A stretch of DNA of 41,507 bases from Methanomicrobiales archaeon (GTDB lineage: Archaea; Halobacteriota; Methanomicrobia; Methanomicrobiales; JACTUA01). The stretch is taken from contig JARYLJ010000017.1 of NCBI GenBank assembly GCA_029907705.1, positions 1-41,507 of the forward strand, in the 5' to 3' direction. Below the pieces are notes generated by a model. That model worked only from the letters and a program-made list of their open reading frames with translations, did not search any database and was not told the origin of the DNA. Position numbers and translations under genes: made by a program. Every line of letters begins with the position of its first letter. Positions within the stretch are counted from its first letter, which is position 1. Shown here one piece after another: positions 1 to 41,507 of this stretch.

Positions 1-299
1 TGTGCGTTTTAAGCTCTTAGATCTTTCGGTTTGTGTTGAAGTGCGTAAGTCCTACCCATTAATAAATTCATGATGCTTTTTTCAACATAATAGGGATTTT
101 TTCCGGATTTGACTTTAAATGAGGCTAAAAATTGTTCGGAGACCATACAATTTTTATCCAGTGTGCGGTGCCACATTTAAAAGGTGAAATTTCGAGGGCA
201 ACATATATCTGTTTCATTAGGACACGCTCGGCTTCAAGATCAGCTCTAAATAATAATTGACCTATGATTACTATTTGCATTTTTCAGTAGAGGTGGACG
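1..299. other. AT-rich upstream region of cooS
   Basis: This stretch is much more AT-rich than the coding regions and has no convincing reading frame on either strand. It ends in the promoter and leader of cooS. No tail of a neighbouring gene is recognisable at the left edge. Confidence 0.5.
245..256 (+). promoter_or_regulatory. Probable TATA box of cooS
   Basis: An AT-only run with TAAATAATA at its core lies about 25 bases before a predicted transcription start near 277. It is followed by a Shine-Dalgarno GAGGTGG at 290-296 and the ATG at 300. The spacing fits archaeal TBP/TFB promoters, but the box is not a perfect consensus. Confidence 0.4.
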
Positions 300-2258
300 A
301 TGAAGAAGGTCTCCAAACCAGAGATGATTCGGGAGAAGCTCGCGTGTTCAGCGCTCGAGAGGGCGAAGCTCGCGCTGATGAATCCCGAGCTGATCAGGAA
401 GAAGGTGGAAGAGAGGACGATCGACGAGCTGGCGAAACCGCTGATCGCAGCCAGCCTGAGGGACGGGGTCGAGACGGTCTGGGACAGGTACGAGCAGCAG
501 CAGCCGGAGTGCAAGTACTGTGCGGCAGGCACCTCATGCGCCAGGTGTGCGATGGGCCCCTGCCGGATCATATCGGGCACCAGGGCGCGGGGGGTCTGTG
601 GTGCGGATGCGGATCTGGTCGTCTCCAGGAATCTCCTCGATACAATCGCGACGGGCGCGGCGGCGCACTCCGACCATGGCAGGGACATCGTGGAGACGCT
701 GTACATGACAGGCACCGGCGAGGCAGAGGGTTACACGGTAACAGACGAGGAGAAGCTGAAGCGGATCGCCGCCGAGTACGGGATTGCCACAGAGGGCAGG
801 GAGATCAGGGATATTGCCCGGGAACTTGGTCGCGCCCTTCTCGAGGAGTTCGGGACACTCAAGAACTTTCTGCAGTTCTCCATGCGTGCTCCTGCGTCGA
901 CGCGGGCCATCTGGGAGGAGATGGGTATCATGCCCAGGAGCGTGGACAGGGAGATCGTGGAGTCGATGCACATGGTGCAGATGGGAGTCGGCTCGGATTA
1001 TGTGAACATCCTGCTCCAGGGAATGAGGACCGCACTCTCTGACGGGTGGGGGGGCTCCATGATGGCGACCGAGATCTCCGATATCCTCTTCGGGACTCCG
1101 AAAGTGAACGAGTCGCGGGTGAATCTCGGAGTGATCAAGGCCGATCATGTGAACATCGCACTCCACGGGCACAACCCGATGCTATCGGAGATGATCGTCA
1201 AGGCAGCACGCGAACCCGATATGCTCCAGCTGGCAGGTGACGTGGGGGCGAAGGGGATCAACTTGGTCGGCCTCTGCTGTACGGGCAACGAGATCCTGAT
1301 GAGGAAGGGGATACCGAATGCCGGAAATCATTTCAATCAGGAGCTCGCGATTCAGACCGGCGCGCTGGAAGCGATGATTGTGGATTATCAGTGCATCTTC
1401 CCCTCCCTCCCGAGGACGGCCGCCTGCTACCATACCCTGATCGTCTCCACGAGCAGCAAGGCAAAGATGCCTGGCTCGCTCTACTTTGACTTCAGTATGG
1501 AGAATGCACTCTCCACTGCGAGGGCGATCGTGAAGATGGCAGTCGAGAACTTCCCGAACCGCCTGAAGGATCGGGTACAGATCCCGGGCAAACCCGTCAG
1601 GATCGTGAGCGGTTTCTCCAACGAGACGATAAAGGCGGCGCTGGGCGGCAGCTTCAAGCCACTGGTGGATCTGATCGCAGCCGGCAAGATCAGGGGGGCG
1701 GCGGGTATCGTAGGTTGCAATAACCCGAAGGTGAAGCACGACTACGGTCACGTAACACTCGCGAAGGAGCTGATAAAGCGTAACATCCTCTGCGTGGAGA
1801 CCGGTTGCGCTGCGATCGCCTGTGGAAAGGCAGGATTGCTCGTGCCGGAAGCGGCCGATCTCGCCGGGGATGGGCTCGGGGAGGTATGCCGGTCCCTCGG
1901 TATACCTCCGGTTCTGCATATGGGCTCGTGTGTGGACTGCTCCCGAATACTCGTGCTCCTGGCAGAGCTGGCAAATACGCTCGGTGTGAGCATCGATCGC
2001 CTGCCTGTGGCAGGAGCGGCACCCGAATGGTATTCGCAGAAAGCGGTCTCCATCGGTTCTTATTTCGTTGCCTCCGGAGTGTTCACCGTGCTGGGCGTGA
2101 TGCCGAAGATCTCGGGCAGTCCGAGCGTCATCTCCCTCCTGACGGCGGGGTTGAACGACGCGGTCGGCGCTGCGTTCGCCGTGGAGCCCGATCCCCTGAA
2201 GGCGGCCGATCTCATCACCGAGCATATCGAAGAGAAGAGAAAGGCGCTCGGGATCTAG
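300..2258 (+). CDS. cooS: Anaerobic carbon monoxide dehydrogenase, catalytic subunit CooS
   Basis: This is the monofunctional Ni-Fe CO dehydrogenase, which interconverts CO and CO2 with low-potential electrons. The 652-residue length fits CooS (about 620-670). The N-terminal cysteine block has C71, C74, C80, C83 and C88. The first pair is CX2C where many CooS enzymes have CX7C, so the D-cluster at the dimer interface may be of the [2Fe-2S] type. C-cluster ligands are visible in order: HGHNP near residue 290, then Cys in GLCCTGNE, DYQCIFPS, IVGCNNPK, VETGCAAIACGK and MGSCVDCSR. The C-terminal PKISGSPS contains the usual active-site lysine. The ATG at 300 has an SD, GAGGTGG, four bases upstream. 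cooC begins on the next base after the TAG. No acetyl-CoA synthase subunits or CooF-like ferredoxin are adjacent, so the electron partner must lie elsewhere. Confidence 0.96.
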   Translation: MKKVSKPEMIREKLACSALERAKLALMNPELIRKKVEERTIDELAKPLIAASLRDGVETVWDRYEQQQPECKYCAAGTSCARCAMGPCRIISGTRARGVCGADADLVVSRNLLDTIATGAAAHSDHGRDIVETLYMTGTGEAEGYTVTDEEKLKRIAAEYGIATEGREIRDIARELGRALLEEFGTLKNFLQFSMRAPASTRAIWEEMGIMPRSVDREIVESMHMVQMGVGSDYVNILLQGMRTALSDGWGGSMMATEISDILFGTPKVNESRVNLGVIKADHVNIALHGHNPMLSEMIVKAAREPDMLQLAGDVGAKGINLVGLCCTGNEILMRKGIPNAGNHFNQELAIQTGALEAMIVDYQCIFPSLPRTAACYHTLIVSTSSKAKMPGSLYFDFSMENALSTARAIVKMAVENFPNRLKDRVQIPGKPVRIVSGFSNETIKAALGGSFKPLVDLIAAGKIRGAAGIVGCNNPKVKHDYGHVTLAKELIKRNILCVETGCAAIACGKAGLLVPEAADLAGDGLGEVCRSLGIPPVLHMGSCVDCSRILVLLAELANTLGVSIDRLPVAGAAPEWYSQKAVSIGSYFVASGVFTVLGVMPKISGSPSVISLLTAGLNDAVGAAFAVEPDPLKAADLITEHIEEKRKALGI

Positions 2259-3134
2259 ATGCACCACCACGCGGAGGAGAAGGAGATCCTGGAATCCCTC
2301 GCGACTTCCATCGGGGATCGGGAGATCCACGATGGCGGGGGATCGAGGATCTTCGTCACGGGCAAGGGTGGCGTCGGAAAGACCCTGATCTCCGCCCTCC
2401 TCGCGCATCTCTTCGCGGAACAGGGTTATTCCGTACTCGCCGTGGATGCGGATCCACAGCAGAATCTCGCATATACGCTGGGATTTTCACCAGATATGGC
2501 GGAGAAGATCGTTCCACTAGCGAATTGTGCCGATTACATCGAGGAGAAGACCGGCGCACGGCCAGGTGCAGGATATGGGGGGATGCTGACGCTGAACCCT
2601 GACGCCCGCGACGTGGTGGATCGTTTCGGGATCGATCTTGGCAGGATCAGGTTGGTGGTCATGGGAAGCGTCAGACAGGCATCGTCCGGCTGCATGTGCC
2701 CGGAGAACGCCCTGCTGCATGCGGTTCTCCATGCACTGGAGCTGCGTGAGGGGGAGATCGTACTCATGGATACGCAGGGAGGCCTGGAGCACTTTGGCCG
2801 TGCGCTCACCGACGGATTCGATCAGGGGATCATCGTCACCGAACCGACGTACAATGCGGTCTCGATCGCACGGAGGTGTATGCTCCTTTCGAGGGAGCTG
2901 GGTGTCAGGCACCTGCACCTGGTGATGAACAAGGTGAGAGGGCGGATCGAAGGCACACCGGCGGAGCGCTTGACCGGAGAATGCGGATACTGCGACTCCA
3001 TCATCACCCTCCCCTTCGACGACCGAATCGCATTCGGGGCGCAGGGGGTGGACTCGCTTTTTCGGGTGAAAAGCGAGTTCGCCGATGGTTTGAAGAGACT
3101 GCAGCTCGCGATCCGGCAGGCGGGTGTGAGATGA
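2259..3134 (+). CDS. cooC: CO dehydrogenase nickel-insertion ATPase CooC
   Basis: CooC is a MinD/ParA-like P-loop ATPase that delivers nickel to the C-cluster of CooS. The 291-residue protein has a deviant Walker A GKGGVGKT at residues 35-42. A CMC motif at C145-C147 is the CXC nickel site of the family, followed by PEN. MDTQGG is the switch II/Walker B region. The start abuts the cooS stop with no gap, so translation is probably coupled. About 28 residues precede the first strand, including three histidines at positions 2-4. They could aid metal binding, though a downstream start cannot be excluded. A short frame overlaps the stop as ATGA (see 3131). Confidence 0.93.
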   Translation: MHHHAEEKEILESLATSIGDREIHDGGGSRIFVTGKGGVGKTLISALLAHLFAEQGYSVLAVDADPQQNLAYTLGFSPDMAEKIVPLANCADYIEEKTGARPGAGYGGMLTLNPDARDVVDRFGIDLGRIRLVVMGSVRQASSGCMCPENALLHAVLHALELREGEIVLMDTQGGLEHFGRALTDGFDQGIIVTEPTYNAVSIARRCMLLSRELGVRHLHLVMNKVRGRIEGTPAERLTGECGYCDSIITLPFDDRIAFGAQGVDSLFRVKSEFADGLKRLQLAIRQAGVR

Positions 3135-3244
3135 CGGTGCAGTCACCTGCCCGAACGGTTATCGACCCGCGTGCAGTTCGATCGACCGTAGCCAAATTCA
3201 TATGGACGCTTCAAGGGCCGCTTTCTGACTCTGCCTGCACGTGA
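3131..3244 (+). pseudogene. Short frame coupled to cooC, possible remnant of a third gene
   Basis: An ATG overlaps the cooC stop codon as ATGA and is preceded by GGTGTGAG, an SD-like sequence. The frame encodes 37 residues beginning MTVQSPARTVIDPRAV and ends in TGA. The start geometry is typical of coupled operon genes, but the product matches no family I recognise and the sequence behind it is closed in all frames within short distances. It could be a real small protein, the 5' end of a decayed gene, or chance. Confidence 0.3.
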
Positions 3245-3710
3245 GGGCGATATGCGTTGGGATTCCGCGCATCCATCCTCCAACGGGATAACGTATCGCG
3301 TTCGCCTTGTGGTATAAGACGATCGACTGCACGCTAAATCAGGCCGAGAGATAGGGAGACGGCACTTCATGACACCAAGAATGCGAGGGCCGCATTCTCC
3401 CCCTATCCTTTTCCTGCGGAGCCGTCGAACGCCCGGATGGCGTAGGTGATCACGCGTCTTTTCATGCCATCGAAGGCAACATCCAGCCTGAAGAATTGGT
3501 CGGCCCGTCAATCATCTGACGCCATGTGGCATCTCTCGATGCCTGTATATGGCAGGAGAGATGAGGGAGGGTGCAATCGCATGGCCGCGATAACGGATCA
3601 ACGCGGGGGAGGGGATGCATGGCACGATAGTATGAATCGCCATCGGAGCCATCAGCCAGATCATTTCCGGGAAAATATGGAAAAATCGGTGTTGAAACCG
3701 GAGGATTCCC
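3245..3710. other. Convergent gap between cooC and sepS
   Basis: This gap lies between two convergent genes. Base composition resembles coding DNA, but both strands break into short frames with no recognisable domain, which would fit a decayed gene. A T-run on the minus strand (A-run at 3683-3687) could help end sepS transcription. No RNA gene is evident. Confidence 0.4.
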
Positions 3711-5291
3711 TCAGAGCACCACAGATCTCACGGTCAGGAATACCGGGCCCCGGACGTCCACCTTCTTCTTGTTGTCGGTGATGAAGCGCATCGCATGCTC
3801 CGCCACATGCAGGTTGATATCGGCAGGAGATCTCGCCATCTTCACCTGGACGACCGTCCCCTCTCCGCAGCGCGCCGCCACCTCGATCCTCGCAGACGCC
3901 AGGGCAGAGACCGCATCCAGGAACAGGATGCCCGTGCTCACCGCCTCCTCTCTCATCCGGGCCCACTTCTCCGTGGGTGGGATCCCCAGTACAGAGCCCT
4001 GGTGTACACACACCTCATTGAAACAGGCCGGACCGCATAATTTCGCCCCCTCCTCTTTCTCCTCCACATAGACCTCCACCTCTCTACCATGGATCTCACC
4101 TCTCCAGGCGGCGAAGGAGCATGGGCCGGGTGCCGTGGCATGCGCCTTCGCGGTCCCGCTGATGGAACGTGCGAGCGACCTCCCCTCCGCTGTCGCGGGC
4201 TCTTCTTTCAGTGTCACCGCCCTCGCGATCTCCCGGTCAGAGAGAATAAACGGATATAACTGCGGATAGGTCAGGACCCTGACATCCTCCCCCTCATGGA
4301 TGATCATCGCGAGCCTCTCCACCCCTAACCCCAGGTTCATGACCGGGACACCGATCCCGTACTCTGCCAGGGCTGAGGGCGAGTAGAGTCCAAAGGTGGC
4401 GACCTCCACCCATCCGTGCTTTGGATGTCTCGCGTACACCTCTGTCTGTGTCTCGGGGATGTAGTATTTGGACCTCTTCTCGTCCGGCTGGAACCTGAAG
4501 TCCGAAAAACCGAAACTGGAGAGCAGCACCTCGCTCACCGCCTTTCCCTCCTCGTTCGTCACATCCTCGCCTGCGACGACGCACGAAGCGGAGTGGTAGC
4601 TCATCAGGCGGGTCGGCCCCTCCGCCTGCTCCCTCCTGAAGCAGCGATCGATGGAGAATAGCCTGATGGGATGGGGGGACCGATCCCACATCGCACCGAG
4701 GGTGATGAACCATCCGCTCGTCATATGGCTCCTCAGCGTCATGCGCGATGATTCAGGGGCGATATTCCTGAACTCGTGGAAGACCTCCTCCAGAATCCTG
4801 ACGACCGCTGCATCGTCCGCCTTCAGCACGAATGAAATCTCGTGGACCAGATCATCGCCATCTATCTCGGCCTTTTTGTATGCATGAAGCTTTTCCCTCA
4901 ACCCCTCTTCCGCATCGTCCGCAAGCGCCCTCCCGAGGATCCCCTCTATCTGCTTCATCTTCTCTCTGGAGATTCCGATATTGGGACGGGGCAGTCCGCC
5001 GAGATAAAAAACACGGTCGAGGACGGCCATCGCCTCCGGACCGAACTGCCTGTAGACCTCCCTCTCCTCGACGATGAGGGGATTGCAGCACTCCTCGAAG
5101 CCGATGCTGAGGTATAACTCGCGGAGGCGTCCTATCGTGCTGAAGACCGGATGCTCCTTTGCCCTCCTGTAATGGTACCTCGGATACGTCATCTCCACCG
5201 ACGGCGGGGTGATCACCCGCGGACCCTCGTGCCAGGCACGCTCGCGATCCTCCCTCGTCTTGTTTCTCCATTCGTTCACATCGAATCTCAT
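3711..5291 (-). CDS. sepS: O-phosphoserine--tRNA(Cys) ligase (SepRS)
   Basis: SepRS charges tRNA-Cys with O-phosphoserine, which SepCysS then converts to Cys-tRNA. This indirect route is characteristic of methanogens and a few relatives. The product is 526 residues, the normal length. It is a class II synthetase: [12 protein letters not shown] is motif 2 and GLGVERLAM is motif 3. TSGWFITLG and SYHSASC belong to the phosphoserine-binding core. The C-terminal third is the tRNA-anticodon region of the family. The ATG at 5291 is chosen because GGAGGTG ends three bases upstream. A GTG six bases earlier lies inside that SD. The start overlaps the taw1 stop as ATGA, so it is the last gene of an aRF1-argS-taw1-sepS operon. 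Confidence 0.95.
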
Positions 5292-6190
5292 GCACACCTC
5301 CGGAGCAGAGCGACCCTGCTCTTCTCGTTCTCATCTGCGATACAGTAGTCAGCGTACTTCGATATCTCCTCTGCGAACCGGCGGACCTCATGATGCTCCG
5401 GCATATTCTCTCTCCTCATCCGTCTTCTACTGAATCCGAGATACATGTAACCCTTTACTTCGACAAACATGGCGCCGGAGTCCTGCACCATGGCGGCGTA
5501 CCGTTCGGGGCTGCAGTCATTGATGCCATGGATGAGTGTGATCCGCACGGCAGATCTCCGCCCACCCAGCAGGTCCAGGCTCTCCTGCACCCTCTCCCAG
5601 CTCTCGGATGCGTCACTTTTCGGCCGGCAGAGCCGGCGGTAGATCTCCTGATCAGGTGCCGACAGGGAGAGATACATCTGCGTGGGGCGGCAATGCTCGA
5701 GGACCCACGGTCTCGTCCCGTTGGAGACGAGAAATGTCGTGCAACCTTCATGGTGGAAGAGATCGATGAGTTCAGGGAGATGCGAATAACAGGTCGGCTC
5801 CCCCGCGAGGGAGATGGCCACATGCTTCGGTCTCGCCGCTTCGGAGAATCGCTCCAAAGACACATCCGAAGAGACTTTAAAGCCTGCAATCGCCCTCTTC
5901 TGGAGATCGGCGATGCGGGAGACGATCTCCTCCGGGGCGATCTCCTCCTCTGAGGTCACCTCGTGCTCGAACGAGCGCCAGCAGTAGAGGCATCTCTGGG
6001 TGCATCTCAGCGTGGGGGTCATCTGGACACACCGGTAACTCTCGATACCGTAGAACTGATACTTGTAGCAGGCTCCTCTGCTCCTGAGGTCAGATTTGCA
6101 CCAGAGACAGGGTTTAACCGCCGCCGAAGAGCGTGTGGAGAAGAACTGGTACCCCTGTCTTCTGAGCGCGTCACATGGAACTGAGAGCAT
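5288..6190 (-). CDS. taw1: tRNA 4-demethylwyosine synthase Taw1 (radical SAM)
   Basis: Taw1 uses radical SAM chemistry and pyruvate to build the tricyclic imidazopurine 4-demethylwyosine from m1G37 of tRNA-Phe. The 300-residue protein carries the radical SAM motif CTQRCLYC (CX3CX2C). Other cysteines in its N-terminal third ([22 protein letters not shown]) supply the second cluster known in this family. [14 protein letters not shown] and FLVSNGT are family signatures. The ATG at 6190 matches the usual N-terminus and overlaps the end of argS by 20 bases; no strong SD precedes it. The stop overlaps sepS by four bases. Confidence 0.93.
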
Positions 6191-7829
6191 CGATCCCGAG
6201 TGCCTCCAGCGCTTCACGGAGCGCATTCCGCGTGGCGAGGACGAGTGTGAGCCGGCTCGCCCTCGTGGGTCCTTCGCTCTTCAGGACGGGAACGTAACGG
6301 TAAAACGTATTGAACAGGTCGGCCAGCTCCCTCGCATAGGCGGCGAGGAGGTGTGGTCTCAGTTCATGCATCACCTGTTCCATGACGAAGGGGAGCTTTC
6401 CGATCTGCTTCATCAGCGCCACCTCGAATTCGTTCGTCAGCTCGTAAGCGGGAGTGAACTCGCCCGCCTTTGCGAGGATGCTGCAGGCCCGCGCATGCGC
6501 ATACTGCACGTAGGGGCCGCTCTGCCGTTCGAAGTCGAGCGCCTCCCTCCAGTCGAAGACCGTGCTCTTCTCAGGAGATACCTTCACGATGTCGTAACGG
6601 ATCGCGCCGATCGCGACAGATCTGGCGATCCGCCATCGCTCATCCTCTGGAAGATCCGGCCGCCGCTTCGTCACCTCCCCGAACGCCTTCTCTGTCACCT
6701 CCCGCACCAGATCGTCGGCAGAGACGAACTTCCCTGCCCTCGTGCTCATGGAGCCCTCGGGCAATGAGACGAACTCGAAGTGAAGAATCACGGGGGGCAC
6801 CTCTCCAAGAAGGACGAGTGTGGCGATCAATTGGGTGCCTATCAGTTTGTGATCGGCGCCGAGCACATCTATCATCCTGTCGAAGTTATGCCCCTTCCAG
6901 ATGTGGTACGCGAGGTCGCGGGCGGCATATACGGTGGTACCATCGCTCCTCTTCAGCACGTACGGCTTCTCAATGCCTTCTGCCGAGAGGTCGAGATAGA
7001 GCGTCCCGTCCTCGTGGCATTGCGGCAGCCTCTTCACCCGTGCAATCACCCTCTCCACATCTCCGTTCCTGACGAAATCGCTCTCCCAGATGAAACGGTT
7101 ATGGATTACATTCAGAGCCTTCAGGGTCTCATTTATTCCAGCGAGGCAATCCTCCACAGCCCGCCTGAAGACCGCCACCGTTGCAGGATCCCCACGTTCC
7201 ACCTGCTGCATGAGCCGGTCTATCTCTTCTACGGTCTCCTCTGATTGTTCGAGCAGCCGGTTCGCCGCGATGTAGACGCGGGCAATGAAGTGATCGCCCT
7301 TCTCGCCATCCATCCTCGCGATACCGGTCTTTCCCAGCCCGAAGACGACGATGGCGATCTGCCTGCCGATATCGTTCACGTAATACTGTGTCTCCGCACG
7401 ATAGCCCATGCACCGGAACGTCCGCGCAAGAGAATCGCCAATGATGGAGTTCCTGATATGGCCGACGTGAAGTGGTCCGTTTGGATTCGCACTCGTGTGC
7501 TCAACGACGAGTCGCTCTTCCTTTCTCTCCCCTTCGACGAATCTCTCCCTTATCGCCCTCGAGAGCACCTTCTCCGCATAGGAGTCCCCGAAATGAAAGT
7601 TCACATACGGGCCCTTCACCTCGATGCGCATATCCCCGATATCCGGGTGCTTCGCGATCCGTTCACCCAGTTCGCGGGCGATCTCCATCGGGGATCGCCG
7701 CTCGATCTTCGCGAGCGCGAAGGCGGCGGATGTGGCGAGGTCTGCATGTATGCCCCCATCCTCCACCTCCTCCGCGCCGGTGATCTCCCTCATTATCCGT
7801 GCGATCCTCGCCCTCTCCTCGTGGAACAT
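6171..7829 (-). CDS. argS: Arginyl-tRNA synthetase
   Basis: ArgRS attaches arginine to tRNA-Arg in the presence of ATP. This class I enzyme has 552 residues, as usual for archaea. The HIGH-like motif is HVGH at 121-124 within NPNGPLHVGHIRN, and the KMSKS counterpart is SMSTRAGK. The N-terminal additive domain that reads the tRNA D-loop precedes the catalytic core, and the C-terminal helical anticodon-binding domain ends at SSM. Start and aRF1 stop overlap by one base (TGATG), and the 3' end overlaps taw1 by 20 bases, so expression is tied to both neighbours. Confidence 0.96.
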   Translation of the reverse strand: MFHEERARIARIMREITGAEEVEDGGIHADLATSAAFALAKIERRSPMEIARELGERIAKHPDIGDMRIEVKGPYVNFHFGDSYAEKVLSRAIRERFVEGERKEERLVVEHTSANPNGPLHVGHIRNSIIGDSLARTFRCMGYRAETQYYVNDIGRQIAIVVFGLGKTGIARMDGEKGDHFIARVYIAANRLLEQSEETVEEIDRLMQQVERGDPATVAVFRRAVEDCLAGINETLKALNVIHNRFIWESDFVRNGDVERVIARVKRLPQCHEDGTLYLDLSAEGIEKPYVLKRSDGTTVYAARDLAYHIWKGHNFDRMIDVLGADHKLIGTQLIATLVLLGEVPPVILHFEFVSLPEGSMSTRAGKFVSADDLVREVTEKAFGEVTKRRPDLPEDERWRIARSVAIGAIRYDIVKVSPEKSTVFDWREALDFERQSGPYVQYAHARACSILAKAGEFTPAYELTNEFEVALMKQIGKLPFVMEQVMHELRPHLLAAYARELADLFNTFYRYVPVLKSEGPTRASRLTLVLATRNALREALEALGIDALSSM

Positions 7830-9112
7830 CAGTATCCCGTCCTGAAGCGGAGGATCGCTGCCACGCCCCCGAATGCGTTGAAGAGCATCGCCCCCTCTTC
7901 AAAGTCATCCGAGATGATCGCGACGGCACTTCCGCCCGCCTCTGCCATCTTTGTCAGTTCCTCCACCAGATCGTCCCTGCTCATGACCTCCAGGGGTGCA
8001 CTGCAGGCAGGGCAGCTCCCCTGACCCGATTCTGAAAGCTCCTTCCCCGGCTCCTTCACCAGTGTCCTTTCCGTTTCGTATCCACAGCTCTGGCATTTCA
8101 GGCGGAGACGGACCTTGCGAAGATTCCCGGAGAGCAGGAGGGTGTCCACCGCCCCCATACCCAGGTTCTTCCTGACGCTCTCCTCCCCATAGGCGGCGAG
8201 TCCATTCTCCTTCACGAGCTCCTGCAGGAACCTCCCCATCAGCTCCTTCTCCTTCATCACCTCCACACCCTTGAGGGCATCTTTCGCCGCATCCACGAGC
8301 TCTGCAAGTCCGCTCTCGTTCGTGTACGCAACATCGAAGAGGCCGATGATCCGTTTCTGCACCTCATGATGGAGGTAATTGCCTGCCTCGAACTCCTCCT
8401 TCGTGGGGCTCGGACCCCCGATAAGCAGCCCCTTGAACCGCTTGAAGAAGTCTTTCTCCGCCAGAAACGCCTCGCTCGCTCTCTCCCCGACCTTCTTGTA
8501 GAACTCGTTGATTGCAATCTCACGAAGTCTCTGGAAACGGACACTCGACTGCCCGCCCTTCCGCTGCTTCCCAGGGACCGTGGAGGTGACGCCGTTGACA
8601 GGCTCTATCCTGTTTCCGCGCAGAAAACCCCAGTATGCCTCCCTCCGATCGATGACGAGGAGGCCGTACACATCTTTCTCCTCCAGCATCTCGAGGAGGG
8701 GATCCAGCTCGAAACGGGAGCTGCAACGGTACATGTAGAGGTTCAGCGGCTCGGGTGGCTCGATGATCATACACTGGAGATCCGTCCTGTCCCCGCCGAG
8801 CAGGACGGTTCCGCAGAAGACCGCCATGCCGTTCGGCGGTGGACTCCTGTAGTACTTCAGCCTTGCGAGTATCGAGGAGATCGCACTCTGCACATTCGTC
8901 CGCGTCTGCTTGCTTTTAATATTGGAGCACTGGCCGTACTCGTCACGGAGCTGACCCACCACATCGTGTATCTGCTTGTCGGGCGGTATATACAGGGTGA
9001 TCAGTTCCGTCCCGCTCCCCTCCTTCGCCATCAGCTCCTCCAGCTGCCTCTTGAATTCGTACTTCCGGCGTGCGGGGTCCATCTGAGTCGACTCGGCCTC
9101 GGGATCGGTCAT
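7829..9112 (-). CDS. prf1: Peptide chain release factor aRF1
   Basis: aRF1 recognises all three stop codons and triggers peptidyl-tRNA hydrolysis. The 427-residue protein shows the decoding motif NIKS at 64-67 and the catalytic GGQ at 186-188. In the C-terminal domain, CQSCGYE and CPAC form the zinc site seen in many archaeal aRF1 proteins. The ATG at 9112 has GGGGAGAT directly upstream. It is the first gene of a four-gene overlapping cluster with argS, taw1 and sepS. A second ATG at codon 11 is a possible alternative start. Confidence 0.96.
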   Translation of the reverse strand: MTDPEAESTQMDPARRKYEFKRQLEELMAKEGSGTELITLYIPPDKQIHDVVGQLRDEYGQCSNIKSKQTRTNVQSAISSILARLKYYRSPPPNGMAVFCGTVLLGGDRTDLQCMIIEPPEPLNLYMYRCSSRFELDPLLEMLEEKDVYGLLVIDRREAYWGFLRGNRIEPVNGVTSTVPGKQRKGGQSSVRFQRLREIAINEFYKKVGERASEAFLAEKDFFKRFKGLLIGGPSPTKEEFEAGNYLHHEVQKRIIGLFDVAYTNESGLAELVDAAKDALKGVEVMKEKELMGRFLQELVKENGLAAYGEESVRKNLGMGAVDTLLLSGNLRKVRLRLKCQSCGYETERTLVKEPGKELSESGQGSCPACSAPLEVMSRDDLVEELTKMAEAGGSAVAIISDDFEEGAMLFNAFGGVAAILRFRTGY

Positions 9113-9188
9113 GAATCTCCCCTATCTCTCAAATCCCACATATTTTCGTTCCGATGCTGATAAAACATGATGAAGGGGCATCGACGCG

Positions 9189-9707
9189 TCACAACATATA
9201 ATTCAATGTCGATCCCAGACAGAGGTGGACCAGGCATATCGTCTTCGCATCGCAGATCTGCCCTGCTTTGATCATCCGATGGATCTCCTTCTGCGGTAAC
9301 CTCACCACCTCGATCTCCTCGTCCTCGTCCCTCTCGTACTCGGATGAAGGCACAAGATCCCTCGCCTCGAAGAGGTGAAGTCTCTCCGTCGTGAATCCTG
9401 GTGTCGTATAGATAAAACCTCTCGGGATCAGTCTGCTTGGACATAAGCCGGTCTCCTCGATCATCTCCCTGTGGGCCGTCTCCTGAGGCTCCTCACCCGG
9501 ATCGATCGTTCCTGCTGGTGCCTCCCAGAGATATGCGTCGATGGCAAAACGGTACTGCCGGAGCAGGTAGCAGTACTCCCCCTCCACGGGAAGAACGGCC
9601 ACCGCATCCAGCGGTCTCACTACGATCCGCTCCTTCTCTGTTCCATTGGGGAGGCGAAAGATACTCTTCTCAATCCTGAGCCGCGGTCCACGGTAGATCT
9701 CAGTCAT
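9189..9707 (-). CDS. Nudix hydrolase, probably ADP-ribose pyrophosphatase-like
   Basis: Nudix enzymes hydrolyse nucleoside diphosphates linked to another group, such as ADP-ribose. The 172-residue protein has a perfect Nudix box GX5EX7REUXEEXGU running from GTIDPGEE to REMIEETGL. The flanking LLRQYRF, WEAPAGT and PGFTTE fit the ADP-ribose pyrophosphatase subgroup. The substrate is inferred, not shown. The ATG at 9707 lies inside the last codons of queC (8-base overlap) and follows GAGGGGC. Its place as last gene of the queDEC operon raises the possibility of a housekeeping role for that pathway. Confidence 0.85.
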   Translation of the reverse strand: MTEIYRGPRLRIEKSIFRLPNGTEKERIVVRPLDAVAVLPVEGEYCYLLRQYRFAIDAYLWEAPAGTIDPGEEPQETAHREMIEETGLCPSRLIPRGFIYTTPGFTTERLHLFEARDLVPSSEYERDEDEEIEVVRLPQKEIHRMIKAGQICDAKTICLVHLCLGSTLNYML

Positions 9708-10389
9708 GCCCCTCATCCTCGTACCGGAGTGGATCCTCGATACCCAGCTCCCGGAATGCGCTCCTCCTGAAATGGCAGGAACCGCATCTTCCACATGCGA
9801 GATCTCCACCCCTGTAACAGGACCAGGTCTGACCATAGGGGACGCCCATCGATAACCCCAGCCTCAAAATTTCGGTCTTGTTCATCTCGAGAAAGGGTGC
9901 GATGAGACGGATATGCGTTCTGGGGGATGTGCCCAGATCGATCGCCCGCTGGAATGCCTCCATGAACTCCCTCCTGCAGTCAGGGTATCCGCTGTAATCC
10001 TGTGCCTGCGCACCGATGAATATCGCCTCTGCTCCCCTCGCCTCGGCAAGGCTCGTGGCGATGGAGAGGAGGTTCGCATTCCTGAAGGGCACATAGGTGG
10101 TGGGCAGATCCTCATCTGAAGGATCGTAATCCTCCACCTCTATACTCCTGTCCGTCAGGCTGCTCCTCCCGATCTGGAGTAGGTAACCGATATCCACCTC
10201 CATGAACTCTCTCGCACCGAGAAGTTCTGCAATTGTCCTCGCGCATCTCCTCTCCCTCTCCTCCGTCCTCTGGCCGTAATTGATATGGAGCCCGATGATC
10301 CCGAAACCCTGCCTCTTCGCGAGGTACGCGGCGGTCGTGGAATCCATCCCCCCGGAGATCAGGCAGACCGCCAGCCTTTCATCCATCAT
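9700..10389 (-). CDS. queC: 7-cyano-7-deazaguanine (preQ0) synthase QueC
   Basis: QueC converts 7-carboxy-7-deazaguanine to preQ0 with ATP and ammonia. In archaea preQ0 is inserted at G15 of tRNA and becomes archaeosine. The 229-residue protein has the PP-loop SGGMDST at residues 12-18 and the C-terminal zinc cysteines in SCYRGGDLACGRCGSC. The ATG at 10389 overlaps the queE stop as ATGA and follows GGGGTGAG, which fixes the start. Open sequence further upstream belongs to queE in another frame. Confidence 0.95.
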   Translation of the reverse strand: MMDERLAVCLISGGMDSTTAAYLAKRQGFGIIGLHINYGQRTEERERRCARTIAELLGAREFMEVDIGYLLQIGRSSLTDRSIEVEDYDPSDEDLPTTYVPFRNANLLSIATSLAEARGAEAIFIGAQAQDYSGYPDCRREFMEAFQRAIDLGTSPRTHIRLIAPFLEMNKTEILRLGLSMGVPYGQTWSCYRGGDLACGRCGSCHFRRSAFRELGIEDPLRYEDEGHD

Positions 10390-10994
10390 CTCACCCCGAT
10401 CAGTTTGTGGAGCTGGAGCTGGAAACGGACCGGGAGATCGTTGCGGATGATACGCGCCACGATCCCGCTGAAGTCGGTGCCATGGACCGGGGATATGAAG
10501 ATCTCCCCCTCGATCCGGTGCGTTCCGATCACACCCTCCGCATACTCCATATCGTTCGAATCGAGGACGACGAACTTCACGCTGTCCTTTGCGGTAATCG
10601 TTCGGAGGAGACCGAGATCGCTCCTCTCTCCCGAGGAGGGGCATTTTACGTCCATGCATATGCGAGCGAACCTCTGAACACTCGAGAAACCCTGTGTTCC
10701 ATTCGTCTGGATCTCGATCTCCCTCCCCTCCATTGCGAGGTCTTTTACCAGCGGCACCAATTCATCTGACTGAAGAAGCGGCTCCCCTCCGGTAATACAG
10801 ATCCGGTGCCCACCCAGCGAATTGATCCCTTCCAGCACCTCTTCTGCGGTCAACTCGGTACCTCCTTCCTGCGCGTACGGGGTATCGCACCACCTGCACT
10901 TCAGGTTGCAGCCTGCGAGACGGAGGAATGTGCAGGGGCTCCCCTGCATCGTACCTTCACCCTGTATGCTCCTGAAGATCTCACACACTCTCAT
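10386..10994 (-). CDS. queE: 7-carboxy-7-deazaguanine synthase QueE (radical SAM)
   Basis: QueE turns 6-carboxytetrahydropterin into 7-carboxy-7-deazaguanine, the ring-contraction step of the pathway. The 202-residue protein is a short radical SAM enzyme with C29-X3-C33-X2-C36 in GCNLKCRWCD. FRSIQGEG near the N-terminus and CITGGEPLLQ are family signatures. It overlaps queD by 14 bases and queC by four. Confidence 0.95.
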   Translation of the reverse strand: MRVCEIFRSIQGEGTMQGSPCTFLRLAGCNLKCRWCDTPYAQEGGTELTAEEVLEGINSLGGHRICITGGEPLLQSDELVPLVKDLAMEGREIEIQTNGTQGFSSVQRFARICMDVKCPSSGERSDLGLLRTITAKDSVKFVVLDSNDMEYAEGVIGTHRIEGEIFISPVHGTDFSGIVARIIRNDLPVRFQLQLHKLIGVR

Positions 10995-11397
10995 ATTCGA
11001 TCTCGGCGCAGCAGGTGGAGGACTCCCAGACCCTTATCTTCGTGATCCGTGCATTAGCACCGCTTTTGATGAGCTCATATTCCAGCATATCGTGGATGAG
11101 GATCGCGATCGCCTCGCTGCTCGGATCCCCTGCAGTCGTGATCACAGGCTGGAACCTGGAGAGGCACTCAGCTAGAGGGTCTTTTTCATTGAGCAGAACC
11201 TGATGATCGAACCGCTCCACCACATCCCTGATCTGATTGTAATCGACGATGATACCTGTAGCGCTGTTCATCTCGCCATCGCACCAGATCTCGACCTTCC
11301 ATCTGTGGCCATGGAGCCGGCGGCACTTCCCCTCGTAATTCATCAGGCGGTGTGAGGCATCGAAAAAAACACTCTTGTATATGCCCTTCTTCATCAT
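10981..11397 (-). CDS. queD: 6-carboxytetrahydropterin synthase QueD
   Basis: QueD makes 6-carboxytetrahydropterin from dihydroneopterin triphosphate, the first committed step toward preQ0. The 138-residue protein shows the zinc histidines H16 (ASHRL), H29 and H31 (LHGH) and the catalytic cysteine C25 (GKCRRLHGH). It is the first gene of queD-queE-queC-Nudix. GAGAGA upstream serves two adjacent ATG codons (11397 and 11394), and either may be used. The operon is divergent from rps12. Confidence 0.94.
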   Translation of the reverse strand: MMKKGIYKSVFFDASHRLMNYEGKCRRLHGHRWKVEIWCDGEMNSATGIIVDYNQIRDVVERFDHQVLLNEKDPLAECLSRFQPVITTAGDPSSEAIAILIHDMLEYELIKSGANARITKIRVWESSTCCAEIEYESV

Positions 11398-11472
11398 ACA
11401 TCTCTCAACAGCGGACCATATAAGGCTGACATCAGGCTCTCTGGGGATCGGGGGAAATTGACGGCGAGAGAT

Positions 11473-11483
11473 AATATATAAAT
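11473..11483 (+). promoter_or_regulatory. TATA box of the rps12-rps7-EF2 operon
   Basis: AATATATAAAT is an almost ideal archaeal TATA box. It predicts a transcription start near 11505 and a leader of about 50 bases carrying the SD GAGGA at 11548-11552 before the rps12 ATG. Confidence 0.7.
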
Positions 11484-11557
11484 TCTTTACGCGCGTTTGT
11501 TATTATCTCAGTAGAGATATCTGTAGATCTGAGAAATCGAATTAACGAGGACCTAAA

Positions 11558-11986
11558 ATGGGACAGGGGAAGTTTGCAGCGAGAAAACTGAAGCGCGACG
11601 CCCAGAAGTTCCGGTGGAGCGACAAGAGATATGCACGCAGATTGCTCCATCTGGATGAGAAGGCAGATCCGCTGGAGGGATCTCCTCAGGCGAGAGGGAT
11701 CGTGCTGGAGAAGATCGGTATCGAGGCGAAGCAGCCCAACTCTGCCATCAGAAAAGCGGTCAGGGTGCAGCTGATTAAGAACGGGAGGCAGGTGACCGCT
11801 TTTGCCGTCGGGGACGGGGCGATCAACTTCATCGACGAGCACGACGAAGTCGAGATCGAAGGCATTGGGGGGCGCCTGGGCCGATCGATGGGCGATATTC
11901 CGGGTGTCAGATACGTGGTCACGAAGGTGAACAACGTATCCCTCCGCGAGCTGGTGGTCGGCAGAAAGGAGAAGCCACGCAGGTGA
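11558..11986 (+). CDS. rps12: 30S ribosomal protein S12
   Basis: S12 (uS12) lies at the decoding centre of the small subunit. The 142-residue archaeal/eukaryal form contains [19 protein letters not shown] and the conserved GDIPGVRY loop. It opens the str cluster rps12-rps7-EF2. rps7 starts four bases after its stop. Confidence 0.98.
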
Positions 11987-11990
11987 GCGG

Positions 11991-12602
11991 ATGGTGGAGA
12001 CAGGAGAGAGCATGAAGGAAGGTGCGGCAGAGGAGAAGACCCAGTGGCTTCTCTTCAACCGCTGGGATCTGAACGAGGTGCAGATAAACGATCCGAGTCT
12101 GCAGAGGTATGTCAATCTCAAATCTGCCATCGTCCCGCATTCCTCGGGAAGGCTGACGAGGCAGCAGTTTGTGAAGGGGGAGATGTTCCTCGTCGAGAGG
12201 CTGATCAACCGGCTGATGCAGACGGAGATGAATACCGGAGCAAAGCACAGGGCGATCCGGATCACGAGGGAGGCCTTCGAGATCATCCAGAGAAAGACGA
12301 AGAAGAACCCGGTCCAGGTCCTCGTCGATGCGATCTCGAATGCAGGTCCGAGGGAGGAGACGGTGAGGCTGAAATATGGCGGTATCAATGTCCCGAAGTC
12401 CGTCGATACCGCACCGCTCCGCCGCGTGAACACCGCCCTCCGTTTTATCGCCGAGGGAGTGTACAGCGCCTCGCACAAGAGTAAAAAGCCGGTGAGCGAA
12501 TGCCTCGCCGACGAGCTGATTGCAGCGGCGCGGGGGGATTCGAAGTGCCACTCCATTACGAAGAAGGAAGAGCGTGAGAGGATCGCAATCGCGTCCCGTT
12601 AA
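11991..12602 (+). CDS. rps7: 30S ribosomal protein S7
   Basis: S7 (uS7) nucleates assembly of the head of the small subunit. The 203-residue protein has the core signature VERLINRLM and the C-terminal SECLADELIAAA typical of archaeal S7. The ATG at 11991 is preceded by AGGTGAG overlapping the rps12 stop. A second ATG eight codons in is less well placed. Confidence 0.97.
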   Translation: MVETGESMKEGAAEEKTQWLLFNRWDLNEVQINDPSLQRYVNLKSAIVPHSSGRLTRQQFVKGEMFLVERLINRLMQTEMNTGAKHRAIRITREAFEIIQRKTKKNPVQVLVDAISNAGPREETVRLKYGGINVPKSVDTAPLRRVNTALRFIAEGVYSASHKSKKPVSECLADELIAAARGDSKCHSITKKEERERIAIASR

Positions 12603-12633
12603 TCCATTTTTTCAGTAGAATTCGAGGTGAATA

Positions 12634-14829
12634 ATGGCCAGAGCAGCAAAGATTGTAGAACGTGTCACTGCACTGATGGACAAGCCAGACCGTATCAGGA
12701 ACATCGGCATCGTCGCCCACATCGACCATGGAAAGACGACCCTCTCCGACAATCTCCTCGCAGGGGCGGGAATGATCAGCGAGGAACTTGCCGGCAAACA
12801 GCTCTTCATGGACTCCGACGAGGAGGAGCAGGCGCGTGGCATCACCATCGATGCGAGCAACGTCTCGATGGTGCACGATTACGAAGGGGGCTCGTATCTG
12901 ATCAATATGATCGACACACCCGGTCACGTGGATTTCGGAGGAGATGTGACACGTGCGATGCGGGCAGTGGACGGCGCGGTCGTGGTGGTGGATGCGGTTG
13001 AAGGCCCGATGCCGCAGACCGAGACGGTACTCAGGCAGGCGCTCAAAGAGCAGGTGAAACCAGTCCTCTTCATCAACAAGGTGGACAGGCTGATCAACGA
13101 GCTGAAGGTGGACGAGATGGAGATGCAGATCCGCCTCGGCAAGGTGATCGACAAAGTGAACAAGCTGATCAGGGGAATGAACGAGGACCTCTACAACCAG
13201 GGGTGGCGGCTGGATCCGAAGAACGGCAGCGTTGCATTCGGATCGGCACTCTACAAATGGGCGGTATCCGTTCCCTTTATGAAGAAGAGCGGGGTATCCT
13301 TCAAGGAGGTCTTCCAGAAGTGCAGAGAGGGCGATATGAAGTGGCTCGCGAAGAGCAGCCCGCTCTATGCAGTCATACTCGACATGGTCGTGAAGCATCT
13401 GCCGAACCCGATAGAAGCGCAGAAGCGGCGTATCGGCGTGATCTGGAAGGGAGACAAGGAGACCCCAGAGGGGAAGGCGATGATGAACTGCGACCCGAAC
13501 GGGCCGATAACGTTCATGATCACCGACATCAGCTTCGATCCCCATGCAGGCGAGGTGGCGACCGGCAGGCTCTTCAGCGGCTCTTTGAAGAGGGGGATGG
13601 AGCTGTTCGTGATGGGCACTGCCGGAAAGGTGAACAGGCTCCAGCAGGTCGGGATCTTCATGGGGTCCGAGAGGGTCGAGGTGGAGCAGATCCCGGCAGG
13701 CAATATCGCGGCGGTCACCGGCCTCCGGGACGCGATAGTCGGCTCTACCGTGACCAATCTGAAGGAGATGACGCCCTTCGAGTCGCTGAAGCACTATAGC
13801 GAACCCGTGATGACCGTTGCAGTGGAGGCGAAGAATATGGCCGATCTCCCCAAGCTGGTGGAGGTGCTGCGGCAGGTGGGGAAGGAGGATCCCACCGTGA
13901 AGGTGACGATCAACGAGGAGACCGGCGAGCATCTGATCAGCGGGATGGGGGAGCTACATCTGGAGATCATCACGCACCGGATCAAGAGGGACAAGCACGT
14001 GGAGATCGTCACCTCGCCACCGATTGTGGTGTACCGGGAGACCGTCAGCGGGAGTGCAGGCCCCGTGGAGGGGAAATCTCCAAACAGGCATAACAGGTTC
14101 TACTTCGAGATCAGCCCGCTGGAGCCGGCGATCGTCGATTTGATTCGTGGGGACAGGATCTCGATGAACATGATGGAACTGGAGCGGCGCAACATCCTCA
14201 TCGCTGCCGGCATGGAGAAGGAGGAGGCGAAGGGGGTCAGGGACATGTTCGGAACGAACCTCTTCATCGACATGACGAAGGGTATCCAGTACCTCTCGGA
14301 GACGATGGAGTTGATACTCGAGGGATTCCACGAAGCGATGGAGGGCGGACCGCTCGCGGACGAGCCTGTGATGAACGTGAAGGTGAAGCTCGTGGACGTG
14401 AAGCTCCACGAGGACGCCATCCACCGCGGTCCCGCACAGGTGATACCCGCCGTGAGGGCGGCCATAAAGGGTGGCATGCTCCTCGCTGGCGCAACGCTCC
14501 TCGAGCCGATCCAGAAGATCCAGATCAACATACCTGCGGAGCAGATGGGGAACGCCACCTCCCAGATACAGGGTCGAAGGGGGCAGATACTGGACATCGC
14601 GAGCGAAGGGGATTCGATCGTGGTGGTGGGGAAGGCGCCGGTGGCAGAGCTCTTCGGGTTCGCAGGCGATCTCAGGTCTGCCACTGAAGGCCGTGCGATG
14701 TGGAGCACCGAGTTCGCCGGCTTCGAACTGATCCCATCCAGCCTGGCGAAGGAGGTCATCCTTGCGATAAGAAAGAGGAAGGGCCTGAAGCACGAGATGC
14801 CACGCCCGGACGATTATCTGGAGAGATAA
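12634..14829 (+). CDS. fusA: Translation elongation factor 2 (aEF2)
   Basis: EF2 drives GTP-dependent translocation on the ribosome. The 731-residue protein has G1 AHIDHGKTT at 28-36, G3 DTPGH, and G4 NKVD. H597 in [10 protein letters not shown] is the diphthamide site. All five EF2 domains appear present. The SD GAGGTGA sits just before the ATG. A T-run behind the stop marks the end of the operon. No EF-1 alpha or S10 gene follows. Confidence 0.98.
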
Positions 14830-14848
14830 AGGAGTCTCTCTCGTTCGA

Positions 14849-14855
14849 TTTTTTT
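14849..14855 (+). terminator. T-run terminator after EF2
   Basis: Seven consecutive T residues in the context GATTTTTTTATC follow the EF2 stop by about 20 bases. Archaeal transcription often ends at such U-tracts. The same context recurs after the DUF2124 gene at 16291-16302. Confidence 0.55.
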
Positions 14856-14859
14856 ATCA

Positions 14860-15782
14860 CCTTCGTCGGTTGGAAGCGTTTTCCGGATATCTTGCGGCTC
14901 GATCAATCTGCGTCTCCCGTTCTGCTGTCGCAATGAAATCGCCGTTCCTGCGATCCCAATCGGATTGCATGGGGTCTCTCAGATCCAGTTCGGGATGATT
15001 GAATCGATGCCGCCATTTATCGTGACGATAAGAAAATTGACGATGTTCCAGCCCCATATACTGCGGCCCGGCATCCACCTTCGTGGATTTGTTCGTTTAA
15101 CCATTCCTGACCCGGCGACCTATCGGAGTCCTCTTATCTTTTCTTTTCATGAGCAGACGTTTTTATCACGACTTAGAATAAAATTGAATCCATGAATTCT
15201 GTATTCACGATGTCGCTCGTATCAGAGTGATCAGATCGAACATTGTGACCGCATGCATTTTCCATATAACGAACGCAGAGCACCTCTTCTCATGTTCTCA
15301 TTGTGTGGATGGGGATCGCCCGGAGTTCGATCAGAAAGAGAACGGGAATCGCACGCAGGGGTGCCTGAGCGGCGGCGAAGCCATCCGGAGCTCAATAGAG
15401 CGTTCGAAGGCCTGAAAAACCATGGATCTGCTGCTGATGACATCGAATCTCGATATACGGCACTTTCGAAAACCAACCTTTTTTGGTCGATCCGTTTCAT
15501 AAAAAATTCATCCGGAAATGATTCGCGGAGGGTGCCATCGTTGGGTGTCACATACCTGATGGATGGCGATAGACATGGTTCTCTCCACCTCCAGGGGGTG
15601 AACCATGCAAACATCCATCTCCCTACTGGCTCGTTCTTCATCGTGTCTTCTCTGTGGGATGCGTAAAACCACATAATCGACAGGTTGATGCCCCACGGCG
15701 CTGCGTTCACATCCCTACATTTATCAGCGAGCAGTTTCGAAAGAGAGATGTCGGTGGTCGCGATGGGATTCACCGAAAGGAT
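14860..15782. other. Long gap between EF2 and the DUF2124 gene
   Basis: More than 900 bases carry no recognisable gene. Open frames exist on both strands around 15230-15770, but the products show no domain, no SD and low-complexity composition. The GC content is lower than in the adjacent genes. No tRNA, sRNA or repeat was seen. Confidence 0.4.
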
Positions 15783-15796
15783 ACAGGTGACGATTC

Positions 15797-16276
15797 ATGA
15801 AGAAGCATGAGGTCTACGAGAGCGTTCCGGGTATTCTCCGGCCTTTCAAGACATTCATCGAAGGGCTCCAGCTGAAGGAGCATGCACAGATCGTTTATTA
15901 CGGAGTCCCCGGGACATGTACGCCATTCATAGAACTCCTCGGATTCGCAATCCGAACCCTTCCTGTGAAGCAGATTTATGTTCCCACCATTGACGAATCG
16001 AAGGCGAAGGTGATGGTGCTGGAGAAGGATGTCGGTATGCAAGTGGGCAGAGAGGGGATCAGCCTGAACCCCTCCGTGGTGGTTCTGATGGGTGGACTTT
16101 CGATGCCCAACTCGGGTGTTACCGCGCCTCAGGTGAAGGCGGTGGTCTCCAGGTACAAAGTACCCTTCGCAGGCGTCTGTTTCATGAAGATGTTCGAAAA
16201 GACAGGATGGTTGAAAGAATTCGATTTCGATCTCCTCATTGATGCGAATATCGCGCCGGTGGATGTCTGGAGGTAA
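15797..16276 (+). CDS. DUF2124 family protein
   Basis: The 159-residue product resembles DUF2124, a family found in methanogenic archaea and of unknown function. It is a soluble alpha/beta protein with GVPGTCTPFIELLGF near residue 37, followed by VVVLMGGLSMPNSGV and a cysteine in VPFAGVCFMKMF. The glycine-rich turns suggest a Rossmann-like nucleotide or cofactor fold, which is inference. An AGGTGAC SD lies seven bases before the ATG. It precedes the HerA-like ATPase gene, with a T-run terminator between them. Confidence 0.8.
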   Translation: MKKHEVYESVPGILRPFKTFIEGLQLKEHAQIVYYGVPGTCTPFIELLGFAIRTLPVKQIYVPTIDESKAKVMVLEKDVGMQVGREGISLNPSVVVLMGGLSMPNSGVTAPQVKAVVSRYKVPFAGVCFMKMFEKTGWLKEFDFDLLIDANIAPVDVWR

Positions 16277-16292
16277 TTATCTCTCCATTTGA

Positions 16293-16299
16293 TTTTTTT
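16293..16299 (+). terminator. T-run terminator after the DUF2124 gene
   Basis: Seven T residues in the context GATTTTTTTATC, about 16 bases after the stop codon, match the terminator behind EF2. This suggests the downstream ATPase gene has its own promoter. Confidence 0.5.
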
Positions 16300-16348
16300 A
16301 TCTGCGGCAGGACCGCCGAACATTTCAGGTAAGAGGAGAGATATTGTT

Positions 16349-16360
16349 ATGAACGCATGA
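16349..16360 (+). promoter_or_regulatory. Three-codon upstream frame overlapping the ATPase start
   Basis: ATG-AAC-GCA-TGA begins eight bases after the SD at 16333-16340. Its stop shares ATGA with the ATPase ATG, which itself lies 16 bases from the SD. Ribosomes could load on the mini-frame and reinitiate, but use of the downstream ATG despite the long spacing is also possible. Confidence 0.3.
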
Positions 16361-18510
16361 ACGAGGATCTTCTCTCTCTCCTCGATGGCGAAGGGGTATC
16401 GAGCGAGGAGCTGCTGTTCCTGAAGGGTATCGCGCCGGTGGACGCGTTCGCTTCTCTTCGCACACCGGAGGCAAAGAGTTGCCTCGATGGACTCTTCTTT
16501 GTATACACGACAGCAAACGCGGGTATCCGGATATCCGGAAAGGAGATGCCCGCCGGTCTTTCGCTCGATCCACTGATCCAGTCAGGCCTTGTGCGGGAGA
16601 ACGGCGAGATGAAGGATGCAGAACTCAACACGACGCCGGTGGGCGAGGTCCTTGCCAGCACGCTGAGCACTGCACGGATGAGGCGGGCGATTCATGCGTA
16701 TACACCCTCGGGTACGCACCCTCTCGTTCCCATCCTTCTGGCAGGCAGAAGGTCGGGAGGCCGGCTCGTCAGGACCTTTCCTGCCGAATGCGGTCAGAAA
16801 ACCGAAACAGCAGATATCGCGGCGATCCTTTCGGAAGAGACCTTCGGCCAGTTCAGACGATTCTTCCTTGCGATGATCGAGGCGGGCTGTGCAGTTATTC
16901 TGCCGAAGTCCGATGAAAGGGGGTCGATTTTCGTTTTTCCGCCAGAGATGGCGGTGCTGTTGAATGGTTTGATCGAACAGATGGGGCCGGAAGAATATAT
17001 CGAATGGTCGGGAAAGGCATCGCACATTGAGGGGATCCTCCAGCTGATGGACACCCTGTCAGCGAGAGGTGAGGCCTCTGTCAACACTGACCTCCTCTCT
17101 GGAGTTGAAGGAGCATTACAGGCCGAGTCGAAAGAGGCGCTCATGTTCGAAGACAGGGGAGCCGGTGAGGGAACTCGTATCATCCTGAAAGACAGGGGGC
17201 ATTGGGAAAGGCTGAAGAGGAAATGGTTGAATTCGCTCGGAAAGGAGATCCAGATGTATCTTTCAGCCGGTGAGATCGGAATGGCAAAAAAACCGGAGGT
17301 TCAGAAGCGAGAAAGTCACGTCGAAACAATAACGGCATCCTCCTCACCAAACAGAACTACAGTGGAGGTGCATGCCGCTCTTCAGGTGGAACGGAAAGAA
17401 AAAGTCGTTCAGATGCATAGAAAGGGGGATCTGAGTGTCTTTCTCGGCCATTCGGATGCAGGAGATGCGGTGTCGTGGGTGCCGGCAGCGTACAACAACG
17501 GCCACTTCATCATCATCGGAGGTTCCGGTGCGGGAAAGACGGAGACGCTCCGGGTCATCGCCACCGAACTGGAGAGGCAGTACTATCCCGTACTGATGAT
17601 CGACTTCCACGGGGACATGCTCCCGAAGGAGGCCAGGGCGATCACCTATCGCATCAGGGAGGGCGGGGAGTTCTATTTCAATCCGCTCGAGCTGGATCCC
17701 CTTTTTCGTGATATCACGCCACTGCGCGCCACCTCCGACTTCGTGGATGCGCTGTCCATCAACTTCCCCACTCTGGGGATCCAGCAGCGGCGCAAGATCA
17801 AGGAGATCGTGAAAGATGCATACCGGCGGCATGGAATCACCCCTGATTCCGATACCTGGCTCCAGGAAGTTCCGTTCGATGCAATAGAGGAGGGCATCAT
17901 GTCGAGCGATGACGAGACCCTCGCCGCCTATCTCGAGGATATATTCGATTACCGCCTTTTTTCAGGGACGAACCGGCTCTCGATAAAGGAGATCCTCCAT
18001 CGGGGAACGACGCATATCCAGCTCAGTGCACTGCCGGAGAACCTGCGGTATCTGTTTGCCGATCTCCTCCTGAGGAGGCTCTTCTACTCGCTGCAGGCGC
18101 TGGGGGAGATACCGCGGGATAAAGTGGAGGCAAGGGATCGGTTCAGGCTCTTTGTCATCGTGGACGAGGCAAAACTCCTCGTGAGCCAGAAGACCGGGCA
18201 GAAGCAGGTGATAAAGGCGGTATTGAATAAATATGCAACGGAGATGAGGAAGTTTGGTGTGGGCCTGATCCTCGCCTCTCAACTGATAAGCCATTTCAAC
18301 GACGAGATACTGGCAAACATCGCGGTGAAGTTCTGCATGAGGACCGAGAACAGGAAACAGGCGATGGAGAACAGCCGCTACTTCGAGATCAGCGAATCCG
18401 ACCTGATGAACTTCATTCCGGGTGAGGGCATCCTGATATCGGGCAGCAGGCGGACGAGGCTGAAGATACTGCCGCTCTCGATGAGAGGACGTTCAACGAT
18501 GCCGGTGTGA
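16357..18510 (+). CDS. HerA/FtsK-type P-loop ATPase with uncharacterised N-terminal region
   Basis: The C-terminal half (about residues 370-700) is a DUF87/HerA-type motor ATPase: Walker A GGSGAGKT at 388-395, MIDFHGDM after it, Walker B LFVIVDEAKLL with D603-E604, and a polar ASQ element in LILASQLISHF. Relatives pump or process DNA as hexamers (HerA, TraD/VirD4, VirB4). The first about 350 residues match nothing I recognise. They are charged, lack membrane segments and could be an adaptor or winged-helix region. No nurA nuclease or mre11/rad50 gene is adjacent, so this is not the standard HerA-NurA resection operon. The ATG at 16357 overlaps the stop of a three-codon frame at 16349-16360 that sits at ideal distance from the SD GAGGAGAG. 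Confidence 0.75.
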   Translation: MNEDLLSLLDGEGVSSEELLFLKGIAPVDAFASLRTPEAKSCLDGLFFVYTTANAGIRISGKEMPAGLSLDPLIQSGLVRENGEMKDAELNTTPVGEVLASTLSTARMRRAIHAYTPSGTHPLVPILLAGRRSGGRLVRTFPAECGQKTETADIAAILSEETFGQFRRFFLAMIEAGCAVILPKSDERGSIFVFPPEMAVLLNGLIEQMGPEEYIEWSGKASHIEGILQLMDTLSARGEASVNTDLLSGVEGALQAESKEALMFEDRGAGEGTRIILKDRGHWERLKRKWLNSLGKEIQMYLSAGEIGMAKKPEVQKRESHVETITASSSPNRTTVEVHAALQVERKEKVVQMHRKGDLSVFLGHSDAGDAVSWVPAAYNNGHFIIIGGSGAGKTETLRVIATELERQYYPVLMIDFHGDMLPKEARAITYRIREGGEFYFNPLELDPLFRDITPLRATSDFVDALSINFPTLGIQQRRKIKEIVKDAYRRHGITPDSDTWLQEVPFDAIEEGIMSSDDETLAAYLEDIFDYRLFSGTNRLSIKEILHRGTTHIQLSALPENLRYLFADLLLRRLFYSLQALGEIPRDKVEARDRFRLFVIVDEAKLLVSQKTGQKQVIKAVLNKYATEMRKFGVGLILASQLISHFNDEILANIAVKFCMRTENRKQAMENSRYFEISESDLMNFIPGEGILISGSRRTRLKILPLSMRGRSTMPV

Positions 18511-18910
18511 ACCTGAACGTGGATGTGGAACAGGCAATCGGTATCCATGTTTGTTTTAAAAACCTTTGGTGCTGGAATGCTCTGTCTGCGGAGGGGAGAA
18601 CGTGTCGGCGGTGCACAGTAGTCGTCGGCATGGAACCAATCCGCGGCTCGCCCGGTAAAGGACCATGATCCACGGCCATCTCCATCGAGAAGTGGTATCC
18701 ACGTGCATCTTCTGGGGGATCGAAAGGCCCTTCCTACGTGAGATTACGAAGGGAAAAACATCCTCCATGCATTATCAGAGGGCAGATGCACCTATCTTAA
18801 CCAGCAGAAACGGAAAAGCCGCGTATCTTCAGGGTTCAATATGGGGGCGCCATACAGGATGCAACTGCATGCGGAGCAATCGAATCGATCGTGCTGCCCT
18901 CTAGATACAC
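18511..18910. other. Convergent gap between the ATPase gene and frhB
   Basis: About 400 bases between convergent genes. No frame with recognisable content was found on either strand. The right end holds the frh operon terminator. Confidence 0.4.
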
Positions 18911-18911
18911 T

Positions 18912-18918
18912 AAAAAAA
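18912..18918 (-). terminator. T-run terminator after frhB
   Basis: Seven A residues on the plus strand give a T-run on the minus strand starting three bases past the frhB stop, a likely end of the frhADGB transcript. Confidence 0.5.
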
Positions 18919-18920
18919 GT

Positions 18921-19784
18921 TCAGATGTAGGGGTTTCTGAGACCCTTGTTCACGCCGTAGCTGGCCCTCTCCTCGATATACTTCTTGTTCTTCGTGATCT
19001 TCTCGTTCGCCAGCTTCGTCACGAGCTCCAGACCCGGCTTCACCTGGTCGATGGGCGTTGTCTCGAAGCAACCGGCAGCGATGGCGCGGTTCCAGATCTC
19101 CTCTCCCTTCTTCGTTCTGATGAAGACGGTGCTCCATCCATCGGGGCTGCCCACGGACCCTGTGGAGATATCCCCGAGGTTCGCGACATAGTCGAGGCAG
19201 ACATGGCAGCCGGGCTGCTCGTATTTGTGGGTGATCTTCAGGGGCAGGGAGACCACGTTCCCCCGCTCCGTGTACACCCAGAATTTGCCCTTACCGATCT
19301 CCATCTTCTTGACAGCCTGCATCTTCTGGCCGGCGTGATCCTCCACCAGCTGCTGGATACTCTTGTATGGGAAGTTCTCCATGCAGAAGATGCCGATGGC
19401 GAGAGCGATCTTGTCGGGCACTTCGCGGAGCCCTATCGGGTAGAGCTGCCCCTTTCTGATCGCCTGCATCTGGCAGGGTGTGCCCACGATACCCACCTTG
19501 TCGAGTCCGAAGCTCCTCGTCGCCTCCTTGATCCAGGAGATGTTCGGGCTGATATTGTACTTCGTGCCCCTCGCGGCGAGGATCTCCTCCTTCGTGGTCG
19601 CGATGTACGGTCTGGGCTTCCATGGCCTGTCGCCAATGCCCGTGACGATCGCACCGTCGATGTAGCCATTCTCCAGCGCGAAGACGAAGAGCTGGGTGAC
19701 GATACCGCCATCCTGCGACTTCTCGAGGATCTCCTTGTCGGTGCTGCGCGCCGAGACCACTGTCTTGTACTTTCCGAGTACCAT
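18921..19784 (-). CDS. frhB: Coenzyme F420-reducing hydrogenase, beta subunit FrhB
   Basis: FrhB holds FAD and an Fe-S cluster and passes electrons from the hydrogenase to F420. The 287-residue protein shows the family motifs [22 protein letters not shown] and [16 protein letters not shown], which include cluster cysteines. The ATG at 19784 is chosen because GAGGTGA ends five bases upstream. An in-frame GTG at 19793 falls inside that SD. It is the last gene of frhADGB and starts 10 bases after the frhG stop. Confidence 0.95.
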
Positions 19785-19794
19785 CTCTCTCACC

Positions 19795-20733
19795 TCACTT
19801 CATTGCCCCGTCGATGAGCTCGAGGATCCCTTCGAACTCGTTCATCACATCGAAGCTGTACCAGCTCCTCGGGCACTGGTTGTAGCACGCACCGCATTTG
19901 ATGCAGAGATCGCGCTGCCCCTGTGGCTTGCCCCATTCGTGCGTGATCGCACGTACCGGACATGCGGCCGCGCAGGAGCCGCACCCCATGCAGAGCCCCT
20001 GGTTGATCACTTCGTACATCAGATCGCAGAAGCACGCAGTGGTGCCGCGCTTCGCCGCATTCATCAGCGGCTTCAGGAACTTGGCCGCCAGCGTCTTCTG
20101 GTCCTCTGTGCCACGGAGCAACAGGTATGCGGCCACGCACACATTCCTGATCATCTGGGGCGTGGGCGCACATGCGGGGATGTAGACATCCACATCGATG
20201 AGGTCGCCGATCGGCACGAATGATTCGTGCTGCGGCTGGTTGTGCTGCCCGCCCCGTGCAAACCGGGTGATGTTCCCGTAGCATGCGCATGCGCCGAGTG
20301 CGACAACGATCTTTGCCTTCTTCCTTGTCGTCTTGATGTCCTCCACCGACTCGTGATCCTGAATACAGACGGACCCCTCGACGAGCGCCACGTCCATCTC
20401 CGGTATGTGGCGGACATCGGCGAGGGTGAGCCCGTATACCAGATCCGCGTAATCATCGAGGATCTTCAGCAACCCTCCGTAGTTGTCTGCCAGGGACACG
20501 AGACAGCCGGTGCATCCGCTCATATGGACATGTCCCACGGTAATCTTGTTTGTCACAGACTTCTCCTCCTTCTTCGTCGTTTCTGCTTTTGTCTCCCTCT
20601 TCATCTCAGAAGGCGCTGCTGCCGATGGTGCGGCAACCGCCTCCTTTTTAGGAGGCTCCTCCCTCTTTGGGGGCTCCGGTGCCACCTTCTGCGGCTGCTC
20701 CCTCTTTTTGAAGACAGAATCCAGCAGTCCCAT
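19795..20733 (-). CDS. frhG: Coenzyme F420-reducing hydrogenase, gamma subunit FrhG, with N-terminal extension
   Basis: FrhG is the small iron-sulfur subunit linking the Ni-Fe site of FrhA to FrhB. The core starts near [17 protein letters not shown], whose cysteines bind the proximal cluster. Two ferredoxin motifs, [12 protein letters not shown] and [12 protein letters not shown], follow. From the ATG at 20733 the protein has 312 residues, with about 58 extra N-terminal residues rich in K, E, P and A that overlap frhD by 86 bases. GGAG lies six bases before this ATG. An alternative GTG at 20556 follows GGAGGAG and would give 253 residues, closer to the usual core length. Codon use in the extension is normal for this genome, so I keep the long form, but the start is uncertain. 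Confidence 0.9.
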
Positions 20734-21187
20734 AGGTTACTCCTATCTCCTCCAGTACCATTCGTACTGCATCTGGAATGGCATTTCTGACCTCTTCTGT
20801 GAGTCCAATCTCGAATTCCATTACTCTCTTCGGCTGACACCCGATGATCGTGACCTCGACCTCGTCCTTTAAGCGCTGCAGAGGCTCTGCAAGATCCCAC
20901 GAATGCGCATCCCTGTAGGTGCCCGGCGGGAGATCCTCCACTCTGAGCCTGGTTAAGCTCCCCGGCTCCGCTCCGAAATCGGCAATATCCACGATGACAA
21001 GCTTCCTCGTCACCCTCTCATCGAGCAGCGTGAATACGAAGTGCGGACCGCCGAGTCCTGCATCCAACACCTTCACCTCGGGAGGCAGTTTTAGTTTCTG
21101 CAGCTCCTCGATTACCGCAGGTCCGAAGCCGTCATCCGCAAAAAGCGGATTTCCGCAACCCGCCACCACGATCTCAGGGTACAGCAT
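20648..21187 (-). CDS. frhD: F420 hydrogenase maturation protease FrhD
   Basis: FrhD is an HycI/HoxM-type endopeptidase that trims the C-terminus of the FrhA precursor after nickel insertion. The 179-residue product has the family signature GCGNPLFADDGFGP near its start, with acidic metal ligands, and LVIVDIADFG further on. The ATG at 21187 precedes LYPEIVVAGCGNP and lies 11 bases after the frhA stop; a GTG overlapping that stop is a possible longer start. The last about 25 residues are A/G/E-rich, extend past the usual family end and are encoded in sequence that also encodes the N-terminus of FrhG. Confidence 0.92.
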   Translation of the reverse strand: MLYPEIVVAGCGNPLFADDGFGPAVIEELQKLKLPPEVKVLDAGLGGPHFVFTLLDERVTRKLVIVDIADFGAEPGSLTRLRVEDLPPGTYRDAHSWDLAEPLQRLKDEVEVTIIGCQPKRVMEFEIGLTEEVRNAIPDAVRMVLEEIGVTYGTAGFCLQKEGAAAEGGTGAPKEGGAS

Positions 21188-21198
21188 GGAATCGAGAC

Positions 21199-22566
21199 TC
21201 ACTGGATCAGTTTCTGTGCCACAATCCTGTTCTCCTCGTTCACGACGATCATATGCGTGGCGCAGGAGACGCATGGGTCGTATGCACGGACCACCAGTTC
21301 AGCCAGCTGCCACGGTGCCCCCGTCAGTGCACGGCTGCAGGTGGGGAAGTTCCATGTCGTGGGAACCAGCATCTCGAACCACTGAACGCGACCGTCCTTC
21401 ACTCGTGCGAGGTGCACGTCCGTGCCTCGCGGTGCCTCGTTCGCCGCCCATCCGAAGGAGCCGTCTCCCTGCGGGATCTTGTCGGCGAGGACCTTCGCAG
21501 AGGGGTTCAGCTCGTCCAGGCACTTGATGATCGAGTAGAGGCAGTCCGGATACTCCATCTGTCTCGCGATGTGCTGTCCGATGGTGCCCTTCTCATCGTA
21601 GTTCTTGAACAGGACCAGACGGGCACGCGGACCGACTTCCACAGGCTGGCCGTCGTAGGTGGGAACACCTGTGCATGCCTCCATCTGCGGCCAGGCCTTC
21701 GTGCCTGCCTTTGTGGTGCCTCCGATCGGATACGTTGGATCCTCGAAGTCGATGGTGACCTCGCCCATATACCAGTCCCAGGGCCTCGTCTCGAGCCAGC
21801 GCTCGGGCTTCCAGGTCGGGTCCTCGTCGAGACTGCTCGTTCCATAGACCGGATGGGTCGCCATGTAACCCTGGTTGTGGTACCCCAGATCCTTCGGGAT
21901 CGGGATCTGCTTTCCACCGACCTCGGTCCAGTCGCGCTTCTGGAAGTTGCGCAGAACCGCGATCATGAACTCCATCTGCTCGTGCGCGAGCACGAGACCC
22001 TCCTTCGCGAGGTCGTACATCTTCCATTTCGCCCGTTCCGTCACGTTCCTGTACATGCCCCCGACGCGGGGGTTGCTCGGATGCACGGCCTCTCCACCGG
22101 CGATCTCTCCGATGGTCTGGCCTATCTCCCTGAGCCTCTGGATCCTCTTCGCCACACTCCTTACGGGCTCCTCCTTCGTGAAGGGATTGATCTTCTTGTC
22201 AGTCCCCGGGATGTAGAAGTCCGGCAGGATCAGGATGTTGTGCAGCGCAATACTGTGTAATCTGTTCGCACACTGGAGGATCACGCGCAACAGATGCGCA
22301 TCCTTCGGGATCTCGCATCCGATCGACGCCTCCATCGCCTCGGTCGCGGCAAGGGTGTGTGCTATCGGACAGATACCACAGACCCTCGAGGCAATCTTGG
22401 GCACCTGCTCCATCGTCTTTCCTATGGCCAGCTTCTCTACGCCCCTCACAGGCGTGATGCTGAGCCAGTCTCCGCGCTCGACGATTCCAGCGTCATTGAT
22501 CTTGAGGACGAGCTTGGAGTGCCCTTCATGCCTCGTTGTTGGTGAGATCTCTACAACTTTCGACAA
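21199..22566 (-). CDS. frhA: Coenzyme F420-reducing hydrogenase, alpha subunit FrhA
   Basis: FrhA carries the Ni-Fe active site that splits H2. The ligand pairs are C63/C66 in RVCGICPIAH and C432/C435 in DPCVSCATH. Cleavage after H438 would release a 17-residue C-terminal peptide, the expected substrate of FrhD. All nickel ligands are cysteine; there is no selenocysteine codon. I place the start at the TTG at 22566, giving 455 residues beginning with the family's SKVVEISPTTRHEG. It is preceded by GAGGCGAT. The frame continues to a GTG at 22638, but that extension would run through the TATA box at 22605-22614. Confidence 0.95.
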   Translation of the reverse strand: MSKVVEISPTTRHEGHSKLVLKINDAGIVERGDWLSITPVRGVEKLAIGKTMEQVPKIASRVCGICPIAHTLAATEAMEASIGCEIPKDAHLLRVILQCANRLHSIALHNILILPDFYIPGTDKKINPFTKEEPVRSVAKRIQRLREIGQTIGEIAGGEAVHPSNPRVGGMYRNVTERAKWKMYDLAKEGLVLAHEQMEFMIAVLRNFQKRDWTEVGGKQIPIPKDLGYHNQGYMATHPVYGTSSLDEDPTWKPERWLETRPWDWYMGEVTIDFEDPTYPIGGTTKAGTKAWPQMEACTGVPTYDGQPVEVGPRARLVLFKNYDEKGTIGQHIARQMEYPDCLYSIIKCLDELNPSAKVLADKIPQGDGSFGWAANEAPRGTDVHLARVKDGRVQWFEMLVPTTWNFPTCSRALTGAPWQLAELVVRAYDPCVSCATHMIVVNEENRIVAQKLIQ

Positions 22567-22604
22567 CGATATCGCCTCACATTCCAACGGTGTTCGCACA
22601 GCGA

Positions 22605-22614
22605 TACATATAAT
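22605..22614 (-). promoter_or_regulatory. TATA box of the frhADGB operon
   Basis: Read on the minus strand this is ATTATATGTA, about 25 bases before a predicted start near 22584. The leader of about 18 bases contains GAGGCGAT (22571-22578) before the TTG start of frhA. Its position supports the shorter FrhA. Confidence 0.6.
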
Positions 22615-22639
22615 CTGCAGTGGTTGAAGTTCTCCCACG

Positions 22640-23298
22640 ACCCATCACGGGTAAAAATTCGTGGATCATAAAAACTTCCCATTCATCCTATTTGTTGTTT
22701 TCTCTTCGGATCGAAATATGGGGCAATTCAGGGGCAGATCATTCATTTACTGGACGAATCAGGATAGATGGGGGATCAGAATGTTCATTAAAACCCACGA
22801 ACTCCCAACTTTTTACGGGTTTTTCAATTCAATTAACATAAACACGATCTTTTCATCCTCATACTGCTTTTTTAATCGATGCCTCGTATATCGCTTGAAC
22901 TCCCTGGCACCCCTGCACGCCTGCACACGAACCACCCGTCGAGTGAGAAAGAGGGCAACGTTCAGGGTCCTGTTAACGGAATATATAAGCACTCTTCATG
23001 GCATGACCGGCATCACCCATATGAGAAAGGCAGCCCCTCATTCACACGCCACGTTCATTGCCCCCAATGGGGAGTGACGGAATCCTCTGTTTTTGACACT
23101 TCCATGATTTTTATGGCGGCAGCAGGTGGCTCTGATGTTCATCCATGCGAGTGGCCGGTTCAGCCGGGAACTTGCGGATCCTCCAGATCAGATCTTCCTC
23201 GTGAACTCGAAAGAATGAACGCCTGAAATGTACCTGACATGTTATCGGATCGTCTACCCACTCCTCACCGGTAAGAGAATCAACCTTAAAAACTACGT
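22640..23298. other. Gap between the frh promoter and mptA
   Basis: About 660 bases, partly AT-rich, with no certain gene. It contains a good TATA-like GGAATATATAAGC at 22976-22988 on the plus strand with no gene behind it. A 59-codon minus-strand frame spans 22813-22992. A fragmentary minus-strand frame (23111-23292) directly follows mptA. None matches a known family. Confidence 0.4.
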
Positions 23299-24282
23299 TC
23301 AGCCTTCCTGGATCTCCATCCTGAGCTCCGCGAGCGTGGCGCGCCTCTCTGCATATGCATCGTGCTGATGGATACTCTCCTCGTTCGTCTGTCTGATGAC
23401 AACGACCGCATCCCCTGGCAGATGACTGAACTCGTTCACCACCTTTTTTGCGATCTCGCGGACGCAATCCTCCACGAATCTCGGATTCTTGTGAGCTTCG
23501 AGCACGACATGGCTCTCGTCCCCGCGTTTAAGGAGCTCGAAGATCCGTGCGCTCATCGAACCCTTCAGTATGTCTATGATCTTCTCCAGGCTTACATAAT
23601 CCACGTCGTCGGTCTCCAGGCAGAGGAACCCCCTCCCCCTCTGGTTGTGGGTCGCCATCGGCACCTCCTTGAGGAACCTCTCGATCTTCCCCTCCTCCAT
23701 GCCCAGTTCACGGAGCGAGGTGATCGCCCTCTCCTTCATGATGTTCTGTGCGCAGGGGCAGGCGGTCATGCCGGTGACCTCTGCACCGATGCTCTTCCTC
23801 ACGTAGGGCCTGGGTTCGTTTCTCACCGCCACCGATCTGGCATGGACCATCACCACCTCGTGGCACCGGGTCTGGCTCACAGGCGTCTCCCGCTTGATCA
23901 TGAACTGGCTCTTCATCAGCACCTCGGTTCGGTCCGCATATTCGTGCCGGTCCAGCAGTTTGATCGCCACCTGGCTGCAGAGCTGCTCCACCTCCTTCAC
24001 CTGCCCTTCGATCGCCTCCTGCAGCACCTCGTCGATCACCTCGAAGTTGCGCGACAGGTTGGCACCCTTCAGGCTCTTGGGAAGATCCACATACACATCG
24101 AAGTTCGAGATGAAGATGATGGGGCGTTTCTTCGGACGGCTCACCTCGATCAGCTTTTTTACATTCTTTACGCCCACCCGTGTCAGGTTGATGCGGACGC
24201 TCGGACTCGAGGACTGGACATCGGGGAGGATCGGAGCACAAGCCGGTGCTGTCATCTGGCTGCTTTCTTCAGGCATCTTCAT
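23299..24282 (-). CDS. mptA: GTP cyclohydrolase MptA (methanopterin biosynthesis)
   Basis: MptA is the Fe(II)-dependent archaeal GTP cyclohydrolase that forms 7,8-dihydroneopterin 2',3'-cyclic phosphate, the first step toward tetrahydromethanopterin. The protein has 327 residues and belongs to the FolE2 tunnel-fold family. The metal site shows in [11 protein letters not shown], and [11 protein letters not shown] and THNQRGRG are further family elements. The first about 20 residues vary in the family, and ATGs at 24282 and 24276 are both possible. It is divergent from ilvC and shares its AT-rich promoter. FolE2 relatives also feed folate or queuosine pathways, but in this setting methanopterin is the likely product. 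Confidence 0.94.
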
Positions 24283-24317
24283 TCACAGAAAGGATGGTTG
24301 GTTACAGTTTTTCTCTT

Positions 24318-24330
24318 TCATATATTATTT
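24318..24330. promoter_or_regulatory. Shared TATA region between mptA and ilvC
   Basis: The run TCATATATTATTT lies in the 66-base gap between the two divergent genes. It is TATA-like on both strands: plus-strand transcription would start about 24349, at or near the ilvC ATG, and minus-strand transcription about 24298, shortly before mptA. Confidence 0.5.
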
Positions 24331-24348
24331 ATGCCCTCTGTGACAGAT

Positions 24349-25368
24349 ATGAAACGTATGATATGTGAGATGACGCGATACTTCGAGGAGGATGCCGATC
24401 TCGACCTTCTCAAAGGAAAGAAGATAGCGGTGATCGGTTATGGATCACAGGGTCGGGGTCAGGCACTCAACCTGAGGGACAGCGGTCTGGATGTGATCAT
24501 CGGTGTCCGCGCAGGGAAGAGCTGGGAGAGGGCGCATGAGGATGGGTTCGAGGTCTTCAGCGTTCGGGATGCGGTCAAAAAGGCGGATCTGATACAGATC
24601 CTTCTGCCGGACGAGCAGCAGCCTGCGGTGTACAGAACCGAGATACAGCCGAATCTGAAGGAGGGAAACTGCCTCATGTTCTCGCATGGCTTCAACATTC
24701 ACTATGGTCAGATCGTACCCCCCGCACAGATCGATGTCGTCATGGTGGCACCCAAAGGGCCGGGCCGAATGGTGAGAAGGACATACGAGGAGGGTAACGG
24801 TGTTCCTGCACTCATCGCCGTCCATCAGGATTACACGGGAAGGGCAAAGGATCTGGCACTCGCCTATGCGAAGGGCATAGGGGCGACCAGGGCGGTGGTC
24901 CTGGAGACGACCTTCAGGGAGGAGACGGAGACGGATCTCTTCGGAGAGCAGACGGTGCTGTGCGGCGGTGTCACATCTCTCATCAAAGCGGGCTTCGAGA
25001 CTCTCGTGGATGCAGGATACGCCCCGGAGATGGCATATCTGGAGATCCTGCACGAACTGAAGCTGATCGTGGACCTCATCTACGAAGGGGGCCTGACGAA
25101 GATGAGGAGCTCGATCAGCAATACCGCGCAGTACGGTGACCTTACGAGGGGCCCCCGTATCATCGGCCCCGAGACATACCAGGCGATGGCCGAGATCCTG
25201 GACGAGATCCAGAGCGGGGAGTTCGCGAAGGAGTGGATTCTGGAGAACATGGTGAACAGGCCGGTCTTCAATGCGCTCACCAAAGCGGACGAGTGCCACC
25301 TCATCGAGGAGGTCGGGAAGGAGCTTCGTGCCCTGATGCCGCAGTTCAGGGGCAAAAACCCATCCTGA
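24349..25368 (+). CDS. ilvC: Ketol-acid reductoisomerase
   Basis: IlvC converts acetolactate or acetohydroxybutyrate to the dihydroxy acid with NADPH, in valine, leucine and isoleucine synthesis. It is the short class I form of about 335 residues. The Rossmann motif is [21 protein letters not shown]; the usual QGHAH is here [39 protein letters not shown] and DTAQYG-like NTAQYGDL follow. Three ATGs are possible at 24331, 24349 and 24370. 24349 fits a leaderless transcript from the TATA at 24320-24330, while 24370 ([11 protein letters not shown]) fits family alignments best. No ilvB, ilvN or ilvD is adjacent. Confidence 0.94.
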
Positions 25369-25393
25369 TAAAAGGATAGAAGAATTCCGAATC

Positions 25394-25399
25394 TTTTTT
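25394..25399 (+). terminator. T-run terminator after ilvC
   Basis: Six T residues 26 bases after the ilvC stop, without a stable hairpin, fit an archaeal U-tract terminator. Confidence 0.45.
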
Positions 25400-26033
25400 C
25401 CTGATTCAAGGTCAACCCCGGCACGGTTCTATCGTGGACCGAGATCCGTTCATCTTCGTCTTTTATTGCGCCCGGTCAGAAGAATTTTTCCCACCCGGGC
25501 GAGAGGTGAACCGCACCGACGCGCACGTTTCCCATTGACATGGTCGGGTGGGATCGGTGGATTCAGGGGTGTCATGCCGATAGTGATGGTGGCGATCGGC
25601 AACTGATACCGGTTTGACAGTGCCTGCCCCTCCTGCCCCGATCCCGCATTTCAGGCCATTTTTCTTTCATAACGCTTGCTTCATGATGATAGACGAGTTC
25701 AAATCGCACGCAAAATACGCCAGATCGGTGATGAAAACTGTAAACTGCCTATTGGCAATGACTCATGACATAACACGGCCTGAGACGTTCCGCACCTGAT
25801 CCCATATGAGCACATCCTGCTGAACGCTCAAAGGGGCTCCGTTTCACCCAGCTCTGCGGCTGGCACCCTGATTATCGCGAGGTATCGCGTGCCGGTCCGA
25901 GAAGACTGCAGCCGGATGTCCTGTTGGCTCCTGTTAAGCAATTACCTGTATTTATCCGATAATCATCGAACTGGAGGTGAGAACCATCGGCTGAGCTCAA
26001 GACGCTATTACCACCTGCCTTTGCAGGAACGCC
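25400..26033. other. Convergent gap between ilvC and purL
   Basis: About 630 bases without a recognisable protein gene. An orphan SD-like GGAGGTGAG at 25973-25981 has no start codon behind it. A possible C/D-box-like element spans 25728-25783 (GTGATGA to CTGA, 56 bases). Its inner boxes are poor, so I do not call an RNA gene. Confidence 0.4.
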
Positions 26034-28106
26034 TCAATATCTCATGAGGGATGTGAGCGACCCCCTCGCTCTCGTGAGCTCTTCATGGTCCAGTACGATC
26101 GAACCTGCATCAGTTACGATCGATAAACTCTCCCCATGGATCTCCCCTATCACGGCAAATGGCAGATCGTGCATATCCGCCTCCTTCTGGAAAGAGACGA
26201 GGAACCTCCCATACGATTCGGAGAAGAGCGTCTCCAGCGGTTCGCCGCTGATATTGATCCTCGCCCCCATCGGCAGGGAGGCGAGAGCGCCCATCAAACC
26301 TCCCTGGGAGAGGTCCGTCGCCCATTTCACCTGCCCCTTCTCCACCAGGCATCTCACACGCTGAATGATGGAGATATCCGGGACAGGTGGGGGTACACCC
26401 CCGCATCCTGCGACTGCATCGAGGATCGATCCGCCGAAGTGTCGCCCCGTCCGGCCGACAAGCGCCAGCTCTTCTCCCTCACCGGGGGGTTCAGGCCTTC
26501 GGAGCTCCCCACTTCCGATCATCCCGATCGAGGGTGTGGGTTTGATCTGTGTCCCCAGTTCGTCACTCTCGTTGTAGAGGGAGACATTTCCGCCCACCAC
26601 CGGGATCTCCAACCTGCGCGCCATATCTCCAAGACCTCTGACGCACTCCTCCAGCTGCCAGAAGACCTCGGGATGCACCGGGCTGGCGAAGTTCAGGCAG
26701 TTGACGATGCACAATGGCGCTGATCCGGTACAGGCGAGATTGCTTGCGTTCTCCACCACTGCATTCGCGGTTCCTTCGTATGGTGAGAGGTATATGTGCC
26801 GGGGGTTGCACCCGCAGGAGAGAGCAAGCGCTCTATCTTCGAGCCTGAGTACGGCCACATCCCCTCCGATCGAGATCGTCCTGGTCTGGACATCGTGGTC
26901 GTACTGCTCGTACACCCACTCCCGGGAGGCGACCTCCGGATGAGAGAGAACGGCGATAGCGAGCGCCTTCAGAGGGATGTCTGGTCTTCGGAAGGGCTTC
27001 GTCGCCTCGTAGGCACGGCTCTTCCACTGACAGAGCGGTGCCCCCTTCGTGAGCATTTGGATGGGGATGTCTGCCACCACCTCATCCCTGAACATCACGA
27101 TGTAGTGTGGTTCGGCGATCACCTCACCCACGTCGCTCCATGCGAGATCGTACTTCTCTGCAAGGGAGCCGATGAGCGGGACGTCGCCTGTTGCGACCTC
27201 CAGCAGCATCCGCTCCTGCGACTCGGAGAGCATGATCTCCGCCGGCCTCATCCCCTTCTCTCTCAGATGCACACGGTCCGCATGGATGAGGGCGCCGAAG
27301 TTGCTGCACATCTCGCTCGAGGCACCGGCAAGTCCGGCGGCCCCCAGATCCTTGCATGCGAGCACTCTGCCCGTATCGGCCATCTCCAGAACCGCATCGA
27401 TGATGAGCTTCTCTGTATAGGGATCCCCGATCTGCACGCTCGGACGATCCTCCGTCGAGGCCTCTGCCGAGAGATCCCTCGATGCAAAGGACGCACCCCC
27501 CAGACCATCCCTCCCGGTGGAGGACCCGACAAGCACGAGGCGATTCCCCGGTGAGCGTACTCTGCCCGTCAGATACCGCTCCGGTGCGACTATACCTATA
27601 CAGACCACGTTCACGAGGGGGTTTCCTGAGTAACCCTCGTCGAAGACCACCTCTCCCCTGGTGACAGGCACGCCTATGCAGTTTCCGTAATCCCCGATTC
27701 CGCTCACCACATGTTCGAAGAGATATCTGTTCTTCTGGTGGGAGAGAGGGCCGAAATAGAGGGGATCCATGAGGGCGATCGGTCTCGCCCCCATCGATAC
27801 CACGTCCCTGACGATCCCGCCGACACCGGTCGCCGCCCCATGGTATGGATCGACATAACTGGGGTGGTTGTGGCTCTCCATCCCGACCACGATGGCACAG
27901 CTTCTGGAGAATCTGACCACCGCCGCGTCGTCGCCAGGCCCCACGATGACATCCCTTCCAGCGGTGGGAAGTGTCGAAAGCAGGCGCTTCGTCGATCGGT
28001 AACTGCAGTGTTCGCTCCAGAGATTCTCGAAGCAGGCCCTCTCCACTTCGGTGGGCTCCCTCCCGAGGCTTTCCCTGATCACCGCCAGATCCTGCGCTGA
28101 AAGCAT
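26034..28106 (-). CDS. purL: Phosphoribosylformylglycinamidine synthase PurL
   Basis: PurL makes the amidine FGAM from FGAR with ATP and ammonia from PurQ in purine synthesis. The 690-residue protein is the small PurL type used with separate PurQ and Pur[16 protein letters not shown] near the N-terminus, [23 protein letters not shown] and [14 protein letters not shown] are diagnostic. The start at 28106 ([18 protein letters not shown]) matches the family N-terminus. The TATA-like TTTTAAAA at 28127-28134 lies about 25 bases upstream, so the mRNA is probably leaderless. Longer upstream reading would pass through that promoter. purQ and purS are not in the window. Confidence 0.95.
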
Positions 28107-28126
28107 TTCAGGTGAATAAAAGGTAG

Positions 28127-28134
28127 TTTTAAAA
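28127..28134 (-). promoter_or_regulatory. TATA box of purL
   Basis: TTTTAAAA is centred about 25 bases from the purL ATG, which predicts a leaderless transcript. Confidence 0.5.
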
Positions 28135-28159
28135 GATAAGTATGCCTGTACGGGATGCC

Positions 28160-28166
28160 TTAATAA
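28160..28166 (+). promoter_or_regulatory. TATA box of the aIF2-beta gene
   Basis: TTAATAA lies 27 bases before the aIF2-beta ATG and no SD is present, so this transcript also looks leaderless. Confidence 0.45.
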
Positions 28167-28189
28167 CGCAGGGATCATACTGGTAATGG

Positions 28190-28801
28190 ATGACCGGGTC
28201 GTACGAGGAGCTTCTGAAGAAAGCCTATGCAAATATTACAGAGATTGGGTCCTCCCACAAGAGGCTCGAATTTCCGGAGGCGAAGGTATTCGTCGAGGGG
28301 AAGACAACGGTCCTGGAGAACTTCTCCGAGATCATCGACGTGGTCAACCGGAGCCCGGACCACCTGATGAAGTACCTCCTGAGCGAACTGGGGACGGCCG
28401 GAAAGATCGAGGGCGGGCGTGCAATATTCAATGGAAAATTCGAGAAGACCTACATCAACGCGCTCGTCAAGAATTATATCAAGGACTACGTGATCTGCTC
28501 CGAGTGCGGTAGCCCCGATACGCACCTCGTGAAGGACGAGCGGGTGCTGATCCTGAAGTGCGATGCATGCGGTGGCCACCGCCCTGTCAAGAAGAGGAAG
28601 GTCCGCGCAGAGGAGAAGGTGGAGAAGTACGTGGAGAACACAGAGGTCGAACTGGAGATCCAGTCCATCTCCAAGCGCGGCGATGGTGTCGTGAGAGACG
28701 GCAAGTTCACGATTTACGTGCCCGGAGGAAAGCCGGGTCAGAAAGTAAAGGTGAGGATCGCAAGGATTGCAGGATCGATCATATTCACCGAACGCCTTTG
28801 A
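28190..28801 (+). CDS. Translation initiation factor aIF2 subunit beta with C-terminal TRAM domain
   Basis: aIF2-beta belongs to the heterotrimer that brings initiator tRNA to the ribosome. Residues 1-135 are the conserved body: the alpha/beta domain with [13 protein letters not shown] and [18 protein letters not shown], and a C2-C2 zinc ribbon using C103, C106, C124 and C127. Residues about 145-203 form a TRAM RNA-binding domain ([26 protein letters not shown]). The 203-residue fused length is known from methanogens of the Methanosarcina/Methanomicrobia group. The start at 28190 fits a leaderless mRNA; an ATG four bases upstream is in another frame. It is divergent from purL and convergent with rpoL. 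Confidence 0.94.
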
Positions 28802-28891
28802 GACGTGCCCTTCAACAAGGGTTGAGGATCGCTGGAGGGTAGTCCTGCCGGTGTTCAGCTTCCAATGGAAAAACGGGCCGGAAAAGTGTAC

Positions 28892-29173
28892 TCACTGCTG
28901 TGCCTGGGCCCTCTTTGCACTCTCCAGCAGCGCATCACAGTAACCGATGAGCCTTTGGCAGGCATCGCGGAGCACGCTGAGCGGATCTTTCTTCCCAGTG
29001 GTGGTGATCAGCAGTTCAGGGTCCGAGAATTGAAACTCCATCGCATATGTTGCCACGTCAACCGCGGGATCCTTCAGAACCTCTTCGGCGAGCATGTTCA
29101 TGAACGTATGCCCTTCACCTACGAATACGAGCCGCGCCTTGTTTCCGGTCAGCTCCAGAACTTTGATATCCAT
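28892..29173 (-). CDS. rpoL: DNA-directed RNA polymerase subunit L
   Basis: RpoL (Rpb11 homologue) pairs with RpoD in the assembly platform of RNA polymerase. The 93-residue protein has GEGHTFMNMLAEEVLKDP and VATYAMEFQFSDPELLI, the conserved alpha-motif region. The start at MDIKVLEL (29173) matches the family; earlier in-frame codons lie before it without an SD. It follows the MBL hydrolase gene by 50 bases. Confidence 0.95.
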   Translation of the reverse strand: MDIKVLELTGNKARLVFVGEGHTFMNMLAEEVLKDPAVDVATYAMEFQFSDPELLITTTGKKDPLSVLRDACQRLIGYCDALLESAKRAQAQQ

Positions 29174-29223
29174 GCGCCTGATCTCTGGTCTTTTCGAGGC
29201 TATATAAGTGTTGTCAGTACCCT

Positions 29224-29943
29224 TCAGATCTCGAAGGACTCCATATCCATCGCCGTGTGGGGGAGATCCCACGGGATCATGTGACTCATATGGACGCACC
29301 GGAACTCACGGGCACGCACCTCGTGTGCAAGTTCGCACGCCTCCCTGTAATTCATGTGTTTGCTCAGATGAATATCCGGAGGGACGATTGCATCCACCAA
29401 AAGGAGGTCGGCTCCCTGCAGCAGCTCCATGCTCCCCGCAGGTATGTCCCTCCTGGTATCAGAGGTGTACGCAAAGATGCGCCCTGCCTCCTCGATGCGG
29501 ATGCCGTATGTCAGTGCAGGGGGATGGTTCACCGGAAAGATCGTTGCCTCCGACCCGAGGATACCGAATGGACAGCAGGGTTCGATCTCGCATTCCCCGA
29601 ACTTCAGGAAGCTGAAGAAACCCGCACAGTACTCCATCACCTCTTCAGCCGCGTAGACCGGAGGCGGAGGCTGGACGCGATAGAACTCCCCGTATCCGAT
29701 ATAATGGTCGTAATGCCCGTGAGTCCAGAAGACCGCATCGATCCTTGGGGAGCCGCATGCCAGCAGCTGCTGCCTCAGGTCGGGCGAGGTATCGATCAAT
29801 AACTTCCCTTCTTTCAACTCCACCAGAACCGAGGTTCTCAAACGCGAGATGCCCCTCTCTCTCGCCGTCCTGCACTGTACGCAGCTGCAGCCCACCTTGG
29901 GTGTTCCCGGTGCGTCACCTGATCCCAGCAGGGTGATCCTCAC
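29224..29943 (-). CDS. Metallo-beta-lactamase-fold hydrolase, PhnP/Lipoyl-octanoyl-type
   Basis: The 239-residue protein is an MBL-fold metal-dependent hydrolase. HGHYDH in FWTHGHYDHYIG is the HXHXDH metal motif and further histidines appear in FPVNHPP and HMSHM. The N-terminal GSGDAPGTPKVGCSCVQC with C19, C21 and C24 is the extra zinc-type cysteine motif of the PhnP-like subgroup, whose members cleave phosphodiesters such as cyclic ribose phosphates. The substrate here is unknown. The GTG at 29943 is chosen because GGAGAGTGA precedes it and it lies four bases after the AAA ATPase stop. The two genes form a tight pair. Confidence 0.85.
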   Translation of the reverse strand: MRITLLGSGDAPGTPKVGCSCVQCRTARERGISRLRTSVLVELKEGKLLIDTSPDLRQQLLACGSPRIDAVFWTHGHYDHYIGYGEFYRVQPPPPVYAAEEVMEYCAGFFSFLKFGECEIEPCCPFGILGSEATIFPVNHPPALTYGIRIEEAGRIFAYTSDTRRDIPAGSMELLQGADLLLVDAIVPPDIHLSKHMNYREACELAHEVRAREFRCVHMSHMIPWDLPHTAMDMESFEI

Positions 29944-29947
29944 CGGT

Positions 29948-31228
29948 TCACTCTCCGGCTCTGATCCGATTCCGGTTCTGTATAAGTGAGAGACCCCTCT
30001 GGATATCCTCCATTCCAATCCTCCCCGAACTTCGCGAGAGTGCGGATATGAGCCCCTCCTTCACCATCACCCGTAGATCTGCCCCTGAGAAACCCTCCGT
30101 TCTCACCGCCAGAATATCGAGATCGCAATCGTGCTCCACATTCTGGAGGATCTTCTCGAGGATCATCCTCCTCGTCCCTTCATCGGGCATCGGAAATTCC
30201 ACGACGTCGTCGAAGCGGCGCCATGCCGCTTCATCGAGCAACTGCGGGTGATTGGTCGCAGCGATGAGCAGTACCCCGTCCCTGACCAGGCTCGTCCTGT
30301 CGATATTCTTCAGGAGCATATTGACTGCCCTTTTCATCGCGCCGTGGTCATCCGTGATCCGGCTCTTCGCCACGAAGTCGAACTCGTCGATGAAGAGGAT
30401 GCAGGGGGAGATCCTCTTCGCAAAATCGAAGACGCGGTCGATGTTCTTCGAGGTCTCTCCGAGATACTGGGAGGTGATCATGGAAAGCCTCACCTCCAGC
30501 ACCGGCATATGTAGCTCCTTCGACAGTGCGAGTGCGAGGGAGGTCTTTCCGGTCCCCGGAGGACCGACGAAGAGCATCTTGCCAAGTTCATAGATCCTTT
30601 TACTGCGAAGAAACTCACGATGTGCCAGTGCCACCCTCAACTTCGCGATCGCCTCTTCCTGCCTCTTCGTGCAAACGAGCTCATCCAGGCGCTGGTCCAC
30701 CTCTTGCGGGGCGCTCGCAATGAACAGATCGAGCGCATTCTTCAGTGTCTCGTCCTCCTTCAGCAGATCGGCGACCCTCCTGTCGAGGGACGCCCTGCTG
30801 TCCCCGATCGGGGGATTGTCTCTCCTGATCTGTTCGTATGGTAGATCCATGATGCCATGATGCGAATAAAAGAAGGCGAGCACCGGATTGGACCGGATGA
30901 ACGCCTCCCCTCCCTGGGAGAGGAACCACTTTGCCGCCGGATCGAGTGCGGTGATGCAGAACCTCTGGCCGAAATCCTCGACCTTCACGAATGGATTTCT
31001 CCCCAGCAGCTTTTTCGCGTCCCTGATACCGAATGTACGGGCGATTCCGCTTTCGCTCACGGTCACGGGCCTTTTCAATTCTTCCGCGTCCCCGTCCACA
31101 CCAAAGAGCACCCGCATCACCGGTGTGAGATCGTTCGCATCCAGCTGCTCATGGTGGTTGAAGATCTCCGCCGTCAGGAGAGCTTCCAGCACCTGCAGCA
31201 TATCCCCTGCAGAGCCCTCGTCACGCAT
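29948..31228 (-). CDS. AAA-family ATPase of unknown role
   Basis: The C-terminal half (residues about 190-426) is a classic AAA domain: Walker A GPPGTGKTS at 222-230, Walker B ILFIDEFDFV, sensor 1 LLIAATNHP, an arginine-finger region AAWRRFDDVVEF and a sensor 2/C-lid GFSGADLRVMV. The first about 180 residues have no recognised fold and probably bind the substrate. No membrane segment or peptidase motif is present, so it is not FtsH; it has only one AAA module, unlike Cdc48. The hydrolase gene follows by four bases, suggesting joint function. ATG 31228 is used; ATG at 31201 is an alternative. Confidence 0.85.
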   Translation of the reverse strand: MRDEGSAGDMLQVLEALLTAEIFNHHEQLDANDLTPVMRVLFGVDGDAEELKRPVTVSESGIARTFGIRDAKKLLGRNPFVKVEDFGQRFCITALDPAAKWFLSQGGEAFIRSNPVLAFFYSHHGIMDLPYEQIRRDNPPIGDSRASLDRRVADLLKEDETLKNALDLFIASAPQEVDQRLDELVCTKRQEEAIAKLRVALAHREFLRSKRIYELGKMLFVGPPGTGKTSLALALSKELHMPVLEVRLSMITSQYLGETSKNIDRVFDFAKRISPCILFIDEFDFVAKSRITDDHGAMKRAVNMLLKNIDRTSLVRDGVLLIAATNHPQLLDEAAWRRFDDVVEFPMPDEGTRRMILEKILQNVEHDCDLDILAVRTEGFSGADLRVMVKEGLISALSRSSGRIGMEDIQRGLSLIQNRNRIRAGE

Positions 31229-31273
31229 ATATTTTAACAGGTTATTTATCTCGCAGAGCAGGATAATTGTATC

Positions 31274-32152
31274 TCACCGGGTGGTGACGATGGCGCCATC
31301 CTCGGTCACCACGAGCGTGTGCTCATGCTGTGATACGAGGGATCCGGCGATATCGTGCAGAACAGGATACCCCCTGATCACGCCCGCATTCAGCAGGGAG
31401 CGGAGCGCGAGGTCGAGCTTGTGATCCTGGAGCCATCGCTTCGCAAAGGGCATGCCGCGTCTGCTCCTGATCGATTCGAGGAGACTTCTCGCTGCAGGAA
31501 AACGGACGGGTTTTATGGCGATCTGCTGATAAATCTCTGTTCTTGGCCGCTCTGATACCACCCCCATACCGGTGCTTGCGAAGGGCTCTATCGCAAAGAC
31601 CATTCCCTCCCTCAACACAGGACCTCCACTGATCCCGATATTGGGGACCGTGGGGGATGTGTGGATCATGAACCGATCCAGCCCATGACCGGTCAGGTTC
31701 CTGATCGGGTGGTATCCCTGCGATTCGATCGCCTGCTGGATTGCACCACCCAGCGCACCGACCGGCGTGTCCGGTCTCACCATCGCAATGGCTGCCTCCA
31801 GTGCGTCCCGGGAGGAGGAGACGAGCCGGCTGTGGTCCCCCAGGTCGACCGTGACGGCAATATCTGCGATATAACCATCGATATGCACACCCAGATCGAG
31901 TTTCACAAGGTCTCCGCGCCGGAATACCCTCCCGTCACTGTGCATCGCTGTGTCATGCGCGGCATCCTCGTTGATGGACAGGTTCAAGGGGAATGCGAGG
32001 CCTGCACCCTCCCCCTCCACCACATCCTGCTCTATTGTGGTCACCGCCTCCAGGAGAGATCTCCCCTCCATGATCCTGCCCTTTCCGCGCGAGAGAACCC
32101 TCGCCGCGATCCTGCCAGCCTCCAGGTAACTCTCGAGCACCTCTTCCTTCAA
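31274..32152 (-). CDS. map: Methionine aminopeptidase, type II
   Basis: MetAP removes the N-terminal methionine of nascent proteins. The 292-residue archaeal type II enzyme shows the five-ligand metal site: aspartates in DLGVHIDGYIADIAV, histidine in GHGLDRFMIH, and glutamates in FAIEPFAS and QHEHT. The helical insertion typical of type II follows the second metal region. I choose the TTG at 32152, whose TTGA overlaps the stop of the upstream peptidase gene and which has GAGGAG eight bases before it. A GTG three codons earlier is too close to that SD. Confidence 0.93.
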   Translation of the reverse strand: MKEEVLESYLEAGRIAARVLSRGKGRIMEGRSLLEAVTTIEQDVVEGEGAGLAFPLNLSINEDAAHDTAMHSDGRVFRRGDLVKLDLGVHIDGYIADIAVTVDLGDHSRLVSSSRDALEAAIAMVRPDTPVGALGGAIQQAIESQGYHPIRNLTGHGLDRFMIHTSPTVPNIGISGGPVLREGMVFAIEPFASTGMGVVSERPRTEIYQQIAIKPVRFPAARSLLESIRSRRGMPFAKRWLQDHKLDLALRSLLNAGVIRGYPVLHDIAGSLVSQHEHTLVVTEDGAIVTTR

Positions 32153-33282
32153 ACGGCACACTCCTCTTCGAAGAGGGTGAGAAGTTCGAAGCCGTTCGGG
32201 CGGACGATGCCCATATCCTCAAGCCTCACACCCCCGACACCCTTATAATAAAGGCCGGGCTCTACCGTGATGACATTGCCCGGCTCCAGCTCATCGCCCC
32301 TCGGCCCGAGAACCGGATGCTCGTGTACCTCGAGCCCTACCCCATGGCCCAGGTTGTGAATAAAACCCTGCGAATCGCTCTCGAATCCCTGTGCGGAGAG
32401 GTAATCCACCACCATCTGATGGATGTCCGATCCCCGTTTCCCTGCCCTGATCTCTCCGATCGCGATCGATTTCGCCCACTTCACCGCTGTATACATCTCG
32501 AGTATCTCCGGAGAAGGCTCACCCCTCACGACCGTCCTGCTCATATCCGCATAATACCCCTCCTCGTTCTGGGGAAAGATGTCGATCACGATCGGTTCGT
32601 CGGCGAGGAGCACACCGCCGCCGGTATGATGGGGTATCGCCGTATCTCTACCGCAGGAGACGATCGTATCCCTTCCCGTGCATCCCCGATCCACGAGGCT
32701 CCTGTGAATCGCTGCCTTCACACGCTCCGATGTGAGCGGTGATTCGTCATATGAAAGCTCGCCGTTTCTGATCTTCGAACGGGCGATCATGCCGACTGCC
32801 ACCCTCATCGCCTCCTCTGCTGCCTCCTGTGCCCCTTTTATCGACCGGATCTCGTCCCCGTCCTTCCTCGCCCTGCATGCCTTCACGACCTCCTTATCCT
32901 CGATGCTCACCTCGCATAACGCCGAGAGCTCCTTCGCGATGGAGAACGGAAAGTACGGAGGAACCATGATATGCGCTCCACCGAGCGATGCGATCGTCCG
33001 CGCCATCGCCCGATCTCTGTGATCCCCCTCCTGGCTCAGGTATTCGAAGAAGCCGGCCTCTTTCCGTGTCATCGCCCTAACCTTCGCCTCCTGTGCCGCC
33101 CTCTCCAGCTCCATCGACGAGACCACGATGAACGGGGATTCGTCGTATCTCTTCATGTACAGAATCGCATCCGAGGTTCTGAACCCGCTCAGATACCTGA
33201 TATCCGCGTCGCAGTTACCCGAGCCGTATGCTGCATATGCCTTCGCATTCTTCTCCGCCATCGCCCTGTCGAGTGGGTCCAT
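32149..33282 (-). CDS. M24 family peptidase, Xaa-Pro dipeptidase/aminopeptidase-like
   Basis: This 377-residue protein has the creatinase N-terminal domain (about residues 1-130) and a pita-bread M24 catalytic domain. The metal ligands are visible: D in IVIDIFP, D in YYADMSRTVV, H in GHGVGLEVHEHP, E in TVEPGLY and E in VRLED. Family members cut Xaa-Pro bonds; the exact substrate is open. It overlaps the map gene by four bases, so a general N-terminal-processing peptidase and a proline peptidase are co-expressed. The gene is divergent from the small membrane protein gene. Confidence 0.9.
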   Translation of the reverse strand: MDPLDRAMAEKNAKAYAAYGSGNCDADIRYLSGFRTSDAILYMKRYDESPFIVVSSMELERAAQEAKVRAMTRKEAGFFEYLSQEGDHRDRAMARTIASLGGAHIMVPPYFPFSIAKELSALCEVSIEDKEVVKACRARKDGDEIRSIKGAQEAAEEAMRVAVGMIARSKIRNGELSYDESPLTSERVKAAIHRSLVDRGCTGRDTIVSCGRDTAIPHHTGGGVLLADEPIVIDIFPQNEEGYYADMSRTVVRGEPSPEILEMYTAVKWAKSIAIGEIRAGKRGSDIHQMVVDYLSAQGFESDSQGFIHNLGHGVGLEVHEHPVLGPRGDELEPGNVITVEPGLYYKGVGGVRLEDMGIVRPNGFELLTLFEEECAV

Positions 33283-33314
33283 TCATACTATCTTCCACGG
33301 GTTCGCACAAGTAC

Positions 33315-33323
33315 TTTTATTAT
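33315..33323. promoter_or_regulatory. Shared TATA element between the M24 peptidase and the membrane protein
   Basis: TTTTATTAT sits in the 61-base divergent gap. On the plus strand it lies about 25 bases before the ATG at 33344, predicting a leaderless mRNA. On the minus strand (ATAATAAAA) it lies about 36 bases before the peptidase ATG. Confidence 0.5.
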
Positions 33324-33343
33324 CGCATTCAAATATTCATGAG

Positions 33344-33604
33344 ATGGACGAAGCCAGCCGGCAGGAGTTCAAAATCAAGTTCATGGTGCTCGTGGTACTG
33401 CTCAATGTGGTCATCCTGATGTATGCACTCGCCGTACTGCTCTTCCTCCTCCTGAAAGGGGATATGAGATTACCGGTCTCATCCCTCCTCTTCTTCGGTG
33501 CGGTCTGCCTGTCGTATCTCACCTGGCAGAGGTACCATCAGACGAAGAAATGGCTCGATCAGCACGCAGGCCAGAAGGCAGATGCCTCGCAACAGGCAGA
33601 TTAA
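33344..33604 (+). CDS. Small membrane protein with two transmembrane segments
   Basis: The 86-residue product has a short charged N-terminus, then two hydrophobic segments (about residues 12-36 and 43-60) and a polar, Q/K/A-rich C-terminus. The first segment includes VLLNVVILMYALAVLLFLLL. No family is recognised. The ATG at 33344 is placed from the TATA element and the first hydrophobic segment. It ends 29 bases before a winged-helix gene, and the two are probably co-transcribed. Confidence 0.65.
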   Translation: MDEASRQEFKIKFMVLVVLLNVVILMYALAVLLFLLLKGDMRLPVSSLLFFGAVCLSYLTWQRYHQTKKWLDQHAGQKADASQQAD

Positions 33605-33633
33605 TGTAGCCTGTCTATCAACCCTGCTTTGAT

Positions 33634-33933
33634 ATGCTGGAGAGGGTCAGGAGCGAGGTCGAGCTGCTGGGCAGGCATCTCAGGGTCCTGAGTGCCGTGA
33701 TGGAGCACCAGCCGATCGGGATCATGCGACTCGCCGAGCTGCTGGACCTGCCCTATCACCGCATACGGTATTCGCTTCGTGTTCTTGAGCAGATGGGCTA
33801 CATCAGGGCGTCCCAGGAGGGTGCGATTGCACTGGAACGCGCATACGAGCTGAACAGGGAGCTGGACGATGAACTGGATGAGATCCTCGCCATGGTCTCC
33901 TCGATGAAAAAGAAAAAATCCCATAACGTTTAA
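33634..33933 (+). CDS. Winged-helix DNA-binding protein
   Basis: The 99-residue protein contains a helix-turn-helix with wing: LRVLSAVMEHQPIGIMRLAELLDLP, then HRIRYSLRVLEQMGYIRAS and IALERAYELN. The pattern fits small archaeal wHTH regulators that read or bind DNA as dimers. The last 25 residues are acidic and then lysine-rich, possibly a coiled-coil dimerisation helix. No SD is evident. It lies between a membrane protein gene and tRNA-Asn. Its target is unknown. Confidence 0.75.
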   Translation: MLERVRSEVELLGRHLRVLSAVMEHQPIGIMRLAELLDLPYHRIRYSLRVLEQMGYIRASQEGAIALERAYELNRELDDELDEILAMVSSMKKKKSHNV

Positions 33934-33970
33934 TAGGCCTCACAAACTACGTATAAAGACGTAAAATTCT

Positions 33971-34043
33971 GCCGCCATAACTCAGTTGGTAGAGTGGCTG
34001 GCTGTTAACCAGCATGTCACAGGTTCGAGTCCTGTTGGCGGCG
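33971..34043 (+). tRNA. tRNA-Asn (GTT)
   Basis: A full cloverleaf is present: acceptor GCCGCCA pairs with TGGCGGC, the anticodon stem GCTGG/CCAGC holds loop CTGTTAA with anticodon GTT, and the T-arm ACAGG-TTCGAGT-CCTGT is perfect. The discriminator is G. CCA is not encoded and there is no intron. Confidence 0.95.
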
Positions 34044-34355
34044 TCATATTTGTAAATTTAAATCAAATCATCAAAAATAAGGGATGAATTATACATTTAG
34101 CAATATAAACAACAGTTTAGAGATAATAAAAGGCTGTCCTCAGCCATTGAGCCATTGAACTCTTCACCCTCGTTGCGATACAGGTCAAAAACAGGAATGT
34201 TATGTATCCCATAGGTGCTGCAATCTTATTCTGGGATTCTTCTGCAGGCATACATTCACACAACATATTTATTCCAAAAAATGCAAGATTATGCTTGCAT
34301 TCCGACCATTGAACAGGGCAATTCGTCTGTTTGTCCCTGTCGGATCGTTTGTCGG
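34044..34355. other. AT-rich islet between two tRNA genes
   Basis: About 310 bases, clearly lower in GC than the flanks, with no gene. It holds a 5-bp hairpin GGCTG-TCCT-CAGCC at 34132-34145, an 8-bp inverted repeat AATGCAAG/CTTGCATT at 34280-34301, and two copies of CCATTGAAC (34152-34160 and 34306-34314). No duplicated tRNA 3' end was found. Confidence 0.5.
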
Positions 34356-34430
34356 GGGCCCGTAGCTTAGTCCGGTCAGAGCGCCCGGCTCATAACCGGG
34401 CGGTCATGCGTTCAAATCGCATCGGGCCCA
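34356..34430 (+). tRNA. tRNA with CAT anticodon: probably Ile2, or elongator Met
   Basis: Acceptor GGGCCCG pairs with CGGGCCC, the anticodon stem encloses CTCATAA, the T-arm is ATGCG-TTCAAAT-CGCAT and the discriminator is A. G1-C72 excludes an archaeal initiator tRNA (A1-U72). The GGGC-type acceptor and A73 resemble isoleucine tRNAs, so it may be tRNA-Ile2, whose C34 is changed to agmatidine by TiaS to read AUA. Elongator tRNA-Met remains possible. Confidence 0.9.
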
Positions 34431-34523
34431 TCCTAACAGCATCGCACCACCATGGTGTGCCGCTTGGCGATCCTGTTCACAGATGCAAAAATATCTTTTC
34501 GGAGAAGATGCCAATAGACCCCT

Positions 34524-35552
34524 ATGAAATGCCCCGTCTGCGGCAATGACTGCATCAGAGATGCCCACGAGATCATCGGGATCATGCCCGAGGTCTTCGC
34601 CCCATGTCCCGATTGCACGCCCCTCGTCATGAACAAGGATGCTCCTCCACCTCCGGTATCGCTGGATGTCTGTTCCTGCGGCAGAAGGTTCCTGGACGTG
34701 GTCTGCGCACATGTATACCTTATCATGGTGGAGGAGGGGGATCTGTTATTGAACGACCCGCTGAGAAGGATCGGCTCGCCGATGATCCACCCGGGTTTTG
34801 CGATGGAGTCCGCCCCATTTCTGCCAGAGAAATCGCTCGTGTTACTCTCACCCCTTGTGAGCCGTGAGTCCGCCGAACGGATCATTAAAGAAGTGCCTGA
34901 GGCGAGGGGGGTCGTCAGGTCGGGCGACTTTATCCCTGGAGAGCTCGATGCGAACCTGACCAGGGAACCCCGCACCTACGAACTCCTCGCGGGCTGCGAT
35001 GTCAGGGCAGATATCTTCTTCACGCAGACGAGCCCGATCGTGCTCTACAAGGAGCAGTCGAAGATACATATCGAGTTCCCCCGTGGCTACGATCCGAAGA
35101 TCATCGCGGTGGGTGTCCGGGTCAGGCGGCACAACCCGAGAGTATTCGTGGACGCATGCTGTGGTGCAGGGACCCTCGGTATTCTCGCCGGCATGATCGG
35201 AACACCGCACGTGGTGCTGAACGATGCCTGGTACGCCGCTGCCTTCTGGACCTCATACAACCTCAGGGTGAATATGGAGTCCATGCTCCTGGAGCGGGTG
35301 GATATCAAAAAGGATTACACCGCGCTATCGAAGAATCCGGTCGTCAGAGAACCTGCGGTTGTGGCGGTAGCGGAGGGCGAACAGACAGTGGAGGTGTACC
35401 AGGGGGACTTCTTCAGGCTGCCTCCGTTCCTTCCGAAGGAGCGGCCGATATTGACCGTCTTCGATCTCTTCGAGAAGAAGGATCGCCCACTGAGAGAAAG
35501 GATCAGAAAGGAGTGGCTCGAGTCGGTCGGCGGGGATATATTTATCCCGTAG
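34524..35552 (+). CDS. Zinc-ribbon protein with methyltransferase-like Rossmann domain
   Basis: The 342-residue product starts with cysteine pairs in CPVCGNDC, CPDC and CSCGRRF (within residues 3-55), a probable zinc-binding module. The C-terminal half has a SAM-methyltransferase-like motif I VFVDACCGAGTLGILAG around D210, followed by VVLNDAWYAAAFWTSYNLRVN in the place of motif II. No catalytic NPPY-type motif is evident. A conserved archaeal methyltransferase-like family is the best description; substrate and activity are unknown. An upstream ATG at 34508 is out of frame. The 3' end contains the promoter of the SRP RNA gene. Confidence 0.65.
   Translation: MKCPVCGNDCIRDAHEIIGIMPEVFAPCPDCTPLVMNKDAPPPPVSLDVCSCGRRFLDVVCAHVYLIMVEEGDLLLNDPLRRIGSPMIHPGFAMESAPFLPEKSLVLLSPLVSRESAERIIKEVPEARGVVRSGDFIPGELDANLTREPRTYELLAGCDVRADIFFTQTSPIVLYKEQSKIHIEFPRGYDPKIIAVGVRVRRHNPRVFVDACCGAGTLGILAGMIGTPHVVLNDAWYAAAFWTSYNLRVNMESMLLERVDIKKDYTALSKNPVVREPAVVAVAEGEQTVEVYQGDFFRLPPFLPKERPILTVFDLFEKKDRPLRERIRKEWLESVGGDIFIP
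35535..35546 (+). promoter_or_regulatory. TATA box of the SRP RNA gene
   Basis: GATATATTTATC lies about 25 bases before the predicted 5' end of SRP RNA and inside the last codons of the preceding gene. Confidence 0.55.
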
Positions 35553-35564
35553 GGCGCATATTGT

Positions 35565-35878
35565 TAGCGGGGACTAGCCCGGGTGGCTCGGCGTCACCTG
35601 TCACCCGAAACCGTCGGTATGCGGGGGGCGAAGTTCGAGGACGGTTCTTCCGTACCGCGGGAGTCGTGATTGCTCTGACGTAGAAGCCTCGTCCCATGAG
35701 GTCAGTGGACAGGGATCGAGACTCCGGAGGGGGTGGAGACCTGTTGCTGCGGGGACCGGCCCAGGCCCGGAAGGGAGCAGGCTTACCGTGGACAGCTGGC
35801 GCCCATGGGGTCGCGGGGTGGAGGAAGGGCGGTGACGTGAACGCGGATATGTGGTCCCAACCGAGAACGTGTCCCCAT
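35565..35878 (+). ncRNA. ffs: Signal recognition particle RNA (archaeal 7S)
   Basis: The strongest marker is the helix 8 core GACCGGCCCAGGCCCGGAAG with its GGAA tetraloop and the following AGCAGG asymmetric loop (35754-35780). The 5' part has the Alu-domain helices 3-4 pattern GGGTGGCTCGG/CACCTGTCACCCG. GGGGAC at 35569-35574 pairs with GTCCCC at 35871-35876, closing helix 1 as archaeal SRP RNAs do. The length of about 310 bases is normal. The exact ends are estimated. Confidence 0.9.
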
Positions 35879-35889
35879 ATGCGATAGAC

Positions 35890-36843
35890 ATGGCGAAGGT
35901 TGCGATTTTTGGTGCAACAGGAAGACTGGGTTCATACACAGTCCATGCAGTATCCCATATCCCGCATGTGAGTGAGATACTCATCCTGGGGCGGAAGGGA
36001 AGAGAGGATTATCTGGAGGGCCTCGCGAGGGATTATATCGAGTCGTTCGCGGCACGCGGCATCGATACCACCATCGACTGGAGCACGGATCTGGAGGCGG
36101 CTGAACGGTCGGCTGTTGTCGTATGCACAGCGGGAAATCCGAGGACACCGGATCGTACACGTCTGGAGCTGGCATACGAGAATGCGATGGTCGTCGCACC
36201 GTTTGCCAGACAACTTCTCGAAATCGCGCCACGCTCGATCCTCCTCATGGTGACGAACCCCGTGGACGTGATGACGTCGGTTGCACTGCATTATTCGGGT
36301 TTCAGGATGGAGCGGATCTTCGGTCTGGGCACGCATCTGGACTCGATGCGGCTGAAGGCGCTGATCGCCGAGAAGCTGAATGTCCATGTGAGCGAGGTGC
36401 ACACCCGTATCATCGGCGAACACGGAGACAGCATGGTCCCGCTCTGGTCCGCCACCTCGATAGGCGGAATACCCATAAAAAACCTCGAACTTGCGAGCAG
36501 GCTCGATCTCCCGCGGCTCGTGGAGCAGGTGAAGATCTCCGGTGAAGTGATCATCCGGAAGAAGGGCTCGACCGTATACGGCCCCGGAGAGGCGATTGCC
36601 ACACTGGTGAGGACCGTCCTCGCCAACGAGAACCGGATTCTGACAGTGACGAGCCATGCGGACGGAGAGATCCACGGTATCGGGGATGTATGCATCGGCA
36701 TTCCGGCGAGGATCAACAGAAAGGGCATATATCCCGTCTCCATTCATCTGGAAGAGCAGGAGATGGAGGCCTTCACGGAGTCGGCCAATAAAATCAGGGC
36801 CTGCACGAGGCAGGTGATGGAGAGGCTGGGTGCCCGGAAATAA
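35890..36843 (+). CDS. mdh: Malate dehydrogenase (LDH/MDH superfamily)
   Basis: The enzyme interconverts malate and oxaloacetate with NAD(P)H. The 317-residue protein has the dinucleotide motif GATGRLG near its N-terminus, NPVDVMT, and the catalytic IIGEHGDSMVPLWS. Arginine in AGNPRTPDRTR, where lactate dehydrogenases have glutamine, points to malate. The ATG at 35890 (MAKVAIFGATG) matches the family; it is only about 12 bases past the SRP RNA, without a clear SD. In methanogens it serves the reductive partial TCA route to 2-oxoglutarate. Confidence 0.9.
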   Translation: MAKVAIFGATGRLGSYTVHAVSHIPHVSEILILGRKGREDYLEGLARDYIESFAARGIDTTIDWSTDLEAAERSAVVVCTAGNPRTPDRTRLELAYENAMVVAPFARQLLEIAPRSILLMVTNPVDVMTSVALHYSGFRMERIFGLGTHLDSMRLKALIAEKLNVHVSEVHTRIIGEHGDSMVPLWSATSIGGIPIKNLELASRLDLPRLVEQVKISGEVIIRKKGSTVYGPGEAIATLVRTVLANENRILTVTSHADGEIHGIGDVCIGIPARINRKGIYPVSIHLEEQEMEAFTESANKIRACTRQVMERLGARK

Positions 36844-37384
36844 CGATTCTTCAATCGCGTAATGTTGTATTTATTTTATCCATCCTGATCGCTCATAGTC
36901 ATCCGAGCTCGTTTTGCAAGTACTCTCGAAATACCATCGCCTGCAATGTGCAAACAGACTGAAACGAACGATCCTCCTATGGCAGAAGAGAGATGACCCA
37001 TCCATGGCGGTGGCTTTGAAGGCGGGTCTCCAAGACATCATCTCATGGGATACCGATAAAAAGTTCCACTTTACCATTTCGCACATGTGGATAGGCATGA
37101 AGCGTTCACCAGCATACCATCTCTCTCGCACAATCGCCGCCGGCGCATCCTTCGGGAGTTTTCAGGGGGCATCGGACGCCGGACCAACCTCTTAATAATG
37201 ATTCGGTTCATCAATTCCCCTCGTGCATGATGGCCACAGCGGAAAAAAGCATCCATCCATACCTGCTCGCCCATTCGCCCTTCTACTTATCTGACGGTAA
37301 CATGAAGGAGCTGAATGGTGATCAGGATTTACCCGAAGGATGAACCGTATATTCAGATCCCGTTGAAATATTGTCAGAGAGCGT
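36844..37384. other. Convergent gap between mdh and aEF1-beta
   Basis: About 540 bases with no recognisable gene. Frames of 80-90 codons on both strands have no SD, no domain and unusual composition. A T-rich TTGTATTTATTTTATCC at 36865-36881 may end mdh transcription. Confidence 0.4.
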
Positions 37385-37645
37385 TCAGAGCAGACGGTCC
37401 AGATCGATGATCTCCACGCTCGCCACATCCTTTACAGAGGCGATGCTCCCCTCGATCGCGTCTGTTCCGCCCTCTTCATCGCCGACCACGACAGCCAGCT
37501 TGATCGCCTTCAGGCCGAACGCAATTGGCTCTTCCGCCACATCCCTGATCTGCGGTACTCTCCTCCTGAGCTCTGCTGTCAGGCCCTTCAGATCCACATC
37601 CACGGAAGCGGGCATCACACGCATAATGGCGAGGACCTTTCCCAT
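37385..37645 (-). CDS. Elongation factor 1-beta (aEF1B)
   Basis: aEF1-beta exchanges GDP for GTP on elongation factor 1 alpha. The 86-residue protein starts MGKVLAIMRVMPASVDVDL and has the archaeal core EPIAFGLKAIKLAVVVGDEEGG. It starts two bases after the Zn-ribbon gene stop, an arrangement common in archaea. Confidence 0.94.
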   Translation of the reverse strand: MGKVLAIMRVMPASVDVDLKGLTAELRRRVPQIRDVAEEPIAFGLKAIKLAVVVGDEEGGTDAIEGSIASVKDVASVEIIDLDRLL

Positions 37646-37647
37646 CT

Positions 37648-37809
37648 TCAGGGCCCCCGGAAACTGCATTTACGGCAGACATAGGGGACACTCTGCTGCC
37701 GGCATCTCACGCACCGGCACAGGGGTTCTCCGCATTCCGGGCATCCGAATTCCACTGCCCCCTTCTCCACAGCCGGTGCACCGCACGAAGAGCACTTCAT
37801 CATACTCAT
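37648..37809 (-). CDS. Small zinc-ribbon protein
   Basis: The 53-residue protein is almost entirely zinc-binding: CSSCGAP, CPECGEPLCRC, VRCRQQ and CRKCSFRGP provide four CXXC-like pairs. It resembles the small archaeal Zn-ribbon proteins of the HVO_2753 type encoded before aEF1-beta, which are suggested to bind RNA. The ATG at 37809 has GAGGG at good distance; ATGs at 37803 and 37800 are alternatives. It is co-transcribed with aEF1-beta and probably mfnE. Confidence 0.88.
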   Translation of the reverse strand: MSMMKCSSCGAPAVEKGAVEFGCPECGEPLCRCVRCRQQSVPYVCRKCSFRGP

Positions 37810-37857
37810 TTTTACCCTCGATCCTGATGATATCCTATTACCTTGCTCTCGGATCAA

Positions 37858-38448
37858 TTAAAATCTTGTATCCAGCCTCGTGCATGGAACGGGAATGCCT
37901 GCGAAAAAACCCTCCAGCCTACCCTCCTCGCGTCCATTCAGAATGGTCGCCCTGATACCGTGCGCCAGCACGTAGGAGACGAAGATCGGATCCACCTCGG
38001 GGGTTTCGATCGGCCCCTGAACATTCGTAAGGAGATCCCCATCCCTCGTGAGGCCATCGACAGATTTCAGGACGAGGAGTTCCAGGCCGAGTGTACCTGC
38101 CACCCATGCGGAGATCGTGTCGGAGGTGACACTCCATGAGTGAGGAAGCGGGTCCATCTCTCTCATCAGCCGGTACGGAAGCAGTACGCTCGTCCCCCGC
38201 GGTATGATCAGCGCTTCAGCGATCGGAACCCCGAAGGAGGCAATGTACCAGCCGTACTGCTCCATAGCCGCCACCGCCATCCAGTGTGCCTCCTCTTCGC
38301 GCGGCGCCAGTTTCCTCACCGTATTGGCGAAGGGCCCGCCCCCCGGCACGATAAGTGATGGATGCCTCTCATCGCGCAGGATCTCCAGTATTCTGGGAAG
38401 GCAGTCGATCAGGCTTCCCCCCACCTTCACGACGACAGGGCCCCTCAT
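37858..38448 (-). CDS. mfnE: Methanofuran biosynthesis kinase MfnE, amino acid kinase family
   Basis: MfnE phosphorylates 5-(aminomethyl)-3-furanmethanol phosphate to the diphosphate in methanofuran synthesis. The 196-residue protein is a short amino-acid-kinase fold: VVVKVGGSLID at the N-terminus, LIVPGGGPFAN, the VTSDTISAWVAGTLG nucleotide-site segment and LLVLKSVDGL. Size and fold match MfnE rather than the longer aspartate or glutamate kinases. It heads the mfnE-Zn-ribbon-aEF1-beta gene row. Confidence 0.85.
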   Translation of the reverse strand: MRGPVVVKVGGSLIDCLPRILEILRDERHPSLIVPGGGPFANTVRKLAPREEEAHWMAVAAMEQYGWYIASFGVPIAEALIIPRGTSVLLPYRLMREMDPLPHSWSVTSDTISAWVAGTLGLELLVLKSVDGLTRDGDLLTNVQGPIETPEVDPIFVSYVLAHGIRATILNGREEGRLEGFFAGIPVPCTRLDTRF

Positions 38449-38470
38449 CTCTCATGAATCGGGCTGCCGG

Positions 38471-38482
38471 CTTATAAAAAGG
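38471..38482. promoter_or_regulatory. Shared TATA element between mfnE and the phospholipase-D gene
   Basis: CTTATAAAAAGG lies in the 54-base divergent gap, 27 bases from the mfnE ATG and about 28 from the phospholipase-D ATG. It reads as a TATA box on both strands (CCTTTTTATAAG). Confidence 0.55.
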
Positions 38483-38502
38483 ATGAGGGTGAAACTGATA
38501 CG

Positions 38503-40167
38503 ATGCGCCGGTGTGCACCGCTCATCCTCATCGCCCTCCTTCTCGCTGGGGAGGCCATGGCATGGCAGATCGTGGAGTTCTGTCCCGATACGTATCTTCC
38601 GAACGACGCGGACGAGTACATCGTGCTCGAAGGTAACGGCACCCTCGATGGATACTTCATCTCCGACGGGGAGGGCAGTGTCAGGTTTCCCGGCAGCACA
38701 CGTGCGGATGGCAGGATCGTTGTTGCGCGCGAGGGTGATGCCTTCTGCAGAACCCATAGCAATCCTCCTGATTTCGAGCTCTTCAACACGAGAAGCGAAA
38801 TACCGGATGCGATAAGGGTGGGCAGATTCCAGCTGGCGAACACTGCAGACGAACTGATCCTCTATCAGGGGGCCACGGTATTACAGAAGGTCTCATGGCC
38901 CGCTGATCTGCGGGCGAGGGAGGGTCAGGTTCATTATTTTGAAAACGGGATCTGGGACCCCCGCCCACTCTTCCTCGGCCAGACGAGACTGGAACCATTT
39001 TCAGTAAGCAACGTGACACTGGTGGCATTCGTCTCACCCGACTCTGCATATCCAGCGTTCGCTCAGGCCATTGGAGGCGCAAAGCGGGAGATACTGGTGA
39101 ACGTCTATCTGTTCACGAATGGCAGGCAGGCAGAAGAGCTGACTGTCGCCGCCGGTCGAGGGGTTCAGGTCAGGGTCTTGATCGAGGGAGGACCTGTCGG
39201 TGGCATACCTGCAGAGGGATCGATCACCGCAGGTCTTCTGATGAGGAGCGATATCCCCGTCCTCCAGATGAAGAAGGCAGGGGATACGAGAAAGCGGTAC
39301 CGTTTTAATCATGCGAAGTACATGGTCATCGACCGGGAAGCGGTTTTCATCACGAGCGAAAACTTCGATCCGAACGGTTTTCCTCGCGAGGGCGAGAGGG
39401 GGAATCGCGGGTGGGGGGTATATATTCGATCTCCCGAAATGGCCGGTTATTTTGCAGATCTCTTCCTGGCGGACAGCATGGGTTACGATATCTCGCCTGC
39501 GGAGCCGATCGATGGAGAGATACCGTACTTCAAGGATACGCCTTATACACCGGAATTTCCCGCGATATCGTTCACAGGCGCAAATATCACCGCGGTCATC
39601 TCACCTGACACGAGCCGCCTGATCAACGACCTCCTCGAGGATGCGACATCCTCCATCGAGATCGAGCAGGCATATATCCAGAACTGGTCGGGAAACTCGC
39701 CGAACCCGTATCTGGAGGCGGCACTGAATGCAGCGAGGAGAGGGGTGCGGGTGCGGATCCTTCTGGATTCCTACTGGTTCAATACAGAAGGCGAGATGGA
39801 CAATGACGAAATGGTCCCTTTTCTCAGGAGGGTGGCGAGGGGTGAGGATCTCCCGCTCGAGGCGAGGCTCGCATCGCTCTCCAGCTCCGGCATAGAGAAG
39901 ATACACAACAAGGGAGTGATCGTGGACGGTCGCCGTGTGCTCATCTCCTCGATAAACTGGAACGAGAATTCGCCCCTGTACAACCGCGAGGCAGGGGTGA
40001 TCATCGAATCACCAGAGGTCGCGCGGTATTTCCTCGGTGTCTTCGAGGACGACTGGAGGGCTGCTGAGTCCGATAAAGCGAAGGGGCCCGATATGCTGAA
40101 GATCGGGGTGGCCGCCGCGGTGGTCTTCCTCCTCCTCCTTCAATATCTGGTGAATCGTCGTCGGTGA
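38503..40167 (+). CDS. Membrane-anchored phospholipase D-like protein with N-terminal lamin-tail-like domain
   Basis: Residues 1-20 form a signal peptide (LILIALLLAGEAMA). Residues about 21-145 resemble a lamin-tail (LTD) beta-sandwich: ADEYIVLEGNGT, LDGYFISDGEG, ADELILYQG. Two PLD domains follow, each with an HKD motif: H270-X-K272-X4-D277 in NHAKYMVID and H468-X-K470-X4-D475 in IHNKGVIVD, so a complete two-motif active site is present. A C-terminal transmembrane helix (VAAAVVFLLLLQYLV) ends in RRR, which places the enzyme outside the cell. It may cleave DNA or phosphodiester lipids; the substrate is unknown. The start fits a near-leaderless mRNA from the shared TATA; GAGGGTGA at 38485-38492 could act as SD instead. 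Confidence 0.88.
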   Translation: MRRCAPLILIALLLAGEAMAWQIVEFCPDTYLPNDADEYIVLEGNGTLDGYFISDGEGSVRFPGSTRADGRIVVAREGDAFCRTHSNPPDFELFNTRSEIPDAIRVGRFQLANTADELILYQGATVLQKVSWPADLRAREGQVHYFENGIWDPRPLFLGQTRLEPFSVSNVTLVAFVSPDSAYPAFAQAIGGAKREILVNVYLFTNGRQAEELTVAAGRGVQVRVLIEGGPVGGIPAEGSITAGLLMRSDIPVLQMKKAGDTRKRYRFNHAKYMVIDREAVFITSENFDPNGFPREGERGNRGWGVYIRSPEMAGYFADLFLADSMGYDISPAEPIDGEIPYFKDTPYTPEFPAISFTGANITAVISPDTSRLINDLLEDATSSIEIEQAYIQNWSGNSPNPYLEAALNAARRGVRVRILLDSYWFNTEGEMDNDEMVPFLRRVARGEDLPLEARLASLSSSGIEKIHNKGVIVDGRRVLISSINWNENSPLYNREAGVIIESPEVARYFLGVFEDDWRAAESDKAKGPDMLKIGVAAAVVFLLLLQYLVNRRR

Positions 40168-40265
40168 GAGTGGAGAAGACCTTTCGTGCATTCGACAGAT
40201 CCCGCCTCACCGCGATGTACGAGCGCAGGAACGATGATATAAAAAGAATTATTCTTTCCGATTAA
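40164..40265 (+). CDS. Small frame coupled to the phospholipase-D gene
   Basis: A GTG overlaps the phospholipase-D stop as GTGA and opens a 33-residue frame rich in charged residues (VRVEKTFRAFDRSRLTAM at its start, ending in IILSD). It ends 9 bases before the ABC-2-like fragment. The geometry resembles coupled operon genes of this genome, but no family is recognised and the length allows chance. It may be a small protein or a gene remnant. Confidence 0.35.
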   Translation: MRVEKTFRAFDRSRLTAMYERRNDDIKRIILSD

Positions 40266-40274
40266 TCCGAGACA

Positions 40275-40412
40275 ATGAATATCGGGGGGGGCTTTTCGAT
40301 CTTCCAGAGGGAAATCAGGAATTACTTCAACAAAACCATCTGGCCAGACGATATACTAGATTGCGATGGGGTTCTCTCTGCTGAAACGCGGGACTTCACC
40401 ATCCCTCATTGA
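40275..40412 (+). pseudogene. Truncated ABC-2-type permease-like N-terminus
   Basis: The 45-residue frame begins MNIGGGFSIFQREIRNYF and continues NKTIW. This resembles the start of ABC-2 permeases, which commonly read like IFxREIxxYFNSPIAY before the first membrane helix. Here the similarity stops after about 23 residues and the hydrophobic helix is absent; the frame closes at TGA. No ATPase gene is near. The best reading is the 5' remnant of a deleted permease gene; a genuine small protein or chance is possible. Confidence 0.4.
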
Positions 40413-40834
40413 ATGGTGTATCTCCAAAGTCAGTATCTGGAGACAGTCCCATCATGATGCAGTAAAATCCGGATTCATGTCTCCTCGAATGGGAGGGCGT
40501 ACAGGATCCTTCCGCCGGAATATGTACCCCTGATTCACTCTAGAATTCACCATGCGCCTTGAATTGCAGGAAATCGATGAATATGATGACATTTTAAATT
40601 AAAGAAGGATAATTTTTCAAATGATAAAACGAGGAGGCGGTCTCTCGAATACGCGAGAGTTTCATCATGTCATGAATTTTTCCTGTACTTTCGGCACGCG
40701 ATGGGGAACCGCGATGTATTATCAGATACAGTCGTCATTCTGTCGGCGCAGATCACCTCTCAACATCATAGGCCTCTGTGAACCGGAACGGTTAATACCA
40801 AAGGAATTCAATTTTCTATCCGCCTCTGGCATCT
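40413..40834. other. Gap before tRNA-Val
   Basis: About 420 bases with no certain gene. A 97-codon frame from 40621 runs through the tRNA and is rejected. A hairpin CTCTCG/CGAGAG lies near 40642-40659. A 33-codon minus-strand frame (about 40449-40550) was seen without recognisable similarity. Confidence 0.4.
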
Positions 40835-40908
40835 GGGCTCGTGGTCTAGTTGGCTATGACGTCGCCTTGACACGGCGGAGATCTCGTGTTCGAATCACGA
40901 CGAGCCCA
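40835..40908 (+). tRNA. tRNA-Val (GAC)
   Basis: Acceptor GGGCTCG pairs with CGAGCCC, the anticodon stem TCGCC/GGCGG holds loop TTGACAC with anticodon GAC, the T-arm is TCGTG-TTCGAAT-CACGA and the discriminator is A. CCA is not encoded and no intron is present. Confidence 0.93.
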
Positions 40909-41507
40909 TCCTGAATCCCCGCAATAGCATTATCGCCCTCGTAAAAAACCCCTTCGCGTTCCAATAATGGTCTTTTCCATCGTCTGATTCTCAATCGGGC
41001 CATGATGATCCGCTCTGTCCGGAGCGCCTGCCATCGATAGTTCTGCAATTAATATCTGATATCCTGAAAAGCGGTCTCAGATTCATAAATAACCGAATTT
41101 CCATAATATCCAGATGTGAAGATGGCACGCTTCTTTCTTCGAAATATCTTTTCATGTTGCCAATCCGGGAGACGATAGGACAATTTTTTTTCGGAGTCAT
41201 TTCATTCATCATATTCATAAAAAATTTCCAGCGCATCATCGTAATTTGAATAATCCATGTCTCATGCAACTTCTCAGTTTTCAAAAAATATTTCCCTCGA
41301 CATGCATCAGTGACAGAATATTCCATGAGACTCTGATCCATTGTGCATGCCGCTGATACTTTTACGATCGAATGGTCCCGCGATATTCCCTTCGATGAAG
41401 GAAAACGTGATCTCGACGTATCTACTCCAGTAAAGAGTTTTCCATCGGGGAACCGAAATGGGTCCAGATGGAACCTGCCAACGTTCCATCCCTTTTCCCA
41501 CGAGGCA
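40909..41507. other. AT-rich right edge without a certain gene
   Basis: About 600 bases with low GC compared with the rest of the window. The only sizeable frame is on the minus strand (41341-40991, 116 codons), rich in Met, Ile and Lys. It has no SD and no family I recognise, so it is not called as a gene. Confidence 0.4.

Follow-up and report, generated by a model that had tools for sequence, protein, structure and literature searches.

A stand-alone HerA/FtsK-type ATPase with a predicted winged-helix head in Methanomicrobiales, and its possible role in handling DNA ends or foreign DNA

Motors of the DndH and HerA/FtsK type are known as components of large defence gene sets. Captured HerA/FtsK motors are described as multi-gene defence systems in the main texts of two papers (PMC10853773; PMC12839542), the first of which presents DptG as a triple winged helix. 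DndH/DptH (of DndFGH, PDB 7es4) is a protein of about 1,700 amino acids in which SNF2-like, TRD, inactive methylase and REase domains precede the motor.

Here we describe an ATPase of 717 amino acids encoded in a window of 41,507 nucleotides, the whole stretch of DNA analysed, from a Methanomicrobiales archaeon (contig JARYLJ010000017.1 of assembly GCA_029907705.1). By profile, sequence and fold, DndH/DptH carries the nearest motor. However, none of the other domains of DndH aligns with the window protein, no Pfam match to the domains that precede its motor is seen, and the genes adjacent to the ATPase include neither dptF nor dptG. Our best explanation, to which we assign a probability of about one half, is an orphan dsDNA translocase of the HerA/FtsK-capture type that has a DNA-binding head and was domesticated for the handling of DNA ends or foreign DNA. 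We found no published description of the gene in the literature (supplementary files aside), which is not proof of absence. We found no stand-alone archaeal gene with this architecture in the main texts of PMC10853773 and PMC12839542, supplements aside, and the full text of PMC12988326 makes no mention of HerA, FtsK or Methanomicrobi.

Architecture of the ATPase

The gene has an ATG start, upstream of which the frame stays open for just eight codons (open frame of 725 aa). The first-pass annotation had proposed a FtsK/HerA-class motor, and the reading frame is indeed real: 36 relatives align with it, and purifying selection on the motor is strong among them. The alignment (A1) contains 36 of 39 distinct relatives, without L006, L016 and L061; in a few rows the N-terminus is cut short or frameshifted. 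It confirms the Walker A and Walker B motifs at the residues previously claimed for them (Table 1), and K394, T395, D603, E604, R631 and Q642 are invariant across its 37 rows. The Arg and Gln positions of the DndH/DptH clade, as given in the main text of PMC10853773, are among these invariant residues. With its catalytic residues intact, the ATPase may translocate dsDNA as an ATP-driven ring, presumably a hexamer.

Table 1. Window coordinates of the ATPase gene, its parts and its landmark neighbours
Feature	Position	Strand	Basis
DUF2124, upstream neighbour; conserved locus landmark, not claimed as partner	15797..16276	+	PF09897 4.1e-46; synteny
Whole gene: predicted winged-helix head and DndH-type FtsK/HerA ATPase, 717 aa	16357..18510	+	Open reading frame; relatives
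N-terminal DNA-binding-type module (predicted), residues 1-310	16357..17286	+	AF2 model mbc770715bf58, pLDDT 81.8, pTM 0.81
Likely winged helix 1 (MarR/DtxR-like), residues 36-114	16462..16698	+	MepR 4l9t Z 8.3; AF1382 2qvo Z 7.6 over 78 residues
Plausible winged helix 2, residues 123-207	16723..16977	+	Helix/strand order in model; CodY C-domain matches 96-208 only, Z 6.3
Plausible winged helix 3, residues 211-304	16987..17268	+	Helix/strand order in model only
Unstructured linker, residues 307-356	17275..17424	+	pLDDT <50; 55% gaps at 321-340 among relatives
DndH-type FtsK/HerA motor, residues 358-712	17428..18492	+	Fold, hhalign and profile matches
Walker A GGSGAGKT, residues 388-395	17518..17541	+	All but S390 invariant in 37 rows
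Walker B LFVIVDEA, residues 598-605, with D603/E604	18148..18171	+	D603, E604, A605 invariant, 37 rows
R631, likely arginine finger	18247..18249	+	Invariant; role by analogy with PMC10853773 (main text)
Q642, likely sensor-1 glutamine	18280..18282	+	Invariant; role by analogy with PMC10853773 (main text)
frhB-G-D-A hydrogenase genes, convergent; other locus landmark	18921..22638	-	frhB by Pfam

Pfam matches to the protein start only from residue 375. DUF87 (383-575) and HerA_C (375-421) both score above cut-off, as does TrwB_AAD_bind, but the latter spans 47 residues only. Among profiles, DndH ranks first for the motor (2.5e-36), followed by mad8 (2.3e-25) and the best HerA profile (1.5e-12), and the closest solved sequence in a PDB search is the DptH of 7es4 (8.7e-14). 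The fold is matched best by the C-terminal part of DndH in 7es4 (Z 25.7, rmsd 3.4, 325 residues aligned), ahead of VirB4 (Z 22.7) and HerA (Z 18.1), with FtsK motor domains at Z about 9.6. In hhalign, DptH of an Aliivibrio plasmid is matched at 98.1% (E 8.2e-14) over the motor alone (DptH 1346-1654).

The roughly 350 residues before the motor had been thought to match nothing known. This stands for Pfam families, as no family scores above cut-off over residues 1-350 and in a scan of 32 N-terminal rows taken singly the lowest E value was 0.0096, from a single row. It does not stand for the fold, as winged helices in tandem are predicted for the region. In a model of the head by itself, based on 32 sequences, an N-terminal hairpin precedes three winged-helix units; the full-length model (pLDDT 73.7) places a disordered linker at 307-356. 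Alignment A3 (32 rows) differs from A1 in leaving out nine relatives, including L048, L049, L051, L052, L056, L030 and L005, which were near-identical to others or had an N-terminus that was frameshifted or unlike the rest, and in adding L067 and L068. In the fold search only the first unit has structural matches, at borderline Z, and two of 50 rows reach Z 8. Given that a Z below 8 may be a common arrangement, and that Foldseek returned no match at or below E 0.001 (best E 0.037), we consider a winged helix likely for unit 1 and plausible for units 2 and 3, as judged from the model. The best PDB matches of an N-terminal profile, non-significant at E 0.54 and 1.4, are both winged-helix proteins, and among viral structures there is no match at or below E 0.001. 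With small profiles of two and four DptG sequences, hhalign gave 0.14% and 0.30% for the N-terminus; DndG is absent among the listed structural matches of the head, an absence that proves nothing.

A nuclease in the N-terminus was also considered and rejected: there is no Pfam nuclease match, and hydrophobic residues, Gly and Pro make up most of the positions conserved at 90%, among which no catalytic pattern is apparent by eye.

Locus, distribution and selection

The window neighbours of the gene are EF-2, DUF2124 and the frh F420-hydrogenase genes (frh names other than frhB come from a reading of translations, mapped by tblastn in relatives). Thus, in the window the ATPase gene adjoins neither a nuclease gene nor nurA nor any recombination gene, as had been noted before; the observation does not extend to the Methanoculleus family, where a gene for a LigD-type 3'-phosphoesterase adjoins the ATPase. 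The placement between DUF2124 on the plus strand and a convergent frh operon is common to the window, G003, G152 (contig C5) and four named Methanoculleus-family loci (L012, L015, L016, L024). Of ten DUF2124 regions examined that lack the ATPase, six are convergent with frh across a gap of 0.6 to 5.3 kb and one is linked in a non-convergent arrangement; for the other three no frh was found in the sequence retrieved, which in two cases stops close to the end of a contig. The locus is therefore older than the present distribution of the gene, which occupies a variable gap. In G011 the ATPase is 1.7 Mb from DUF2124. As a separate observation, frh genes are duplicated beside the ATPase in G003 (L096:11597-18666) and G010 (L066:6705-14591), not in the window.

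Elsewhere in the window, a 554-aa protein with a PLD nuclease-type domain (38503-40167, plus strand; PF13091 9.1e-36, with a weak TrmB-like match) is encoded 20 kb from the ATPase. An O-phosphoseryl-tRNA synthetase-like gene (3711-5297, minus strand; tRNA-synt_2d and SepRS_C) makes a tRNA-dependent cysteine route likely, and an archaeal SRP RNA lies at 35567-35878 (plus strand, 175 bits).

The gene occurs in all 28 genomes examined (each at least 80% complete) of family f4, which includes Methanoculleus, and in 3 of 11 genomes of the window's own family (1e-10). Across the order Methanomicrobiales, 43 of 199 genomes have a match at 1e-20, a weak one in G017 and G042, and 156 are without a match. 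The class gives 41 of 232 at 1e-40. At the level of the phylum, 23 of 392 genomes match with the motor at 1e-20; four of these are outside the order, G438 being close (62%). No relatives were found in viral contigs, and phage records gave two weak matches, of 25-31% identity at closest. Plasmids gave 92 records for the motor, none at or above 60% identity, the distant matches being at about 30%.

In the motor tree (L008 and the frameshifted L031 left out), f1 and f4 group together at 89/99, short of the 95/80 mark; the window groups with L007 at 96/91, and f4 is recovered at 100/99. In G010, tandem ATPase copies (L066:351-5135) have unlike N-termini and share roughly 250 bp of nearly identical motor sequence (longest identical run 118 bp), probably a product of gene conversion, judging from the sequences; by eye, the N-terminus of the second copy resembles that of L030.

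The motor is the more conserved part of the protein. Among relatives, identity is 66-72% in the motor and about 24% in the head, and median pairwise dN/dS is 0.084 for the motor vs 0.215 for the head (32 sequences; 459 of 496 pairs kept, with motor dS <1.0 and N-terminal dS <1.5; L056, L036, L030, L005 and the window excluded). A second set gave medians of 0.087 (motor), 0.144 (frhG), 0.198 (phosphoesterase) and 0.263 (DUF2124). All these values are descriptive, because pairs are not independent.

A survey of gene neighbours, as proposed in the first-pass annotation, shows the phosphoesterase in the Methanoculleus family and defence genes beside three of the six relatives outside the f1/f4 group. 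In f4, 34 of 36 ATPase-bearing genomes carry the phosphoesterase gene immediately after the ATPase, in the same orientation; in the two exceptions, the ATPase runs to the contig end (G127) or the phosphoesterase starts another contig (G099). The same arrangement is seen at 25 of 28 named loci, the misses being L010 and L011, which end soon past the ATPase, and L007, from the window's family. Between the ATPase stop and the aligned phosphoesterase there are 21-123 bp at 16 of these 25 loci and 196-563 bp at nine. The neighbour matches PF13298 and has solved relatives 5dmp (1.9e-52), 2lj6 (3e-52) and 3p43. It is much commoner than the ATPase, occurring in 119 of 199 genomes (ATPase, 43 of 199) and mostly without it; the phosphoesterase therefore does not need the ATPase. 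In the window's own family no phosphoesterase lies beside the ATPase, and in the window's genome (G000) it adjoins a divergent Ku gene on contig C16 (C16:44325-45419; L114 6188-7420). The Ku match there has one in-frame TAG near its end. Ku was found in 7 of 60 genomes, at most 2 kb from the phosphoesterase in five of the seven, and in none of 12 f4 genomes examined.

Of the outlying relatives, L095 (G438) neighbours a TIR protein (PF13676 1.5e-17), L036 two genes whose products are DrmD-like (a helicase, 1.1e-122) and TmtA-like (2.6e-60), and L068 a DNA methylase together with an Eco29kI endonuclease (6.4e-59). For L067 the sole match, to type I specificity, is weak (5.9e-6) and lies 6 kb away, and a reading of translations revealed no defence gene near L030 or L031. 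L036, a non-archaeal relative, may represent a recent transfer or a mis-binned contig, as its order has the gene in 1 of 198 genomes. In G438 the TIR-domain gene (L095:8571-9812) is directly 3' of a close ATPase relative with a short frame (430 aa) near the contig end, and the pair is a candidate two-gene defence unit.

Proposed role and its alternatives

Sequences and models show the architecture of the ATPase, the kinship of its motor, its conservation and the synteny of its locus. We suggest that the ATPase was taken from the pool of defence motors and later domesticated in Methanomicrobiales, where it would handle DNA ends or foreign DNA. The motor domains could form a ring around dsDNA and pump it at the expense of ATP, and the two to three predicted winged helices, on a flexible linker of roughly 50 residues, may select the DNA substrate or dock the ring. 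The ATPase has no nuclease domain of its own; therefore, cutting or end processing would have to come in trans. In the Methanoculleus family the likely partner would be the downstream LigD-type 3'-phosphoesterase, cleaning 3' ends of DNA delivered by the pump. A more specific version, which we put forward tentatively and regard as rather doubtful, is that pump and phosphoesterase form a Ku-independent machine for DNA-end processing in that family, the defence-derived translocase having replaced Ku as genomic partner; the window copy would then represent only the pump, in a genome where Ku and phosphoesterase are still neighbours at another place.

The chief rival to the domesticated capture motor is active defence. 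Here the protein would be a stand-alone or trans-acting factor against viruses or plasmids, its head recognising invading DNA or a modification state and its motor capturing or remodelling that DNA for host nucleases. The closest motors are defence components, half of the outlying relatives adjoin defence genes, the head evolves faster than the motor, and outside one family the distribution is patchy. Counter to this, a fixed locus, presence in every f4 genome examined and a motor more constrained than FrhG are not what is usually seen in a defence gene; in the window the ATPase has neither an effector nor a nuclease beside it, and its N-terminus does not outpace the neighbouring phosphoesterase and DUF2124 genes in evolution. 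We consider active defence possible, although on balance unlikely. The link to defence raised in the first-pass annotation is thus supported as kinship, by sequence, fold and three of six outlying neighbourhoods. It does not amount to evidence for a role in defence only, since the f4 gene behaves like a core gene and has a DNA-end-processing neighbour.

A housekeeping chromosome translocase, FtsK- or TdpA-like and acting in segregation or dimer resolution, would also draw on a FtsK/HerA-class motor, would suit a core gene of one family and is compatible with the fold match to FtsK motor domains. However, FtsK_SpoIIIE reaches 16.8 bits, under the Pfam cut-off of 24, and absence of the gene from most Methanomicrobiales genomes means that it has no general segregation role in the order. 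We judge such a function improbable.

More improbable still is that the gene was left behind by a mobile element or a conjugation system, as a VirB4, TraD or viral packaging motor that now has no role in the cell. The VirB4 fold match and the distant plasmid matches could be read in this way, but purifying selection in relatives is strong, the chromosomal position is conserved, viral contigs hold no relative, phage matches are remote, and curated T4SS models score far under cut-off (VirB4 43.9 vs 643.1 bits, TraD 14.8 vs 366). The idea of a plasmid-transfer link finds no support, given these scores and the lack of any transfer gene seen nearby.

That the gene is not the standard HerA of the HerA-NurA pair had been suspected and proved correct. 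Archaeal HerA has a motor of the same FtsK/HerA superfamily. In contrast to it, the window ATPase shows neither of the two features that the first-pass annotation had named as refuting its view: it has no HAS-barrel (PF09378, none at E up to 1) and no nurA linkage. It scores 42 bits against a cut-off of 970 with the HerA model NF040819 of NCBIfam. On contig C45 of the same genome, nurA (PF09376 5.6e-33) is followed by a canonical herA, which as a positive control gives HAS-barrel 2.7e-10 and DUF87 3.2e-47; mre11 and rad50, named from reading their sequences, are next to the pair. Canonical HerA is rejected on the missing HAS-barrel, the low score and this separate copy, and the window gene encodes a distinct, additional motor of the genome. 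That the protein is a canonical HerA partnering the genome's NurA, its N-terminus lost or exchanged for another, is scarcely credible, despite the DUF87, HerA_C and HerA fold matches, when DndH and VirB4 match better and the HerA with a HAS-barrel is the one adjoining nurA.

Comparison with described systems

Cultured Methanoculleus strains and the lytic virus Blf4 described for Methanoculleus (PMC8540584) make both the repair and the defence readings testable, and adjacency to a DNA-end-repair enzyme in related methanogens makes the role of the ATPase itself testable. If the partnership is true, it would provide a new motor for archaeal end repair and a case of a defence motor turned to housekeeping.

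The phosphoesterase beside the ATPase in the Methanoculleus family belongs with LigD 3'-phosphoesterase domain proteins (PDB 2lj6, 3p43), but it is stand-alone and beside the ATPase, not beside Ku or within a LigD ligase. MADS offers another motor of this kind in mad8 (PADLOC PDLC04140), whose profile matches the relative L067 (7.8e-25) as well as the window ATPase; it covers 314 positions, essentially the motor, and the MADS gene set is absent among the genes adjacent to the window ATPase. No linked endonuclease, REase, Orc/CDC6, D5 helicase or PglZ gene is adjacent in the window either.

The HerA/FtsK capture systems, as set out in the main texts of PMC10853773 and PMC12839542, combine a captured motor with fast-evolving winged-helix domains. 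The window ATPase appears to do the same, its first winged helix being borderline and its second and third assigned by topology. Unlike those systems, it joins head and motor in one polypeptide at a conserved chromosomal locus. Here such a motor occurs on its own with a predicted winged-helix head, as a core gene of one methanogen family that is placed beside a 3'-end-healing enzyme in Ku-less genomes.
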